From Aquicoccus porphyridii (GTDB lineage Bacteria > Pseudomonadota > Alphaproteobacteria > Rhodobacterales > Rhodobacteraceae), in assembly GCF_008369105.1 (NCBI RefSeq), contig NZ_VINQ01000014.1, forward strand, positions 1 to 64,000: a stretch of 64,000 nucleotides of DNA. The letters are read 5' to 3'. Both the position numbers and the translations under genes were made by a program. Positions 1 through 64,000 of the stretch are shown piece after piece (position 1 is the stretch's first letter; every line of letters starts with the position of its first letter). Below the pieces are notes generated by a model that was not told the origin of the DNA, ran no database searches, and saw nothing but the letters and a program-made list of their open reading frames with translations.

Positions 1-130
1 CGATCGCGTATTGAATGAGCGGCCGGTCAACCAGCGTCATGATTTCCTTGGGAATCGATTTCGTGGCAGGCAGAAACCGGGTGCCCAGACCTGCAACCGG
101 AAAGATCGCCTTGGTTACTTTTCTCTTCAT
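1..130 (-). CDS. galU: UTP-glucose-1-phosphate uridylyltransferase, N-terminal fragment
   Basis: Only the first 43 codons are in the window and the gene runs off the left edge. The visible protein starts [16 protein letters not shown] and carries the nucleotide-binding signature [16 protein letters not shown] at residues 14-29, typical of GalU. GalU makes UDP-glucose in the cytoplasm for lipopolysaccharide, capsule and other glycans. A GAGG ribosome-binding site lies about nine bases before the ATG. The 144-base upstream gap contains a small hairpin (GTTTC/GAAAC). The next gene on the same strand is a glycosyltransferase, consistent with surface-sugar synthesis. The family call is firm; full length cannot be judged. 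Confidence 0.93.
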
Positions 131-274
131 TCTCCTGAACCTCACTTATCCATCATGTCGCTGCTGCATGACGGTTGGACGCCACTATGACACAGTTTCC
201 GTAACGAAACATTCTCAACCAGCAGCATTGGGGAAGAATGAGGGCAAATTCATGGAATGTGGCGGTTTTGCCTG

Positions 275-1510
275 TCACGACTCGCCTATTGCGCGCAACG
301 CGGCCACGCGCCGGGCTTCCCGGTTGACCCGCGCCCTGAAACCGGCCAGCCGGAACAGCGGCTCACTGCGCTCGCTGCGCCCGAAAAGACCGCCGACCTG
401 CTCCCATACCCCCTCGGGACTGAGCCGCACCCGGTGAAATCGCGTGCTGGGCGAGAACAGGAAAAGGCTCACCGTCTCGCCCCGCGCCACCCGCTCGCGC
501 GCTTCACGCCGCAATCGCCCTGCCTGCCATGAACGCCCCGACAGGACCACCGAAGGCCCCTTTGCCCCCGGGGCGGTCAGGAACTCGGCCTGCGGTGCCC
601 CGATCCCGGGCAGCGGGGCAATCGCGCGCTGCTGGCCCTCGGCAAACCCGCCGGACAGGCTGGCAAAGATGCGCGGCACATCGGCCTCGTCGATCAACCC
701 GCGCGCTTGCTGATCCTCCAGCCGCGCACGCTCATCGTTCTGCACTTCCTGCCAGCGCCGGGCACGCTGCTCTTCGGGGCAATGCTTGCGCAGGAACACC
801 GCCCAACTCGCCCCGATCTCGTGCAGGTCGCGCACCGCGCGATCCGCGCTGCGCCGCAGGCTCGCGGCATAGGCGTGATGCACCTGCGCCATCGGCGCAA
901 TCGCCGTCGCCATGCCCGCCCGCGCCAGCCGCATGTTGAGATCGGTCTCGTCGAGATAGAACCGGAAATTCGGATCGAACCCGCCAATCCGGGCCAGACC
1001 CTGCCGTCGCAGCGCCATGTTGGTGCCCTCGGTCTTGACCGCCTGCCCCGGCCCCGGGTGCAGCACCGTGGGCTGCGCCTCGTCCACGCGCTGCGGTTCG
1101 GCCCGGCCACAGGCATCGACCATCCGCGCCTTCCACTGGAACGAGATCCCGTTGCGCCCGCGCACGAATCCGCCAGCCGCCGCGACATCGGGATTGGCAA
1201 AAGGCGCGGTCAGGAAACTGAGCCAGGTCGGCTCCGGCACCGCGTCATCGTCGATAAAGGCGACAATCTCGCCCGCCGCCTGCGCGATCCCGAGATTGCG
1301 CGCCGCCGATATGTTAGCCCGGTCGAACGGGATCAGCTTGGCCCGCCCGTCAAACCGGCTCGCCCGCACCGCATCCACTCCTTGCGGATCGGCCACCACC
1401 ACGACCTCGAAGGCCGGGTATCGCAACCCCGCCACCCCGGTCAGGCACCAGATCAGGCTTTCGGGCCGGTCGCGGCTCACAATGACGACACTGACCGGCG
1501 GCGGGGTCAT
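275..1510 (-). CDS. family 2 glycosyltransferase
   Basis: A 411-residue cytoplasmic GT-A enzyme. It opens with a Rossmann-like strand (VSVVIVSRDRPESL, residues 6-19), has a DDD metal/nucleotide motif at 87-89 (FIDDDA) and an acceptor-side DETDL at 187-191, the usual GT2 layout. The C-terminal 100 or so residues are Arg-rich and not part of the standard fold. I chose the ATG at 1510 because it overlaps the kdsB stop by four bases (ATGA), which implies translational coupling; a longer reading would run into kdsB. The order cysQ-kdsB-GT suggests a role in Kdo-containing capsule or LPS assembly. Donor and acceptor sugars cannot be read from sequence. Confidence 0.88.
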   Translation of the reverse strand: MTPPPVSVVIVSRDRPESLIWCLTGVAGLRYPAFEVVVVADPQGVDAVRASRFDGRAKLIPFDRANISAARNLGIAQAAGEIVAFIDDDAVPEPTWLSFLTAPFANPDVAAAGGFVRGRNGISFQWKARMVDACGRAEPQRVDEAQPTVLHPGPGQAVKTEGTNMALRRQGLARIGGFDPNFRFYLDETDLNMRLARAGMATAIAPMAQVHHAYAASLRRSADRAVRDLHEIGASWAVFLRKHCPEEQRARRWQEVQNDERARLEDQQARGLIDEADVPRIFASLSGGFAEGQQRAIAPLPGIGAPQAEFLTAPGAKGPSVVLSGRSWQAGRLRREARERVARGETVSLFLFSPSTRFHRVRLSPEGVWEQVGGLFGRSERSEPLFRLAGFRARVNREARRVAALRAIGES

Positions 1511-2307
1511 TCCATCCCCATCTCGCGCATCATCGCCTCGATCCGGGGCACGTCCTCGGGGTTGTTCAACTCCCAGAACTGCCGCCCCCGCGCCTCGACC
1601 TCGACGCACAGAACCGGCCGCCCCTGCTCCATGAAGCGCAACTGCTCCAACCCTTCCAGGGCTTCCAGCGGCCCCATCTCCCAGCCCGCATAATCATTCA
1701 GTGCCGCCGGGCGATAGGCATAGACGCCGACATGGTGAAACACCGGCGTCTCGTCCGCATCGTCATAGGTCTGCCCGGTGAACGGGACCACCTCTTTCGA
1801 GAAATAGAGCGCATGGCCCCGGCGGTCGAACACTGCCGTCGTGCCACCCACGCGCCCCGCCTGCCGGTCCGCCAGGAATCCGTTCAAGGCCCGCCCGTCA
1901 CAGCGCAGCACCGGCGTCGCCACCTCGGCCGCCGGATCGCCGCGCAATCCTGCAATCAACCCTTCGACGAACCACGCCGGGGTCAGCGGCGCATCGCCCT
2001 GAAGGTTGACCACGATGTCATACCCCCCGCCCAGCGCCGCCAGCGCCTCGGCACAGCGTTCGGTGCCGTTGCGGCAGGTGGGCGAGGTCATCACCACCTC
2101 GGCCCCGAACCCTTCGGCCGCGTCGCGGATGCGGTCGTCATCGGTGGCCACCACCACCCGGTCCACACCGCTCACGCCACGCGCCGCCTCCCACGAGCGT
2201 TGGATCAGGCTCTTGGCCTCGCCCCCGGCACCGCGCAACGCGACCAGCGGCTTGCCCGGATAACGGGTCGAGGCATGGCGCGCCGGGATGACGATCAGGA
2301 CGCTCAT
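1507..2307 (-). CDS. kdsB: 3-deoxy-manno-octulosonate cytidylyltransferase
   Basis: 266 residues. It activates Kdo with CTP to CMP-Kdo for lipid A-core and for the Kdo linker of ABC-exported capsules. The N-terminal nucleotide-binding loop VIPARHASTRYPGKPL (residues 4-19) and the NLQGDAPL motif are typical of KdsB. It overlaps cysQ upstream (stop/start shared at 2304-2307) and the glycosyltransferase downstream by four bases, so the three genes form one tightly coupled minus-strand operon. A second CMP-sugar synthetase, of the NeuA type, lies at 56.4-57.6 kb. This one has the KdsB signature and not the RGGSKG type loop. Confidence 0.93.
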   Translation of the reverse strand: MSVLIVIPARHASTRYPGKPLVALRGAGGEAKSLIQRSWEAARGVSGVDRVVVATDDDRIRDAAEGFGAEVVMTSPTCRNGTERCAEALAALGGGYDIVVNLQGDAPLTPAWFVEGLIAGLRGDPAAEVATPVLRCDGRALNGFLADRQAGRVGGTTAVFDRRGHALYFSKEVVPFTGQTYDDADETPVFHHVGVYAYRPAALNDYAGWEMGPLEALEGLEQLRFMEQGRPVLCVEVEARGRQFWELNNPEDVPRIEAMMREMGME

Positions 2308-3101
2308 GCCGGTTTCAACGCCACGCTTGGCGCATGGGCGATGAAATAGGGGTTGAGATAACCCGGCTTGCCATAGCGCAGCGGCCTATGGTCATCGAAC
2401 CGCACCACCTGCCCACCGGCCCCGAGGAGAACCGCATGGCCCGCAGCCGTGTCCCATTCCATGGTCGGCCCGACACGCGGGTAAAGATCGGCCTCGCCCG
2501 TGGCCACGAGGCACAGCTTGAGCGACGATCCCGCGCTCTTGAACTCCTTCACGGCATACTTGGCGATATAGTCGCGGGTCTCGTCCGTGAGATGCGATTT
2601 CGACGCCACCACCATCAGCGCGTCGTTGTTCGCCTCGGTCACCCGGATCGGGCGGGTGGCACCCGGCCTGACCGGATCGAACGGCCCCTCTTCCTCGATC
2701 GCGCTGCCATCGGGCAATGTATAGAACATCCGCTCTTTCGCCGGGGCATAGACGATCCCGCGCACCGGCACGCCACTCTCGACATAGGCGATGTTGACGG
2801 TGAAATCGCCGCGCCGGTTGATGAACTCCTTGGTCCCGTCCAGCGGATCGACGATCAGGAATGTCTCGCCGGTCTTGTCATGCGACGCGGCCTGTTCCTC
2901 GGTCACCAGCAGAACATCGGGAAAGGCGGCGCGCAGCCCCGCGCTGATCACCGCATCGGCGGCTTCGTCGGCCTCGGTCACCGGGCTTTCGTCCGACTTC
3001 ACCTTCACCTCGAAATCGTCGGCCCGGTAAATATCCATGATCGTCTCGCCCGCCCTGAGGGCCAATTCGCGCATCACCGTGCTCAGTTTGTCATGATCCA
3101 A
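2304..3101 (-). CDS. cysQ: 3'(2'),5'-bisphosphate nucleotidase
   Basis: 265 residues of the inositol-monophosphatase fold. Metal-binding residues are visible: EE at 68-69, DPLDGT at 85-90 (followed by KEF, the CysQ-type variant) and a C-terminal WDTAAGHAVL. CysQ hydrolyses PAP, the by-product of sulfotransferases and PAPS reduction, to AMP. It is first in the cysQ-kdsB-glycosyltransferase operon. A PAP phosphatase in a glycan operon makes sense if the glycan is sulfated, and a carbohydrate sulfotransferase gene is present at 59 kb. That link is inference. The gene is divergent from the ABC permease at 3236. Confidence 0.92.
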   Translation of the reverse strand: MDHDKLSTVMRELALRAGETIMDIYRADDFEVKVKSDESPVTEADEAADAVISAGLRAAFPDVLLVTEEQAASHDKTGETFLIVDPLDGTKEFINRRGDFTVNIAYVESGVPVRGIVYAPAKERMFYTLPDGSAIEEEGPFDPVRPGATRPIRVTEANNDALMVVASKSHLTDETRDYIAKYAVKEFKSAGSSLKLCLVATGEADLYPRVGPTMEWDTAAGHAVLLGAGGQVVRFDDHRPLRYGKPGYLNPYFIAHAPSVALKPA

Positions 3102-3141
3102 ATCCGGGACTCCTTATTCCTGCGGCACTGGGCAGCTTTTA

Positions 3142-3170
3142 TTGTCAAATTCACCTGTCCCCCTTATGAT
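3142..3170 (+). promoter_or_regulatory. sigma70-type promoter for the ABC permease
   Basis: TTGTCA at 3142-3147 and TATGAT at 3165-3170 are separated by 17 bases, close to the housekeeping consensus. Transcription would start near 3177. The leader contains a perfect hairpin, GGAACGG (3182-3188) with CCGTTCC (3197-3203), about 30 bases ahead of the permease start codon. Confidence 0.55.
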
Positions 3171-3235
3171 CCGCGGCTAACGGAACGGCAAGGAATCCGT
3201 TCCAGGATACAGGCGCCCGGCGGAGTAGTGTTGTC

Positions 3236-4060
3236 ATGTTCGAACGACGGCCCCAAAGACGATCGAGTCTGACATCCGCCTTCATCATTTTCGAACTGGT
3301 CTATCACTCGATCGTGCGCTCGGTCCGCAAAAGCCATGGCAACGCGGTCATGGCGCTTCTGGTCAACATGATGCAGGTCGCGATCATGGTGGCGGTGTTC
3401 TACGTGATGTTCACGCTGCTGGGCCTGCGCCGCTCGGCCATTCGCGGCGATTTCCTGCTCTACATCATGTCGGGCATCTTTCTCTACATGACCCATGTCA
3501 AGACGCTGGGCGCGGTGGTCGGCTCCGAAGGGCCGTCCTCGCCGATGATGCAGCACGCGCCGATGAACACGATCGTGTCGATTCTCTCGGCGGCGCTGGG
3601 CGCGCTCTATATCCAGGTGCTGTCGCTTTTCGTGATCCTGTTCGGCTATTATGTCATCGTCAATCGCTTCGTGATCGAACAACCCGTTGCCGCCTTCGGG
3701 GCCTTTCTGATCGCGTGGTTCACCGGCTTTGCGCTGGGCATCGTGCTGCTGGCGATCAAGCCGTGGTTCCCGACATTCGTGTCGATCTTCACCACCTTCT
3801 ACACCCGCGCCAACATGATCGCCTCGGGCAAGATGTTCGTCGCCAACACGCTGCCGGGGTACATGCTGGCGATGTTCGACTGGAACCCGCTGTTTCACGC
3901 CATCGACCAGGCCCGCGGCTTTGTCTTCGTGAATTATTTCCCGCGCTATTCGAATCTCGAATACCCGGTGATTGTCGGCATCACCCTCCTGATGCTCGGG
4001 CTGATCGGCGAGTTTTATACACGCCGCCACGCCTCGCTGAGCTGGGGCGCACGGCGTTAG
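3236..4060 (+). CDS. ABC-2 type polysaccharide-export permease (KpsM-like), without adjacent ATPase
   Basis: 274 residues with about six hydrophobic spans and the amphipathic N-terminal segment common to KpsM/Wzm permeases (LVYHSIVRSVRKSHG near residue 20). It should form the membrane channel that exports lipid-linked polysaccharide. No ATP-binding partner lies beside it. The nearest is the KpsT-like gene at 60.8 kb, which also has its own KpsM at 62.8 kb, so this is a second, distinct permease. It is divergent from cysQ-kdsB and has its own good promoter. It could pair with the distant ATPase or serve another glycan. Confidence 0.8.
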   Translation: MFERRPQRRSSLTSAFIIFELVYHSIVRSVRKSHGNAVMALLVNMMQVAIMVAVFYVMFTLLGLRRSAIRGDFLLYIMSGIFLYMTHVKTLGAVVGSEGPSSPMMQHAPMNTIVSILSAALGALYIQVLSLFVILFGYYVIVNRFVIEQPVAAFGAFLIAWFTGFALGIVLLAIKPWFPTFVSIFTTFYTRANMIASGKMFVANTLPGYMLAMFDWNPLFHAIDQARGFVFVNYFPRYSNLEYPVIVGITLLMLGLIGEFYTRRHASLSWGARR

Positions 4061-4071
4061 GGCCGGTCACG

Positions 4072-4277
4072 ATAAACTGGATTCGACCTGCCCGGAACGG
4101 CGGCGAAGCCGCCCGGGCAGCACACGGCCGCCCCCCGGCCGGGTGCTTTTGATAACGTGCGCGCCGCTTCGGGCGAGGGATGACGCTGCGGGATAAACTG
4201 CCCTACGCTGCCGTGATGAGCACCCGACCGCGGCCCTGTGCTGCCCTTCCGTCCGGCATCGGTCGAATCCGATTTAT
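4072..4277. repeat. long imperfect inverted repeat between convergent genes
   Basis: The 254-base gap between the permease and alkB holds two facing copies of one element. The outer arms 4072-4088 and 4261-4277 match as ATAAAxxGGATTCGACC in inverted orientation with two mismatches. The inner parts GGGCAGCACA-GGCCGC and CGGGTGC (4115-4147) recur inverted at 4219-4246. The left copy contains the palindromic core listed separately. It probably acts as a two-way terminator or is a mobile palindromic repeat. Confidence 0.6.
4091..4122 (+). repeat. dispersed palindromic repeat, family 1, copy 1
   Basis: The core CCCGGAAC-GGCGGC-GAA-GCCGCC-CGGGCAGCA is a GC-rich stem-loop downstream of the permease. 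Near-identical cores lie after dnaJ and after the HDAC-like gene, always just past a stop codon or between convergent genes. The pattern resembles REP/BIME-type elements. Confidence 0.6.
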
Positions 4278-4314
4278 TGCGATCCGCCCGAACTGTGCGC
4301 GGCGCTGACGCGCC

Positions 4315-4938
4315 TCACGTCACCACCCGCAGCGTGAGGTTGATTCGCCCGCCATCCTTCAAAAGGGTGCTCGATGCGAACCTGATCCGATCCACCCCGT
4401 GATGGACAAGCCGCGCCGCGCCCCCGATCACCACCACGTCACCGCTCTCAAGCCAGATCGATTCGGTCTTGCCGCCGCGCTCGATATTGCCGACCCGGAA
4501 CAGCCCCGCATCGCCCAGCGAGACCGACACCACCGGCTGCGCGAAATCCGCCTCGTCGCGATCCTGGTGCAGCCCCATCCGCGCGCCCTCGCCATAGTAA
4601 TTGACGAGGCAGCATTCCGGCGCCCGCAGGCTGGGCGTTGCGCCCACCCCGAACCGTTCCCAGATATCCAACACCGCGCCCGGGATCGGCGGCCAGCTTG
4701 CGCCCGACGGGTGCCGCCGCTCGTAACGATAGCCGCGCCGGTCGCTGACCCAGCCGAAATCACCGGCGCTGGTCATCTTCACGCTCATCTGCTTGCCCCA
4801 TCGCGTTTCGGGGTGAAACATCGGCGCCGCCCGGGCAATTTCGCACACCTGCTCGACCAGCCCAGCCTGCGCATCCGCATCCAGCGCCCCCCTGAAAACG
4901 GCCACGCCGCGCAGATCGATCCGGTCACATTCGCTCAT
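4315..4938 (-). CDS. alkB: alpha-ketoglutarate-dependent DNA/RNA demethylase
   Basis: 207 residues, the normal AlkB size. It oxidatively removes 1-methyladenine and 3-methylcytosine lesions using Fe(II) and 2-oxoglutarate. The iron ligands H124-x-D126 and a distal H180 (or H179) are present, as is the 2-oxoglutarate-binding RINLTLR at 198-204. The loop NYYGEGARMGLHQD precedes the HxD motif as in E. coli AlkB. It is a single gene, divergent from dnaK and convergent with the permease across the inverted-repeat gap. Confidence 0.92.
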   Translation of the reverse strand: MSECDRIDLRGVAVFRGALDADAQAGLVEQVCEIARAAPMFHPETRWGKQMSVKMTSAGDFGWVSDRRGYRYERRHPSGASWPPIPGAVLDIWERFGVGATPSLRAPECCLVNYYGEGARMGLHQDRDEADFAQPVVSVSLGDAGLFRVGNIERGGKTESIWLESGDVVVIGGAARLVHHGVDRIRFASSTLLKDGGRINLTLRVVT

Positions 4939-5017
4939 CCCGACCCCTTAATACGTCGCTTTCTAGCGATTGGTGCAAAAAACACGGGTTATTTGCAATC
5001 TCTCGGCCATACCGGTG

Positions 5018-5047
5018 CTTGCAGCGCCAAAACCGCCTGCCTATATA
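5018..5047 (+). promoter_or_regulatory. overlapping heat-shock (sigma32-type) and sigma70-type promoter of dnaK
   Basis: CTTG at 5018-5021 and CCTATATA at 5040-5047 fit the alphaproteobacterial RpoH pattern (CTTG, about 17-18 bases, CYTATNT). The same bases also read as TTGCAG (5019-5024), 17 bases, TATATA (5042-5047), a housekeeping promoter. The start site would be near 5055, giving a leader of about 105 bases. Confidence 0.6.
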
Positions 5048-5161
5048 CGCCCGGAAGCGCCGTGAACCGGCGAAACCGGACACGGCACCCCAAACCGGGG
5101 GTGGATGCCATAATGGGTCCGGCCCTCGAAAATCGCCTTGAAGTAGAAGGGATCGAAAAAC

Positions 5162-7078
5162 ATGGCCAAAGTCATCGGTATTGACCTCGGAACCACCAAC
5201 TCCTGCATCGCCATCATGGATGGTGCGCAACCGCGCGTGATCGAAAACGCGGAAGGGGCGCGAACGACCCCCTCGATCGTCGCATTCACCGACGATGAAC
5301 GCCTCGTCGGCCAGTCGGCCAAACGTCAGGCCGTCACCAACCCAGAAAACACCATCTTCGGCGTCAAGCGCCTGATCGGTCGCCGTTTCGACGACAGCGA
5401 TCTGGCCAAGGACAAGAAGAACATGCCGTTCAACGTCATCGACGGCGGCAACGGCGACGCCTGGGTCGAAGCCAAGGACGAGAAATATTCGCCGTCCCAG
5501 ATTTCCGCCTTCATCCTCGGCAAGATGAAGGAAACCGCCGAAAGCTATCTCGGCGAAGAGGTGACGCAGGCCGTCATCACCGTGCCCGCCTATTTCAACG
5601 ACGCCCAGCGTCAGGCGACCAAGGACGCGGGCAAGATCGCGGGCCTCGAAGTGCTGCGCATCATCAACGAACCCACCGCGGCCGCGCTGGCCTATGGGCT
5701 CGACAAGAAGGACACGCACACCATCGCGGTCTATGACCTTGGCGGCGGCACCTTCGACGTGACCATCCTCGAAATCGACGATGGCCTGTTCGAAGTGAAA
5801 TCCACCAACGGCGACACCTTCCTCGGTGGCGAAGATTTCGACATGCGGATCGTCAACTACCTCGCTGACGAGTTCAAGAAAGAGCATGGCGTCGACCTGA
5901 CCAAGGACAAGATGGCCCTGCAACGGCTCAAGGAAGCCGCCGAAAAGGCCAAGATCGAGCTGTCGAGCTCCAGCCAGACCGAGATCAACCAGCCGTTCAT
6001 CTCGATGGACAAGGACACCGGACAGCCGCTGCACATGGTGATGAAGCTGACCCGGGCCAAGCTCGAAAGCCTCGTCTCCGACCTGATCAAGGCATCGCTC
6101 AAACCCTGCCAGGCCGCGCTCAAGGATGCCGGTCTCTCCAAGGATGACATCGACGAGGTCGTGCTTGTCGGCGGTCAGACCCGGATGCCCAAGGTGTTTG
6201 AAGAAGTGACCAAGTTCTTCGGCAAGGAACCCCACAAGGGCGTGAACCCCGACGAGGTCGTCGCCATGGGCGCCGCCATTCAGGCCGGCGTGCTTCAGGG
6301 CGATGTCAAGGACGTGGTCCTGCTCGACGTGACGCCGCTTTCGCTCGGCATCGAAACGCTGGGCGGCGTGTTCACCCGCCTCATTGACCGCAACACCACG
6401 ATCCCCACCAAGAAGTCCCAGATCTTCTCGACCGCCGAAGACAACCAGTCGGCCGTGACGATCCGCGTCTTCCAGGGCGAGCGTGAAATGGCGACCGACA
6501 ACAAGATGCTGGGTCAGTTCAACCTCGAAGACATCCCGCCCGCACCGCGCGGCATGCCCCAGATCGAGGTGACCTTCGACATCGACGCCAACGGCATCGT
6601 CTCGGTTTCGGCCAAGGACAAGGGCACCGGCAAGGAACACAAGATCACGATCCAGGCGTCGGGCGGTCTCTCGGACGACGACATCGACAAGATGGTCAAG
6701 GACGCCGAGGAAAACGCCGAGGCCGACAAGGCCCGTCGCGAACTCGTCGAGGCCCGCAACCAGGCGGAAAGCCTCATCCACTCGACCGAGAAATCCGTCG
6801 AGGAACATGCCGACAAGGTCGATCCGACCACGGTCGAGGCGATCGAACTGGCCATTGCCGCGCTCAAGGAAGATCTTGAGAAAGAGGACGTCAAGGCCGA
6901 GAAGATCAAGGCCGGCATCCAGAACGTGACCGAAGCGGCCATGAAACTGGGCGAGGCGATCTACAAGGCCAGCCAGGAAGAGGGCGATGACGAACCCTCC
7001 GCGGCCGATGCGGGGCCGGGCGACGACGACATCGTCGACGCCGATTTCGAAGACCTTGACGACGACAAGCGCGCGTAA
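5162..7078 (+). CDS. dnaK: Hsp70 chaperone DnaK
   Basis: 638 residues, the full DnaK length. It is the ATP-driven chaperone that binds unfolded polypeptides with DnaJ and GrpE. It begins with the ATPase phosphate-1 loop [10 protein letters not shown], contains the phosphate-2 loop [12 protein letters not shown] near residue 190, and has the substrate-binding domain after the [14 protein letters not shown] linker. The acidic tail ([15 protein letters not shown]) is typical. AAGGGATCG gives the ribosome site before ATG at 5162. dnaJ follows after 74 bases. It is probably under heat-shock control from the promoter at 5018-5047. Confidence 0.98.
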
Positions 7079-7152
7079 GCGTTCAGGGACCTCAGGGGCC
7101 GGATCGCTGATCCGGTCCGGCCCCGACCGGTCTTTTGAAAGGGGATAACCCG

Positions 7153-8304
7153 ATGGCAAAACGCGACTTCTACGATGTGCTCGGAGTGTCCAGGGGCGCG
7201 TCGACCGACGAGATCAAGAAGGCCTACCGCAAGAAGGCCAAAGAGCTTCACCCAGACCGCAACTCCGACAATCCGCAGGCCGAAGCCCAGTTCAAGGAAG
7301 CGAACGAGGCCTACGAGGTGTTGAAGGACGCCGAGAAAAAGGCCGCCTATGACCGGTTCGGCCACGCCGCCTTCGAGGGCGGCATGGGCGGCGGCGGTGC
7401 GCGCCATGGCGGGCATCCCGGACAGGGCGATTTCGCCTCGGCCTTCTCGGATGTGTTCGACGATCTCTTCGGCGATTTCATGGGCGGGCGCGGTGGCCCC
7501 GGCGGGCGGCAGCGTGCCACCCGCGGTGCCGACCTGCGCTATAACATGCGCATCACGCTGGAAGAGGCGTTCACGGGTCTGCAGAAAACCATCAACGTGC
7601 CCTCCTCGGTGCAATGCGATGTCTGTGACGGTAGCGGCGCCGAAAGCGGCTCGGAACCCAGCACCTGTCCGACCTGCTCGGGCATGGGCAAGGTCCGCGC
7701 GCAGCAGGGCTTTTTCACCGTCGAACGCACCTGCCCGACCTGTGGCGGGCTGGGCCAGATCATCCAGAACCCGTGCAAGGCCTGCCATGGCCAGGGCCGG
7801 GTTCACCGGGATCGTTCGCTGTCGGTGAACATTCCCGCGGGCGTCGAAACCGGCACCCGAATCCGCCTCGCCGGAGAGGGCGAGGCCGGGATGCGCGGTG
7901 GGCCCACGGGCGATCTTTTCATCTTCATCGAGGTGGAAAAGCACGGTCTCTTCGAGCGCGAAGGCAACGATCTTTTCTGCCGCGTGCCGGTCTCGATGGC
8001 CGCCGCCGCGCTGGGTGGCGATATCGAGGTGCCCACGATCGACGGCGGCCGTTCGCGCGTAAAGATTCCCGCCGGCTCGCAATCCGGCCGCCAGATGCGC
8101 CTGCGCGGCAAGGGCATGCCCGCCCTGCGCGGTGGCCCCGCGGGCGACATGTTCATCGAGCTTGCGGTCGAAACCCCGGTGAACCTCACCGCGCGGCAGA
8201 AAGATCTGCTCCGTGAATTCGAGGATCTCAGCGAAGAGAACAACCCGCAAAGCTCGTCCTTCTTTTCCTCGGTCAAGAGCTTCTGGGACGCGATGAAGGG
8301 TTGA
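7153..8304 (+). CDS. dnaJ: Hsp40 co-chaperone DnaJ
   Basis: 383 residues. It stimulates DnaK ATPase activity and delivers substrates. The J domain carries HPD in LHPDRNSDN, followed by a Gly/Phe-rich stretch and four zinc repeats ([32 protein letters not shown]). I start at the ATG at 7153 ([10 protein letters not shown]), preceded by AAGGGG, and not at the upstream in-frame start at 7135, because homologues begin MAKRDYYEVL. The stop is followed at once by a strong palindromic hairpin (8305-8345) that likely ends the dnaK-dnaJ transcript. Confidence 0.97.
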
Positions 8305-8345
8305 GCCCGGAACAACCGCCGGGCGGCTTCGCCGCTGTTCCGGGC
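8305..8345. terminator. hairpin terminator after dnaJ; palindromic repeat family 1, copy 2
   Basis: GCCCGGAACA (8305-8314) pairs perfectly with TGTTCCGGGC (8336-8345), with a nested GGCGGC-TTC-GCCGC. It abuts the dnaJ stop codon and there is no T-run. The reverse strand reads GCCCGGAACAGCGGCGAAGC, the same core as at 4091 and 50197. Confidence 0.65.
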
Positions 8346-8475
8346 GGGGATGACTTGATCGACCCTCGCCGCCGAATCATCTTCAGGGTGCGTGTTCTCA
8401 CGCACCCTTTCATTTTGCCTAACAAACACCGCGCGCCCTGTTCACGATTGCCCGGAACCGCGCGACCCGTTCCCC

Positions 8476-8520
8476 CGGCAGCCGGGCAGCAGCCGGGAGT
8501 CATACGCTTTTCACCCCCTC
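8476..8520 (+). repeat. dispersed intergenic repeat, family 2, copy A
   Basis: CGGCAGCCGG, then CAGCCGGGAGTCATACGC and TCACCCCC are read in this order. The same series occurs at 23540-23586, and inverted at 40821-40866. All copies have GTTAACC about 20-30 bases after the C-run and a GATTG / CGACCG block before it, so the full unit is roughly 100 bases. Here it lies between dnaJ and radC. Confidence 0.6.
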
Positions 8521-8595
8521 TTTTCGGGCAAAAAGAATCGTTAACCCTCGCGAAAATTAACCAATCCTTCACCACACCCGGCCCACACTCGGACC

Positions 8596-9360
8596 ATGAC
8601 CGGCACACCCCAGTTTTCCGAAGGCCCATTGCCCTTGTTCGACGATGACGAGGTTCAGATCGTTCCCGCCTTGCCATCCGGAAAGCGCCCCTCCTACATC
8701 GCCGATCATCGCAGACGTCTGCGCGCCCGCTTTCTCTCGGGCGGCGCGCAGGCGCTCCCGGATTACGAGGTGCTCGAACTGGTTCTGTTCCGCGCGATCC
8801 CGCGTCAGGATGTCAAGCCGCTGGCGCATAAGCTGCTGGAAACATTCGGTGATTTCAATCGTGTTCTCGCTGCCCCGCCCGCGCGACTGGCGCAGGTCAA
8901 GGGCGTGGGCGAGGCGGTGATTTGCGAGTTGAAGATCGTCGAGGCGGCGGCGCAGCGCCTCGCCCGCTCGCGCGTCATGCAGCGCCATGTCGTCTCCTCG
9001 TGGGATGCGCTCCTTGACTATTGCCACACCACGATGGCCCATCGCGACACCGAGCAATTTCGCGTCCTCTACCTCGACCGCAAGAACGTGCTCATCGCCG
9101 ACGAGGAACAGGCGCGCGGCACCGTCGATCACGTCCCCGTCTATCCGCGCGAGGTCGTCAAACGCGCCCTCGAACTGAACGCTAGTGCCTTGATTCTGGT
9201 GCATAATCACCCATCCGGCGACCCCACGCCCAGCGCCGAGGACATCGCCATGACAGGGCAGGTCGAAGCCGCCGCGCGGGCCCTTGGGTTGGCCCTGCAT
9301 GACCATCTCATCATCGGGAAATCCGCCGAACTCAGCTTCAGCGCCGAGGGTCTGCTCTAG
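8596..9360 (+). CDS. radC: RadC family protein, JAB/MPN domain
   Basis: 254 residues. Residues about 35-100 hold the helix-hairpin-helix region (LAQVKGVGEAVICELK). The C-terminal half is the JAMM metalloprotease-like domain with HNHPSGDPTPSAED, i.e. HxH and a downstream Asp that would bind zinc. The biochemical role of RadC is unsettled; it is linked to recombination and to competence-type gene sets. Upstream are two direct TTAACC repeats (about 8541 and 8557). It ends four bases before the convergent OmpA-fusion gene. Confidence 0.93.
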   Translation: MTGTPQFSEGPLPLFDDDEVQIVPALPSGKRPSYIADHRRRLRARFLSGGAQALPDYEVLELVLFRAIPRQDVKPLAHKLLETFGDFNRVLAAPPARLAQVKGVGEAVICELKIVEAAAQRLARSRVMQRHVVSSWDALLDYCHTTMAHRDTEQFRVLYLDRKNVLIADEEQARGTVDHVPVYPREVVKRALELNASALILVHNHPSGDPTPSAEDIAMTGQVEAAARALGLALHDHLIIGKSAELSFSAEGLL

Positions 9361-9364
9361 CGCC

Positions 9365-10927
9365 CTAGCGCAACCAGACTTCAACCCGACGGTTGACCTG
9401 ACGGCCCCAGCTACTGTCGTCACAGGCCATCGGCATCGCCTCGCCAAATCCCGTGTAACCCATTGTCAAACGGTCGAAATCCGCGGTCTTCGCTGCGGCG
9501 CGCACGGCCTTTTCCACTGCCTCGGCCCGGCGCTCGGAAATCGCCAGGTTGGGTGCGGCCGGTCCCATGCCGTCGCTGAAGCCGGCGAACAGGATCTCGC
9601 GCCCGTCATAACGCCCGGATTCCAACGCCCGGGCCAGCAATTCAACGTTCGACCGTGACTGCGCATCGAGCTTGACCGACCCGGCCTCGAACCGAAAGGA
9701 CGTCGATAACCGCTTCATATTCCCAAGCTTTTTCAGCATCGCCTGAAGCTCGTCAAGCCCGATCTCCGGCCCCGCCCCGGCAATCGCATTGGCCAGCCGA
9801 TCCCCCTGCGCAGCGATAGCAATCTCTTCGGGCGCCTGGTCAATGAACCCCGCCCGCCGGATCACCATCTGGGCCTGGGGACTGCGCGTGTAAGACAGGA
9901 ACTCGCGCGCCAGTTTGGGCAGGCGTCGCGCCGGCAGGTAGAGGAACATCGGCGCGGTCAGGGGATAGTCTTCGGTCTTGATCGTGCGCCGTGTCGCCGC
10001 CAGGGGAAAACCGCAACCTCCTTTCAGAACAAGGGTTTGCGCGTTCCCCGTCGCGGATTTTCTCGCGATACCCAGGGCAAAGGGATCTGTCGCCACGGCC
10101 TTGGCCAGCGCCTTGTCACTCCTGTGCCGCGTGGCATCACGCGCGAGGTCCAGCCCGGCCGGACCCAGAATGCGATCCTCGACCGCCTGCCCCGTCCCCG
10201 AAGCGGCATCGCGCAGGTGCAGGCTGATCGGCGCATCCGGTCCGCCAAGTTCCTGCCAATTGGAAATATTCCCTGCAAATGCTTGTGAAAGCTCGACAAT
10301 ACTGATGCTCTCGACCGGGTTCCCCGGCGCCGCCACGGCCACCAGTGCATCAAGCGCCAGCACCCGGCTTCGCGACCGGCCTGTCAGATCGCCCAGCCCC
10401 GCATCGCGGGCAAACTGCGCCTCTTCCGGTCGGATCTCGCGCAACGCCAAGGCAATATCGGCCTCATCGGCCAGAAGATCGGCAAAACCCTCATCGGTGT
10501 TGGTCAGCCTGAATCGAAACCGCCCCTTTTCCGCCCCACCGTTCCTGTCAGACAGAATATAGACAAAGGCGTTGCCGCCCTCGTCCTCGCGCCGCGCCTC
10601 AAACCCGTGCCGAAGGGCAAAGGCCTCGATCAGGGCGGGCAACAGCAGATCGCCCATCGTTGCCGCGCCCGAGATGGTCAATTCGGCAACGAAATCAATC
10701 AGGTTGGGACAGCCCGGCCCTTCGCATGTGACGCCTGATCCATCGACGGTCAATTCGCCATAAATCGTATCGACGCGATAGAACTCGCCGTCAAACCCGA
10801 GCATCGTGCCGCTCAACTCGATCGCGCCGTCGCGTGACCTGAGGGTCACGTCATTTGCGGTCACGGGCGGGACAGCGGCCAAAAGGAAAAGTGCGGCGAA
10901 GACCGCCGCACAGACCATGGTTTTCAC
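9365..10927 (-). CDS. periplasmic phosphate-type binding domain fused to OmpA domain
   Basis: 520 residues. A Sec signal peptide covers about residues 1-25 (VFAALFLLAAVPPVTA). A short domain of about 50 residues with paired Cys (CEGPGCP) follows, then a PstS-like solute-binding domain (about 85-375). A C-terminal OmpA peptidoglycan-binding domain starts TSFRFEAGSVKLDAQS and ends NRRVEVWLR. The OmpA part would tether the protein to the cell wall. Phosphate binding is not established; the PstS-like fold is shared by several anion binders and signalling proteins. It sits 30 bases after the unknown protein gene below, in a possible three-gene minus-strand series with secA. Confidence 0.82.
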   Translation of the reverse strand: MKTMVCAAVFAALFLLAAVPPVTANDVTLRSRDGAIELSGTMLGFDGEFYRVDTIYGELTVDGSGVTCEGPGCPNLIDFVAELTISGAATMGDLLLPALIEAFALRHGFEARREDEGGNAFVYILSDRNGGAEKGRFRFRLTNTDEGFADLLADEADIALALREIRPEEAQFARDAGLGDLTGRSRSRVLALDALVAVAAPGNPVESISIVELSQAFAGNISNWQELGGPDAPISLHLRDAASGTGQAVEDRILGPAGLDLARDATRHRSDKALAKAVATDPFALGIARKSATGNAQTLVLKGGCGFPLAATRRTIKTEDYPLTAPMFLYLPARRLPKLAREFLSYTRSPQAQMVIRRAGFIDQAPEEIAIAAQGDRLANAIAGAGPEIGLDELQAMLKKLGNMKRLSTSFRFEAGSVKLDAQSRSNVELLARALESGRYDGREILFAGFSDGMGPAAPNLAISERRAEAVEKAVRAAAKTADFDRLTMGYTGFGEAMPMACDDSSWGRQVNRRVEVWLR

Positions 10928-10957
10928 GATGACCTCGATCAGGGCGAAGTGGCGAAT

Positions 10958-12115
10958 TCAGTTACGCGCCACTTTCAGGTCATTGACGAAGTTTTTCAAC
11001 ACAAGAAAATCACCAATCGCATCGCAATCCGGCATCGTCAGGCTCAGCGACCGCACATCGAGATCGCCAGCCGCACCTGTCTGCAACGCCTTTGCGTCGA
11101 CCGGGCGCCCGCAATTGTGGTTGGTCACCTCGATCTCGACGCTCAGTTGCACCTGTCCGTCATCCTGCGCGATTCCGGTGGGAAAGGTGTATATTTCGGC
11201 CATTCGGGCGTTATCCATCGTCGGATCGCCGAGCGTGATCAGGAAGCCGCCCTTGCCGGTCGCGGCGTTCTCGATGCCGCCTGCCGCACCGGACCAGACA
11301 TGGCCGCGATCCGAATAGCCCGCGCCATATTCCAGCGCATGAAGGGTGATCGCGCTGTCACTGTCCGACTGGATGACGACCCGGTCATAGAAGGAAAGCG
11401 AACTGACCGTGGCGCTGGCGGAAACCGCGTGACCGTCAAGGAAGGTCGCGGTGATCTGCGCCTCTTCATCGAGGGCGGGGATCGTGACTTCAAGCAGTCC
11501 CCGGGCATCCGTCGCCTCGGAGAAGACCATGTCGGCATGATCCAGCGTCACACGTTCGTTGGGCAGGCAGTCCGCGTTGATAACCACGTTGATCAGCGCG
11601 GCGGCCATGGTTTCGACTGTCATTTCCGGATCGCAGCCTTGCAAATCGTCAGGCTCGTTGGCCGCGCGTTTCTCTGCCGGCCGTCCGGTTTCAGGCTCGA
11701 CCGCAATCGTCAACTCATCCAGCGCGGCAGTCTGGAAACCGGTTTGGCCTGCATTCTCCTCCGATTGCATTTGCTTCGGTTCCCGAACCACGGGGTCGTC
11801 CCCGACCGCTTTCGAGGCGCCCATCTCGGACGTATCTTCAAGCGCGGCAATCTCCATCGGTGCCGTATCTTCTGTCGCTGGCGCTTCGGCTGACACCGTG
11901 GCTGGCGGCGAAAGGGCAATTTCGGTCGTGCCGGGCGTGCTTGACGCGGTCAATTCGGCACTGGGCAACTCGACCTTTTCGTCCGCCGACTTGGTCACAA
12001 CCTGGTTCAGCGCGGCCTGGCTTGGCCCCGACTGGCCAGTCTGCATGAAAAAGCCGATTCCGGCGATCGCAAAAAGCGTGCCACCAATGGTGATTATACG
12101 TTTCCGGTCCGGCAT
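10958..12115 (-). CDS. membrane-anchored periplasmic protein of unknown function
   Basis: 385 residues. I do not recognise the family. One N-terminal transmembrane segment (about residues 8-25, TIGGTLFAIAGIGFF) precedes an Ala/Pro/Thr/Glu-rich low-complexity linker to about residue 150. After that comes a folded region rich in beta strands with Cys in LQGCDPEMT, NADCLPNER, NHNCGRP and MPDCDAIG, four Cys that could form two disulfides. ATG at 12115 is chosen because GGAGG lies seven bases before it; an in-frame TTG at 12127 lacks such a site. It lies between secA and the OmpA-fusion gene on the same strand, so an envelope role is likely. Confidence 0.7.
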   Translation of the reverse strand: MPDRKRIITIGGTLFAIAGIGFFMQTGQSGPSQAALNQVVTKSADEKVELPSAELTASSTPGTTEIALSPPATVSAEAPATEDTAPMEIAALEDTSEMGASKAVGDDPVVREPKQMQSEENAGQTGFQTAALDELTIAVEPETGRPAEKRAANEPDDLQGCDPEMTVETMAAALINVVINADCLPNERVTLDHADMVFSEATDARGLLEVTIPALDEEAQITATFLDGHAVSASATVSSLSFYDRVVIQSDSDSAITLHALEYGAGYSDRGHVWSGAAGGIENAATGKGGFLITLGDPTMDNARMAEIYTFPTGIAQDDGQVQLSVEIEVTNHNCGRPVDAKALQTGAAGDLDVRSLSLTMPDCDAIGDFLVLKNFVNDLKVARN

Positions 12116-12180
12116 GACTGCCTCCAATACCCCTTATTCAACAGGAGTATCGGCAGGAAAAGCGGCGCCGTTGTGGCCCG

Positions 12181-12207
12181 TTGAAGGAGTCATCTTGACC
12201 CCTTCAA
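12181..12207. terminator. hairpin downstream of secA
   Basis: TTGAAGG-A-GTCA and TGAC-C-CCTTCAA flank a TCT loop, giving an 11-pair stem with one A/C mismatch. It starts 13 bases past the secA stop. No T-run is present on either strand, so termination may be Rho-assisted. Confidence 0.55.
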
Positions 12208-12220
12208 GGCATATACGTGC

Positions 12221-14923
12221 TTACTGCAACCGGCCGTGGCAATGCTTGAACTTCTTGCCCGACCCGCAGGGGCAGGGTGCGTTGCGCCCCGGGTTGCCCC
12301 ATGTCGACGGGTCGTTCTCGTCAAACCCTTCGGCGGCGGCTTCGGGGTTCGGCGCAGCACCCGCCGTCGCGGCCTCGGTTTGCTGGTCCAGCATCTGCCG
12401 CTGTTGCTGCATCTGGGCCATCATCTGCGCCTGTTCTTCCTCGCTCAGCGGCCGCACCTGCGCCAGCGTCTTGGTCACATCGGTGCGCAGGCTATCGAGC
12501 ATCCCCTCGAAAAGCTGAAAGCCCTCGGTCTTGTACTCGTTCAGGGGATCGCGCTGGGCATAGCCGCGGAAGCCGACGACGCTGCGCAGATGTTCGAGCG
12601 TCAACAGATGCTCGCGCCACTTCGTGTCGATGGTCTGAAGCAGAACCTGCTTTTCGATCGAGCGCATGTTCTCGGGGCCGAATGCGGCGGCCTTCTTGGC
12701 CATGAACTCGTCCGACGCTTTCTCAAGCCGTTCGGTGATTTCCTCGTCGTCGACGCCTTCCTCGGCGACCCAGTCCGTCACCGGCACGTCAATGCCCAGA
12801 TGTTCCTGCGCCGCGGCATGAAGTCCCTCGCCGTCCCATTGGTCGGCATAGCTCTTGGGCGGGATATAGGTCTCGACCAGGTCGTCGATGACCTCGTTTC
12901 GCATGTCACGCACGATCGCCGACAGGTCTTCGGCCTTCATGATATCGAGCCGCTGCTTGAACACGACCTTGCGCTGCTCGTTCATCACGTCGTCGTATTT
13001 CAAAAGCTGTTTGCGGATGTCGAAATTGCGCGCCTCGACCTTGGCCTGTGCGCGTTCCAGGCTCTTGTTCACCCACGGGTGGACGATGGCCTCGCCCTCT
13101 TTCATCCCAAGCTTCGAGAGCACCTTGTCGAGCCGCTCCGAGCCGAAGATGCGCATCAGGTCATCTTCGAGGCTGAGGAAGAACGCGCTGCGCCCCGGGT
13201 CGCCCTGACGGCCCGAGCGGCCGCGCAACTGGTTGTCGATGCGGCGGCTTTCATGCCGTTCGGTGGCCAGAACAAAGAGACCCCCGGCCTCCTTGACCTT
13301 CTTCTCGTCCTCGGCGTGTTCCGCCTCGATCCGGCTGCGGATCTCTTCGGGGTCGGCCTCCGGGTCGGCTTCGATCGCTTCCATGATCTTGAAATCGACA
13401 TTGCCGCCCAGCTTGATGTCGGTGCCCCGCCCCGCCATGTTCGTGGCTATGGTGACGGCGCCGAACTTGCCGGCATCGGCGATGATCTGGGCCTCTTTCT
13501 CGTGCTGGCGGGCGTTCAGGACGTTGTGCACGATCCCGGCCTCGGTGAGCATCTCCGACAGCAGCTCGGATTTCTCGATGCTGGTCGTGCCGACCAGAAG
13601 CGGCTGGCCCTTGGTGTTGGCCTCCCGAATGGTTTCGACAACGGCGTCGTATTTCTCGGCGGTGGTGCGATAGACCGCGTCATCCTCATCGACTCGGGCG
13701 ATCGGCTGGTTGGTCGGCACTTCGACCACGCCCAGACCGTAGATTTCGGCGAATTCCGCGGCTTCCGTGACCGCCGTGCCGGTCATGCCCGACAGTTTCT
13801 CGTAAAGCCGGAAATAGTTCTGGAACGTGACCGAGGCGAGGGTGATGTTCTCGGGCTGGATGTTACAGCCTTCCTTGGCCTCGATTGCCTGGTGAAGCCC
13901 GTCCGACAACCGCCGCCCCGGCATCATCCGCCCGGTGAATTCGTCGATCAGCACCACGTCGCCGTCACGAACGATGTAATCCTTGTCCCGGGTAAAAAGC
14001 TTGTGCGCGCGCAGGCCCTGGTTGACGTGGTGCACGATGGTTGTGCTCTCGGGGTCGTAGAGGTTCTGCTCCTCGGGCAAAAGCCCGCGCGACTTCAATT
14101 GCTCTTCGAGCCATTCGTTGCCTTCGTCGGTAAAGGTCACGTTGCGGGTTTTCTCGTCGATCGTGAAATGATCATCCACCAGGTCGGGGATCAGCCGGTC
14201 AACGGAAACGTAAAGCTCCGAACGATCCTGCGACGGCCCCGAGATGATCAGCGGCGTGCGCGCCTCGTCGATCAGGATGCTGTCGACCTCGTCCACGATG
14301 GCAAATCCATGCCCGCGCTGCGCCATTTCATCGAGCGAGGATTTCATGTTGTCGCGCAGGTAATCGAAGCCCAGCTCGTTATTGGTGGCATAGGTCACGT
14401 CACAGCGATAGGCGTCACGCTTTTCGGCCTCGGGCTGCTGCGGATAGATCACGCCGGTGGTCAGGCCCAGCGCGCCATAGACCTTGCCCATCCATTCCGC
14501 ATCACGCTTGGCGAGGTAGTCGTTGACCGTGACGATATGCACGCCCTTGCCGGTCAGCGCATTGAGATAGGCGGGCAGCGTCGCAACGAGTGTCTTGCCC
14601 TCGCCGGTCTTCATCTCGCTGATATTGCCCTGGTGCAGGAAAATGCCGCCCATCAACTGCACGTCAAAGGCCCGAAGGCCCAGTGCACGCTTGGCCGCCT
14701 CGCGACAGTTGGCAAAGGCTTCGGGCAACAGGTCGTCAAGGCTCTCGCCGCCCTTCGCGCGGTCGGAGAGCTCTGTCGTCTTGTCCTTCAACCCCTCGTC
14801 CGACAGGGCCTCGAACTCGGGCTCAAGGGCATTGATCTTGTCGATGATCGGACGGGTCGCCTTGATTTTTCGGTCGTTCGGCGTACCGAAGACCTTTTTC
14901 GTAAGCGTTCCAAATCCCAGCAT
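12221..14923 (-). CDS. secA: preprotein translocase ATPase SecA
   Basis: 900 residues, the normal SecA size. It drives secretory proteins through SecYEG. Walker A is MKTGEGKT (104-111) and the DEAD-type box is in [14 protein letters not shown]. The C-terminal zinc motif [14 protein letters not shown], which contacts SecB and lipids, is intact. I start at the ATG at 14923 ([13 protein letters not shown]), the conserved SecA N-terminus. The reading frame stays open upstream to 15262 but that part has no SecA similarity. It is divergent from the ppiC-like gene. Confidence 0.97.
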
Positions 14924-15101
14924 GTTCCATCCGATCCGGCTATTGACATTATCGTGGTCGGCAACTGCTTGCCCCTCCATTTCGCAGCCCCTACAACGGG
15001 CACCAAAGAGCGGCTTTTGCCTGTGTCTTAAGGCGATGTAAGGGGCGGCTCTGGCAGTGTCAACGTCGCGTTCCCGCGCGACAACAGCAAAGGACAACCC
15101 G

Positions 15102-15959
15102 ATGTCGAAACGTCTCTCTTTCCTCGCCGCGCCGCTTTTCGCACTGGCCGTTACCGGCGCCGCTCCGCTCATGGCCGATGACGCACCCACGGCCGACACG
15201 GTGATCGCCACCGTCAACGGCACCGAGATCACGCTCGGGCACATGATCCTGATGCGCAACAATTTGCCGCAGCAATATGCGCAGCTTCCCGATGACGTGC
15301 TGTTTCAGGGCGTGCTCGATCAACTCGTGCATCAGACCATCCTGATGCAATCCTATGACGACGCGATGCCCGACCGGGTCAAGACCGCGCTCGAGAACGA
15401 AGAACGCTCGCTCATGGCCGCCGAGGCGATCCAGGCGACCCTTGATTCCGCGCTGTCCGACGACGTGCTGCGCGCCGCCTATGAAGAGCAGTATGCCGAC
15501 GCCACGCCGGGCACGGAATACAATGCCGCCCATATCCTCGTCGAAACCGAGGACGAGGCCCGCGCCATCCTGTCCGAGCTTGAAGGCGGCGCCGATTTCG
15601 CCACCCTCGCACGTGAGAAATCGACCGGCCCGTCCGGCCCCGATGGCGGTAACTTGGGCTGGTTCGGCGAAGGCATGATGGTCCCGTCCTTCGAAGAGGC
15701 GGTGATGGCGCTTGATGTCGGCGACCTCTCGGCCCCGATCGAGACCCAGTTCGGCTGGCACGTGATCAAGCTCAACGAAACCCGGGTCAAGGATGCGCCC
15801 GCATTCGAGGATGTCCGCGGCGAGATCGAAAGCGGTCTCCAGTCCGAGGTGATCGAGGCCCGCATCGGCGAGTTGACCGAGAAAGCCACCATTGACCGGT
15901 CCGGCGAAACCGGTATTGATCCGGCCATCCTGAAAGACACCTCTCTGCTGGAGAACTGA
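15102..15959 (+). CDS. parvulin-type peptidyl-prolyl isomerase (PpiC/SurA-like), secreted
   Basis: 285 residues with a signal peptide (residues about 1-23, [19 protein letters not shown]). A SurA-like N-terminal chaperone part is followed by a parvulin domain: [34 protein letters not shown] and [12 protein letters not shown]. It likely helps fold exported proteins in the periplasm, in keeping with the divergent secA. ATG at 15102 ([10 protein letters not shown]) gives the signal peptide; the frame is open further upstream. argJ begins five bases after its stop, so the two are cotranscribed. Confidence 0.92.
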
Positions 15960-15963
15960 TCCC

Positions 15964-17193
15964 TTGGCCAAGACGCTGAAACGCTCCCCGCTCGCGCCTG
16001 CGGGCTTTCCCGCCCTGCCGGTGATCGGCGGGGTCGCGTTTGCCACCGTCGCCGCCGGGGTGCGCTATGCCGGGCGCAGCGATGTCATGCTGGCGCGGCT
16101 GGCCCCCGGAACTGCGGTTGCCGGGGTGTTCACCCAATCCGCCACCCGGTCCGCGGCAGTGCTCGATTGCCAGGCCAAGATCGGCAGCGATGCGACCGAG
16201 GGCGCGGCGATCATCGTCAATGCCGGAAACGCCAACGCCTTTACCGGTACGAATGGCACCGCGGCGGCCCGCCGCGTGACCCAAGGCGTGGCCGACGCGC
16301 TGAACCTGCCCGAGGCGCGCGTCTTTTCCGCCTCGACCGGCGTCATCGGCGAGGTGCTTCCCGATGAACGGATCACCTCGAAACTCTCCGATCTGGCCGC
16401 GTCCCTCGACGAAACCGGAATCGAGGCGGCGGCACAGGCCATCACGACCACCGACACCTTTCCCAAGGGCGCGTCAGCCAGTTTCAAGCGCGACGGCAAA
16501 ACGGTGAACATCGCCGGTATAGCCAAGGGATCGGGCATGATCGCGCCCGACATGGCGACGATGCTGGTCTATATCTTCACCGACGCGGCGATTGCGCAAC
16601 CCGCGCTTCAGGCGATGCTGTCCGACCTCACCGGCCCGACCTTCAACTCGATCACCGTCGACAGCGACACCTCGACCTCCGACACCCTCCTGCTGGCCGC
16701 CACCGGGGCCAGCGGCGTTGCAATCGGCGACAACGATGCCGAGTTTCGCAGCGCGCTCCATTCGGTCATGCTCGACCTTGCCCATCAGGTCGTGCGCGAC
16801 GGCGAAGGCGCCACCAAGTTCGTTGAAATCACCGTCACCGGCGCCGCTTCGGATGCCGACGCGAAAACCCATGCGCTTTCCATCGCCAACTCGCCACTGG
16901 TCAAGACCGCCATCGCCGGCGAAGATCCGAACTGGGGTCGCATCGTCATGGCGGTCGGCAAATCCGGCGCTGCCGCCGACCGTGACCGGCTCAGCATCCG
17001 TTTCGGCGATGTTCTCGTGGCTGAAAAGGGCTGGGTCGCGCCGGGCTATCGCGAAGAAGACGCCGCCGACCTGATGAAGCGCGACGAGATCGTGATTTCC
17101 GTCGATGTCGGCCTTGGCGCGGGCGCGGCCACGGTCTGGACCTGCGATCTCACCCACGGCTATATCGACATCAACGCCGATTACCGCTCGTGA
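15964..17193 (+). CDS. argJ: bifunctional ornithine acetyltransferase / N-acetylglutamate synthase
   Basis: 409 residues. It recycles the acetyl group in arginine biosynthesis. The self-cleavage site is visible as DMATMLVYIFTD, with the nucleophilic Thr at about residue 199 that becomes the N-terminus of the beta chain. The N-terminal region (VIVNAGNANAFTG-like at about 83-95) forms the oxyanion part. The start is TTG or the near ATG-less TTGGCC at 15964 (MAKTLKRSPL); a TTG start fits homologues. It overlaps the downstream mutT-like gene by four bases (GTGA). argG is at 39.5 kb. Confidence 0.95.
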   Translation: MAKTLKRSPLAPAGFPALPVIGGVAFATVAAGVRYAGRSDVMLARLAPGTAVAGVFTQSATRSAAVLDCQAKIGSDATEGAAIIVNAGNANAFTGTNGTAAARRVTQGVADALNLPEARVFSASTGVIGEVLPDERITSKLSDLAASLDETGIEAAAQAITTTDTFPKGASASFKRDGKTVNIAGIAKGSGMIAPDMATMLVYIFTDAAIAQPALQAMLSDLTGPTFNSITVDSDTSTSDTLLLAATGASGVAIGDNDAEFRSALHSVMLDLAHQVVRDGEGATKFVEITVTGAASDADAKTHALSIANSPLVKTAIAGEDPNWGRIVMAVGKSGAAADRDRLSIRFGDVLVAEKGWVAPGYREEDAADLMKRDEIVISVDVGLGAGAATVWTCDLTHGYIDINADYRS

Positions 17194-17600
17194 CGACGCC
17201 GGTGAACATCGTGCTTGTCGCCGCCGTCGCGCTTGTCGATATCGACGGGCGTGTGCTGCTTGCACAGCGCCCCGAGGGCAAATCCATGGCCGGCCTTTGG
17301 GAATTTCCGGGCGGCAAGGTCGAACCGGGCGAGACCCCGGAACACGCCCTGATCCGCGAATTGCAAGAGGAGCTGGGCATCGACACGTGGGATTCCTGCC
17401 TCGCGCCGCTCACCTTCGCGTCGCACAGCTATGACGATTTTCACCTGCTGATGCCGCTTTTCGTTTGCCGCAAATGGGAGGGCATCCCCCATGCGCGCGA
17501 AGGCCAGACGTTGAAATGGGTGCGCGCCAACGATCTGCGCAGCTATCCCATGCCGCCTGCCGATATTCCGCTCATTCCGATTCTGCGCGACTGGCTTTAG
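17190..17600 (+). CDS. mutT: Nudix hydrolase, MutT-like (8-oxo-dGTP diphosphatase)
   Basis: 136 residues. The Nudix box GGKVEPGETPEHALIRELQ EELGI (about residues 39-61) is complete. Size and the N-terminal VAAVALVDIDGRVLLAQRP are typical of MutT, which cleanses oxidised dGTP. The start is GTG at 17190, sharing GTGA with the argJ stop, so it is translationally coupled. A small GC hairpin (GGGCG/CGCCC, 17600-17614) follows the stop. Confidence 0.85.
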   Translation: MTTPVNIVLVAAVALVDIDGRVLLAQRPEGKSMAGLWEFPGGKVEPGETPEHALIRELQEELGIDTWDSCLAPLTFASHSYDDFHLLMPLFVCRKWEGIPHAREGQTLKWVRANDLRSYPMPPADIPLIPILRDWL

Positions 17601-17795
17601 GGCGTGTTGCGCCCGACTGGCAGCCACCGATCCTTGACCGGAAGTCGGGGTGAGCGTGCGATGAAACGTGACGCGCCCCGGGCGGCATGCGCCGATTGAC
17701 CTTCGATGTCCTCCCGTGATTCGCATAAAATTATTGATGCATCGCCAATCAATCTATGATTGTATTATAGTGTCAAACCAGTGAGGGAATTTGGC

Positions 17796-17921
17796 ATGCT
17801 GCACACCATCACCTTGGGATCTTGCGTTTCCGTGCAGGGGTTCCTGGTCGGAAAACTGCCTGATGGTCGTATTCAAGTGCGTGTCGGGACCCAGGTTTTT
17901 TGTGGAAAACCGGTTAGTTAA
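17796..17921 (+). CDS. small conserved-looking protein, 41 residues
   Basis: A short open frame starts ATG at 17796 (MLHTITLGSCVSVQG) and ends TAA at 17919-17921. The protein reads like one small beta-barrel: LGSCVSVQGFLVGKL, a DGR turn, then IQVRVGTQVFCGKPVS. A GAGGGA ribosome site lies seven bases before the ATG. An AT-rich region with promoter-like TATGAT (17755-17760) and TATTAT (17763-17768) precedes it, and the terminator at 17964-17996 follows. I recall similar short proteins starting MxxTITLGSCVSVQG in Rhodobacteraceae, but could not check. Function unknown. Confidence 0.6.
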   Translation: MLHTITLGSCVSVQGFLVGKLPDGRIQVRVGTQVFCGKPVS

Positions 17922-17963
17922 ACCGCCTGATTTACCGCGAAAGCCGCAGGGCCCGAACATGAA

Positions 17964-17996
17964 AAAAGGGGCGCCCCCGCAAAGGCCGCCCCTTTT
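17964..17996. terminator. bidirectional intrinsic terminator, infB and small gene
   Basis: AAAAGGGGCG (17964-17973) pairs with CGCCCCTTTT (17987-17996) across a 13-base loop. On the minus strand the stem ends in TTTTTT, a good Rho-independent terminator for infB 21 bases past its stop. On the plus strand it ends in TTTT and can serve the 41-residue gene. Confidence 0.8.
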
Positions 17997-18016
17997 CCCG
18001 TAACCTTGCAGTTGTA

Positions 18017-20503
18017 TCAGTCGAGCTTGCGCTCGACTTCCTGGCGCTCGAAAATCTCGATCACGTCGCCGGGGCGGATGTCCTCGTATTTCTCGAAGGC
18101 CATGCCACATTCCTGACCCGACTGGACCTCGGCCACCTCGTCCTTGAAGCGTTTGAGCGTCTTGAGCGTGCCTTCGTGGATCACCACGTCGTCGCGCAAG
18201 AGACGCACACCGGCGCTGCGCCGGGCGATACCTTCGGTGACAAGACAACCCGCCACCTTGCCGACGCCGGACACCTTGAACACTTCCCGGATCTCGGCAT
18301 AGCCGATAAAGGTCTCGCGGATCTCGGCCGACAATAGACCGCTCGCCGCTGCCTTCACGTCGTCAACCAGGTCGTAAATCACGCTGTAATAGCGAATTTC
18401 GACGCCTTTCTGGTTGGCCGAATTGCGCGCCGGTGCATTGGCCCGCACGTTGAACCCGATCACCGGTGCGCCGGATGCCTCGGCAAGGCCGATATCGCTT
18501 TCGGTGATCGCCCCCACGCCGGAATGCAAGACCCGCACACGCACCTCGTCGTTGCCGATCTTCTCCATCGCCTGAACGATGGCTTCGGCGCTGCCCTGAA
18601 CATCGGCCTTGACCACGATGGGAAGCTCCGAGACGCTCTCGTCTTCCTTGGCTTGTGCCATGAGCTGTTCCAGCGTCGTCGCGGCCCCGGCTGCGGCGCG
18701 TTTTTCCTTGGCGGCGGCTTCGCGGTATTCCGCGATCTCGCGCGCCTGCGCCTCGGTTTTCACCACGTTGAGAACGTCACCCGCCTCGGGCGTGCCGTTT
18801 AGACCCAGAACCTCGACCGGAACCGAGGGTCCGGCTTCCTGAACCCGCTCGCCCTTGTCGTTGATCAGTGCGCGAACCTTGCCGTACTGCTCGCCCACGA
18901 CGAACACGTCGCCCTGACGCAGCGTCCCGCGCTGCACCAGAACCGTGGCGACAGGGCCGCGGCCGATGTCGAGCTGCGCCTCAATCACGGCGCCTTCGGC
19001 GGCGCGATCCGGGTTGGCCTTGAGTTCAAGGATTTCCGACTGAAGCGCGATGGCCTCAAGCAATTCGTCAAGGCCCTGACCGGTCTGGGCCGAAACCTCG
19101 ACATCCTGCACCTCGCCCGACATCGCTTCGACAACCACCTCATGCTGAAGCAGGTCGGTGCGCACCTTGTCGGGATTCGCGGCCGGGAGGTCACATTTGT
19201 TGATCGCCACGATCATCGGCACCTCTGCGGCCTTCGCATGGGCGATGGCTTCCACGGTCTGTGGCATCACCGCGTCATCCGCCGCGACGACAAGTACCAC
19301 GATATCCGTCACCTGCGCCCCGCGTGAGCGCATCGAGGTAAAGGCGGCGTGGCCCGGCGTATCGAGGAAGGTCAGCACGGCACCCTGATCGGTTGTCACC
19401 TGGTAGGCGCCGATATGCTGGGTGATGCCCCCGGCCTCGCCCGACACCACCTTGGCGTTGCGAATCGCATCGAGAATCGAGGTCTTGCCGTGGTCGACAT
19501 GGCCCATCACGGTGATCACCGGCGGGCGCGGACTGAGATCCTCGGGCGCATCGTCTTCGGCCTTGATCACGTCTTCGACATCGGCATCGGACACGCGAAC
19601 GGCCTTGTGGCCGAATTCCTCGACGATCAGTTCGGCGGTCTCGGCGTCGATCGGTTGGTTCTGCGTGACCATCATGCCCATCTGCATGAGCGATTTCACG
19701 ACATCGGCGACCCGCTCGGCCATCCGGTTGGCCAGTTCGCTGACCACGATCATGTCGGGGATCTGGACATCGCGAACGATCTTTTCACGCTCGACCTGTC
19801 CGCCCATCGCTTTCTGCCGGGCGCGCTCCTGCTTGCGTTTCATCGCGGCCATCGACCGCTGGCGCCCGCCCTCGCCGCCTGAAAGCGCCTGGTTGAGGGT
19901 CAGCTTGCCGGACCGGCGTCCGCCATCGTCGCGCGCCTTGGCGCCGCGGTTGCGGTCTTCGCGCTCGGTCTTGCGTTCGGGCGCGGGCTTGGGGGCCGCT
20001 TTCGCCGATCTCGGGGCGGCTGCCGAATCCTCGGGGGGCGCGGCCGCAGCGGCTGCGGCGCGTTTCGCGGCCTCTTCGGCCTCGCGTTTCTGGCGCTCTT
20101 CCTCGTCGGCCTTGGCCTTCAGCGCCTCTTCGCGCTCGCGCTCCTCGCGTTCCTTGCGCTCGGCCTCTTCACGGCGGCGCTGGCGCTCTTCCTCGCGGGC
20201 CTTTTCCTCGGCTTCGCGTTCGGCGGTCTCTTCGACCTCGCGTGCCTTGGCCGCGGCAAGCGCCTTCATCCGGCGTTCGAGTTCCGCATCGGAAATGCCC
20301 GCCGGGCGCTTGGCCGGGTTGCCCGACGTCGACTTGGTTGTCGGCGACACGGGCTTGCCCGCGCCGGGCTTGGCCACGACGACGCGCTTGCGTTTGGTTT
20401 CGACCACGACATTCTTGGTGCGCCCGTGGCTAAAGCTTTGCTTTACGCTACCGGGGCGCCCGCCCGTGAGGCCCAATGTCTTTTTGCCGTCACTATCGCT
20501 CAT
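18017..20503 (-). CDS. infB: translation initiation factor IF-2
   Basis: 828 residues. It is the GTPase that brings fMet-tRNA to the 30S subunit. The N-terminal 220 residues are a long charged Ala/Glu/Arg coiled region, as usual. The G domain contains [17 protein letters not shown] and NKCD, and domains II-IV follow to the C-terminus ([15 protein letters not shown]). ATG at 20503 ([18 protein letters not shown]) is chosen because this is the conserved N-terminus and AAGAGAACC lies just before. It is last in the rimP-nusA-ylxR-infB operon, ten bases after ylxR. Confidence 0.97.
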
Positions 20504-20513
20504 GTGGTTCTCT

Positions 20514-21140
20514 TCATCCTCTCGGGCGGGTCGTTCCGCCACTGGAAACGCGCAGGCCCTTCAACCTTGCCGCTTCCTCTACAACACGTGGCGCCAAACC
20601 TCCAGCGCCTATGGCCGCATGGACAACAGTTTGTCGCCCGAATGCCCGGCCCAGTTCTTCTGTCGTCAGCCAACCGATGAAATGACCGTCCATCGGCGTG
20701 CTCAGTTTCGATTTGCCGCGCCCGGATCCGTCGCTTGCCTGCAACAGGATCTCGGCCACGTCCTTGGACAGCCAGTCCTTGACCTTCTCGAACCCGGCGA
20801 CCGCCGCGCCCGATTTACGCGCCATCGCGATCAGATCGACGACCCGGCGCACAAGCGATGCCTCGATCTGATCGACGAGACCCGGCGGAACCGTGACCGC
20901 CTGTTTCGCGGCGCGCTTGAAAAGCCCCTTGGCGATCGCTTTCTCAAGCGCCGCGCGCTCGGCGCTGACCCAGATCCCGCGCCCGGGCAGCTTGCCCATC
21001 ACGTCCGGCACGATAGCGCCATCCGGCCCCACGACGAAACGGATCAACCGCGCCTTGGCGCAAAGCTCGCCCGTGGCGATACACTTGCGCGTCTGGCCTT
21101 CGTCGTGGCCGTCGGTTCGCTTTCCGCGCCCCATTCCCAA
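20514..21140 (-). CDS. ylxR: YlxR-type (DUF448) RNA-binding protein with L7Ae-like C-terminal half
   Basis: 208 residues. Residues 17-95 are the YlxR fold ([19 protein letters not shown], then [18 protein letters not shown]). The second half ([21 protein letters not shown]) looks like an L7Ae-type RNA-binding domain. This two-part form is usual in alphaproteobacteria between nusA and infB. In bacteria such as Bacillus, YlxR binds RNA or RNase P; here only RNA binding is inferred. It lies 17 bases after nusA, in the same operon. Confidence 0.9.
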
Positions 21141-21157
21141 GATCCCGAGACCTGCGA

Positions 21158-22765
21158 TCAGGCCTCGACCTCCTCGTTCTCGCCTTCTTCGTCCCCGGAT
21201 TCAAGCTCGGTCGGATCAACCCAACCCAACAGAACCCGCGCGGTCATGACCAGATTTTGCGCCTCTTCGAGGCCGACGTCGAACTTCTCAAGCAGACCGT
21301 CATCCTTGACCCGTTCACCATCCACCGTGGTCCAGCCGCCAGCCAACTCCCAGTCGGCGCAGGTGGCGAAATCTTCCAGCGTCTTGATGCCGTCTTCGGC
21401 CAATGCCTCAATCATCTGGGGTGTCAGCCCCTCGAATTCAACCAGGCTGTCCTCGACACCCAATTCGCGCGCATGTTCCAGCGCCGCCTTGGACTGCGCT
21501 TCAATGAAATCGCGCGCCCGGGCCTGAAGCTCTTTCGCGGTGTCGTCATCGACGCCGTCGATTACCAGAAGCTCGTCAATCTCGACATAACCCACCTCTT
21601 CGAGGTTGGTAAAGCCTTCGGCCACCAGAAGCTGGGCAAAGAACTCGTCAAGGTCGAGCGTATCCATGAACAGCTTGGTGCGTTCCTCGAATTCCTTCTG
21701 GCGGCGCGCCGATTCCTCTTCCTCGGTCATGATGTCGATATCAAGCCCGGTCAGTTGCGACGCCAGCCGCACGTTCTGTCCGCGCCGGCCAATGGCAAGC
21801 GAAAGCTGCTCGTCGGGCACGACAACCTCGATCCGCTCGGCGTCTTCGTCGAGGACGACCTTGCTGACCTCGGCGGGCTGCAATGCGTTCACAAGGAAGG
21901 TGGGCACATCCTCGTTCCACGGGATGATGTCGATCTTTTCGCCCTGAAGCTCGTTCACCACGGCCTGCACACGGCTGCCGCGCATCCCGACACAGGCGCC
22001 GACCGGGTCGATGCCACCATCATAGCTGATCACGGCGATCTTGGCGCGGCTGCCCGGATCACGGGCCACGGCCTTGATCTCGATGATGCCGTCATAGATC
22101 TCGGGCACTTCCATCTTGAAAAGCTCGGCCATGAATTCCGGTGCCGTGCGCGACAGGAAGATCTGCGGCCCCCGCTGTTCGCGGCGCACATCCTTGATGT
22201 AGCAGCGGATGCGGTCATTCGGGCGATAGGCTTCGCGCCCGATCTTCTCGTTGCGGCGCAGGATCGCCTCGCCCCGGCCCACATCCACGATGACGTTGCC
22301 ATATTCCTCGCGCTTGACGACACCGTTGATGATGGTGCCCGCGCGGTCCTTGAATTCCTCGTATTGGCGGTCGCGCTCGGCTTCGCGCACCTTTTGCAGG
22401 ATCACCTGCTTGGCGCCCTGCGCTGCGATCCGGCCCATTTCGACGGGCGGAATTTCCTCGACATACTGGTCGCCGACCTTGGGATCTTCCAGGTATTGCC
22501 TGGCCTGCTCCACGGTGAACTCGGCCTGGTAATTCTCAAGCGCGTCGTCCTCGACCACGGTGCGGACCCGGGTAAAGGTCGCCCTGCCGGTCTTGCGGTC
22601 GATCGACACGCGAATGTCCATCTCGGCGCCATAGCGGCTCTTGGCGGCGCGGGCGAGGCTCTCCTCCATCGCATCGACCACCAAACCGGGGTCGATCATC
22701 TTTTCGCGGGCCACCGCCTCGGCGGTTTGCAGCAATTCAAGCTGGTTTGCAGATGTGATTGCCAT
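21158..22765 (-). CDS. nusA: transcription termination/antitermination factor NusA
   Basis: 535 residues. Order: N-terminal RNA polymerase-binding domain (1-130), S1 domain (about 135-200, [21 protein letters not shown]), KH1 and KH2 ([20 protein letters not shown] and [18 protein letters not shown]), then two helix-hairpin-helix acidic repeats ([18 protein letters not shown]). NusA modulates pausing, termination and antitermination. It starts seven bases after rimP. The leader of this operon has an intrinsic terminator (23369-23391), a possible target for NusA self-control. Confidence 0.97.
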
Positions 22766-22771
22766 GTCTCG

Positions 22772-23353
22772 TCACTCCTCGGAACCGGTATCGGTATGAA
22801 TCTCGTCGTATTTGCTCTCGTCCAGATGCCCGGCCGCCTTGCGCGCCTTCAGCATCGTCTTGATCAGGTCGTCGGTCAGAACCAGCTTGGCATCGGCCAG
22901 CCAGTCGAATTGCAGGCCCACCGTCATGGTTTCGCCGTCCTGTTCGATGTTGATCAGAACCTCATCGCCCTCGATCCCGGCCAGAACGCCGCGAAACCGT
23001 TTGCGCCCGTCGATCAACTCTGCTGTTTCCAGCTTGGCCTCGAACCCCTCGAAACTCTCGAAATCCTTGAGCCGCGTCAGCGGTCGGTCGATTCCGGGTG
23101 ACGACACTTCAAGCGTATAGGTGTCGCTGATCGGGTCCTCGACATCGAGGGTCGCACTGACTGCACCGGAAATATCGGCGCATTCATCCACCTCGATCCC
23201 GCCATCGGGGCGTTCGGCCATGATCTGAAGCGTCTTGGTCTGACCGCCCATCAGCCGCACGCGCACCAGCTCGAACCCCATGTCCTCGATGACGGGGGTG
23301 ATGATCCCGGCAAGGCGTCGGTCGATCGCGGATTTTGCGATAAGGTCGCTCAT
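22772..23353 (-). CDS. rimP: ribosome maturation factor RimP
   Basis: 193 residues, needed for 30S subunit maturation. The N-terminal alpha/beta domain ([19 protein letters not shown]) and the [15 protein letters not shown] motif near residue 87 are characteristic. The C-terminal SH3-like barrel ([15 protein letters not shown]) is followed by an acidic, slightly extended tail ([18 protein letters not shown]). It is first in the rimP-nusA-ylxR-infB operon. Its ATG is only 15 bases after a terminator-like hairpin and T-run. Confidence 0.95.
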
Positions 23354-23368
23354 GATGTGTCCAGATAC

Positions 23369-23391
23369 AAAAAAACGGGCGCGCGGCCCGT
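23369..23391 (-). terminator. intrinsic terminator in the rimP-nusA leader (candidate attenuator)
   Basis: On the minus strand ACGGGC-CGCGC-GCCCGT is followed by TTTTTT, a classic Rho-independent terminator, ending 15 bases before the rimP start codon. It lies downstream of the promoter at 23446-23474, so it interrupts the leader and does not end a gene. An upstream leader segment GGCGCG (about 23430) can pair with CGCGCC inside the stem and could act as an antiterminator. Confidence 0.65.
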
Positions 23392-23445
23392 CGATATTTC
23401 CCGGTGGGCGTCAGGTTTGGACCCTCACGCGCCGCTGTTGATGCG

Positions 23446-23474
23446 GATATACGCTTCGCCGGGTGAGTCTGCAA
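23446..23474 (-). promoter_or_regulatory. sigma70-type promoter of the rimP-nusA-infB operon
   Basis: On the minus strand TTGCAG (23474-23469) and TATATC (23451-23446) are 17 bases apart. The start site would be near 23439, giving a leader of about 85 bases that contains the terminator at 23369-23391. Confidence 0.6.
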
Positions 23475-23539
23475 CCCCCGACATGGGCGTGCGTTGCGTG
23501 ATTGGCCCGGATTTGGTTAACGCGACCCGGCAAATCGGG

Positions 23540-23586
23540 CGGCAGCCGGGGAACAGCCGGGAGTCATACGCATATCACCCCCCCTG
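23540..23586 (+). repeat. dispersed intergenic repeat, family 2, copy B
   Basis: CGGCAGCCGGGGAACAGCCG, then GGAGTCATACGC and TCACCCCCC are followed by GGTTAACCG at about 23608. The match to copy A (8476) covers some 45 bases with few changes. It lies between the pip stop and the rimP promoter. Confidence 0.65.
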
Positions 23587-23623
23587 ATTTCGACGATTTC
23601 GGCCAAAGGTTAACCGACCGCGC

Positions 23624-24592
23624 TCAGCGTCGCAGCGCATCCATGACCCGCACCAGTTCGGCACTGATCCCGGGTTCCGACAGGGCGTGACCGGCCTCCG
23701 GAATCAAGCGCAAATCCGACTTTTTCCATTTCTTTGCAAGGGCATAGGCCGTGGCCGGTGGGCAGATCATGTCGAGCCGCCCCTGCACGATCACGCCGGG
23801 AATGTCGGCCATCCTGTCAACCTGATCCAGCAGTTGGCCGTCATAGTCCAGAAACGCCGCGTTCATGAAATAGTGGTTCTCCAACCGCGCAAACGCATGC
23901 GCATACTCCCCCCCACCCTCACCCACCGCGCCCGTGGAACGCACTGATGCCAAAGCATTTTCCCAAGCCGACCAAGCCCGCGCAAAGCGCAGTTCCTCGG
24001 GTTTGTCACCGGAAAAAAGGCGCTTGTGATAGGCCGAGATCAGGTCGTGATGTTCACTCTTCGGGATGATCCCGCGAAACCGGTCCCACACATCGGGCCA
24101 GAACTGCCCGGCGCCCCCGCCGTAAAACCAGTCGAGTTCCTTCCGAGTTGCCATGAAAACCCCGCGCAACGCCATGTATTGCACGCGTTCGGGATGGGTT
24201 TGCGCATAGATCAGAGCCAGCGTCGCCCCCCAGGAGCCGCCGAACACGATCCATTGATCTATCGTTAAACTTTCGCGGATAAGTTCGATATCGCGGATCA
24301 GATGCCACGTCGTATTCGCCTCGACACTCGCAAATGGTGTCGAACGACCGCAACCGCGCTGATCGAACAGAATCACGCGGTAATGTGCGGGGTCAAAATA
24401 TCTCCGCATTGCCGGGCTGCACCCGCCGCCCGGCCCGCCGTGGAACACGACGACGGGCTGCCCTTCAGGGTTGCCCGATTGTTCGACATATACCTTGTGA
24501 CCATCGCCAACCTCGAGCATTCGCTGATCGAATGGTGCGATTTGAGGATAGAGATAATCTGTCGCGGGTTTATGGGCTCCGAATTTGTCCAT
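23624..24592 (-). CDS. pip: prolyl iminopeptidase
   Basis: 322 residues, alpha/beta-hydrolase fold, S33 family. It removes N-terminal proline from peptides in the cytoplasm. The oxyanion motif HGGPGGG is at 51-57, DQRGCGRS at 77-84, and the nucleophile S120 is in GGSWGAT. The catalytic Asp is in [10 protein letters not shown] and the His in PEAGHALS near the C-terminus. It is divergent from ubiG with only 49 bases between starts, so the promoters must overlap. Confidence 0.94.
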
Positions 24593-24641
24593 GACCGTCC
24601 TATATGATAGGGCGTGTCAAGTTGAGCATATGGAGAGCAGA

Positions 24642-25388
24642 ATGCAAGCCGCTCCGAATACTGTCGATCCGGGCGAAGTCGCCAAGTTCGAGGCGATGGC
24701 TGCCGAATGGTGGGATCCGACCGGTAAGTTCAAGCCATTGCACCTGATGAATCCCTGCCGGCTCGACTATATCACGCGCCAGATCGCGGGCGAGTTCGAC
24801 CGCGATCTCGATGCATCCAAGCCCTTCGCCGACCTGCGTCTTCTCGATATCGGCTGTGGTGGCGGTCTCTTGTCCGAGCCGATGGCGCGGCTCGGCGCCA
24901 CAGTGGTCGGCGCGGATGCCGCGGAACGGAATATCCCCGTCGCGCAAATTCATGCGGAACAATCGGGCCTTGAAATCGACTATCGACACACCACAGCCGA
25001 AGCCATGGCCGAGGCGGGCGAGCAGTTCGACGTTGTCCTGAACATGGAGGTGGTCGAGCATGTCGCCGACCCGCTCGCCTATCTCACCGCCTGTCGCCAA
25101 CTTCTGAAGCCGGGTGGGCTGCATATTTGTTCAACCATCAGCCGGAACCCCAAGAGCTTTGCCATGGCGATCGTCGGGGCAGAATACGTGATGCGTTGGC
25201 TTCCCAAGGGCACCCACGAATGGAACAAGTTTATCACACCCGATGAGCTTTTCGACCTGATCGAAAAGGCCGGTCTGCGCCCTGTCGACAAAAAGGGTTT
25301 TGTTTTCAATCCGATAAGCTGGCAATGGTCGATCTCGGATCGAGATCTGAGCGTAAATTATGTCACCGCCAGCGTGAAACCGATCTAA
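24642..25388 (+). CDS. ubiG: ubiquinone biosynthesis O-methyltransferase UbiG
   Basis: 248 residues. It performs both O-methylations in ubiquinone synthesis. The SAM-binding motif is [15 protein letters not shown] (about 68-82), with the typical N-terminal [19 protein letters not shown] and the later [11 protein letters not shown] start at the ATG at 24642 ([10 protein letters not shown]), preceded by GGAGAG and matching homologues; an in-frame ATG lies 12 bases upstream. Its TAA stop overlaps the TAG stop of the convergent marR gene. Confidence 0.95.
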
Positions 25389-25828
25389 CCATCGTCTTCC
25401 AGCTTTAGCCGCAATTCGCGCAGGATCGGCAAAACGGCCCGGACCTTGCCATCGCCCAACTCGCCGATCATCTCCGCGATCATGGGGCCGATTGCCGCAA
25501 TCGCCGCATCGCGTGCGCGCCGTCCGGCCGGGCTAATTGCAACCCATTTGCGCCGCGCATCGTCCCAATCGGGGCGGATATGGACATAGCCAGCCCATTC
25601 CAGTTTTCCCAGCGTGTTGGTCATCGCCCCCCTGGTCACATGGAAACTCTTGGCCAATTGCGCCGGTGTGCGTTCGTCACCGCTATGGGCAAGGTGGTTG
25701 AGCACAGAAAAATGCGAGATTTCCATGCCCTTGGGCAAGACTCGCGACAACCGGTTCCGGATCAGTTGATCCGCGGTCAGGATCTCGCTGAAAAGGGCGA
25801 CGGCAAGGGCGTTGCTCGGGTCACTCAT
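25385..25828 (-). CDS. MarR family transcriptional regulator
   Basis: 147 residues. A winged helix-turn-helix occupies about residues 35-100 ([32 protein letters not shown], the wing [14 protein letters not shown]), flanked by the dimerisation helices. It is the last gene of comF-grxC-nit2-marR and overlaps nit2 by four bases (ATGA). The ligand and target genes cannot be read from sequence; control of its own operon is a usual arrangement. Confidence 0.88.
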
Positions 25829-26664
25829 GGCGACGGCCCGTCGAAGCTCCGGTCGTGGGTCAGCGCGGCAATCCGTTGCCGTGCCTGTGTCACCTGCGCC
25901 ATATCGAGGTCAACGAAACTGATGCCGCAGTCGGTTTCACCATCTGCCAAAACCTCGCCCCAAGGCGAGATCGCCATGGAATGCCCGTAGGTGCGGCGTT
26001 CCTTGCCATCCTTGACATAGTGCAACCCGGTTTGCGCTGGAGCCAGAACGAATGACCCTGTCTCGATAGCGCGTGCGCGCAACAAGGGCTCCCAATGCGC
26101 CGCGCCGGTGACGGGGGAAAATGCCGCGGGAACGGTCAGGATCGTTGCGCCGGCTTGTGCCAAGACCCTGTAAAGATATGCAAAACGCACATCGTAACAG
26201 ATGCTCATCCCCACCTTGCCAAAGGCAGTATCGGCCAAGACAGCCCTGTTCCCAGGGCGGTAATGGGCCGACTCGCGGTAGGTTTCGGCTTCTGAAACAT
26301 CCACATCGAACATATGGATCTTGTCGTACTGACCAACAATTTCCCCTTGCGGAGAAATGAGAAAGGACCGGTTGGCAAAGCGCCCGTCGGCGTCATGCGT
26401 CTTGATCCCAAGTGATCCGATCAAGACCCAAAGCCGCAGAGCCTGTGCGTCTTCGCGGATCGCCGCGAGGGTCGCGTCATCCTCTTGAAACCGCAATATC
26501 CTGGCCTGATGCTCGCGGCTGCCCGAGATGCAATTGGTCACTTCGGGGGTCAAGGCGAACTCCGCTCCGCCCGCCTTGGCCTCACGCAGGCTGGCGCGAA
26601 CAACGTCAAGATTGGCGCTTGGGTCTTCTCCTGACGTGATCTGGATCAGGGCCGCGCGCATCAC
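25825..26664 (-). CDS. carbon-nitrogen hydrolase, Nit2/omega-amidase-like
   Basis: 279 residues of the nitrilase superfamily. The Glu-Lys-Cys triad is present: E41 in LTPEVTNC, K115 in YDKIHMFD and C156 in SICYDVRFAYLY. YDKIHMFDVDV and the C-terminal KERRTYGHSM are typical of the Nit1/Nit2 group, which hydrolyse deaminated glutathione or omega-amides. The neighbouring glutaredoxin gene supports a glutathione link. The start is GTG at 26664 (eight bases after GGAAG) or the adjacent ATG at 26661. Substrate assignment is inference. Confidence 0.87.
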   Translation of the reverse strand: MMRAALIQITSGEDPSANLDVVRASLREAKAGGAEFALTPEVTNCISGSREHQARILRFQEDDATLAAIREDAQALRLWVLIGSLGIKTHDADGRFANRSFLISPQGEIVGQYDKIHMFDVDVSEAETYRESAHYRPGNRAVLADTAFGKVGMSICYDVRFAYLYRVLAQAGATILTVPAAFSPVTGAAHWEPLLRARAIETGSFVLAPAQTGLHYVKDGKERRTYGHSMAISPWGEVLADGETDCGISFVDLDMAQVTQARQRIAALTHDRSFDGPSP

Positions 26665-26667
26665 TTG

Positions 26668-26925
26668 TTACGCTTCCAGCAACGGGTCGAGTTTCCCGGC
26701 CCGCTCCAGCCCGTAAAGTTCGTCGCACCCGCCGACATGGGTCTCTCCGACAAAGATCTGCGGCACCGTATGGCGCCCGCCAGCGCGTTGCATCATTTCG
26801 GCTTTCCGGCCCGGTTCCGCCCATATGTCGACTTCTGAAAACTGAACGCCTTTCTGGTTCAACAGCCTTTTCGCGGCATGGCAGAAGCCGCACATTGGTG
26901 ATGTATAGATTTCCACGGGTTTCAT
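26668..26925 (-). CDS. grxC: glutaredoxin 3
   Basis: 85 residues, full length. It reduces disulfides and glutathione-mixed disulfides in the cytoplasm. The active site is CGFC at residues 12-15, a variant of the usual CPYC, with both Cys present. The cis-Pro motif TVPQIFV and GGCDELYGLE that bind glutathione are intact. It lies 38 bases after comF and three bases before nit2, in one operon. Confidence 0.94.
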   Translation of the reverse strand: MKPVEIYTSPMCGFCHAAKRLLNQKGVQFSEVDIWAEPGRKAEMMQRAGGRHTVPQIFVGETHVGGCDELYGLERAGKLDPLLEA

Positions 26926-26963
26926 GATGACGTCCTCGACACATTTCCATGTTTGTCGTGGAT

Positions 26964-27668
26964 TTAGTCATGCTTTGCAACTCGTGCCAGTACCAGCGAG
27001 AAAACATCGCTTGCCCCGGCCGCAAGGCAGGCTTCGGCGGCCGCGGCCATCGTCGCGCCCGATGTCATCACGTCGTCAACCAAAAGAACCGAACGGTCGA
27101 TCATGTGGTGGCGGCGCTTCGGGTGGGGGCTTATGGCGCCGGTGACCGTTTCAAATCGGGCTTCATGCCCTTGTCCCTCAAGGCTCTTGGTTCGGATGTG
27201 CCGTACGAGAAGATCAGGGCAACAAGGGTGCCCGGTATTCTTGGCAAGTTCCTGTGCAAGCAGAGCAGATTGATTGAACCGGCGCTTGATCATCCGCGTC
27301 CAGTGAAGTGGTATCGGCGCGATAATCATCTGGTGATGCAGGATAGGTCGTGCCGCACGCGTCAACCATAAACCGGCAGGTCGGGCGATTTCCTGATGAT
27401 CCCCGTGTTTGAGGGCAAGGACAAGTTTGCGCCCGATATCGTTGTAGCAGAAAGCGGCTCGTCCCCTGATCCACGGGCGCGGTCTGGTCAGGCAGTCGTC
27501 ACAGAACTCGGTTTCGCTCGACTGACCGGGAAGAGGCGTGCCGCAAAGATCGCAACACAGCCCCTCGATGAACGGAGTGTTGCGCCAGCACTTGCCGCAA
27601 AGGCCGAAGTCGCTCTCGACCATGTCACCGCAATTGATGCATCGGGGGGGATAAAGGATCTGTAACAT
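26964..27668 (-). CDS. comF: ComF family phosphoribosyltransferase-like protein
   Basis: About 234 residues. The N-terminal zinc ribbon has CINC, CGKC and further CDLCG and CDDC pairs, followed by a type I phosphoribosyltransferase domain with the PRPP loop VLLVDDVMTSGATM near the C-terminus. ComF proteins take part in natural DNA uptake; the precise reaction is unknown. I start at the ATG at 27668 (MLQILYPPRC), as homologues do; an in-frame ATG 36 bases upstream is possible. It is divergent from the NDUFAF5-like gene and heads comF-grxC-nit2-marR. radC, often co-regulated with comF, is at 8.6 kb. Confidence 0.88.
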   Translation of the reverse strand: MLQILYPPRCINCGDMVESDFGLCGKCWRNTPFIEGLCCDLCGTPLPGQSSETEFCDDCLTRPRPWIRGRAAFCYNDIGRKLVLALKHGDHQEIARPAGLWLTRAARPILHHQMIIAPIPLHWTRMIKRRFNQSALLAQELAKNTGHPCCPDLLVRHIRTKSLEGQGHEARFETVTGAISPHPKRRHHMIDRSVLLVDDVMTSGATMAAAAEACLAAGASDVFSLVLARVAKHD

Positions 27669-27707
27669 AGTTTGAATCTTCACCCTGACGCCCCTATTCT
27701 TCATGCG

Positions 27708-28529
27708 ATGAACCGTCCGGCCCCCCTGACCGACCGCGCAGCGCTGCTACGCAATCGCCGCCGTGCTGCACACGCACCGGTGAGTTTTCTTCACGAGATC
27801 GCAGCCGACGAACTCAAGGATCGCCTTGGGATGGTTAACAAAGGGTTTAACAAGCCGGTGATCGTGTCGGGGCAAGGTGACTTTTGGCACAATGTGATTC
27901 CGAACGCGCCGGTGATCGCGGATGATGATACCCTTATGCTTGAAGCGGGCGCCCATGATCTGGTCATACACGCGATGGCGCTCCACTGGGCGAATGATCC
28001 TGTCGGCCAATTGATCCAGAGCCGCCATGCACTGCGCCCCGACGGTCTTTTCCTGGGTGTTCTGTTTGGTGGGCAGACCCTTGCGGAACTGCGTGCGTCG
28101 ATTGCTCAGGCCGAGGCTGATGTGGTGGGCGGTCTCTCTCCGCGCGTTGCTCCCATGGCCGAGATACGGGATCTTGGCGGTTTGCTGCAAAGGGCAGGTT
28201 TTGCTCTGCCGGTTGCCGATAGCGTGGCCATTCGGGCAAGCTATGAAACGTTGAGCGACCTGATCCGTGACTTGCGCGGCATGGGCGAGACGAATGCTCT
28301 GAATGGCCGTCTCAAACGCCCGACACGACGCAGGGTTTTTGAACGTGCCGCTGAAATCTATGCCGATGCCTATGCCGAAGAAGGCGGACGTCTTGCCGCG
28401 ACATTCGAACTGATCTTCTTGCTAGGATGGGCGCCCGATCCCGAGCAACCTCAGCCTTTGCGCCCAGGTTCCGCGCAGACACGTCTGGCCGAGGCGTTGA
28501 ACGTAAAAGAAAACCCGCTGAAAGATTGA
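27708..28529 (+). CDS. NDUFAF5/BioC-like methyltransferase-fold protein
   Basis: 273 residues. The second half closely follows the mitochondrial complex I assembly factor NDUFAF5: LHWANDPVGQL, LRPDGLFLGVLFGGQTLAEL, GLSPRVAPMAEIRDLGGLLQ and LRGMGETNAL. The place where methyltransferases carry the glycine-rich SAM loop reads KPVIVSGQGDFWHN, a degenerate version. NDUFAF5 hydroxylates an arginine of the NDUFS7 subunit. A comparable role in NDH-1 assembly is inference. ATG at 27708 is chosen over one at 27672 by similarity. Confidence 0.83.
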   Translation: MNRPAPLTDRAALLRNRRRAAHAPVSFLHEIAADELKDRLGMVNKGFNKPVIVSGQGDFWHNVIPNAPVIADDDTLMLEAGAHDLVIHAMALHWANDPVGQLIQSRHALRPDGLFLGVLFGGQTLAELRASIAQAEADVVGGLSPRVAPMAEIRDLGGLLQRAGFALPVADSVAIRASYETLSDLIRDLRGMGETNALNGRLKRPTRRRVFERAAEIYADAYAEEGGRLAATFELIFLLGWAPDPEQPQPLRPGSAQTRLAEALNVKENPLKD

Positions 28530-28583
28530 CCTGTTTTGCCAAAGCTATATCTGTCCAAGGAACGATTTTCTTAGGGGCAGGCA

Positions 28584-29648
28584 ATGAAAAATGACAATCC
28601 GGACCTAAAGGTTCCCGCGCATGCGGCAGCCGATCATCCAAGGATACCACGCCAGAAGATCGGTGTTCTCATTGCCAACCTCGGAACGCCGGATGGTTAT
28701 GATTACTGGTCGATGCGGCGCTATCTCAACGAGTTCTTGTCAGACAGACGCGTGATCGATTACCCGGCATGGAAATGGCAGCCGCTCCTGCAGCTTATCA
28801 TTCTGACCAAGCGGCCGTTTTCCAGTGGTGCGGCCTACAAGTCGATCTGGAACGAAGAAAGGGGCGAAAGCCCTTTGATGAGTATCACCAAGGATCAGAC
28901 TGCGGCGATTGCCACAGAGATCGACAAGCGTTTCGGTGATGAGGTCGAGGTTGATTTTTGCATGCGCTACGGCAATCCATCGACCGAATCCAAGGTGCGC
29001 GAGATGGTTGCAAAAGGCTGCACAAAGCTGCTCTTCTTTCCGCTTTACCCGCAATATGCCGGTGCCACGAGCGCCACGGCGAATGATCAGTTCTTTCGTG
29101 CGCTCATGAAGGAAAAATGGCAGCCCGCCGCGCGCACCGTTCCAGCCTATTTTGATAACCCGAAATATATCGATGCACTCGCGCAATCGGTTGAAACCGC
29201 GTATTCCAAGGCGGAAACAGCGCCTGACCTTCTTGTTGTGTCCTACCACGGGATGCCGAAGCGGTATCTGATTGAGGGGGATCCCTATCATTGCCAGTGT
29301 CAAAAGACGACACGACTCTTGAAAGAGCGGCTGGGATGGTCTGACGAGAAGATTACGACCACGTTCCAGTCGGTCTTTGGACCCGAAGAATGGCTGCGCC
29401 CCTATACGGTGGAAGAAGTTGCAAGACTTGCCAGTGAAGAGGGCAAGAAGAACATTGCGATCATCGCGCCAGCCTTTTCCGCCGACTGCATCGAGACGCT
29501 GGAAGAGATCAATGAAGAAATTCAGGAGAGTTTTGTCGAGGCCGGAGGGGAGCGTTTTCTTTACGTTCCGTGCCTAAATGCCGAGCCAGCACATATAGGG
29601 GTTCTATCGGACATCATCGCGGACAATCTGAAGGGCTGGATTGGTTGA
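28584..29648 (+). CDS. hemH: ferrochelatase
   Basis: 354 residues. It inserts Fe(II) into protoporphyrin IX, the last step of haem synthesis. IGVLIANLGTPDG opens the fold, YPQYAGATSATAND lies mid-protein, and the active-site His is in VVSYHGMPKRYL. The later CQCQKTTRLLKERLGW and the PAFSADCIETLEEI motif are conserved in the family. The Cys in CQCQ and SADC raise the option of a [2Fe-2S] cluster, not proven here. A strong terminator follows at 29671-29701. Confidence 0.95.
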   Translation: MKNDNPDLKVPAHAAADHPRIPRQKIGVLIANLGTPDGYDYWSMRRYLNEFLSDRRVIDYPAWKWQPLLQLIILTKRPFSSGAAYKSIWNEERGESPLMSITKDQTAAIATEIDKRFGDEVEVDFCMRYGNPSTESKVREMVAKGCTKLLFFPLYPQYAGATSATANDQFFRALMKEKWQPAARTVPAYFDNPKYIDALAQSVETAYSKAETAPDLLVVSYHGMPKRYLIEGDPYHCQCQKTTRLLKERLGWSDEKITTTFQSVFGPEEWLRPYTVEEVARLASEEGKKNIAIIAPAFSADCIETLEEINEEIQESFVEAGGERFLYVPCLNAEPAHIGVLSDIIADNLKGWIG

Positions 29649-29670
29649 GACTCACGGTCGTCCCAAAAGA

Positions 29671-29701
29671 AAAAGGCGGCGGGATGTACCCGCCGCCTTT
29701 T
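29671..29701. terminator. bidirectional intrinsic terminator between hemH and the small membrane peptide gene
   Basis: AAAAGGCGGCGGG (29671-29683) pairs perfectly with CCCGCCGCCTTTT (29689-29701) over a five-base loop. T-runs occur on both strands, so it can stop both convergent genes. Confidence 0.88.
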
Positions 29702-29723
29702 CTATTTCGAGACGATGTTGCGA

Positions 29724-29906
29724 TCAGTCCGCAGCAACGGCAACGATCGCGGCCAGAACGAGCAGCGGGATGATGATGCCGCCAGCCGACGAGCCTGCAG
29801 CTTCTTCCACGATCACCGGTGCTTCGATCACGGGATCGGCCATCGAGCCAGCATAAGCGGTCGAAGCAGCAGCGGTCAGGGCAGCAGCCAGAACGAGTTT
29901 CTTCAT
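29724..29906 (-). CDS. small secreted or membrane peptide, 60 residues
   Basis: MKKLVLAAALTAAASTAYA is a clear signal peptide. The mature part has DPVIEAPVIVEEAAGSSAGG and a C-terminal hydrophobic segment (IIIPLLVLAAIVAVAA), so it is either a one-span membrane peptide or inserted in the inner membrane. ATG at 29906 is preceded by GGAGG. It is convergent with hemH. I recall similar short proteins near hemH in Roseobacters but could not check. Function unknown. Confidence 0.7.
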   Translation of the reverse strand: MKKLVLAAALTAAASTAYAGSMADPVIEAPVIVEEAAGSSAGGIIIPLLVLAAIVAVAAD

Positions 29907-30053
29907 GTTATCCTCCAGATATTCGCCTACCATCAGGCAGTTATGACAGATGGCAAGCACTCAAGACTTACCTCGTACCACCCTCTAACCAGCAAACCCG
30001 AGCGATTGCAAACCTATCTTGGCCCCGAGCATTCTGTGGCGGTCAAGATGTCG

Positions 30054-30656
30054 TCAAATAAGCAACACTTGTGTGCCTACTTTGGTCAGCTTGAAGAGCT
30101 CTGCGATATGCTCGTTGAAAAGACCGATGCATCCGTTGGAGGATCGGCGGCCAATCTTGCGTGTATCGTGTGTGCCATGGATGCGGTAATAGGTCCAGCT
30201 GAGATAGAGCGCGTGCGTTCCCAGAGGGTTATCCGGCCCAGGGCCCACAAAATCGGGCCATTCGGGATTACGCTCTTTCATAGCGGGTGTCGGTCGCCAG
30301 CTTGGGCCAACGACCTTGCGCACAACCTTGGTTCGACCGAGGCGTGTCAGGTCTTCGGTGATGGGAACACTGGTAGGGTAGAGCTTGTAGATGGACTGAT
30401 CCTCAGACCAGAAATGCAACGCGCGCGATGAAATATCGACCAGAATAGCACCATTTCTCAGGTTGGAGAAATAGGGTTGCCAGTCGAGGGAACGGAAGCT
30501 CGAGATATTGCGGCGCACCACCTCACTGAGATCACGTTCGACCTCTACGGTCTCCGCCCCATCAATGTTCTGAGCGATTGCTGGTGTTGCCAGTATCGCT
30601 GCGCCGCCGGCAACAAAGCCGCGGCGATTCATGTTATTCATCGGGTTACGGTTCAT
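30054..30656 (-). CDS. L,D-transpeptidase (YkuD domain), exported
   Basis: 200 residues. The N-terminus contains a twin-arginine-like NRRGFVAGGAAILATPAIA, then the YkuD catalytic domain. The catalytic block has H160 in YYRIHGTH and C176 in SSNGCIGL. Such enzymes make 3-3 peptidoglycan crosslinks or attach proteins to the wall. The start at 30656 has several in-frame ATGs within 27 bases, so the exact N-terminus is uncertain. Divergent from the CAP-domain lipoprotein and one of two YkuD genes within 2 kb. Confidence 0.9.
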   Translation of the reverse strand: MNRNPMNNMNRRGFVAGGAAILATPAIAQNIDGAETVEVERDLSEVVRRNISSFRSLDWQPYFSNLRNGAILVDISSRALHFWSEDQSIYKLYPTSVPITEDLTRLGRTKVVRKVVGPSWRPTPAMKERNPEWPDFVGPGPDNPLGTHALYLSWTYYRIHGTHDTRKIGRRSSNGCIGLFNEHIAELFKLTKVGTQVLLI

Positions 30657-30815
30657 TGCGTCCTCGTCATGTCACCGGTAGATAGTGTTCCACCATATTG
30701 CGTGAAAGACGCAGTCGCAATTCAAACAAGCGTCATCGTGCCAACACACGCCGATGTGGGTTTGAAAGGTGTAACGGTCAAGCTATGGCATAGAAAACAA
30801 GATTTGGATGGTATC

Positions 30816-31328
30816 ATGACTCGACTCTTCGGTTTTCTGCTTGCGTCCCTTTTCCTGCTGCAAGCGTGCACGACGACCACGGCGCCACAGCTTGGTCCGG
30901 ATGGAAAGCCTCTTCCAAGGCTGTACCGAATATCGGCAGGATCAACGGCGAAGATCCAGTTCCGTGTTCTTGATTCGGTCAATGCCCTGCGGCAGGCGGC
31001 CGGTGCTCCGGCTGTCGAGCTTGATGCGCAATTGAATGCGGCGGCGGCAACGCATTCGCGGGACATGTCAGTCCAGAATCGGCCTTGGCATTTCGGGTCG
31101 GATGGTTCGTCGCCGGTCGATCGTGTGCAGCGCGCCGGATACAGGGGCGAGATGCTGGGTGAATTGATTTCCGAGACCTACGAGACCGAGTTGGAAACGC
31201 TGGGCGCGTGGATGGAGCAAGAGGATACGCGCCGGATCATCCTCGACAGCCGCGCCAGGAATCTTGGATTCTCGTGGTTTCAAGAACGAAACGGCAAAAT
31301 CTGGTGGACCATGATCATGGGATCATGA
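30816..31328 (+). CDS. CAP-domain lipoprotein
   Basis: 170 residues. A lipoprotein signal peptide ends at LLQAC with the lipidated Cys at 18. The rest is a CAP/SCP domain: HSRDMSVQN, HFGSDGSSPVDRVQRAGY, and the C-terminal GFSWFQERNGKIWWTMIMG. The metal-ligand His of CAP folds are present. ATG at 30816 gives the signal peptide; the frame is open much further upstream, but without signal. Bacterial CAP proteins are envelope proteins of mostly unknown role. It is flanked by two L,D-transpeptidases. Confidence 0.86.
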   Translation: MTRLFGFLLASLFLLQACTTTTAPQLGPDGKPLPRLYRISAGSTAKIQFRVLDSVNALRQAAGAPAVELDAQLNAAAATHSRDMSVQNRPWHFGSDGSSPVDRVQRAGYRGEMLGELISETYETELETLGAWMEQEDTRRIILDSRARNLGFSWFQERNGKIWWTMIMGS

Positions 31329-31332
31329 GTCC

Positions 31333-31830
31333 TCAGGGGTTGATCGTGATCGGCGTACCGTCTCGAACCATAGCGTAAATCTCTTCTACCTCCTTGTTGG
31401 TGACAGCGATGCATCCAGCGGTCCAGTCTTGGCCGCCCTTTCGGTTCTTCCAAGGGCGGCCGTGGATAAAGATGTCACCACCGGGATCGCGCCCTTTTGA
31501 ACTGGCATAGGCGCGGTCGGCCTCGTTTGGGTAGGACACACCGATGGATAGATGGAATTCGCTGTTTGGATTGCGCCGGTCGATAATATATGTGCCTTCC
31601 GGCGTTCTCCCGTCGCCTTCAAAGCGTTTGTGACCCGCAGGTGCGAAACCCAGGCCGACACGATAGGATTTCAATACCTTCTCGTGATGCAGGAGATACA
31701 TTGCCCGATCTCCCTTGTTGACGACAACATGCGTGACCTCGGGGCCGTTATAGGTCCGGAATTTGGACGAACATCCCGCCAAGCCAGCCAGAACCAGTGC
31801 AAGTGCAAGAAACTGGATGATCCGCATCAT
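31333..31830 (-). CDS. L,D-transpeptidase lipoprotein (YkuD domain)
   Basis: 165 residues. The signal peptide ends in LAGLAGC with the lipidated Cys at 20 (counting from the first of two adjacent ATGs). The YkuD domain has H123 in IFIHGRPW and C140 in WTAGCIAV. It converges with the CAP-domain gene, whose stop is five bases away. The open frame extends upstream to 32100 into the RNA methyltransferase, which is not credible. It probably crosslinks or modifies peptidoglycan at the membrane. Confidence 0.9.
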   Translation of the reverse strand: MMRIIQFLALALVLAGLAGCSSKFRTYNGPEVTHVVVNKGDRAMYLLHHEKVLKSYRVGLGFAPAGHKRFEGDGRTPEGTYIIDRRNPNSEFHLSIGVSYPNEADRAYASSKGRDPGGDIFIHGRPWKNRKGGQDWTAGCIAVTNKEVEEIYAMVRDGTPITINP

Positions 31831-31897
31831 ACTGCCCCAAAATGTTTTGGTACTGTTTACTATGTTATCGGTTGCGCCGTTATCATTTTCTTGTGGT

Positions 31898-33121
31898 TCA
31901 CGCCGATGTGAGAGAGAACGAAGCGGCAAGCTCGATATGCGTGGACCAACGAAACTGGTCAACCACCTGGACCCAGTCAAGCGTATATCCTTCGGCAACC
32001 AGCAGCGCGGCGTCTCGGGCAAAACTGCGAGGGTTGCAGGAGACATAGGCGACTTGTGAGAGCCTTGCGCGGGCAAGCTCCCGGGTCTGGGCTTCGGCAC
32101 CGGCGCGGGGTGGATCTATGACGCAGGCGTCGAAGTCCGAGAGGTCTTCGGCGCGGAGCGGATTGTGAAACAGATCGCGCGTTTCGCTTGTGACCTGCTT
32201 CAAATTATTTGCTTTTCGCCATCCCGCGTCGAGCGCCTGAACCATGTCGCGGCTGCCCTCGACCGCATGAACCCGGGCCTGTGTCGCCAAGGGGAGTGCG
32301 AATGTGCCACATCCTGCGAATAGATCGACGATGGCTTTCGCGCCGGAAACGATCTCGTGGACCACGTCGCGCAAGGCAGATTCACCTTCTCTCGTTGCCT
32401 GCAAGAATGCGCCGGGGGGTGGTATGACCTCAATCGTTTCAAATGATTGAGTTGGCGGGCGGCGCGAGACGATGACCTCGTCATTCCAAGTCAACCGGGC
32501 AAGATCTGATTCTTCGGCCGCGTGCGCCAGATCAACCAGCATGGGACCATCGGCCTTGAGGCCGCCCAAAGCTGCAACATCGAGCCCATTGTTCGACACG
32601 GTGACCGTGACATTCAACTCGCTTCTTCGGCTGGCACCGATCATTGCAAGCCGTTCAGCCACGGGTAGACCGGCAAGCAGGGCAGGATCGATCAGTTTGC
32701 AGTCTGGTGTGGCGATGATCTGATCCGATGCCCGGGCATGGAACCCGGCGAGTGCAGATTTCTTGGTGCGCCGGGCAGAAAACACGGCACGCCGACGCGA
32801 TTGTGGGGGCGATGTGACGATCGGGCGGAATGTGGCAGACAGACCATGAGCGCGCAGCGCCTGTTTCACCATCTCAACTTTCCATGTGGCGACCAATGGG
32901 TCAGATGCGTGCTGCAACTGGCATCCGCCACAGGATTTGAAATGCCGACAAGGTGGTGAAACACGCCCGGGCGAGGGGGTCAGAATGCGCATATTGACAA
33001 GGCGGTCACCGTCAAGTGATCCGCTCACCTCTTCGCCGGGTAGCGCAAGTGGGGCAAAGACTGGTCCCGGGGCGATTCCGTCACCCTGCTGGCCAAGTCG
33101 TTCAATCGTGAAACGTTGCAT
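31898..33121 (-). CDS. TrmA/RlmD-family RNA 5-methyluridine methyltransferase
   Basis: 407 residues. An N-terminal TRAM-like part (MQRFTIERLGQQGDGIA) is followed by the 4Fe-4S ligands C58, C64 and C67 (PPCRHFKSCGGCQ) and a fourth Cys in ATPDCKLI. The methyltransferase part has IVDLFAGCGTFALPLA, VIDPPRAGA and the catalytic Cys in YVSCNPRSFARD. It methylates uridine C5 in rRNA or tRNA; which site cannot be told. It follows cca by three bases, as the last gene of hslO-nudix-cca-methyltransferase. Confidence 0.92.
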   Translation of the reverse strand: MQRFTIERLGQQGDGIAPGPVFAPLALPGEEVSGSLDGDRLVNMRILTPSPGRVSPPCRHFKSCGGCQLQHASDPLVATWKVEMVKQALRAHGLSATFRPIVTSPPQSRRRAVFSARRTKKSALAGFHARASDQIIATPDCKLIDPALLAGLPVAERLAMIGASRRSELNVTVTVSNNGLDVAALGGLKADGPMLVDLAHAAEESDLARLTWNDEVIVSRRPPTQSFETIEVIPPPGAFLQATREGESALRDVVHEIVSGAKAIVDLFAGCGTFALPLATQARVHAVEGSRDMVQALDAGWRKANNLKQVTSETRDLFHNPLRAEDLSDFDACVIDPPRAGAEAQTRELARARLSQVAYVSCNPRSFARDAALLVAEGYTLDWVQVVDQFRWSTHIELAASFSLTSA

Positions 33122-33124
33122 CTC

Positions 33125-34288
33125 TCAGCCTTCATCGGGCAGGGCGAGGAGCGCTTTGCTCGAAAGCTGAAACCCCGAGGCGATCCACGCCTCTTCAAGC
33201 GCCTTCATGCGTCTCCCGAGGGCTGGACCCTGATACTCTGGCATCAAATCTCGCGCCCGAACCGGGAATTGTGCTTCTGCGCCCTTTCGGGCGGCATCAA
33301 GGTCAACGGGATTGGGCGCCTGCCCAAACACAGCTGCGCGCAAAAGGATGATGTCCCGGGCAATTGCGAAAGACTGCCGATAGCCCACAACAGCGGGCGA
33401 TTCCGTTGTCCCGGACGCGGATTGCAAGGCGGCCAGATGCTTGGTCTCCTTTTGTGAAAGGCGCAGACGTTCGGGCACGTCTTCCCCGCCAAGGCAAGCG
33501 AGCCGACGAATCGCATCAGGTTCGATGTCCAGCGAGGCCTCGGCGTGGACAAGCGGGGCAAGCGCGCGGTCGTCGGCACCGGGCAGGATGATGCCCAGAA
33601 CACCGGTCGCACGCATCGCGGCGACGGATGGCGCCGGGTCGGGCGCATTCAGGAGCTTTTTCATCTCGGCGCCGACCCGTTCGCGTGATAATGCGCCAAG
33701 ACCCTCCAGGTGGTCGGCAACCGCAGCAAGGCCCTCGGGGTCGATCCCGGCCAGAGCGTCGCCATACCAGGCGTGAAACCGGAAAAAGCGCAACACGCGC
33801 AGGTAGTCCTCACGGATACGATCGACCGGATTTTCGATGAAACGAACGCGCCGGGCCTCAAGATCGGCCAGACCGCCAAGCGGGTCTATGATCGTGCCAT
33901 CGGGGTCGGCGTAGAGCGCGTTCATGGTGAAATCACGCCGCCGCGCGTCGTCTGTTACATTGCTGGCAAAGGCGATCACAGCACGGCGACCGTCGGTTTC
34001 AACATCGTGGCGAAAGGTCGTGATCTCGTGTGGAATGCTGCCGGAGACCACGGTGACGGTGCCATGGTCGATTCCCGTTGGAACCACCTTGAAACCGGCC
34101 TGTTCCTCAAGCGCCATGACCGTTTCGGGGGTCGCATCGGTCGCGATGTCGATATCGTTCACTGGCCTGCCCAGAAGGGCATTGCGAACACAGCCACCGA
34201 CAAAGAGCGCTTGGTAACCGGAATCGGTCAGAGCGCGACAAACCGCCTGCGTATGCGCATTTCTGAACCAGTCTCCGGTGATCTGCAT
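33125..34288 (-). CDS. cca: CCA tRNA nucleotidyltransferase / poly(A) polymerase family
   Basis: 387 residues. The class II nucleotidyltransferase head reads LFVGGCVRNALLGRPVNDIDI, with the metal-binding D45 and D47, then RRDFTMNALYADPDG and RIREDYLRVLRFFRF. It restores or adds the 3' CCA of tRNAs. Start ATG at 34288 shares its first base with the stop codon of the Nudix gene (TGATG), so the two are coupled. Alphaproteobacterial members of this clade are usually annotated simply as CCA-adding. Confidence 0.92.
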   Translation of the reverse strand: MQITGDWFRNAHTQAVCRALTDSGYQALFVGGCVRNALLGRPVNDIDIATDATPETVMALEEQAGFKVVPTGIDHGTVTVVSGSIPHEITTFRHDVETDGRRAVIAFASNVTDDARRRDFTMNALYADPDGTIIDPLGGLADLEARRVRFIENPVDRIREDYLRVLRFFRFHAWYGDALAGIDPEGLAAVADHLEGLGALSRERVGAEMKKLLNAPDPAPSVAAMRATGVLGIILPGADDRALAPLVHAEASLDIEPDAIRRLACLGGEDVPERLRLSQKETKHLAALQSASGTTESPAVVGYRQSFAIARDIILLRAAVFGQAPNPVDLDAARKGAEAQFPVRARDLMPEYQGPALGRRMKALEEAWIASGFQLSSKALLALPDEG

Positions 34289-34890
34289 CAGCCTGCCATC
34301 CGTTCGGCCAATCCGCGCAGGATGCGCGCCGTGGCGCCCCAGACATAATAAGGGCCGTAGGGCACGGTGTAATAGTATCGTCTCTGTCCGAGCCACCGCC
34401 GCGACTGAACCGAGAACCGGGAAACGTCGGCAAGATGGGGCAATGGAACCGAGAATACCTCGTCGACTTCTCCGGGTTCGGGCCGGGTGTCAAACGGCTT
34501 GATGACCCGACCGACGATCGGAGTCATGATGAAGCCGGTGACGGTTTCATGTGTTGGCAGCGTGCCCAGAACCTCGACATTCGATGCGTGGAGGCCGATT
34601 TCTTCATGTGCCTCGCGCAAGGCAGCGGCCGCTTCGTCGGTATCGCCCGGGTCGACCTTGCCCCCCGGAAAAGCGATCTGCCCCGGGTGATGCTTGAGCG
34701 CGGAGGACCGTTTGGTCAGGATCACATGCAGGTTTCCGCGCTCTTCGGCAAGTGGGACCAGAACGCCCGCGGACCGCAGTTGGCGCCCCGCGGGCAGAAG
34801 ACTGTCGGGGTTCAGATCGAAGTCGGACGATGGGCCTCCCTGCCGGTTCAGGGCTGCACGCACCGAACCGAACGGGTCATGCCTTGCCAT
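34288..34890 (-). CDS. CoA pyrophosphatase-type Nudix hydrolase
   Basis: 200 residues. The CoA-subgroup signature LTKRSSALKHHPGQIAFPGG lies just before the Nudix box GKVDPGDTDEAAAALREA HEEIGL. It probably cleaves CoA and derivatives. I chose ATG at 34890 (MARHDPFGSV), which lies inside the 3' end of hslO (14-base overlap) and matches homologues. It couples to cca downstream through TGATG. Confidence 0.9.
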   Translation of the reverse strand: MARHDPFGSVRAALNRQGGPSSDFDLNPDSLLPAGRQLRSAGVLVPLAEERGNLHVILTKRSSALKHHPGQIAFPGGKVDPGDTDEAAAALREAHEEIGLHASNVEVLGTLPTHETVTGFIMTPIVGRVIKPFDTRPEPGEVDEVFSVPLPHLADVSRFSVQSRRWLGQRRYYYTVPYGPYYVWGATARILRGLAERMAG

Positions 34891-35875
34891 CCGATTGCTC
34901 CTGCGCCTCGAAGCCGAGTGATTTGGGGTCGAGATCGTAATGGCGCCCGCAAAACTGGCAATCCGCGGTGACCCGCCCATCTTGGGTGGTCATTTTCTCG
35001 ATATCCTTGGCCGAATAGATCGAAAGACTCTGCCTCACACGGTCCTCCGAGCAGGTGCAGCCGAAACGCACGGGTTGTGCGTCAAAGGCGCGGGGAACGT
35101 CCTCGTGGAACAGGCGCACCAGCAAATCGGTGGGTGTGATGGACGGGCCAATGAGTTCAAGATCGTCCACTGTATCGAGAAGAAGATTGGCGCGGTTCCA
35201 GTTTTCACCGTCTTCGCCGTCAATCAGATCACCTGCCAGCAGAAGCCCACTCTCGCCTGAGCCCTCTTGCCCCTTGGCCAAGGGCGAAGCCTTGGGCATG
35301 TGCTGAAGCATGACGCCGCCTGCGCGCCAGTGTTCGGTGCCACCGGCTTCGGTCGACTTCCCAAAACTCAGCGAGAACCGGGTCGGTAACTGCTCGGACT
35401 GGGCAAAATAGGCTTCGGCGCAGGCGGCGAGAGACTCACCTGCAAGCGGCGTGATGCCTTGATAGGGTGTCATGCCTTTGCCTTGGTCGATCAGGATCGC
35501 GAAATAGCCTTCCCCGACCTGGTCAAAGGGTCTGCCCTTGCCCAGTTTCTCGCGGTCAAAGCTGGCATAGGCCCGAAGCCGTGCGGGCTCGCCTTCTTTG
35601 GAAGGGCTAAAATAGTCGGTGGCGATCATGCGCACGGGGCCCTTCGACTGAACCTGAAGCGACAACTTCCAGCGCAGCTTGATCGTCTGACCGATCAGAG
35701 CGGTCAAAATTGCCATTTCCGCGACTAGGGCCTCGACAACCGGGGGGTAATCATGCTGGGCGAGGATACCCTCAAGGGTTCGGTCAAGCCGTGCGACGCG
35801 TCCGCGAATGTCTGAATTGTCGAGTTGGAACGGCAAAACCGAGTCGTCCCAAGTGATTTGAGTTCCGAAAGTCAT
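34877..35875 (-). CDS. hslO: redox-regulated holdase chaperone Hsp33
   Basis: 332 residues. The C-terminal redox switch has all four zinc Cys: CTC in RFGCTCSEDR and CQFC in TADCQFCGRHY. The N-terminal fold opens TQITWDDSVLPFQLDNSDIRG in a form common in alphaproteobacteria. Oxidation releases zinc and activates the holdase. It starts the hslO-nudix-cca-RNA methyltransferase operon and is divergent from another Nudix gene. Confidence 0.93.
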   Translation of the reverse strand: MTFGTQITWDDSVLPFQLDNSDIRGRVARLDRTLEGILAQHDYPPVVEALVAEMAILTALIGQTIKLRWKLSLQVQSKGPVRMIATDYFSPSKEGEPARLRAYASFDREKLGKGRPFDQVGEGYFAILIDQGKGMTPYQGITPLAGESLAACAEAYFAQSEQLPTRFSLSFGKSTEAGGTEHWRAGGVMLQHMPKASPLAKGQEGSGESGLLLAGDLIDGEDGENWNRANLLLDTVDDLELIGPSITPTDLLVRLFHEDVPRAFDAQPVRFGCTCSEDRVRQSLSIYSAKDIEKMTTQDGRVTADCQFCGRHYDLDPKSLGFEAQEQSDGKA

Positions 35876-35951
35876 GGGGTTTCCTTACCGGCCGATCCTT
35901 GGCATATCGCGTGAATATAGGAGCGGCAACGGAAGGTCCAAGAGAAAGCCG

Positions 35952-36395
35952 ATGATTCGCAGGATCGGTGCGCCGCCCACAGGGTCACGGCGGTATGTCT
36001 TACGGCGTGGAGTCTATGCGGTCTTGCCTCGTGGTGGAGATCTGCTCCTGACGTTCCAGATGGCGCCTTTCGAAGAATTGCAATTGCCCGGCGGCGGTGT
36101 CGAAGCCGGGGAGTCGCCGCTCCACGCATTGCATCGTGAAGTGTTTGAGGAAACCGGTTGGAAGATCGCATCGCCGCGGCGGCTTGGGGCATTTCGCCGT
36201 TTCACCTATATGCCGGAATACGATATCTGGGCCGAAAAGTTGTGTGAGATTTTCTTGGCACGGCCGGTGCGGTGTCTCGCCAATGCACCCGAGGAACATC
36301 ATGTGCCGGTATGGATGGGCGCGGACCTTGCTGCCCGGGAGCTTGGCAATGCGGGGGACAGGATGTTTGTTGCGCGTTATTTCGCAAAACCCTGA
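35952..36395 (+). CDS. Nudix hydrolase
   Basis: 147 residues. The Nudix box GGGVEAGESPLHALHREVFEETGW is complete (about 43-66). The rest (RRYVLRRGVYAVLPRGGDLLLT) is the usual beta scaffold. Substrate unknown. ATG at 35952 (MIRRIGAPPTGSRRYV) is chosen over 35874 because the longer frame would start inside hslO's start region. Its 3' end overlaps the convergent REC-PP2C gene by 19 bases. Confidence 0.87.
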   Translation: MIRRIGAPPTGSRRYVLRRGVYAVLPRGGDLLLTFQMAPFEELQLPGGGVEAGESPLHALHREVFEETGWKIASPRRLGAFRRFTYMPEYDIWAEKLCEIFLARPVRCLANAPEEHHVPVWMGADLAARELGNAGDRMFVARYFAKP

Positions 36396-37663
36396 TACTC
36401 CAGAAGAACAGCCGAAACATCGTCGGGAAAATCACCGTCGCCACCGGCGAAATCCGACAATTTCCAGATCATGGATTCGAGAAGGGCGATGCCGCGCGTG
36501 TCGGAAAGTCTGTGCAGGACGCTCTCAAGACCGTCTTCGTTGAGCTGGTTGCCATCAGGGTCCGGGCATTCGGTGATGCCGTCCGAGAAAATCATGAGCC
36601 GATCACCTGGTTGCAGGGTAACGGTGAACTCATCGTAGGAAGCACCGGGGAGCAATCCGACCGGCAAGCCCCCGGGTCCGTTCTGTTCAATCGTGCCATC
36701 GGCACGCTGGACCAGCGGATGCGGATGCCCGGCCTGCGCCATGCGCACACGCCCGCTTGCCAGATCGACATCGGCGAGAAGCAGGGTGAAATAGTGTTCG
36801 GTGTCCATTTCATTCAGGACAAGTTGATTTAGGTTTTCAATCACCTTGGCCGGGCTGATCGGTCTTTGCCCGCCACCGGAAACGGCCTCGATCGCTATGT
36901 TCTGTTCGGGCGCGGTGGAGGAAAGATAACCCGCCAGCCGGGCGGTCATCAGGGCCGAGCTGATTCCATGCCCCGAGACGTCGATCGAGAAGAGGCCGAT
37001 CCTTGTTGCGTTCACCGGGAAGAACCCGACCAGATCGCCCCCGACATGGCCGCTTGGGTGCAGCATGAGCGAGACCTGCGCGGCACCGAAATCGCGAAAC
37101 CGTTCACGGACGAGCGACTGCTGGAGCTTCTTGGCTTCGATCAGATCGCTGTCGATCGAGTAGTAGAGCGATTGAATTTCCTGAAATGCGCTGTTGATGA
37201 GACGGTTCTTTTCCGTGAGCTCGCGTTCCATGCGCAGGATACGCTCACCGGCATTGAGGCGCGCGCGCAGTTCCGCCGCACTCACCGGTTTGGTCAGGAA
37301 ATCATCGGCACCATTGTCGAGGCCGAGCGCCACTTCCTGCTTTTCGCTTTTCGACGTGAGCAGGATGAAATAGCCATAGCTTTCGCGCTCCATCTCCCGA
37401 AATGCCTTGCAGAATTCAAGCCCGTTCATACCGGGCATCATCCAGTCGCTGATCACCATGTCGGGTTCGGTTTCGTGACAGATTTCAAGAGCTTCGCAGC
37501 CGGATTCCGCTTCGAGGATTTCGTATCCCCAGCGTTTGAGCGATACCTTGAGGATATGGCGTTGCAGGCGGCTGTCGTCGACCACGAGAACGCGTGACGC
37601 GCGGTCCTGCACCGGGGCCGTTCCGCCTTGGAGCGGGGCATCCATTCGTGGATTTCGTGTCAT
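36377..37663 (-). CDS. response regulator with PP2C/SpoIIE-type serine phosphatase domain
   Basis: 428 residues. A receiver domain (about 24-145) has acidic DD 29-30, phospho-acceptor D73 in ISDWMMPG and K125 in FLTKPVSA. A coiled linker (about 145-200) leads to a PP2C phosphatase domain with GGDLVGFF, DVSGHGISSALM, SDGITECPD and a final DDVSAVLLEY. It likely controls a partner-switch (STAS/anti-sigma) by phosphorylation of the receiver. The domain order resembles RbaY of Rhodobacter capsulatus. It is divergent from an Hpt gene across a palindrome. Confidence 0.92.
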   Translation of the reverse strand: MTRNPRMDAPLQGGTAPVQDRASRVLVVDDSRLQRHILKVSLKRWGYEILEAESGCEALEICHETEPDMVISDWMMPGMNGLEFCKAFREMERESYGYFILLTSKSEKQEVALGLDNGADDFLTKPVSAAELRARLNAGERILRMERELTEKNRLINSAFQEIQSLYYSIDSDLIEAKKLQQSLVRERFRDFGAAQVSLMLHPSGHVGGDLVGFFPVNATRIGLFSIDVSGHGISSALMTARLAGYLSSTAPEQNIAIEAVSGGGQRPISPAKVIENLNQLVLNEMDTEHYFTLLLADVDLASGRVRMAQAGHPHPLVQRADGTIEQNGPGGLPVGLLPGASYDEFTVTLQPGDRLMIFSDGITECPDPDGNQLNEDGLESVLHRLSDTRGIALLESMIWKLSDFAGGDGDFPDDVSAVLLEYQGFAK

Positions 37664-37722
37664 GTGCCAGCCTGTTGCGACAAGTCCCGAGGGATCATTC
37701 GGACCGGCATAACAGCAAGTAA

Positions 37723-37745
37723 TTTAACGCTGCATGAATGTTAAA
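37723..37745. promoter_or_regulatory. palindrome between REC-PP2C and Hpt genes
   Basis: TTTAAC and GTTAAA are inverted, 11 bases apart, in the 180-base divergent promoter region. This could be an operator for a shared regulator. The half-sites resemble the CtrA half-site TTAAC, but the spacing is not the canonical seven bases. Confidence 0.4.
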
Positions 37746-37843
37746 ACACCATCTACATCATCGAAGAGTCGGCCGGATGGAAAGGATCGCTTAATGTTGT
37801 CGTTGCATGGTTTGCTCATGCAAAACACGCGTGAGATGGACCA

Positions 37844-38176
37844 ATGATTGACTGGACCAAGGTGGATGAACTTCGTAACGACATCGGTGAAGAGGATTTC
37901 GACGAAGTCGTTGATCTGTTTCTTGAGGAAGTGGAAGACGCCATGGAAAAGCTGCGGGCGGGGTTGCCGGTGGACAAGCTTGAATGCTGTCTGCACTTCC
38001 TCAAGGGGAGTGCGCTGAACCTTGGATTCTCAAACTTTTCAGAGCTTTGTGCCAAAGGTGAGGCAGCGGCGGCTATCGGGGATCACGGGGCGATCGACCT
38101 TTGCGAGGTTATCCAGACCTACGATGCGTCCAAGGCTGCTTTCCTGAAGACGTTGGCGGATCGCGGCGTAGCGTGA
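37844..38176 (+). CDS. histidine phosphotransfer (Hpt) protein
   Basis: 110 residues, almost all helical. The phospho-acceptor is H51 in CLHFLKGSALNLGF, the HxxKGSA motif of Hpt domains. It would relay phosphate between a hybrid kinase and receivers, plausibly including the divergent REC-PP2C protein 180 bases away. No kinase gene is in the window. ATG at 37844 follows GAGATGGACC. Confidence 0.88.
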   Translation: MIDWTKVDELRNDIGEEDFDEVVDLFLEEVEDAMEKLRAGLPVDKLECCLHFLKGSALNLGFSNFSELCAKGEAAAAIGDHGAIDLCEVIQTYDASKAAFLKTLADRGVA

Positions 38177-38204
38177 CATTCCGGGTCCGTTTGCGGCGGT
38201 CCTG

Positions 38205-39452
38205 TCAGATCAGGAACTCGGCCAGGATATTGTCGTTGGTGATGTCCCTGTAGGTGAACCCGGCCTCGTCCAGCCGGGTCAGAAGCGTATCGAAATTTTC
38301 GCGTTTCGAGGTCTCGATTCCGATCAGCACCGAGCCGAAATTCCGCGCCGATTTCTTGAGGTATTCAAAGCGCGCGATGTCATCTTCGGGGCCGAGGATA
38401 CTGAGAAACTCCTTGAGCGCGCCGGGGCGCTGGGGGAGGCGGAGGATGAAGTATTTCTTGACCCCTGAAAACCGCTGGGCGCGTTCCTTGACCTCGGGGA
38501 GGCGTTCGAAATCGAAGTTGCCGCCCGAGGTGATGCAGACGACCCGCTTGCCCGCGATCTGGTCGGCCATGTCGGCGAGCACGTCAATGGCCAGCGCGCC
38601 GGCGGGTTCGAGAACGATGCCCTCGACATTCAGCATTTCAAGGATCGTGGTGCAGATGCGATCTTCGGGGGCCGCGTAGACGTTTGAAATATCGAATTTT
38701 TTCAACGTCCTGAAGGGGGCCTTTCCGATCCTTGCGACGGCGGCTCCATCGACGAAACTGTCAACCCGGTCGAGCGTCACCGGCGCGCCTGCGCGGATCG
38801 CGGCGGCGAGGCTTGTGCCGCCCTCTGGTTCGACAAAGCTATAGTGCACCGCATCACCGAAATACTGGCATACGCCAGCCGAAAGCCCGCCGCCGCCGAC
38901 GGGCAGGATGATGTGATCGGGTGCGCCGCCGAACTGGTCGGCGATTTCCACGGCGACAGAGGCCTGGCCCTCGATCACGTCTTCATCGTCGAACGGGGCG
39001 AGGAAATGCCCGCCCTCGGTCGCGCAGAAGCGTTGCGCTTCGGCCAGTGTGTCGTCGAAATAGTCGCCAGTCAGGCGAATTTCGACCGCGCCCCCGCCGA
39101 AAATGCGGGTTTTCTGGATCTTCTGCTGCGGTGTTGTCACCGGCATGAAGATCACGCCCTGCACGCCGAAATGCTGGCACATGAAGGCCACCCCCTGCGC
39201 GTGGTTGCCCGCAGAGGCACAGACGAAGAGGCGCGACGCGGGTGCCACATCCAGAACTTTGCGCATCGCGTTGAATGCACCGCGCAACTTGTAGGACCGC
39301 ACCGGCGAAAGATCTTCGCGCTTGAGGTAAAGATCGCAGCCGAATCTTTCGGAAAGGTGAACATTGCGTTGCAACGGGGTTTCGGGGAACACCTGTCGCA
39401 TGGCGCGTTCGGCCGCACGGGCGCGGGTATGGAAATCCTGTTGCGAGCTCAT
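38205..39452 (-). CDS. ilvA: threonine ammonia-lyase
   Basis: 415 residues. PLP-dependent deamination of threonine to 2-oxobutyrate, first step to isoleucine. The PLP Lys is K55 in [10 protein letters not shown], and the PLP-phosphate loop is in [11 protein letters not shown]. One ACT-like regulatory domain ends the protein ([20 protein letters not shown]), as in the shorter biosynthetic form. It is divergent from argG with a 101-base gap. Confidence 0.94.
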
Positions 39453-39553
39453 TTCTCCTGTGTGGCGCAGAGCGCGATTGCAGGCAAGCCCCGCACCTTG
39501 CCCTGCCGCAGAAAACCCTTTATCGCGCGGGCAAACAAACGAGGGGAACAGCG

Positions 39554-40783
39554 ATGTCCGCGCCGAAGAAAGTTGTGCTGGCCTATTCCGGTGGCCTTGA
39601 TACGTCGATCATCCTGAAATGGCTTCAGACGGAATATGGTTGCGAGGTCGTGACCTTTACCGCCGATCTGGGCCAGGGCGAGGAGCTGGAGCCCGCGCGC
39701 GAAAAGGCCGAGATGTTGGGGATCAAGCCGGAAAACATCTATATCGAGGATGTGCGCGAGGAATTCGTGCGCGATTTCGTGTTTCCGATGTTCCGGGCGA
39801 ACGCGGTTTACGAGGGGCTTTACCTCTTGGGCACCTCGATTGCGCGGCCGCTTATTTCCAAGCGCCTGATCGAGATCGCGGCGGAAACCGGCGCGGATGC
39901 GGTGGCGCATGGGGCGACGGGCAAGGGCAATGATCAGGTGCGGTTCGAACTGGCGGCCTATGCGCTCAACCCCGATATCAGGGTGATCGCGCCGTGGCGG
40001 GAATGGGATCTGACAAGCCGGACGAAACTGCTTGATTTCGCGGAGAAAAACCAGATCCCGATCGCCAAGGACAAGCGTGGAGAGGCGCCGTTCTCGGTCG
40101 ATGCGAACCTGTTGCACACTTCGTCCGAGGGCAAGGTTCTGGAAGATCCGGCGGTGGATGCGCCGGATTACGTTTACCAGCGCACCGTGCATCCCGAGGA
40201 TGCGCCGGATCAGCCGGAATTCATCGAGATCGGCTTTGAAAAAGGCGATGCGGTGAGCATCAACGGCGCGGCGATGAGCCCTGCCAACATACTGACAACA
40301 TTGAATGAATATGGTCGCAAGCACGGGATTGGGCGGCTTGATCTTGTCGAGGGGCGATTCGTCGGGATGAAATCGCGCGGCATCTATGAGACGCCGGGCG
40401 GCACGATATTGCTTGAGGCGCATCGCGGGATCGAGAGCATCACGATGGATCGCGGCGCGATGCATCTCAAGGATCAGATCATGCCGCAATATGCCGAGCT
40501 GATCTATAACGGGTTCTGGTTCAGCCCCGAACGCGAGATGCTTCAGGCGCTGATCGACAAGAGCCAGGATTACGTGACCGGGACCGTAAGGTTGAAGCTT
40601 TACAAGGGCTTGGCCCGGACGGTCGGGCGCTGGTCGGACTATTCGCTTTACAGCGAAGAGCATGTGACATTCGAGGATGACGCGGGCGCCTATGACCAGA
40701 AGGATGCGGCCGGGTTCATCAAGCTCAACGCGCTGCGGTTGCGGCTGTTGGCGATGCGGAAAAACCGGGTCGACGGCGAATAA
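39554..40783 (+). CDS. argG: argininosuccinate synthase
   Basis: 409 residues. It joins citrulline and aspartate using ATP. The ATP PP-motif [16 protein letters not shown] is at residues 10-25. [14 protein letters not shown] and [16 protein letters not shown] are conserved through the family. GAGGGG precedes the ATG at 39554. argJ lies at 16 kb. Downstream lies repeat family 2, copy C. Confidence 0.97.
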
Positions 40784-40820
40784 CCGCCTATGGTTAACGA
40801 GGCCCCGGATCGCGGGGCAA

Positions 40821-40866
40821 GGGGGGTGACATGCGCGCACCCCCCGGCTGTTTTCCGGCTGCCGAA
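40821..40866 (-). repeat. dispersed intergenic repeat, family 2, copy C (inverted)
   Basis: Read on the minus strand, CGGCAGCCGGAAAACAGCCG is followed by GGGGGTGCGCGCATGTCACC and CCCC, then GTTAACC. This follows copies A and B. Here GGGGGGTG and CACCCCCC form a perfect inverted pair. It lies in the 129-base gap between the convergent argG and sulfotransferase-like genes. Confidence 0.6.
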
Positions 40867-40912
40867 AATCTGGATTCCCGGGGTTAACCGGGCGAACGGT
40901 CGATTTTGGCAA

Positions 40913-41626
40913 TCAAATCTTAACGTCCGCTAATTTTTCGTAAAACGGCAGCGCGGCCCGGGCCATTTCGGCACGATCCGGGGGCAGCTCGGGGAGCGGA
41001 CCTTCGGCCGGGGCAAAGCCGGTCGAGCCATGAACCGCGCCATACCAATGCGGCGCCCAGACGCCATCATCCTTGTGCCCGCCCGCCGGCCAGGAGAGCA
41101 TCGCCGGATCGAAGGGCAGGCCGATGGCGTCGCAAAGTTTGCGCAGCATCGTCTCGGGGGCGCGGCGGATGTCGGCGCTGTCGATCACGATGGGGGTCTG
41201 GCCGATGGCGCGGACATGATCGAAAAGCTCGGCCTGCTGGGCAAAGCCGATATCGTCGAGCGTGGGGTTGTCGTATTTCGCGCCGAAGCTGGCGACCACG
41301 CGGGCGGGGTGGCGGATGAGGAAGACATTGACCGTTTCCGACATCCAGTCGCGCGGGATCGCGGGCAGCATGTGCTGGGTCATGTGTTTTTGATAGAAAT
41401 GCGGCTTTCCGCCCGGAACAGGGCCTAACAATTCGTCAACGACCCGGGCGGGGTCTCGCGGTTGCGCGGCAAGGATTTCGTCGCGCATCGGGTGGGCGAG
41501 ACCGGTTTGCGCGAGGTAGGCGGCATAGAAGGGTTCATCGACCACCGCGCAATCGGGTCGCGCGCCGAATGCATACATCATCGCGGTCGAGAGGTTGCGG
41601 GGGCCGGACCACATGGCGATGCGCAT
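40913..41626 (-). CDS. sulfotransferase-like protein, coupled to class IV aminotransferase
   Basis: 237 residues. The N-terminal nucleotide-binding-like loop MWSGPRNLSTAMMYAF and VFLIRHPARVVASF (about 115-130) resemble the 5' and 3' PAPS-binding elements of sulfotransferases. The C-terminal GVWAPHWYGAVHGSTGF is distinctive. Start ATG at 41626 shares a base with the stop of the aminotransferase gene (TGATG). I recall plants having one protein with this domain fused to a BCAT-like domain. Substrate unknown. Confidence 0.8.
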   Translation of the reverse strand: MRIAMWSGPRNLSTAMMYAFGARPDCAVVDEPFYAAYLAQTGLAHPMRDEILAAQPRDPARVVDELLGPVPGGKPHFYQKHMTQHMLPAIPRDWMSETVNVFLIRHPARVVASFGAKYDNPTLDDIGFAQQAELFDHVRAIGQTPIVIDSADIRRAPETMLRKLCDAIGLPFDPAMLSWPAGGHKDDGVWAPHWYGAVHGSTGFAPAEGPLPELPPDRAEMARAALPFYEKLADVKI

Positions 41627-42534
41627 CAGGCGGCCTCCTTGTCGATGAGCGCCTTGTAGAGCGCGCGCAGGCGGTGGGTGACGGGACCCATTTCGCCGGT
41701 GCCGATCTGGCGACCGTCGATTTCGCCCACTGGCGTCTGTGCGCCGAAGGTGCCGGTAAGGAACGCCTCGTTCGCGCCATAGGTGTCGACGAGGGAGAAA
41801 TTACGCTCGTAAACCGGGATGCCGTTTGCGCGGCAGAGGTCGATGACCTTTTGCCGGGTGATGCCGTTCATGCAGTAATCGCCCGTGCTGGTCCAGACCG
41901 CGCCCTTGCGGACGATGAAGAAATTGCAGGCGTTGGTGGTGTTCACGAAGCCATGCACATCGAGCATCAGCGCCTCGTCGGCACCGGCCTTTTCGGCGGC
42001 GATGCAGGCGAGGATGCAGTTGAGCTTGGAATGGGAGTTGAGCTTGGGGTCCTGCGTCATTGGCAACCCGCGGATATGGGGCACGGTGGCAAGGCGGATG
42101 GGGCGCGGGATGGACGGGCGCGAATGTTCCATGATGATGGCGACGGTCGGCCCCTGGCGCGAGAGCGAGGGGTGCTGGAACGGGCGGGTTTTCACACCGC
42201 GCGTGACCATCAGGCGGGCATGGGCGTCGGTGTGCATGTCATTGGCAGTTTGCGTCTCTAACAAGGCGGAAATCACCTCGTCCCTCGTCATGTCGATGTC
42301 GAGGTCGATGGCCTTGGCGGCCTCGAACAGGCGGTCCATATGTTCATCGAGAAAGGCCCATGTGCCGTTGTAGAGGCGCAGCCCCTCCCACACGCCGTCA
42401 CCGAGCATGAAGCCGGAATCATAGACACTGACCATGGCCTGCGCCTTGGGGACGAGGCGGCCGTTGAGCCAGATGAGGATCTCTTCGTTGCGGGCGTCCT
42501 CTTGGGCCTGGTGGGTGGTGACGTGGTCTTGCAT
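41626..42534 (-). CDS. class IV (BCAT/DAAT-like) aminotransferase
   Basis: 302 residues, fold type IV PLP enzyme. The PLP Lys is K170 in LNSHSKLNCILA, and YDSGFMLGDGVWEGLRLYNG is the usual N-terminal motif. Where BCATs and D-amino-acid aminotransferases have a conserved Glu that contacts the PLP pyridine nitrogen (five residues before the Asn in NxF), this protein has T199 (GFVNTTNACNFF). That makes ordinary BCAT activity uncertain. ATG at 42534 follows AAGGAGACC. It is coupled to the sulfotransferase-like gene. Confidence 0.85.
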   Translation of the reverse strand: MQDHVTTHQAQEDARNEEILIWLNGRLVPKAQAMVSVYDSGFMLGDGVWEGLRLYNGTWAFLDEHMDRLFEAAKAIDLDIDMTRDEVISALLETQTANDMHTDAHARLMVTRGVKTRPFQHPSLSRQGPTVAIIMEHSRPSIPRPIRLATVPHIRGLPMTQDPKLNSHSKLNCILACIAAEKAGADEALMLDVHGFVNTTNACNFFIVRKGAVWTSTGDYCMNGITRQKVIDLCRANGIPVYERNFSLVDTYGANEAFLTGTFGAQTPVGEIDGRQIGTGEMGPVTHRLRALYKALIDKEAA

Positions 42535-42677
42535 CGCGGTCTCCTTTGGTTGGGACGCTAGCGTTTTTCGTGCCGATGCCAAGGGGGTAACGGGGTTTCA
42601 CCTGTGCGTGATATCAGGTTTCGGGGGATTGGCGGGGCCGTGCGTGCGCGGCATGCTGGCGGCAGGAGGTATCTGTG

Positions 42678-43337
42678 ATGTTGTCGATGAAGGACATGAA
42701 GCCCCTTGCGCTGAGCCTGCTGATCGGGGTGGCCGTTTTGCTGCAATGCGGACGGGCCGAAGCGGGGCCGCGCGAAACGCTGGTGGTCGCGGGCGGCTGT
42801 TTCTGGTGCGTCGAGGCGGATTTCGAAAAGGTGCGCGGCGTGATCGAGGTCGAGTCGGGCTATACCGGTGGCAATGTGAAGAACCCCACCTACAAGCAGG
42901 TCACGCGCGGCGGAACCGGGCATTACGAGGCCGCGGAAATCACCTTCGATGCCGGCCAGGTGAGCCGCAAGCAGCTTCTGGAAATGTTCTTCCGCTCGAT
43001 TGATCCGACCGATGCGGGTGGGCAGTTCTGTGACCGGGGCGAGAGTTATCGCACGGCGGTTTTCGTCTCTGACTCGGCGGAAAAGGCACTGGCCGAGAAG
43101 GTGAAAGCCGAGGCGCAGGCGGCGCTGGGCCAGAAGATCGTGACGCCGATCCTTGGGGCCAAGACATTCTGGACCGCCGAGGATTACCACCAGGATTATT
43201 ACAAGAGCAAGGAACTGGTCCTGACCCGGGCCGGACCCAAGAGCAAGGCGTCCGCCTATGATTTCTATCGCAAGGCCTGTCGCCGTGACCAAAGGGTTCG
43301 TGAGCTGTGGGGCAGTGCGGCGCCCTTTACCGGGTAA
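42678..43337 (+). CDS. msrA: peptide methionine sulfoxide reductase MsrA, exported
   Basis: 219 residues. A signal peptide (about 1-29, SLLIGVAVLLQCGRAEA) precedes the MsrA domain, so it should repair oxidised methionine in the periplasm. The active-site GCFWC is at 40-44 with C41. TGHYEAAEITFD and the SIDPTDAGGQFCDRGESYR block are conserved. GGAGG lies before the GTG/ATG pair at 42675/42678. Single gene, convergent with the sugar kinase. Confidence 0.93.
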   Translation: MLSMKDMKPLALSLLIGVAVLLQCGRAEAGPRETLVVAGGCFWCVEADFEKVRGVIEVESGYTGGNVKNPTYKQVTRGGTGHYEAAEITFDAGQVSRKQLLEMFFRSIDPTDAGGQFCDRGESYRTAVFVSDSAEKALAEKVKAEAQAALGQKIVTPILGAKTFWTAEDYHQDYYKSKELVLTRAGPKSKASAYDFYRKACRRDQRVRELWGSAAPFTG

Positions 43338-43345
43338 GTGACCAT

Positions 43346-44227
43346 TCAGCCCTGTGCGGCGAGGAAGGCATCCACTTCGGCGCGGTCGGGGATCGCGTCG
43401 GCGGTGCCGCGGCGGGTGACCTGGAGGGCCGAGGCGGCGGCGGCAAGGCGCATGGCCGCGTCCGGTTCCAACCCCTGATCCATTGCGGCGGCGGCATAGC
43501 CGATGAAACAGTCGCCTGCGCCGGTGGTGTCTGCGGGCGTGACGGCAAAGGCGGGGGTGTCGGTTTCCGTGCCGGTGGATTGATCGCGCCACGTGGCGCC
43601 CCGTGAGCCGCGTGTGATGAGCAGGTGCGAAACCGGAAGATCGGCAAGCGGGGTTTTCAGCGCGCGGGCGAGTTGATCGGCCTCTACCGCGTTCATCACC
43701 AGAAGATCGACATGGGGCATCACGGTGCGCACGGCCTCTGCGTCGAACGGCGCGGCGGAATAGATCACCCGGAGCCCGTGGGCGCGGGCGATCTGTGCGG
43801 CTTCGACCTGAAGATCGGTTTCGTTCTGCAAGAGCAGGATGTCGCCCCGGCTGGCGGCGGAAAACGCCGATTCAAGCTGGGATAGAGACTGTTTCCGGTT
43901 GGCCCCCGGAAAGATGACGATGGCGTTCTCGCCCTTGGGGTCGATATTGATGATGGCATGGGCGGTCGGGGTGTCGGTGGCGATGACATGGGCGCAATCG
44001 ACGCCGAAATCGCGCAGGCGGGCAACCATGGGCGCACCGTCGCGCCCGACCGCGCCGATATGGATGACATCCGACCCGGCCAGCGCGGCCGCCACGGATT
44101 GATTTGCGCCCTTGCCGCCGAGCCCGGTGCTGTAGGCGGTGGCGGCCAGGGTTTCGCCCGGCGCAGGCAGGCGCGGGACGGAATAGAAATGGTCGATGTT
44201 GATGGAGCCGAGATTGTATATTGTCAT
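43346..44227 (-). CDS. PfkB-family sugar kinase, ribokinase-like
   Basis: 293 residues. NLGSINIDHFYSVPRLPAPGET opens like ribokinase, with GGKGANQSVAAA near residue 37. The ATP/catalytic DTTGAGDCFIGYAAA near 235 holds the catalytic Asp. It phosphorylates a sugar, possibly ribose, though no transporter or operon partner confirms the substrate. It lies 22 bases after maeB on the same strand, behind a hairpin. Confidence 0.9.
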   Translation of the reverse strand: MTIYNLGSINIDHFYSVPRLPAPGETLAATAYSTGLGGKGANQSVAAALAGSDVIHIGAVGRDGAPMVARLRDFGVDCAHVIATDTPTAHAIINIDPKGENAIVIFPGANRKQSLSQLESAFSAASRGDILLLQNETDLQVEAAQIARAHGLRVIYSAAPFDAEAVRTVMPHVDLLVMNAVEADQLARALKTPLADLPVSHLLITRGSRGATWRDQSTGTETDTPAFAVTPADTTGAGDCFIGYAAAAMDQGLEPDAAMRLAAAASALQVTRRGTADAIPDRAEVDAFLAAQG

Positions 44228-44229
44228 GA

Positions 44230-44244
44230 CCGCCCTCCGGGCGG
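44230..44244. terminator. GC hairpin between maeB and the sugar kinase gene
   Basis: CCGCCC (44230-44235) pairs with GGGCGG (44239-44244) over a three-base loop, in the 22-base gap. No T-run. It may only partly stop transcription from maeB. Confidence 0.35.
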
Positions 44245-44249
44245 GCGGC

Positions 44250-46505
<2,256 letters not shown>

Positions 46506-46631
46506 CGGGTATCGCCTTGCGTGGGGTCAGAGCCTCTTACACGGGGTGGATGCGTCTCTCAACAGAAACAAGCCCTTTCGCGTGGCGGGCGGGGTTTGTA
46601 AGGTCGGCGAAAGGGAAAACCGGGGGCTTTC

Positions 46632-49265
46632 GTGACATCCGCAAAATCCGCAGTCACGCCGATGATGGCGCAGTATCTCGAGATCAAGGGGCAGTATCCG
46701 GGGGCGCTCTTGTTCTATCGGATGGGCGATTTCTACGAGCTGTTTTTTGACGACGCGGTGGCGGCGAGCGAGGCGCTGGATATCGCGCTGACCAAGCGGG
46801 GCAAGCATCTCGATCAGGATATCGCGATGTGCGGCGTGCCGGTGCATTCGGCCGAGGGGTATTTGCTCACGCTCATCCGCAAGGGGTTTCGCGTGGCGGT
46901 CTGCGAGCAGATGGAAGACCCGGCCGAGGCGAAGAAGCGCGGCTCGAAATCGGTGGTGCGGCGCGAGGTTGTGCGGCTGGTCACGCCGGGGACGTTGACC
47001 GAGGAGAGCCTGCTGGAGGCGCGGCGGCACAATTACCTGGCCGCCTATGCCGAGGTGCGGGACGAGGCGGCGCTGGCCTGGGTGGATATTTCCACGGGTG
47101 CGTTTCACGTGATGCCGATTGCGCCGGTGCGGCTGGGGCCGGAACTGGCGCGGTTGATGCCGTCGGAAGTGGTGGTGTCCGAGGCGAAAGAGGCCGATCT
47201 GGCCGAAACAGTGACTGAATCGGGGGCGTCTTTGACGGCGTTGGCGCGCTCGGCCTTTGACTCGGGCTCGGCGGAAAAGCGGCTCAAGGCGCTGTTCGAC
47301 GTGGGGGCGCTCGATGCGTTCGGAGCGTTCGGGCGGGCGGAACTGTCGGCCATGGGGGCGATTGTCGAATGGCTTGAGATCACGCAGAAGGGCAAACTGC
47401 CGATCCTGCGCGCGCCGGTGCGTGAAGGGGCCGCGCGGGTGATGCAGATCGACGCGGCGACGCGGGCCAACCTGGAACTCACGCGGTCGCTTTCGGGCAG
47501 GCGGCAGGGGTCATTGCTGGCGGCGATCGATCGGACGGTGACGGCGGGGGGTGCGCGATTGCTGGAGCGGCGGTTGTCGTCGCCGTCGCGGGTGCTGGAG
47601 GTGGCGCGCGAGCGGCATGATGCGGTGCAATTTGCGCTGGAACAGGGTCGAATCGCGGGCGACCTGCGCGAGGCGCTGCGGCGGGTGCCCGATCTTGACC
47701 GGGCGCTGTCGCGGCTGGGGCTGGAGCGCGGCGGGCCGCGTGACCTGACGGCGGTGCGCAATGCGCTGACCCAGGCCGAGGCGATTGCCGGGTCGCTCTC
47801 CGATGTGGAGCTGCCCGCGTTGCTGGCCGGGGCGGTGGGCGATTTGCAGGGGCATGGTGAATTGCTCGACCTGCTTGACCGGGCGCTGGTGGCCGAACCG
47901 CCGCTTTTGGCGCGCGATGGTGGGTTCATCGCCGAAGGGTTTGATGACGAGTTGGACGAATGCCGCCGGTTGCGCGACGAGGGGCGCGGCGTGATTGCCG
48001 GGATGCAGGAGGAATATCAGCGCGAAACCGGTATTCAGAGCCTGAAGATCAAGCATAACAACGTGCTGGGCTATTTCGTCGAGGTGACGGCGACCCATGC
48101 CGAGAAGATGCACGGGAACGACGCGTTCAAGCATCGCCAGACCACGGCCAACCAGGTGCGGTTCACGACCGTGCCGCTTTCCGAGATGGAAACCAAGATC
48201 CTGAATGCCGGGGGCCGGGCGATCGAGATCGAAAAGCGGCTCTATTCAAGCCTGAGTGCGGCGATTCTTGATGTCTCTGACCGGCTTTTCGCCACCGCGC
48301 GGGCCTTGGCCGAACTGGATCTCGCGGTGGCGCTGGCCGATCTGGCGCGGGGCGAGAACTGGTGCCGGCCCAAGGTTGATGACAGCCGGGCGCTGGTGAT
48401 CGAGGGCGGGCGGCATCCGGTGGTGGAACAGGCGCTGAAATCCGAGGGCGAGCCGTTCATCGCCAATGATTGCAGCCTCGGGACGGCGGAAGATATCTGG
48501 CTTTTGACCGGGCCGAACATGGCGGGTAAATCGACCTTTCTGCGGCAGAACGCGCTGATCGCGGTGCTGGCGCAGATGGGATCGTTCGTGCCGGCCCGGG
48601 CGGCGTATGTGGGGATGGTGAGCCAGTTGTTCAGCCGGGTTGGGGCCAGCGACGACCTTGCCCGGGGGCGCTCGACCTTCATGGTCGAGATGGTCGAGAC
48701 GGCGGCGATCCTCAACCAGGCAGACGATCATGCGCTGGTGATCCTCGACGAGATCGGGCGCGGCACGGCGACCTATGACGGGTTGTCCATCGCCTGGGCG
48801 ACGCTGGAACATCTGCACGACGTAAACGGCTGCCGGGCGTTGTTCGCGACGCATTACCACGAGATGACGGGACTTTCCGCCAAGCTGGAGAGGGTCGAGA
48901 ACGCCACGGTGGCCGTGAAGGAATGGGAGGGTGACGTGATCTTCCTGCACGAGGTCAGGAAGGGCGCGGCGGACCGATCCTATGGGGTGCAGGTGGCCAA
49001 GTTGGCGGGCTTGCCCGCGGCGGTTGTGGCGCGGGCCAAGGTGGTGCTTGAGGCGCTGGAGAAGGGCGAGCGCGAGGGCGGCAACGCCAAGAAGGCGCTG
49101 ATCGACGATCTTCCGCTATTCGCGGCGACGCCGGTTCAGGCGCCCGCGCCGGTGGTGAAGGAAAGTGCCATAGAGGCCATGTTAGAGACGATTCATCCCG
49201 ATGAAATGACGCCGCGCGAGGCGTTGCAGGCACTCTATGAACTCAAAGAGGCATTGAAGACATGA
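46632..49265 (+). CDS. mutS: DNA mismatch recognition protein MutS
   Basis: 877 residues. The mismatch-binding domain has [17 protein letters not shown]. The ATPase has Walker [15 protein letters not shown] (about 635), Walker [16 protein letters not shown] and the [13 protein letters not shown] segment. The C-terminal helix-turn-helix and dimer tail are present. The start is GTG at 46632 ([10 protein letters not shown]); an ATG at 46662 ([10 protein letters not shown]) is the alternative. The HDAC-like gene overlaps its stop by four bases. Confidence 0.96.
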
Positions 49266-50173
49266 CGACGACGCTGTTCACCCATTCCGATTGTCTGAAC
49301 CACGTCACGCCGCCGGGGCACCCGGAACAGGCGGCGCGGATGCGCTCGGTCGAGGCGGCGCTAGCGCATTTCGACGGCCTCGACCGGCGCGATGCGCCGC
49401 TGGGGCGCGACGAGGACATCCTGCGCTGTCATCCGCGCAAATATCTCGACAGGATCGCGGCGCATGGGCCGGGGCCGCTCGATGCCGATACGCATATGTC
49501 CGAAGGCAGCATGCAGGCCGCCCGGCGCGGCGTGGGCGGCGCGGTGGCAGCGGTGGATGCGGTCCTGTCGGGCGAGGCGAAGAATGCCTTTGTCGGCACT
49601 CGCCCGCCGGGGCACCACGCCGAGACCGCGCGGCCGATGGGGTTCTGCCTGTTTGGAAACGTCTCTATTGCAGCCAAACACGCGCTGGATTTTCACGATT
49701 TGGCCCGGGTGGCGGTGGTTGATTTCGACGTGCATCACGGCAACGGCACGCAGGATCTGCTGTGGGACGAGCCGCGCGCCTTGCTGGCCACGTCGCAGCA
49801 GATGCCGCTTTGGCCCGGCACGGGCGATCCGAGCGAGACCGGCGCGCATGACAACGTGCTCAACGTGCCGCTGGCGCCGGGGAGTGACGGGGCGGTGATG
49901 CGGGCGGAATACGAAGAGAAGGTTTTCCCGCGGCTCGATGCGTTCCGCCCCGAGCTGATTCTCATCTCGGCGGGGTTCGATGCCCATGCCGACGATCCGC
50001 TGGCCAATCTCAACTGGGTCGAGGAGGATTTCGTCTGGCTGACCGAGAAGCTCTGCGCGATGGCCGATCTGCATTGCGGCGGGCGCGTGGTGTCGGTGCT
50101 GGAGGGGGGTTATGACCTCGATGCGCTGGGCCGGAGCGTGGCGGCGCATGTGCAGGCGCTGAGCGTGGCGTGA
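49262..50173 (+). CDS. histone deacetylase / acetoin utilization-like protein
   Basis: 303 residues, arginase-deacetylase fold. [18 protein letters not shown] holds the catalytic His pair. The metal-binding [11 protein letters not shown] and the later [11 protein letters not shown] are complete, so it should be an active zinc amidohydrolase. The natural substrate in bacteria is unknown; polyamines or protein acetyl-lysine are options. It overlaps mutS (ATGA) and is convergent with the APH-like gene, with a palindromic repeat between. Confidence 0.92.
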
Positions 50174-50196
50174 GGCGGCGAATCGGATTTGTCCGG

Positions 50197-50229
50197 TGCT
50201 GCCCGGGCGGCTTTGCCGCTGTTCCGGGC
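50197..50229. repeat. dispersed palindromic repeat, family 1, copy 3
   Basis: Read on the minus strand: GCCCGGAACAGCGGC, AAA, GCCGCCCGGGCAGCA, the same core as at 4091 with one or two changes. It is in the 102-base gap between the convergent HDAC-like and APH-like genes and can act as a terminator. Confidence 0.6.
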
Positions 50230-50275
50230 TGGGGCATGTTCGATCAGGTGCAACCTGCCCGAATGCGTGCGAGTT

Positions 50276-51238
50276 TCACGTGATCCGGCGCAGATCGTCG
50301 AACAGGGCCTCGGACATGGCAAGCGCGTGGGCGATGCGGTCGGATGACATTTGCGGATGTTCGACGCGGATCAGGGTCTCATAGACGAGCATGTAGGGCA
50401 GGAAGGCGTTGGCCTCGCGATCCGAGAGGGCGAAGGCGGCGGTGAAGGCGTCGAGCGCGCCCGCATCCACGCCGAAACGCCGCTGGCCCGAGGGGAGCAT
50501 GCCGCGCCTTGCCATATGGGTAAGGGCGCGGGCCATGTCCTTGTAGATCGGTGCGTGGTTCGAGCCGCCGGTGTCGATACCGGTGAGGGTGTCGCCGTCG
50601 AGGATCAGGTTGTTGAGGTGGAAATCGCCATGCGGAATGGCGACGCGCCAGTCGGGATCGCCCAGTTGGCGCGAAAGCTTGTGCATCTTTTGCAGGAGGC
50701 GGGATTCGATCTCGGCCAGTTCGGGGTGGGGCTGTTTCGCGGCAGCGGCCATGGCCCATTTGCGCCACGGGCGCCGGTTGATGCCGCGGCTGGTGATCGT
50801 GGGCGCCATATAGGCCTGCAGCCAGTCGGCGGCGCGGGCGATGAGTGGCGGGCGATGGCTGGCGTCGAGTGACCAGATATGGGTGAGGAGTGGTGTGCCG
50901 GGGGCATGCGCGATGACGGTCAGCCCTGAGTCAGGGTCGAAATGGAGCGGCTCGGCGACGCGGTTCGCGCCTCGCGCCATGTGGCCCCATGCGCGGGTGA
51001 GTTCGGTCCATTCCTCGGCCGCGCTTTTGCGGTTGGCGTCGTCGAGCGGCAGGCGGAACACCACGTCGCGCCCCGCCATCCGGCCCCGGAACACGGCGCG
51101 TTTGCCGGGCACGAGGCGAAGGGCCTGATCGACCATGGCACCCGGTGTGCATCCGGCCAGCAGGGTTTCGAGCCGGGTCAGCACGGCCTGCACCTGATCC
51201 GGGTAAAGCGCGATATTGTCCTTGTCGAGGATGTTCAT
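50276..51238 (-). CDS. aminoglycoside-phosphotransferase-fold (APH) kinase-like protein
   Basis: 320 residues. The catalytic loop IPHGDFHLNNLILDGD and the metal-binding DTGGSNHAP (in place of DxD/DFG) follow the APH/choline kinase pattern. An N-lobe Lys region (KRAVFRGRMAGRDVVFRL) precedes. Antibiotic resistance is not implied; chromosomal APH-fold proteins often phosphorylate small metabolites. The gene stands alone. Confidence 0.8.
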   Translation of the reverse strand: MNILDKDNIALYPDQVQAVLTRLETLLAGCTPGAMVDQALRLVPGKRAVFRGRMAGRDVVFRLPLDDANRKSAAEEWTELTRAWGHMARGANRVAEPLHFDPDSGLTVIAHAPGTPLLTHIWSLDASHRPPLIARAADWLQAYMAPTITSRGINRRPWRKWAMAAAAKQPHPELAEIESRLLQKMHKLSRQLGDPDWRVAIPHGDFHLNNLILDGDTLTGIDTGGSNHAPIYKDMARALTHMARRGMLPSGQRRFGVDAGALDAFTAAFALSDREANAFLPYMLVYETLIRVEHPQMSSDRIAHALAMSEALFDDLRRIT

Positions 51239-51293
51239 GCGCGCAGCATCCGGCGGGCGTGGCGGCGCGTCAACTTAAATGAGACAGGGCGAA

Positions 51294-51322
51294 TTGAACC
51301 CGTCCGCGCGGGCGGATAAGGT
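51294..51322 (+). promoter_or_regulatory. candidate promoter of xseB-ispA-dxs
   Basis: TTGAAC at 51294-51299 and TAAGGT at 51317-51322 are 17 bases apart, 32 bases before the xseB start. Moderate match to sigma70. Confidence 0.4.
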
Positions 51323-51354
51323 GGCGCAGCAGTCAGGCCGCCAAGGAGCACGAG

Positions 51355-51597
51355 ATGACCGAACGACCCGTTTCAGAGATGACATTCGAAGAGGCCATGG
51401 CCGAACTGGAACAGGTGGTGGGCAAGCTTGAGCGTGGTGACGTTGCGCTGGAGGATTCCATCACGCTCTATGAGCGGGGGGCGGAGTTGAAGAAACGCTG
51501 TGAGACCAAGCTCAAGGAAGCCGAGGAGAAGGTCGCGGCGATCACGCTTGACGATGAGGGCAACCCGGCGGGGTTGAAGCCTGTCGAAGGGCAATAG
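51355..51597 (+). CDS. xseB: exodeoxyribonuclease VII small subunit
   Basis: 80 residues, the normal size. MTFEEAMAELEQVVGKLERG and LEDSITLYERGAELKKRCE are the XseB signature, a helical hairpin that binds XseA. AAGGAGCACGAG precedes the ATG. It lies five bases before ispA, in the xseB-ispA-dxs operon common in proteobacteria. xseA is not in the window. Confidence 0.95.
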   Translation: MTERPVSEMTFEEAMAELEQVVGKLERGDVALEDSITLYERGAELKKRCETKLKEAEEKVAAITLDDEGNPAGLKPVEGQ

Positions 51598-51601
51598 GCC
51601 C

Positions 51602-52471
51602 ATGTTTCAGGAACGTCTGGCCGGGGTTGCGGCGCGCGTTGCAATGCATCTGCGCGAGGTGATGGTGCCCTTCGGGTCCGAACCCGTGATCGAGGGGATG
51701 CGTTATGCCAGTGCCGGGGGCAAGCGGTTGCGCGCCTTCCTGGTGATGGAGGGTGCGCGGTTGCACGGGGTTTCCGACGATCAGGCGATCTGGGCGGCCA
51801 GCGCGGTGGAATGCCTGCATGCCTATTCGCTGGTGCATGACGATCTGCCCTGCATGGACGATGACGATCTGCGGCGGGGGCAACCCACGGTGCACAAGAA
51901 ATGGGACGAGGCGACCGCGGTCCTGGTGGGGGATGCGTTGCAGAGCCTGTGTTTCGAATTGCTGGCGCGCGAGGAATGCAGCCCCGATCCGCAGGTGCGG
52001 GCCGATCTCGTGCTGAGCATGGCGCGCGCTGCGGGGGCACAGGGGATGGTTCTGGGGCAGGCGCTGGATATTGCCGCCGAGAATGCGGCGCGGCCCCTCA
52101 CCCTGGACGAGATCACGCGGTTGCAGGCGGGCAAGACCGGGGCGCTCATCACGTGGTCGGCGACGTGCGGTGCGCGGCTTGCCGGGGCGGACATGACGGC
52201 GCTTCGGGCCTATGGCGATGCGCTGGGCCTCGCGTTTCAGATTGCCGATGACGTGCTCGACGTGGAGGGTGACGCCGAGGCGCTGGGCAAGGCGGTGGGC
52301 AAGGACGAGGAGGCCGGCAAGGCCACCTTTGTTTCGCTTCTGGGGCTGGGTGCGGCGAAAACACGCGCGCAAGAGCTTGTCGATACGGCCTGCGGGGCCT
52401 TATCTGGGTATGGCGCGGAGGCGGAATGCTTGCGGGAGGCCGCCCGCTTCGTTATTGCGCGCAAGATGTAA
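51602..52471 (+). CDS. ispA: farnesyl diphosphate synthase (polyprenyl synthetase)
   Basis: 289 residues. The two aspartate-rich motifs are clear: [17 protein letters not shown] (first) and [12 protein letters not shown] (second). [13 protein letters not shown] starts the IPP-binding part. It makes FPP for quinones, undecaprenyl phosphate and carotenoids. It lies between xseB and dxs, the usual isoprenoid cluster; dxs follows after 19 bases. Confidence 0.95.
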
Positions 52472-52490
52472 ACAGGCTTCAGGCGGCACC

Positions 52491-54419
52491 ATGGCCGAAC
52501 GACCCCACACCCCGCTTCTCGATACCGTGCATGTGCCGGCCGATCTCAAACGGCTGAGCGATGCGCAGTTGAAGCAGCTTGTCACCGAACTGCGGGCCGA
52601 GACGATTGCCGCGGTGAGCGAGACCGGCGGGCATCTGGGGGCCGGGCTGGGCGTGATCGAACTTACCGTGGCGCTGCATTCGGTGTTCGATGCGCCCAAG
52701 GACAAGATCATCTGGGACGTGTCGCACCAGTCCTATCCGCACAAGATCTTGACCGGGCGACGCGACCGCATCCGCACGATACGCCAGAAGGACGGGTTGA
52801 GCGGGTTCACCAAGCGCACCGAGAGCCCCTATGATCCGTTCGGGGCGGCGCATAGCTCGACCTCGATCAGCGCGGCGCTGGGCTTTGCCGTGGCGCGGGA
52901 TCTGGGCGGGGCCTGCCCCGAGGGGCTGGGCGATGCGGTGGCGGTGATCGGGGACGGTGCGATGAGTGCCGGGATGGCGTTCGAGGCGATGAACAATGCC
53001 GGGCACCTCAAGAAGCGGCTGATCGTGATCCTGAACGACAATGACATGAGCATCGCGCCGCCGGTGGGGGCGTTTTCGTCCTACCTCACACGGCTTTATG
53101 CCGAGGCGCCGTTCCAGGAGCTGAAGGCCGCCGCCAAGGGCGCGGTGAGCCTGATGCCGCCGTTCTTCCAGGAGGGGGCCAAGCGGGCCAAGGACATGCT
53201 CAAGGGCATGGCGGTGGGCGGCACGTTGTTCGAGGAACTGGGGTTTTCCTATGTCGGGCCGATCGACGGGCATGACCTTGAGCAGCTTTTGCCGGTGCTG
53301 CGCACGGTCAAGGCGCGGGCGACGGGGCCGATCCTGATCCATGCGCTGACCCGCAAGGGCAAGGGCTATGCCCCGGCCGAGCGGGCGGGCGACAAGGGCC
53401 ATGCCACGGCGCGGTTCGACGTGGTGACGGGCGAGCAGAAAAAGACGCCCAGCAACGCGCCGAGCTATACAAGCGTGTTCGGCGACACGCTGGTGGAGCT
53501 AGCCGCGAAGGACGACAAGATCTGTGCGGTGACGGCGGCGATGCCGGATGGCACCGGGCTCAACCTGATGGCCGAACGTTATCCCAGCCGGTGTTTCGAC
53601 GTGAGCATCGCCGAGCAGCATGGCGTGACCTTCTGTGCCGGGCTGGCGGCGGGCGGGATGAAGCCGTTCTGCGCGATCTATTCCACGTTCCTGCAACGCG
53701 GTTACGATCAGGTCGTGCATGACGTGGCGATCCAGAATCTGCCGGTGCGTTTCGCGATTGACCGGGCCGGGCTGGTCGGGGCCGACGGGGCGACCCATGC
53801 GGGCAGTTTCGACATCACCTATATGGCGACCCTGCCCAACATGGTGGTGATGGCCGCCGCCGACGAGGCGGAGTTGCGGCACATGGTGGCGACGGCGGCA
53901 GCACATGATTCCGGGCCTATCGCGTTCCGCTATCCGCGCGGCGAAGGCGTTGGCGTGGACATGCCCGAAGTGCCGCAGGTGCTGGAGATCGGCAAGGGGC
54001 GGATCGTCCGTGAAGGGGCGCGGGTGGCGATCCTGTCGTTCGGCACGCGGCTTGGGCAGGTGCTGAAAGCCTGTGAAGCCCTTGAGGCCAAGGGGATTTC
54101 GCCGACGGTGGCCGATGCGCGGTTTGCCAAGCCGCTGGATCGCGAGATGATTCTCGACCTGGTGGCGCGGCATGACGCGCTGATCACCATCGAAGAGGGC
54201 GCCGTGGGCGGGTTCGGCAGCCACGTGGCACAGTTCCTGGCCGATGAGGGGGTGTTCGACGACGGGTTGAAATTCCGCTCGATGGTGTTGCCCGATGCCT
54301 TTCTCGATCAGGGAGCGCCGGACGAGATGTATGCCCGCGCCGGGCTGAGCGCCGAGCACATCGAGGCCAAGGTGCTTGACGTGCTGGGGGTGGCGCAGAT
54401 TGCAGGCAAGCGGGCGTAA
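52491..54419 (+). CDS. dxs: 1-deoxy-D-xylulose-5-phosphate synthase
   Basis: 642 residues. TPP enzyme that condenses pyruvate and glyceraldehyde 3-phosphate, first step of the MEP isoprenoid route. The TPP motif [18 protein letters not shown] and the N-terminal [18 protein letters not shown] are conserved. Transketolase pyrimidine and C-terminal domains are complete. ATG at 52491 ([13 protein letters not shown]) is chosen; the frame is open upstream only as a shadow of ispA. Confidence 0.97.
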
Positions 54420-54459
54420 GGCCCTTCGGACGGGATTGGGGCCGTTCTGAATTCGGGGC

Positions 54460-54475
54460 GGCGCGGGATCGCGCC
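54460..54475. terminator. hairpin between dxs and the AGE-family gene
   Basis: GGCGCG (54460-54465) pairs perfectly with CGCGCC (54470-54475) over a GGAT loop. It sits between convergent genes, next to the stop codon of the epimerase-like gene. Confidence 0.5.
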
Positions 54476-55630
54476 TTATGCCGATGTCCCGGTGGTCAGT
54501 TCACCGGCCAGCCGACCGGTATCGTAACACAGGAAGGTTTCGACAACGTGATAGAAGGTCGAGGCCGGCATGGTGGTGGACAAGAGCCGCCCGGTTCCGT
54601 CCCGCCGATCGTACCATCCGCCGGGCACAGGCGTGTCGAAATATCCCGACCAGAGCCGTTCCAGCACCGCGCGCGGGGCCAGGTGAGTTGGCAGCGCCCC
54701 GCCCTTTGACTGTAAAAGTCGGCTGGCCCGGAGCAATTCCGTTTGTGGCCAGAGCCGATAGCTGTCCTGTCCTGCGATGTCCGGCAAGAATCCCGCCGGC
54801 GCCAGATGCGCCGTGGCGGCGGCAAAAAGCATGAAGGCGGGCGGCAGGGCGGGCCCCTCTGTTTCGGGCAGGTCCAGCCCTTGCCAACCCGTTTCGAGCG
54901 CGATCCATTCGACCAGATGCCCGGGTTCTTCCTGTTGATCCGCACCGGTGAGCGGCACCAGATCGGCATCGAAGAATTCCAGCAGCCGAAGATCGGATTG
55001 CAGGAAAACCTGTGTCAGCAATGCCCGGCAGGCGCTGGCTCGTGCCGCGAACCGCGGTGCGCCGGTCACCCGGTAGAGCGCGCACATCGCCTCGAAAAGA
55101 TGCATATGCGGGTTCTGCCGCCGGGGCAGGCGATGGGCGGCGCATTCATGCCAGCCCTGCGGGGCCGCAAGCCGGTCGAGCGCGGTTTCCAGCCGGGCGA
55201 TCTCGTCGTGCAGATCGGTCCCGGCGGCGGTCAGACCGGCGGCGGCCAGCAACACGAAGCTGAGATCGTAAAGATCATGCGGCGCCTTCAGGATGCTCAG
55301 GTCGGGTGCCAGCCAGCTTGCGAGATTCCCGGTATCGGGGTCGAAGCCACGGGACATGACAAAGCCGAAGAGCGTTTCGGCCCGGGCCTTGAGATCGGCG
55401 GCCAGTGCGGGTGCCGTACCGGGTTGATGGGCCAGTGTCGCAAAGGCGTAGGCCTGGCGCGCCTGCACCCGCAACCGTCGGTTCAGATCACCGCAGGGGC
55501 GGCCGTCATGGTCGAGCGCCTCCCACACCGTGCCGGTGGCATCGTCCCAGCCTGCCCCGGTCCAGAGCGGTATGGCCTGCTCAAGCAGCCAGGGCAGCAG
55601 GGCCGCGGGGGGCGTCGTTGGGCGGTTCAT
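54476..55630 (-). CDS. N-acylglucosamine 2-epimerase (AGE) family protein
   Basis: 384 residues of the (alpha/alpha)6 barrel family. HMHLFEAMCALYRVTG (about 201-216) and HDLYDLSFVLLAAAGL match AGE/mannose isomerase conserved parts, and FYHVVETFLCY ends the barrel. AGE proteins epimerise GlcNAc to ManNAc, a sialic acid precursor, or isomerise mannose and fructose. The neighbouring sialyltransferase-like and NeuA-like genes favour the first, but sequence alone cannot decide. ATG at 55630 shares ATGA with the stop of the GT42-like gene, so it is coupled. Confidence 0.82.
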   Translation of the reverse strand: MNRPTTPPAALLPWLLEQAIPLWTGAGWDDATGTVWEALDHDGRPCGDLNRRLRVQARQAYAFATLAHQPGTAPALAADLKARAETLFGFVMSRGFDPDTGNLASWLAPDLSILKAPHDLYDLSFVLLAAAGLTAAGTDLHDEIARLETALDRLAAPQGWHECAAHRLPRRQNPHMHLFEAMCALYRVTGAPRFAARASACRALLTQVFLQSDLRLLEFFDADLVPLTGADQQEEPGHLVEWIALETGWQGLDLPETEGPALPPAFMLFAAATAHLAPAGFLPDIAGQDSYRLWPQTELLRASRLLQSKGGALPTHLAPRAVLERLWSGYFDTPVPGGWYDRRDGTGRLLSTTMPASTFYHVVETFLCYDTGRLAGELTTGTSA

Positions 55631-56442
55631 GGGGTTGGCGGCCGACCCAGCAAGCGACGGCGCAGCGCCGAGGCGCGACGCAGTGTCTTGAGCAGGGCAA
55701 TCGGATAGGGCCCGGCCCAATCCACCCAGTCGTTGACCGGGTTGGGGCGTGGCAGGGCCTCGATGGCCTGCCCGTCGCGGATCGGTGCAAGGGGGAGCAC
55801 GTCGTCGAGGGCGGATTGCTCGGTGGTTCGCTCGAGCCGCACATCGCCTCGCGCGAGCAGCATCTCGAAGATCGACCGGTCGAGATCGGCATTGTGCAGA
55901 TGCTTGTCCGGCCCCATCGCTGCCATGCCCGGCGCCATCAGCGTCTGGAAATGTCGTCCGGGGGTAAAAGGGTAGCGCGGTCCACCGGTATAGAGATCCA
56001 TTCCCGCCAGCAGGATATGACGAGCCCCCAACCCGTGTGCGGCCAGCACCGCGTAGGTGCCCGACATCGGCTTGCGCTGATAGCGCGCCACCAGATCGGC
56101 CACGCCGCGCTCGATCGCGGCATCGCGAAAGCGCATCGGGCGATAGAGATCGCGGAACCGGCGCATCCCGGCCTTGATCACCTTGGGATTATGGCTTGTC
56201 CATGCGCCGATTTCATATTGGTCGCGGCACCGATGAAGGGTTTCGAACATGAAAGGCACCACCCGCGGATCGCCGGCGATATAGGCCAGATCGACGCGCC
56301 GACCCAGATAGAAGGCGCGTTCGAAGAAGAAATTGTTGGTCCGCATCACCGCGTCCCCGGTTAGCACCCGGCCCGGCGCGATGCTTGTCAGGGAGTGGCC
56401 ATTGCCAGCCACCACGCAGGTGCGACCTTCCAGCACGCTCAC
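55627..56442 (-). CDS. GT42-type sialyltransferase homologue
   Basis: 271 residues. CVVAGNGHSLTSI (about 9-21) is the CMP-binding loop of GT42 enzymes (compare Campylobacter Cst-I/Cst-II), followed by MRTNNFFFERAFYLG, SGTYAVLAAHGLGARHILLA (about 127-146), GMDLY and a His-rich KHLHNADLDRSIFEML (about 180-195) where the catalytic His should be. It should transfer a nonulosonic acid from CMP-sugar to a glycan. The start is GTG at 56442, overlapping the neuA-like stop as GTGA. The comparison with Cst proteins is from memory. Confidence 0.78.
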   Translation of the reverse strand: MSVLEGRTCVVAGNGHSLTSIAPGRVLTGDAVMRTNNFFFERAFYLGRRVDLAYIAGDPRVVPFMFETLHRCRDQYEIGAWTSHNPKVIKAGMRRFRDLYRPMRFRDAAIERGVADLVARYQRKPMSGTYAVLAAHGLGARHILLAGMDLYTGGPRYPFTPGRHFQTLMAPGMAAMGPDKHLHNADLDRSIFEMLLARGDVRLERTTEQSALDDVLPLAPIRDGQAIEALPRPNPVNDWVDWAGPYPIALLKTLRRASALRRRLLGRPPTP

Positions 56443-57635
56443 GACACCCGTGCCAGCAGGGCATCGCACATGGCACGCAATGCACCACGCCCCCCGGGTT
56501 GCGGTAGCACCCAGTCTGCCCGGGCCAGGATCTCGGGGTGGGCATCTGCAGGGCAGGCCGATAGCCCCGCCCGTGCCATGACCGCCGCATCGTTGACGTC
56601 ATTGCCGACATAGAGCGTCTGTGCCCAGTCGAGCCCCTGTCCGGTCAGCCAGCCTTCCAACGCGGCCACCTTGTCGTCGATTGATTGATAGACCTCAATA
56701 TTGAGTTTCGCCGCCCGCCGTTCGACCACGGGGTTGCGTTCCTTGGACAGGATCATCAGGCGCCAATGCCCGGCCTTGCGCAGAAGCTCGAGTCCCATTC
56801 CGTCGCCGCGCGAGGTCATCACCGCCTCGCGCCCGGTGTCATCGGTCAGCACGAGGTTGTCGGTATGCACCCCGTCGAAATCCATCACCACCGCCGCGAC
56901 GCGGTCAAGCCGGTTGCCGATGTCGGGGCGCCCGCCGTGCGACACCGCGATCTGCGAACAAAGCGCCAGATCGTCGGGCGTGTCGATCTCGACCGGCGGA
57001 TGATCGACCGGGCAAAGGGCCACGGGTCCGCAGAACCGCTGCCCGGTGCGGACAAAATCGGCCGCGCGCACGCAGTAGATGGCGCCACTCTCGCGGAAGG
57101 CGGGGGGCAGATCCTGCCGCCGCTTGCGGGGCTGGCTTTCGTCATGGTTGGTGCCACGGCCGAATCCGGCCTCGTCCAGCGTCCAGAGAAAGGAATGATC
57201 CTCGATCACCGACAGTGCACAGGCTGCGCCTTTTTCTTCCATCACCGCGAGACAAGCCTCGATATCGGCGCCGGTGGTAAAGGGCGAGGTGCATTGCAGG
57301 AAGACCAGCCGCTCCACCGTCTTGCCCTGTTCCTCGATCATTTCCAGCGCGTGCAGCCAGCCGGATTCCGAACTGGCCGTATCACCCGATAGCATCGCTG
57401 GGCGGTCGACCACCTCGGCGCCGAACCGCCGGGCCTCGGCGGCGATGGCGGCATCGTCGGTGGAGACATGCACCTGTGCGACGGAAGGGGCGGTGCGTGC
57501 AGCGCGCACCGACCGCGCCACCAGCGAAAGCCCGCCGACCAGGCGCAGGTTCTTGCCCGGCACACCCTTGGAGCCGCCACGGGCCAGAATCACGCAATGG
57601 GTTGTGGAGGCATTGGGCACGGACGGCTGGGACAC
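56439..57635 (-). CDS. neuA: CMP-nonulosonate cytidylyltransferase fused to KdsC-like HAD phosphatase
   Basis: 398 residues, two domains. Residues 1-230: NeuA-type cytidylyltransferase with ILARGGSKGVPGKNL (16-30), LQCTSPFTT and VEIDTPDDL. Residues 240-398: HAD phosphatase with D252-x-D254 (MDFDGVHTD), S297, K322 and GNDVND (344-349), so all four HAD motifs are kept and the domain should be active. The fusion may dephosphorylate a nonulosonate 9-phosphate and then activate it with CTP. The start is GTG at 57635. The exact sugar (Neu, Kdn, Leg, Pse) is unknown. Confidence 0.88.
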   Translation of the reverse strand: MSQPSVPNASTTHCVILARGGSKGVPGKNLRLVGGLSLVARSVRAARTAPSVAQVHVSTDDAAIAAEARRFGAEVVDRPAMLSGDTASSESGWLHALEMIEEQGKTVERLVFLQCTSPFTTGADIEACLAVMEEKGAACALSVIEDHSFLWTLDEAGFGRGTNHDESQPRKRRQDLPPAFRESGAIYCVRAADFVRTGQRFCGPVALCPVDHPPVEIDTPDDLALCSQIAVSHGGRPDIGNRLDRVAAVVMDFDGVHTDNLVLTDDTGREAVMTSRGDGMGLELLRKAGHWRLMILSKERNPVVERRAAKLNIEVYQSIDDKVAALEGWLTGQGLDWAQTLYVGNDVNDAAVMARAGLSACPADAHPEILARADWVLPQPGGRGALRAMCDALLARVS

Positions 57636-57690
57636 GGTAATAGTGCCTTCCTCTTATTGATTTCGAGGGAGCAAAAACCCCGACCGTCGA

Positions 57691-57725
57691 AGCGTTTACA
57701 AAAAATCCAGTGCGGTGTAAACGCT
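57691..57725. promoter_or_regulatory. perfect palindrome in the divergent promoter of the nonulosonate locus
   Basis: AGCGTTTACA (57691-57700) and TGTAAACGCT (57716-57725) are perfect inverted arms 15 bases apart. They lie in the 120-base gap between the divergent neuA-type operon and the glycosyltransferase operon, so one regulator could control both. No T-run, so a terminator is less likely. Confidence 0.55.
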
Positions 57726-57755
57726 GTCTCGACCCAGGATCAGAGCGGATCTGCC

Positions 57756-57977
57756 ATGCTTCTTGCACGTCTCAAAGCCACCCGACTCGGGAAATGGCTT
57801 TATCGTCAGTCGCGTCACCCGCGGCTGGGGGTGCCGTTGCGCTGGGTTATGGCGCAAGGGATACATGAACGACTTGACCTGGCCCATTGGCGCGCGGCCA
57901 ACCGCCGCCATAACGCCCGGCAAGCGGCCACGCTTGCGGCCTTTCGGGCGCGCGATACCGGGCAGCCCCGGTCATGA
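57756..57977 (+). CDS. small basic protein coupled to glycosyltransferase
   Basis: 73 residues, very rich in Arg (about one residue in five) with Trp and Leu: LGKWLYRQSRHPRLGVPLRW and HWRAANRRHNARQA. No family recognised. It has no signal peptide or long hydrophobic span and is probably helical. Its TGA stop overlaps the start of the next gene by four bases (ATGA), and it is the first gene after the palindrome, which argues that it is real. ATG at 57756 has only a weak ribosome site. Confidence 0.6.
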   Translation: MLLARLKATRLGKWLYRQSRHPRLGVPLRWVMAQGIHERLDLAHWRAANRRHNARQAATLAAFRARDTGQPRS

Positions 57978-59083
57978 GTTCCCCGCGCCGCCTGTTGCTT
58001 CCCTTCTGTGACGATTCCACGCTGATTTTTGCTGTGCGCCTGCGCAACCTGTTGCGCGTGGCCGCGCCCGAGGCGGACGTCACATTGGGGTGCTACATGT
58101 CCGAACAGGCGTTGTCGTTGCGCCAACTGCAAATGCAGCTTCCCGAGGCCGATTACCTGATTTTATCCGATGAGATGCTGATCGAGTCGGTTCAGCAGGG
58201 ATATTACGACGCGGTGCTCACCAGCCGGGTGTTCCGGTCGCTGACCGATTTTTTGCGCACGCCGGTGCTCAAGCATTTGCGCGGACGAGCCCGGGTGATT
58301 GGCTTCCTCGGCGGGCTCGATTTCTTTCCCGATCGCAGCTATGCCAACCGCATTCCCTGTGACGGCGTGTTCATGTTTCCCCGCGGGGAGGTTGAGAAAT
58401 TCTCGGCCTGGGCGACGAAGCAGGTAGAGAACGACAGCAACCTGACCGCACCGCTGGTGGATTTCGGTCATCCGACGTTTCTCGAACCGTCTCCGACCCC
58501 GCCTGCCGACCTGGAAACGCGGCGCGACATCTATTTCTTCGCCCAGGCGATCTCGCCTTTGACCCGGCGTGGACGGTTGCATGTGCTTGAAGCCATGGTC
58601 GCGCTGGCCGAGGCCAATCCCGATCGCACGATCTGGATCAAGCTGCGCCATCTGCCCGATGAGAACACCAGCCACCTGCACCGGGAGAAACACGATTACC
58701 AGGGCCTGATCGAGGCTGCGTTCAAATCCGTGCCGCCGAACCTCAGGCTCACCGCCTGTCCGATGCATGAGGCGCTGGAGCAGGCGGCGTTGGGGATCAC
58801 CTGCACGTCAACCGCGGCCATCGACCTGATCCGCGAAGGTGTGCCGACCATGGTCTATCTTGATTACGTGGATGCCTATATGGACCCGATGTCGGCGGCG
58901 ATGAGGCGAATCTTCGAGGGCAGCAATGTCATCACGTCGCTTGATGACCTGTTGCATCTGCGCCATGGCACGCCCGATCCGGACTGGGTAAAGCAGATGT
59001 TCTGTCCTCACGACCTGGGACAGCGCGTCCTCGACATGGTCGAGACGCTTCAGTCGCGCTCTGCCTCGGCGTCGTCGGGATAG
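57974..59083 (+). CDS. putative capsule-type glycosyltransferase (DUF6716-like)
   Basis: 369 residues. The opening LLLPFCDDSTLIFAVRLRNLL and the C-terminal ITCTSTAAIDLIREGVPTMVYLDY resemble GT-B polysaccharide transferases of the KpsS/polysialyltransferase kind, where STAAID-like loops bind the CMP-sugar phosphate. I believe this matches the DUF6716 putative glycosyltransferases, but could not check. It is coupled to the small basic protein gene, and its last 34 bases overlap the 3' end of the convergent sulfotransferase gene. A role in polymerising or capping the nonulosonate glycan is inference. Confidence 0.65.
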   Translation: MSSPRRLLLPFCDDSTLIFAVRLRNLLRVAAPEADVTLGCYMSEQALSLRQLQMQLPEADYLILSDEMLIESVQQGYYDAVLTSRVFRSLTDFLRTPVLKHLRGRARVIGFLGGLDFFPDRSYANRIPCDGVFMFPRGEVEKFSAWATKQVENDSNLTAPLVDFGHPTFLEPSPTPPADLETRRDIYFFAQAISPLTRRGRLHVLEAMVALAEANPDRTIWIKLRHLPDENTSHLHREKHDYQGLIEAAFKSVPPNLRLTACPMHEALEQAALGITCTSTAAIDLIREGVPTMVYLDYVDAYMDPMSAAMRRIFEGSNVITSLDDLLHLRHGTPDPDWVKQMFCPHDLGQRVLDMVETLQSRSASASSG

Positions 59084-59823
59084 AAGAGGCGGAAATCCTC
59101 GGCATAGCGGGTGGCGATCCGGGCGCGGGTCTCGGGCGACAGGGTTTCGGCGATCTCTGGCCCGGTCTGACCGCGCATGTTGTGTCGTCGCATTGGTCCG
59201 GGATCAATGCCGCATCGCATTTGGATCTCGTACCGCACATGGTTCCAGTCGGCCTCGACGTTTTCGACCCGGCCGACGAAATCCGGCAGCACCCGGCCAC
59301 GCCAACTGACGATCGAGGTCTGGGATCTCAGGTGGATTTCGCTTTTGGCATCGGGGGTTCGCGCCACCACCTCGACGAAGGCGTCGAAATCCATGCCCCG
59401 GGTGATGCCCATTTCGGCCATGCGGGGCAATAGCACGGGATTTTCCACCACCTTGTTGTTCCAACATGAATAGAGCCGCGACACAGGATGACGCACGAAG
59501 GTAAAACTCCAGCCGGCACGGGTGGCGGGATGCAGCGCATAGGCCGCCGGGCGCATGCGCCAGACCCGGTCGCGGTCCTGTTCGGCCCAGAAGGCATCCT
59601 TGGACGGTCTACGCCCGGCGGTTGAGGTCAGATCGAAGGCCAGGGCCAGAGCCGTTCGGATCGAGGAATTGGCCGCCTTTGCGACCCTGAAATAGCCGAT
59701 CTGCGCCTCGGGTAGCCACATCACGTGCCGTTCAAACCCGGGATTGATCCTGCGATAGAGCCCCCGGGCCCATTTCCGTGGCCGCCACCGCTTTGACCGG
59801 TTGCCCATGTCCGGTTTGGTCAT
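59050..59823 (-). CDS. carbohydrate sulfotransferase family 2-like
   Basis: 257 residues. The 5'-phosphosulfate loop is YFRVAKAANSSIRTAL (about 43-58) and the 3'-phosphate motif is FTFVRHPVSRLYSCW (about 105-119), as in the Sulfotransfer_2 family of carbohydrate sulfotransferases. It should move sulfate from PAPS to a sugar, leaving PAP, which CysQ (2304-3101) can clear. ATG at 59823 overlaps the GT2 stop (ATGA). Its 3' end overlaps the convergent glycosyltransferase by 34 bases. Confidence 0.82.
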   Translation of the reverse strand: MTKPDMGNRSKRWRPRKWARGLYRRINPGFERHVMWLPEAQIGYFRVAKAANSSIRTALALAFDLTSTAGRRPSKDAFWAEQDRDRVWRMRPAAYALHPATRAGWSFTFVRHPVSRLYSCWNNKVVENPVLLPRMAEMGITRGMDFDAFVEVVARTPDAKSEIHLRSQTSIVSWRGRVLPDFVGRVENVEADWNHVRYEIQMRCGIDPGPMRRHNMRGQTGPEIAETLSPETRARIATRYAEDFRLFYPDDAEAERD

Positions 59824-60647
59824 GTCTTTTCTCCGTCTCGGGGGTGGTCCGGCACATGGCCTCGCGCAAAGGCCAGCACGCGCCGGGGATCGCCGATTCG
59901 CCTGCGGTAACGCAGCGCGTAAAGCCCCCGCACGAGCGGTGCCCACGCGCCAAAGACACGCTTCAGCATGGCCATGCGCGCGCGCATAAGGTCAGGGCGT
60001 TGCCAATTGTCGCCAGTGCTTTCGGACGGGTGCCGGCCCACTGCCACCGGTAATGAAAGCCCCTTCAGACCGGCCTTGAGCGCATCGGTGACGAAGACGT
60101 ATTCCTCGCCCAGACCGAACCGCGCGCCCAGGCCGAAATCCGGATCGAACCGCAGTCCGGCGGCGTCGATCGTGTCGCGGCGCACCATGAGTTCCGGAGC
60201 GCAGACCCGACCGGCATTGAAATGATGCAATCGATGCACCCGCCCGCGCCGTCCGGTGCCGGGCAGCCGGTCGCTGCGCCAACCCGCGGCGAAGCCCAGC
60301 TTGGGATCTTCGGCAAAGGCGCGGGCGAGGCGATGGAAGCCTGCGGGGTCGAGCGTCATGTCGTCATCGGCAAAAACCAGCAGGCTGCCGGTAGCGACGT
60401 CGAAAGCGGTATTGCGGCTGCGCGACAGCCCTATCGTGTCAAGGATATGCACGCTGACATCGGGGCGCGCCGCGATGGCTTCGGGGCAGGGCGTCGTTCC
60501 CGGTTTCTGGACCAGCACCACATAGTCGAGGCCGGGGCAAGGGGCAGGCAGATCGAGACCGCCCAGCCGTTCCCCAATCGTTGAAATCGCTACCGTGATC
60601 GACAGGTTGATCGGTCGGCCGGTGGGCGCTTTGTCCTTTGTTGTCAC
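59820..60647 (-). CDS. family 2 glycosyltransferase
   Basis: 275 residues. VAISTIGERLGGLDL starts the fold, SRSRNTAFDVATGSLLVFAD leads into the DDD metal motif at about 94-96 (FADDDMT). LGARFGLGEEYVFVTDAL is the acceptor-binding part. It is coupled to the sulfotransferase by a four-base overlap, which suggests the two act on the same chain. It has its own promoter-like site at 60680-60709. It differs from the GT2 at 275-1510. Confidence 0.86.
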   Translation of the reverse strand: MTTKDKAPTGRPINLSITVAISTIGERLGGLDLPAPCPGLDYVVLVQKPGTTPCPEAIAARPDVSVHILDTIGLSRSRNTAFDVATGSLLVFADDDMTLDPAGFHRLARAFAEDPKLGFAAGWRSDRLPGTGRRGRVHRLHHFNAGRVCAPELMVRRDTIDAAGLRFDPDFGLGARFGLGEEYVFVTDALKAGLKGLSLPVAVGRHPSESTGDNWQRPDLMRARMAMLKRVFGAWAPLVRGLYALRYRRRIGDPRRVLAFARGHVPDHPRDGEKT

Positions 60648-60679
60648 TGGTCATCCGTCCGCTGTTCGATCATGCGAGG

Positions 60680-60709
60680 CAGATAGCGGCAATGGCAAGG
60701 CGAGGTCAA
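60680..60709 (-). promoter_or_regulatory. candidate promoter of the glycosyltransferase-sulfotransferase pair
   Basis: On the minus strand TTGACC (60709-60704) and TATCTG (60685-60680) are 18 bases apart, about 35 bases ahead of the GT2 start. A small hairpin (ACCCGC/GCGGGT, 60755-60771) lies between this and the kpsT-like stop. Confidence 0.4.
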
Positions 60710-60803
60710 TGTGATGCCCGTGCCCCCGCATTCAGACCCGCCCTTCTTATTCTGACCCGCCGCTCGCGGGTGCGCAGTATGTCGACCAGCGTGTCCCACG
60801 GCG

Positions 60804-61469
60804 TTACTTGCGGGCAAGCTTCATGTTGGCATTGTGTTGAGCGATGGCGTCTTCGAGATCCTCGTAGAAGAACAATTCACCGTTTTCCAGCACGGCGCCG
60901 TAGTCACAGAGATTGCGTATCTCGGAGATGGAATGGGTCACGACGATCGCGCCGGACGAAGCCATGCGATCCTTGAAGACCGTCGCGCTCTTGGCTCGGA
61001 AGGATGCGTCACCCACCGATGTCACCTCGTCCACCAGGTAGGTGTCAAACTTGATGCCCATTGAAATACCAAAGGCCAACCGCGAGCGCATCCCCGAGGA
61101 GTAAGAGCGCACAGGCATGTGGTAATGTCCGCCCAGCTCGGCGAAGTCGCTTACGAAATCCAGTAATTCCTCGGTATCGACCCCGTAGACCCGGGCGATG
61201 AACCGCACGTTCTGGGCGCCGGTCAGGTCACGGTGAAACGTCCCTGCGAAGCCGACCGGAAAGGAGATTTCGCCATCGGTCAGAATCTCGCCGCTGTCTG
61301 GGGGGAAATTGCCCGCGATCATCTGCAGCAGGGTGGATTTGCCGGCCCCGTTGCGCCCCAGCAATCCAACCGCCTTGCCCGTCGGAAAAACCGCGTTGAT
61401 GCCCCGGGCGACGTATTTCGGGCCTTGCCGTGAGGGAAAGCTCTTGGTCAGGTTTCGCAGTTCAATCAT
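60804..61469 (-). CDS. kpsT: capsule polysaccharide export ATP-binding protein
   Basis: 221 residues. Walker A GRNGAGKST (about 38-46), the ABC signature YSSGMRSRLAFG and Walker B TYLVDEVTSVGD are clear. The short length and signature fit KpsT/Wzt proteins without a carbohydrate-binding domain. It powers export of lipid-linked capsule with KpsM. I start at the ATG at 61469 (MIELRNLTKSF), five bases after the kpsE-like stop; the frame extends upstream only into that gene. Confidence 0.93.
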   Translation of the reverse strand: MIELRNLTKSFPSRQGPKYVARGINAVFPTGKAVGLLGRNGAGKSTLLQMIAGNFPPDSGEILTDGEISFPVGFAGTFHRDLTGAQNVRFIARVYGVDTEELLDFVSDFAELGGHYHMPVRSYSSGMRSRLAFGISMGIKFDTYLVDEVTSVGDASFRAKSATVFKDRMASSGAIVVTHSISEIRNLCDYGAVLENGELFFYEDLEDAIAQHNANMKLARK

Positions 61470-61474
61470 CGCAC

Positions 61475-62728
61475 TCAGCGGCGGTCCCGCAGGCTGTAAT
61501 AGACAAGCACCAGAATGCACCAGCTGCCAAACAGGATAAGTGCGACGAGTCCCAGGATCAGCTCGCGGCGGGGATACTCGGGGCTTTCTGCGAGCGTTGG
61601 CTGCACATAAGCGGCGAGGTATCGGCTTTGACGCTGTGCATTGGCCTGGGCGGCATCGAAATTCGACAGGGCCGAGGTGTACTTGTTCTCGGCGAATTCG
61701 CGCTCGACGGTGAGCTTTTCGAATTCCGCCACCACGTCGGCGTAATCGCCTGCTTCCTCTTCGGAGCCGCCGCTGCCGAATTTCTGCCTTTCCTCCTGAA
61801 TTCGCGCGCGAATCGCGGCGATCCGGCGTTCGGCCTGAATCACGCGGGGGTCTTCCTTGCGGGCGGATTCGCGCAGCAGGTCATAGTCGATCAACTCCTG
61901 CCCCAGCATTTGTTGCAACGATCCCAACAGCCCCATCTGCACCTGGATGTCGGCGTCGGGGTTCACGATCTGGTTGCGCGAACGGAAAGCGGTGAGGGCC
62001 TGCCGCGCGGTGCTGAGTTGTTCTAGCGCGGTCGCGAGATCTTCGCGCGCATAGCGCATGGCGTCTTCGCGGGCGATCGCCGAGAGCTCATTGATCATGC
62101 TGGAGCTTTCGGAAAATATCTCTTCGGCAATGCGTTTTGACGTCGCGGCGTCGAAGCTGAGCACCTCGACGTCGATCAGGCCGGTGCCCGGCGCATAGGA
62201 GATTCGCACCATGCGCTGCCAGAAATTCAGCAGATCCTCGATCGAGGCGCCGGGGGGCAAGGCAAAGATCGGGTCTGTCTCGTAGGGCGCGGAATAAAGT
62301 TCACGCAGGCCAAGCTTGGCGTCGATCTTGCTCACCAGTTCATGCGACTGGATGAATGCGAAGAGTACGTCGCTGTCCGATGAGCTTGCCGAGGAAAAAT
62401 TGGTCAGCCCGCCGAGAATGTCCACGGCAGTGGGGGCCTCTTCGCGGCGTACGGTGAAGGCCACGGAGGAGGCGAATTGGTCATGCGCGTTTGTCCACAG
62501 GTAATAGGCGGCCGCACCGATCGGTGCGAGCACGAGGATCAAGAAGGACAGGAGGATGCCCATGTGCCGCCGCTTGGGGCGCGCCGACTGTGCAGGTGGG
62601 CGCGGTTTGGATTTTTGGGCAGCGGGCTTTGTCTTGGCCGCTGGTTTTTTCGCGGGGGCCTCATCTGTCTTGGCGGAGTCGGATGCGGTCGTTTTTGCCG
62701 TCTGGTCTTGGGGCGATTGATCATTCAT
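61475..62728 (-). CDS. kpsE: capsule polysaccharide export inner-membrane protein (KpsE-like)
   Basis: 417 residues. A Lys/Ala/Pro-rich N-terminal cytoplasmic tail (about 1-55) precedes TM1 (ILLSFLILVLAPIGAAAYYL). The periplasmic part is mostly coiled coil (about 200-370). TM2 (LILGLVALILFGSWCILVLV) is near the C-terminus. This is the PCP-type adaptor that links KpsMT to the outer-membrane channel. A GTG lies just before the chosen ATG at 62728. It is divergent from kpsM and coupled to kpsT. Confidence 0.9.
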   Translation of the reverse strand: MNDQSPQDQTAKTTASDSAKTDEAPAKKPAAKTKPAAQKSKPRPPAQSARPKRRHMGILLSFLILVLAPIGAAAYYLWTNAHDQFASSVAFTVRREEAPTAVDILGGLTNFSSASSSDSDVLFAFIQSHELVSKIDAKLGLRELYSAPYETDPIFALPPGASIEDLLNFWQRMVRISYAPGTGLIDVEVLSFDAATSKRIAEEIFSESSSMINELSAIAREDAMRYAREDLATALEQLSTARQALTAFRSRNQIVNPDADIQVQMGLLGSLQQMLGQELIDYDLLRESARKEDPRVIQAERRIAAIRARIQEERQKFGSGGSEEEAGDYADVVAEFEKLTVEREFAENKYTSALSNFDAAQANAQRQSRYLAAYVQPTLAESPEYPRRELILGLVALILFGSWCILVLVYYSLRDRR

Positions 62729-62794
62729 CACGGCTGTGGTCCAAAGGCATGGGCAAATACTGCTTGTCTATAGGACAGATGGAACCATGTCGCA

Positions 62795-63619
62795 ATGAAC
62801 ACTTCGCCGGATACCGGAGTTCCGCCGCCCCAACGCCCGCTGGGGCCTGCACGCGCCAAGGGCGGCACGGGTCGGGTGGTCGGTGCGCTGATCCTGCGCG
62901 AGATGTCCACCACTTATGGCAGATCCCCGGGGGGGTATGTCTGGGCGGTGCTGGAACCGGCGGCGGCCATTTTCATGATGACGCTCGCGTTTTCCCTATT
63001 GTTCCGGTCGCCGTCACTGGGAACGAATTTCCTGCTGTTCTATGCCAGTGCCCTGTTACCGCTTCGGGTTTTTCAGAACCTGTCGCAGGCGGTGGGGGCG
63101 GCGATCCAGTTCAACCGTCCGCTGATGGCCTATCCGCGGGTGACCTATGTCGACACCATCGCGGCGCGGGCGATCCTGGCGGTCCTGACACAGACCATGG
63201 TGGTGCTGATCATCTTCGGCGGTATTTTCATCACTCAGGACATTCGCGAAAATATCGATATGGCGCCGATGCTGGAAGGGTTCCTGCTCGCTGTTTCGTT
63301 GGGTGTGGGGCTGGGCACCTTCAACTGTTTCATGTTCCTGCGCTTTGCCGTGTGGAAATCTGTCTGGGGCATCGCGACCCGGCCGCTTATCATCATTTCG
63401 GGGGTTTTCTACATCTACGAAGACCTTCCGCTTATTGCCCAGGATCTTTTGTGGTTCAACCCGTTGATCCATGTAACGGGGATCGTCCGGTCCGGGGTCT
63501 ATTCCACTTACGATCCCGCCTATATCTCCCGGACCTACGTGATCTTTTTCGGGCTCATTCCGATGGTTTTCGGCCTGTTGCTCTTGTGGCGTTACGGGCG
63601 CGATATACTGCAACGCTGA
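62795..63619 (+). CDS. kpsM: capsule polysaccharide export permease (KpsM-like)
   Basis: 274 residues with about six membrane spans and the KpsM/Wzm pattern: VVGALILREMSTTYGRSPGG at the N-terminus, YASALLPLRVFQNLSQAV, and a C-terminal WFNPLIHVTGIVRSGVY. It forms the channel with KpsT. It is divergent from kpsE-kpsT with a 66-base gap, so the exporter is split over two transcripts. A second permease of this family is at 3236-4060. Confidence 0.92.
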   Translation: MNTSPDTGVPPPQRPLGPARAKGGTGRVVGALILREMSTTYGRSPGGYVWAVLEPAAAIFMMTLAFSLLFRSPSLGTNFLLFYASALLPLRVFQNLSQAVGAAIQFNRPLMAYPRVTYVDTIAARAILAVLTQTMVVLIIFGGIFITQDIRENIDMAPMLEGFLLAVSLGVGLGTFNCFMFLRFAVWKSVWGIATRPLIIISGVFYIYEDLPLIAQDLLWFNPLIHVTGIVRSGVYSTYDPAYISRTYVIFFGLIPMVFGLLLLWRYGRDILQR

Positions 63620-63745
63620 CATGTTTCGTGCCCGCCGTTGAGGTGTTCCCGATGATGCGGTCGGGGAGAGAATCCCCGGCTGGCGGGGGTTGCACTTTGT
63701 CGAAAGTCGCGCGCATCATCGCGCCGAATGAACAGGAGCGATGTA

Positions 63746-64000
63746 ATGGATCTTGCCGAGAAACTGATGTTGGAAATCGAGGCGCGGCGCGCCGATCTGG
63801 TCGAGCTGACGCAGGAATTGATTCGGATTCCCACACTCAACCCGCCCGGTGAGAATTACCGGGAAATCTGCGATTTTCTCGACCGGCGGCTGGTGCGACA
63901 CGGGTTTCAGACGGAACTCGTGCGCGCCGAGGGCGCAATCGGTGACAGCGACAAGTATCCACGCTGGAACTTAATCGCGCGTAAAGAGGGCGCACAGCCC
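63746..64000 (+). CDS. M20-family peptidase (ArgE/DapE-like), N-terminal fragment
   Basis: The first 85 codons, cut by the right edge. MDLAEKLMLEIEARRADLVE, then LTQELIRIPTLNPPGEN and the YREICDFLDRRLVRHGF stretch are the usual N-terminus of M20 metallopeptidases such as acetylornithine or succinyl-DAP deacylases. Metal ligands lie beyond the window. ATG at 63746 follows AGGAGCGATGTA. A small hairpin (CGGGGA/TCCCCG) is in the upstream gap. Confidence 0.85.
   Translation, partial: MDLAEKLMLEIEARRADLVELTQELIRIPTLNPPGENYREICDFLDRRLVRHGFQTELVRAEGAIGDSDKYPRWNLIARKEGAQP

Follow-up and report, generated by a model that had tools for sequence, protein, structure and literature searches.

In the alphaproteobacterium Aquicoccus porphyridii, a gene for an aminotransferase-like (AT-like) protein and a gene for a sulfotransferase overlap by one base, and we favor, with moderate confidence, the reading that their products form a joint module that does not transaminate and works on an O-sulfated metabolite resembling an amino or imino acid. 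The AT-like protein has the fold of a class-IV transaminase, with the contacts to the PLP ring replaced in all relatives aligned, while the sulfotransferase looks intact, and the two genes are nearly always inherited together across the Rhodobacteraceae, even in genomes where they are no longer neighbors. The window, i.e. the whole stretch of DNA that was analyzed, comprises 64,000 nucleotides (positions 1 to 64,000 of contig NZ_VINQ01000014.1), and its features around the pair are collected in Table 1.

Organization of the gene pair

Both genes lie on the minus strand, they share one base of a TGATG stop/start overlap, as the earlier note had described, and a strong Shine-Dalgarno-like sequence precedes the sulfotransferase start within the upstream coding sequence. 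The conserved flanks of the pair are argG plus an ilvA-like gene (38205-40783) and, at the opposite end, an msrA-like gene. As candidate counterparts, plant 'branched-chain-amino-acid aminotransferase-like' proteins combine the same two domains with the sulfotransferase first, which is the reverse of the operon: here the AT-like gene leads and the sulfotransferase gene follows. The name of these plant genes appears in papers, no functional data were found for them, and At3g05190 and At5g27410 gave no matches in the collection of papers searched. No fused AT-like/sulfotransferase reading frame was found among the bacterial loci examined.

Table 1 Features of the gene pair and its flanks (window coordinates)
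Feature	Position	Strand	Description
AT-like gene	41626-42534	-	Gene 1 of the pair; 302 aa, class-IV aminotransferase fold, N166 at the Lys position; ATG at 42534, stop codon 41628-41626
Sulfotransferase gene	40913-41626	-	Gene 2 of the pair; PF19798, 237 aa; ATG 41626-41624, stop ending at 40913
TGATG stop/start overlap of both genes	41624-41628	-	Common base 41626
AAGGAGG, Shine-Dalgarno-like, for the sulfotransferase gene	41634-41640	-	Within the AT-like CDS; read from sequence
AGGAG, Shine-Dalgarno-like, for the AT-like start at 42534	42541-42545	-	Read from sequence
D162-PKLNSHSKL-N172 codons	42019-42051	-	Replaces the PLP-lysine segment in the AT-like protein; N166 vs. Lys and K170 vs. 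Tyr of BCAT/D-AAT
DGVWAPHWYGAVHGSTGF codons	41015-41068	-	Sulfotransferase residues 187-204; motif named in the earlier note
ilvA-like flank gene	38205-39452	-	Name inferred from translation
argG flank gene	39554-40783	+	Name inferred from translation
msrA-like flank gene	42675-43337	+	Divergent from the pair; name inferred from translation

A class-IV fold with a changed active site

The AT-like protein matches the PF01063 (Aminotran_4) profile with 135 bits (cut-off 28.5) and solved class-IV members with Z scores of 26-33 in fold comparisons, while all NCBIfam transaminase models match it below their cut-offs. In class-IV transaminases, a Lys forms the Schiff base with PLP, a Glu contacts N1, a Tyr contacts O3', and the phosphate sits in a cup of Arg, Thr and Thr, the canonical residues being K158, E194 and Y162 for the first three contacts and R61, T223 and T260 for the cup (PMC12429042). 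The PLP enzymes of class IV (PF01063; BCAT, D-AAT, ADC lyase) have the fold and the cup in common with the AT-like protein, in which other residues stand in for their catalytic Lys, N1-Glu and O3'-Tyr. In the alignment of 145 AT-like relatives, the Lys position is occupied by N166, the Glu position by T/S199 and the Tyr position by K/R170 in every sequence, and the phosphate cup is kept (R53 in 144/145, T226 and T/S262 in 145/145). N166 aligns with the Lys of 5mqz and with N174 of 7z79. An invariant lysine was sought in the same 145 relatives and none was found: K115 is present in 141 of them and lies in a different segment, and some lineages have Arg (or Met) at the nearest candidates, K164 and K170. 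In this genome, the remaining five class-IV proteins keep the Lys and the Glu (judged by eye; the automatic alignment shifts some of them by one column). The predicted model of the AT-like protein has a pLDDT of 82 overall and values below 50 at residues 158-167, the active-site loop being its least sure part.

As the Schiff-base Lys, the N1-Glu and the O3'-Tyr are all replaced, ordinary PLP transamination by the AT-like protein is, to judge by its residues, very unlikely. The label 'BCAT-like' given in the earlier note is thus adequate for the fold only. Since H105, R107, R112, Q120, H168, S169 and N201 are invariant across the relatives (n = 145), the active site is, as far as conservation tells, maintained but changed rather than decaying. 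Separately, one or two in-frame stop codons were seen in otherwise intact AT-like frames (G371, G537, G656, G698, and G699), which may be pseudogenes or sequencing errors.

The closest solved structure is the aminotransferase-like protein 7z79 of Variovorax paradoxus (phmmer 2.4e-86; in the fold comparison Z 32.7, rmsd 2.1 over 277 residues, 47% identity). It likewise has an Asn where the PLP lysine would be, and this Asn is the residue changed in its N174K mutant, 9j32. Unlike the AT-like protein studied here, 7z79 belongs by sequence to a clade found in importer operons (61-68% identical to its members), and no PF19798 gene above the cut-off was found in the whole genomes of this clade that were tested. 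The entry titles of 7z79 and 9j32 name no reaction, and no paper on their function was found.

Several readings of such a site were weighed. The AT-like protein could be a non-catalytic pseudoenzyme that binds the sulfotransferase, or its substrate or product, and so regulates or feeds the sulfotransferase; the loss of all three PLP-ring contacts would agree with this, and translational coupling at many loci as well as the plant fusion would fit a partner subunit. We nevertheless regard this as unlikely, because AT-like relatives persist in importer operons without a close PF19798 gene, hence act on their own, and at least seven invariant active-site residues are unrelated to PLP chemistry. 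Non-covalent binding of PLP or another B6 vitamer, with the AT-like protein serving as a sensor, a carrier or a lysine-free PLP enzyme and the sulfotransferase working in a linked pathway, would explain the conserved cup (R53/T226/T262), but is improbable given that all PLP ring contacts are replaced and that no B6 genes occur among the annotated neighbors. A further reading is a working PLP aminotransferase that makes, together with the sulfotransferase, the aminated or sulfonated metabolite which the earlier note had tentatively suggested. The fold, the overall similarity to BCAT/D-AAT and the retained cup speak for it; against it stand the missing Schiff-base lysine in 145/145 relatives, the Arg (or Met) found at K164/K170 in some lineages, the loss of N1-Glu and O3'-Tyr and the lack of any other invariant lysine, so that we consider a working aminotransferase highly improbable and find no support for an 'aminated' product.

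Co-inheritance and adjacency of the two genes

In a first sample of 61 relatives, each of the two queries matched 26 genomes, and the two sets differed by one genome each. The count was then based on 295 genera of Rhodobacteraceae, each represented by a single genome; 194 of the genera have both genes and 89 neither, while the AT-like gene alone occurs in 7 and the sulfotransferase gene alone in 5 (phi 0.91, Fisher p ~4e-60, a p value that ignores shared descent). In one of the five sulfotransferase-only genera, part of an AT-like gene is present and is truncated by the end of a contig. The genes do not stand apart in most genomes: among the 119 for which both coordinates are listed, the pair is adjacent in 103, always with the AT-like gene first and in 38 cases with the one-base overlap seen at this locus, and the remaining 16 carry both genes at separate places. 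Outside the Rhodobacteraceae, a close sulfotransferase was found in 14 genomes of a sample spanning the phylum (Pseudomonadota), and in all 14 the AT-like gene adjoins it. At least 591 confirmed matches to the sulfotransferase were obtained in bacterial genomes, mostly with the AT-like partner. No relative of the pair was found in viral contigs, and a search of plasmids returned only distant sulfotransferases together with AT-like genes in informative contexts.

The AT-like gene is also present without a close PF19798 gene in 7 genera of the Rhodobacteraceae and in 4/41 cases of the phylum sample, so in places the AT-like protein is independent of this sulfotransferase. A diverged PF19798 gene was sought in the AT-like-only genomes, and the single match above the cut-off was a distant paralogue.

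The genomes in which both genes are present and unlinked are the strongest argument for a shared function. Out of 31 sulfotransferase loci without a nearby AT-like gene, 27 keep argG, ilvA or msrA (most of them several), indicating that these are old sites from which the AT-like gene has moved away or disappeared; where checked, these genomes have an AT-like gene at another place, and it mostly represents a second lineage (65-73% identical). In a tree built with a quick method and having long outgroup branches, coupled genes are found in all three deep branches, and the coupling therefore looks old, as far as this tree allows. Both gene orders occur in bacteria, the sulfotransferase-first order being rare and located at separate places in the tree. 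In Alteromonas (L150 5780-7723, L159 5780-7723), the two genes are adjacent and divergent, and the AT-like gene is of a separate lineage. A third operon partner was sought beside coupled pairs with other gene orders, but their neighbors have nothing in common (amidohydrolase, P450, AMP-ligase, catalase, and others), and none is proposed.

As the two genes almost always occur in the same genomes, whether linked or not, one joint function of the pair, which the earlier note had proposed, is supported. The view that the two genes are mere neighbors in a conserved chromosomal segment without a shared function draws on the conservation of the argG/ilvA/msrA segment around the pair itself, but it is hardly credible considering that adjacency persists in other families without this segment, that genomes with unlinked genes still carry both, and that the sulfotransferase-first order arose in separate branches.

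The sulfotransferase

Residues 1-231 of the sulfotransferase match PF19798 (Sulfotransfer_5) with 307.2 bits (cut-off 23.2), and its predicted model reaches a pLDDT of 95. The fold matches are CurM, Ols, tyrosylprotein and other PAPS sulfotransferases (Z 14-15). G8-P9-R10-N11, S13 and D30-E31-P32 are invariant in 129/129 relatives, and so are Y78, K80, M82, H85, R105 and S113; we take G8-P9-R10-N11 with S13 to be a P-loop-like 5' site and R105/S113 the 3'-phosphate site for PAPS. The GVWAP motif pointed out in the earlier note is present (residues 187-204; Table 1), and D187, G188, W190, W194 and Y195 of this stretch do not vary in the 129 relatives. With these motifs kept, the enzyme looks intact and active, and PAPS is its predicted sulfate donor, judging from fold and motifs.

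The CurM and Ols domains (4gbm, 4gox) are the only solved sequences significantly reached by the sulfotransferase profile (2.6e-8 and 1.4e-7) and also its best fold matches (Z 14.8 and 14.7). They are polyketide-synthase domains that act on beta-hydroxyacyl-ACP and sulfate a hydroxyl in order to activate it for later loss (PMC3903477), whereas the sulfotransferase described here is a free-standing protein paired with the AT-like protein.

Distant PF19798-type sulfotransferases were also observed on plasmids, adjoining cysC in Dolichospermum (L170 5989-7917) and near cysC/cysD and adenylation-domain genes in Streptomyces (L171 470-5723). Both loci are probable sulfated natural-product clusters, and the presence of cysC beside distant relatives is consistent with the use of PAPS. 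Some Rhodobacteraceae (G126, G284, G377, G006, G012, and G499) have a second, distant PF19798 paralogue that is ~32-35% identical where measured and is not tied to the AT-like gene.

AT-like genes away from the sulfotransferase

One AT-like clade, that of 7z79, is no longer associated with the sulfotransferase and occurs instead in an amino-acid-importer operon composed of a GntR regulator, a polar amino-acid ABC importer and the AT-like gene, often together with a ClC channel and proC. A mobile-looking form of this operon was seen on plasmids of Agrobacterium, Paracoccus, Thioclava, Pantoea, Palleronia and Pseudomonas savastanoi (L166 4229-11676, L168 5933-12518, L200 4246-11470, L201 4118-11515, L167, L175, and L176), with several of the plasmid copies also carrying GntR, the ClC channel and proC; the channel hints at the release of a halide or another anion. 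Some AT-like copies of Rhodobacteraceae belong to an amino-acid ABC operon of another type, which in Yoonia includes an ornithine-cyclodeaminase-family gene whose best match, below the cut-off, is a pyrroline-2-carboxylate reductase model. Many other unlinked copies in this family have varied or unrelated neighbors.

On plasmid pKUB257 of Mameliella alba (L177 2988-16909), the AT-like gene overlaps a choline-sulfatase-type gene, which scores above the threshold of the choline-sulfatase model (591.6 bits, cut-off 433.45). The run comprises GntR, an amino-acid ABC importer, the AT-like gene and the sulfatase-type gene, followed by DHDPS-type, D-amino-acid-dehydrogenase-type, SDR, ALDH and proline-racemase-family genes, an arrangement that looks as if a sulfated imino acid were imported and broken down. 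For this run, a complete hydroxyproline-sulfate pathway is kept as a lead only, with one locus involved and most models matched below their cut-offs. Among ~35 unlinked AT-like loci, the link to a sulfatase consists of this tightly coupled case and one loose one.

Taken together, the importer, reductase and sulfatase contexts point to an amino- or imino-acid-like compound as the candidate substrate, and weakly to a sulfate ester of such a compound. A sulfated metabolite is plausible in view of the intact sulfotransferase motifs and of the one AT-like relative coupled to a choline-sulfatase-type gene.

Proposed function and significance

We propose that the two proteins form an old module whose members are inherited together. 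The sulfotransferase, going by its motifs, would sulfate a hydroxyl group of a small metabolite resembling an amino or imino acid, and the AT-like protein, a repurposed transaminase fold with a new invariant active site, would act on or bind the same metabolite. Because the phosphate cup is kept while the Lys, N1-Glu and O3'-Tyr contacts are lost, the old PLP-phosphate cup probably holds the sulfate (or another anionic group). Both the class of the substrate and the role of the AT-like protein as an enzyme rather than a mere binding partner are inferred; an activity of its own, as opposed to pure regulation, is suggested by the importer-operon clade, which works without the sulfotransferase. 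More speculatively, and with a rather low probability in our estimate, the AT-like protein may be a PLP-free enzyme: the sulfotransferase would make an O-sulfo amino or imino acid, and the AT-like protein would grip its sulfate in the old phosphate cup and drive it out or displace it by elimination or ring closure. Sulfation would then serve as activation, much as in CurM and Ols.

The names given in databases to the AT-like partner (branched-chain or class-IV aminotransferase) are contradicted by its active site, and the pair would show what a transaminase fold does after losing PLP. If the plant fusion represents the same pair, the plant enzyme could be worked out in tractable marine bacteria, and if the expulsion of sulfate holds true, marine bacteria, and possibly plants, would use sulfation as activation in their metabolism.

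Follow-up and report, generated by a model that had tools for sequence, protein, structure and literature searches.

Kdn is a nitrogen-free sialic acid. In the Kdn-9-phosphate pathway of Bacteroides thetaiotaomicron and Prymnesium parvum, the Kdn-9-phosphate synthetase takes mannose-6-phosphate, a KdsC-type HAD phosphatase is used and NeuC has no part (PMC6200933). The capsules of Serratia marcescens KL1/KL2, for which NeuA and NeuB and no NeuC are described, have Kdn as the main sialic acid, at a Kdn:Neu5Ac ratio of about 20:1; their NeuB carries a fused COG1082 domain, and no HAD fusion, GT42 enzyme or sulfotransferase is described (PMC9000132). In the Leptospira precedent the fusion is a different one, on NeuB. 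For Poseidonocella sedimentorum KMM 9023, a sulfated polysaccharide that contains 9-O-methyl-Kdn (Kdn9Me) is reported, at second hand in a review (PMC9912281).

The window analysed here, a whole stretch of 64,000 nucleotides, belongs to contig C36 of a 4.5-Mb marine roseobacter genome (G000). We conclude with considerable confidence that its locus at 54476-63619 contributes most of a scattered pathway whose product would be a capsular (or capsule-like) polysaccharide that is sulfated and contains Kdn. The locus has in common with the B. thetaiotaomicron and Prymnesium parvum pathway the synthase, phosphatase and CMP-synthetase steps, the KdsC-type phosphatase and the lack of NeuC, but differs in that phosphatase and CMP-synthetase are fused, the synthase lies on another contig and the genes are linked to GT42, DUF6716, a sulfotransferase and KpsTEM. 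With the Serratia loci it would share a capsule made with NeuA and NeuB in which Kdn predominates. The parts are of known kinds; what is new is their combination, the signature of a SAF-less NeuB with an HAD-fused NeuA, and the dispersal.

Results

The nine genes that the earlier note had claimed for this 9-kb cluster are all present, with intact reading frames and Pfam/NCBIfam matches, several of the scores lying under the curated NCBIfam cut-offs. The likely starts of the AGE gene (55630), the KpsT gene (about 61472) and the sulfotransferase gene (about 59826) are slightly off those of the longest open reading frames. Because IspA-like and Dxs-like genes, recognized by sequence, lie upstream, a chromosomal site is suggested. 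Export of the ABC type (group 2/3) is represented by a KpsT-like ATPase (60804..61472, minus strand; PF00005), a KpsE/CtrB/BexC inner-membrane protein (61475..62731, minus strand; TIGR01010 5.6e-56) and a KpsM-like permease (62795..63619, plus strand; NF050053 3.8e-19), and a search of the rest of the genome for kpsD and kpsC/S found KpsS-KpsD-KpsC together on contig C180 (C180:136494-140668 and C180:137906). A carbohydrate sulfotransferase of the Sulfotransfer_2 family (59050..59826, minus strand; PF03567 2e-17) has a relative in the P. sedimentorum locus (L103), and a GT2 glycosyltransferase (59820..60647, minus strand; PF00535 7.2e-7) has relatives in 11 GT42-bearing loci. The note's prediction of an exported, possibly sulfated polysaccharide derived from a CMP-nonulosonate is supported by these genes and gained further independent support from the results below.

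The note had also remarked that NeuB and NeuC are absent from the window and that the route to the sugar is incomplete there. Indeed, no NeuB or Epimerase_2 match was obtained on contig C36, so that both remarks hold for this contig; the rest of the genome, however, supplies the NeuB, and the pathway is complete in the genome as a whole. A genome-wide search by family for a nonulosonate synthase recovered three NeuB genes, on contigs C3, C202 and C113, and the note's own refuting case, a genome devoid of such a synthase, does not apply. The one on C113 (G000:C113:34905-35816), whose sole noted neighbour is a divergent GT2 gene, belongs to the NeuA-HAD module, as judged by its phylogenetic profile and by the linkage of the two in related genomes. 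In a sample of the family that takes one genome for each genus (296 in all), GT42, the full-length NeuA-HAD fusion (at least 64% identity) and the C113-type SAF-less NeuB (at least 78%, the next NeuB being at 40%) occur in the identical five genomes, a profile whose chance by hand arithmetic is about 1 in 1.8e10 if the genomes are taken as independent and kinship is left uncorrected. In three relatives (G038, G118 and G294) the C113-type NeuB lies inside the cluster or near it on the same contig. GT42 is rare outside this group, since none was found in 384 other genomes drawn from the class.

Two relatives hold the set in one place. Every one of the nine window genes has a relative, 70-91% identical (KpsT 91%, KpsM 81%), on the 52-kb replicon pMaD10 of Marinovum algicola DG 898, which also carries the C113 NeuB (90%), its GT2 and the Pse genes that the window's genome has on C202; this locus differs in being plasmid-borne and contiguous with those Pse genes. 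Locus L103 of P. sedimentorum KMM 9023 likewise unites relatives of the nine genes with the C113-type NeuB and GT2, and differs by its two sulfotransferases and a methyltransferase. The window's genome thus has in scattered form a locus whose genes lie together in related bacteria.

The other two NeuB genes stand in different settings. On C3, NeuB is accompanied by NeuC, which passes its cut-off, by NeuA and by two WaaA-like genes; the block (L014 7781-15812, G000:C3) comprises an LpxL-like acyltransferase, a SAF-bearing NeuB, NeuC, the two WaaA-like GT30 genes and NeuA, which suggests a separate Neu5Ac-type pathway beside Kdo-transferase duplicates and a nonulosonate in the lipopolysaccharide core. 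This is the only NeuC of the genome, and none was found linked to the NeuA-HAD module. On C202 are a PseI above its cut-off and a PseG-like gene, directly upstream of which lies a decayed SAF-less NeuB remnant (G000:C202 ~6008-6262; L016 ~4009-4262) made of codons 1-31 and about 122-170, with a stop; pMaD10 has an intact gene at this place, and the working copy in the window's genome is that of C113. One marine genome thus holds three distinct nonulosonate pathways, of Neu5Ac type on C3, of Pse type on C202 and of Kdn type on C36 and C113.

The C113 NeuB matches PF03102 only and ends 9 residues after Neisseria position 287; the SAF domain and Arg314 of Neu5Ac-forming NeuB were not found in it. 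In the Neisseria enzyme the SAF domain brings in Arg314, an essential residue that positions the ManNAc N-acetyl group (PMC6795526), and a synthase that has neither would therefore be expected to accept a sugar without N-acetyl. When 84,980 genomes were scanned with NeuA-HAD, 80 named loci were recovered, and in none of them (0/80) was NeuC found within 10 kb. Their 61 NeuB include 52 without SAF, which keep 0-19 residues past position 287; wherever the alignment covers the sites, these have Trp where Neisseria has Phe112, and position 134 is not acidic. The other nine bear SAF and are mostly PseI-like. By comparison, in another 25 NeuB from the family the tail is of SAF length (57-68) and position 112 is Phe or Tyr. 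Taken together, the sugar made is probably Kdn rather than Neu5Ac, and NeuC would not be needed.

One relative ties these genes to a reported sugar. The P. sedimentorum genome has a single NeuB, of the SAF-less type, and neither an Epimerase_2 (NeuC) gene nor PseI was found in it, so that by elimination this NeuB is the only candidate of a known type for the Kdn that the review reports for that strain; the methyltransferase of L103 fits the 9-O-methyl group. On two plasmids of Sinorhizobium fredii, SAF-less NeuB adjoins NeuA-HAD, and a 5-O-methyl-Kdn polysaccharide is reported for this species (reference 44 of PMC9000132). The parent strain would be HH103, and genes and polymer are compared here at the level of the species. 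Another rhizobial locus, L170 (Sinorhizobium meliloti ml28 pSymB), brings together NeuB, NeuA-HAD, DUF6716, a 556-aa protein annotated as alpha-2,3-sialyltransferase and capsule genes, and may define a Kdn-type K-antigen.

The fusion of a NeuA-type cytidylyltransferase with a KdsC-type HAD phosphatase (56439..57635, minus strand; PF02348 8.9e-17, TIGR01670 9.9e-26) matches the CMP-Neu5Ac synthetase of N. meningitidis through its NeuA domain (1.5e-34) and 3mmz through its HAD domain (1.2e-32). All seven HAD catalytic positions are invariant in an alignment of 66 such fusions; this speaks for an intermediate phosphorylated at position 9, like that of the Kdn pathway already described (PMC6200933). 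We predict that this protein is a CMP-Kdn synthetase/Kdn-9-phosphatase.

GT42 (55627..56469, minus strand; PF06002 3.7e-9) was at first the weakest family call, with 36.9 bits over a Pfam cut-off of 25. It has held up: the full-length phmmer match to CstI reaches 7.6e-11, and a profile of 26 sequences matches CstII over its full length (model 5-235) at 1.8e-26. In the 26 orthologs, aligned to CstI/II, His192, Tyr166 and Asn45 are invariant and Tyr160 nearly so, the roles of which we take from CstII to be catalytic for the His and Tyr pair and at the CMP site for the Asn. The protein is a probable Kdn transferase as judged by its sequence; it shares full-length homology and catalytic residues with CstI/CstII but is distant from them (phmmer 7.6e-11 at best), and unlike them its marine clade is tied to a Kdn-type module, not to Neu5Ac synthesis of the NeuBC type. 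In L103, a 688-aa protein (5177-7243) for which Pfam names GT8 only has a C-terminal 'FFIGNGPSLNQTDL...FAFNWF' stretch like the nucleotide-site motif of GT42.

DUF6716 (57974..59083, plus strand; PF20471 1.8e-35 in the HMM check) is modelled by AF2 as a GT-B fold with a pLDDT of 92.5, and its K-L-R-H and T-S-T-A-A stretches resemble the K-A-H-P and N-S-T-A-A stretches of KpsS, a family of CMP-Kdo enzymes. It is a probable second CMP-sugar transferase, so that both GT42 and DUF6716 are candidates for Kdn transfer; the linkages they would form, like the specificities of the enzymes in general, we infer. The model has Z about 20 against UDP-GlcNAc 2-epimerases and 17-18 against GT-B transferases, a slight lean to the former that counts against our reading, though both classes have the GT-B fold; a role as a NeuC substitute is disfavoured because of the KpsS-like stretches, despite the former value. 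No sequence relative was found in the PDB, and none of the papers searched names the family. Clustering of called genes places DUF6716 with NeuA-HAD in 43 loci and GT42 in 28, the latter mainly from roseobacters. Some NeuA-HAD loci from Actinobacteria and Rhizobiales encode proteins with an 'SPLQ'-like N-terminus (L142 13231-14637, L133 6413-7504, L153 6946-7935); that of L133 had no match in the Pfam scan, and that of L142 matches the Pfam alpha-2,8-polysialyltransferase, hinting at poly-Kdn or related polymers.

The AGE epimerase of the earlier note (54476..55630, minus strand) stands as a sugar 2-epimerase/isomerase of the AGE superfamily (PF07221 1.5e-39), with three superfamily His invariant in 22 orthologs, while its model lies nearer to other members of the superfamily than to GlcNAc 2-epimerases. 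The AF2 model (pLDDT 95) has Z 39.6-41.6 against mannose isomerase, cellobiose and glucose 2-epimerases and YihS, compared with 34.1-36.6 against GlcNAc 2-epimerases, a fold that does not fix the substrate; a profile search ranks them in the same direction, and the score against the curated GlcNAc 2-epimerase equivalog is 20.6 bits for a cut-off of 600. The enzyme probably supplies or interconverts mannose. By our own tblastn count the gene is present in 25 of 29 GT42 loci. It is lacking from most loci without GT42, which counts against the pathway proposed below, as does the fact that its step has no explanation if the synthase takes mannose-6-phosphate.

Discussion

We propose that the SAF-less NeuB of C113 would condense PEP with a mannose-type hexose, most likely mannose-6-phosphate, to Kdn-9-phosphate, from which the HAD domain would remove the phosphate before the NeuA domain fused to it forms CMP-Kdn. 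GT42 and/or DUF6716 would then move Kdn onto a chain built with GT2 enzymes, the sulfotransferase would sulfate this Kdn polysaccharide chain, its presumed target, and KpsT/M/E with the KpsS-KpsD-KpsC of C180 would prime and export the polymer, with mannose probably provided by the AGE-family enzyme.

It is possible, though doubtful, that the polymer is a mixed one, in which Kdn from the module is joined by a sugar of pseudaminic type that the C202 genes would provide: PseI and a PseG-like gene are there, and on pMaD10 and in G038 the Pse-type genes directly adjoin the Kdn genes. However, in P. sedimentorum the Kdn set occurs with no PseI, so that Pse genes are not needed, and the sugar they make may be destined for flagellin or a different glycan. 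Somewhat less likely, the cluster would decorate lipopolysaccharide and KpsTME would serve another polymer. The Kdn9Me polymer of P. sedimentorum was in fact published as an O-polysaccharide, according to the review (PMC9912281); against this, KpsT/E/M lie within the cluster in several relatives, and KpsC and KpsS, the Kdo-linker enzymes of ABC-type export, are present both in the window's genome and, away from L103, in that of P. sedimentorum. A Neu5Ac capsule, in which AGE would make ManNAc from GlcNAc or the neuB-neuC-neuA set of C3, with its NeuC above cut-off, could provide it for CMP-Neu5Ac, is improbable even though GT42 and NeuA families are known mostly with Neu5Ac, given a module NeuB without SAF and hence without Arg314, the 80 loci devoid of NeuC, a P. 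sedimentorum genome with no Epimerase_2 gene although Kdn is reported for that strain, an AGE enzyme far under the GlcNAc 2-epimerase cut-off and nearer in its model to mannose-handling enzymes, and a C3 set that has its own NeuA and NeuB.

A Kdn-containing polysaccharide remains the reading that we prefer, and with it an apparently incomplete 'sialic acid' cluster becomes a testable Kdn capsule pathway, its genes tied to an existing polysaccharide structure. The sequence rule (no SAF, Trp112, HAD-fused NeuA, no NeuC) could separate Kdn producers from those of Neu5Ac, legionaminate and pseudaminate, and GT42 enzymes from beyond host-associated bacteria would add new means of transferring Kdn. 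We lean slightly towards the wider view that NeuA-HAD paired with a SAF-less NeuB (Ser110/Trp112 and a non-acidic residue at 134) is the mark of a pathway devoted to Kdn, present in Alphaproteobacteria, Actinobacteria, Verrucomicrobiota, Chloroflexota and further groups, that its product may be read from sequence, and that Kdn polymers may be far commoner among free-living bacteria than one would gather from the small number of chemical reports.
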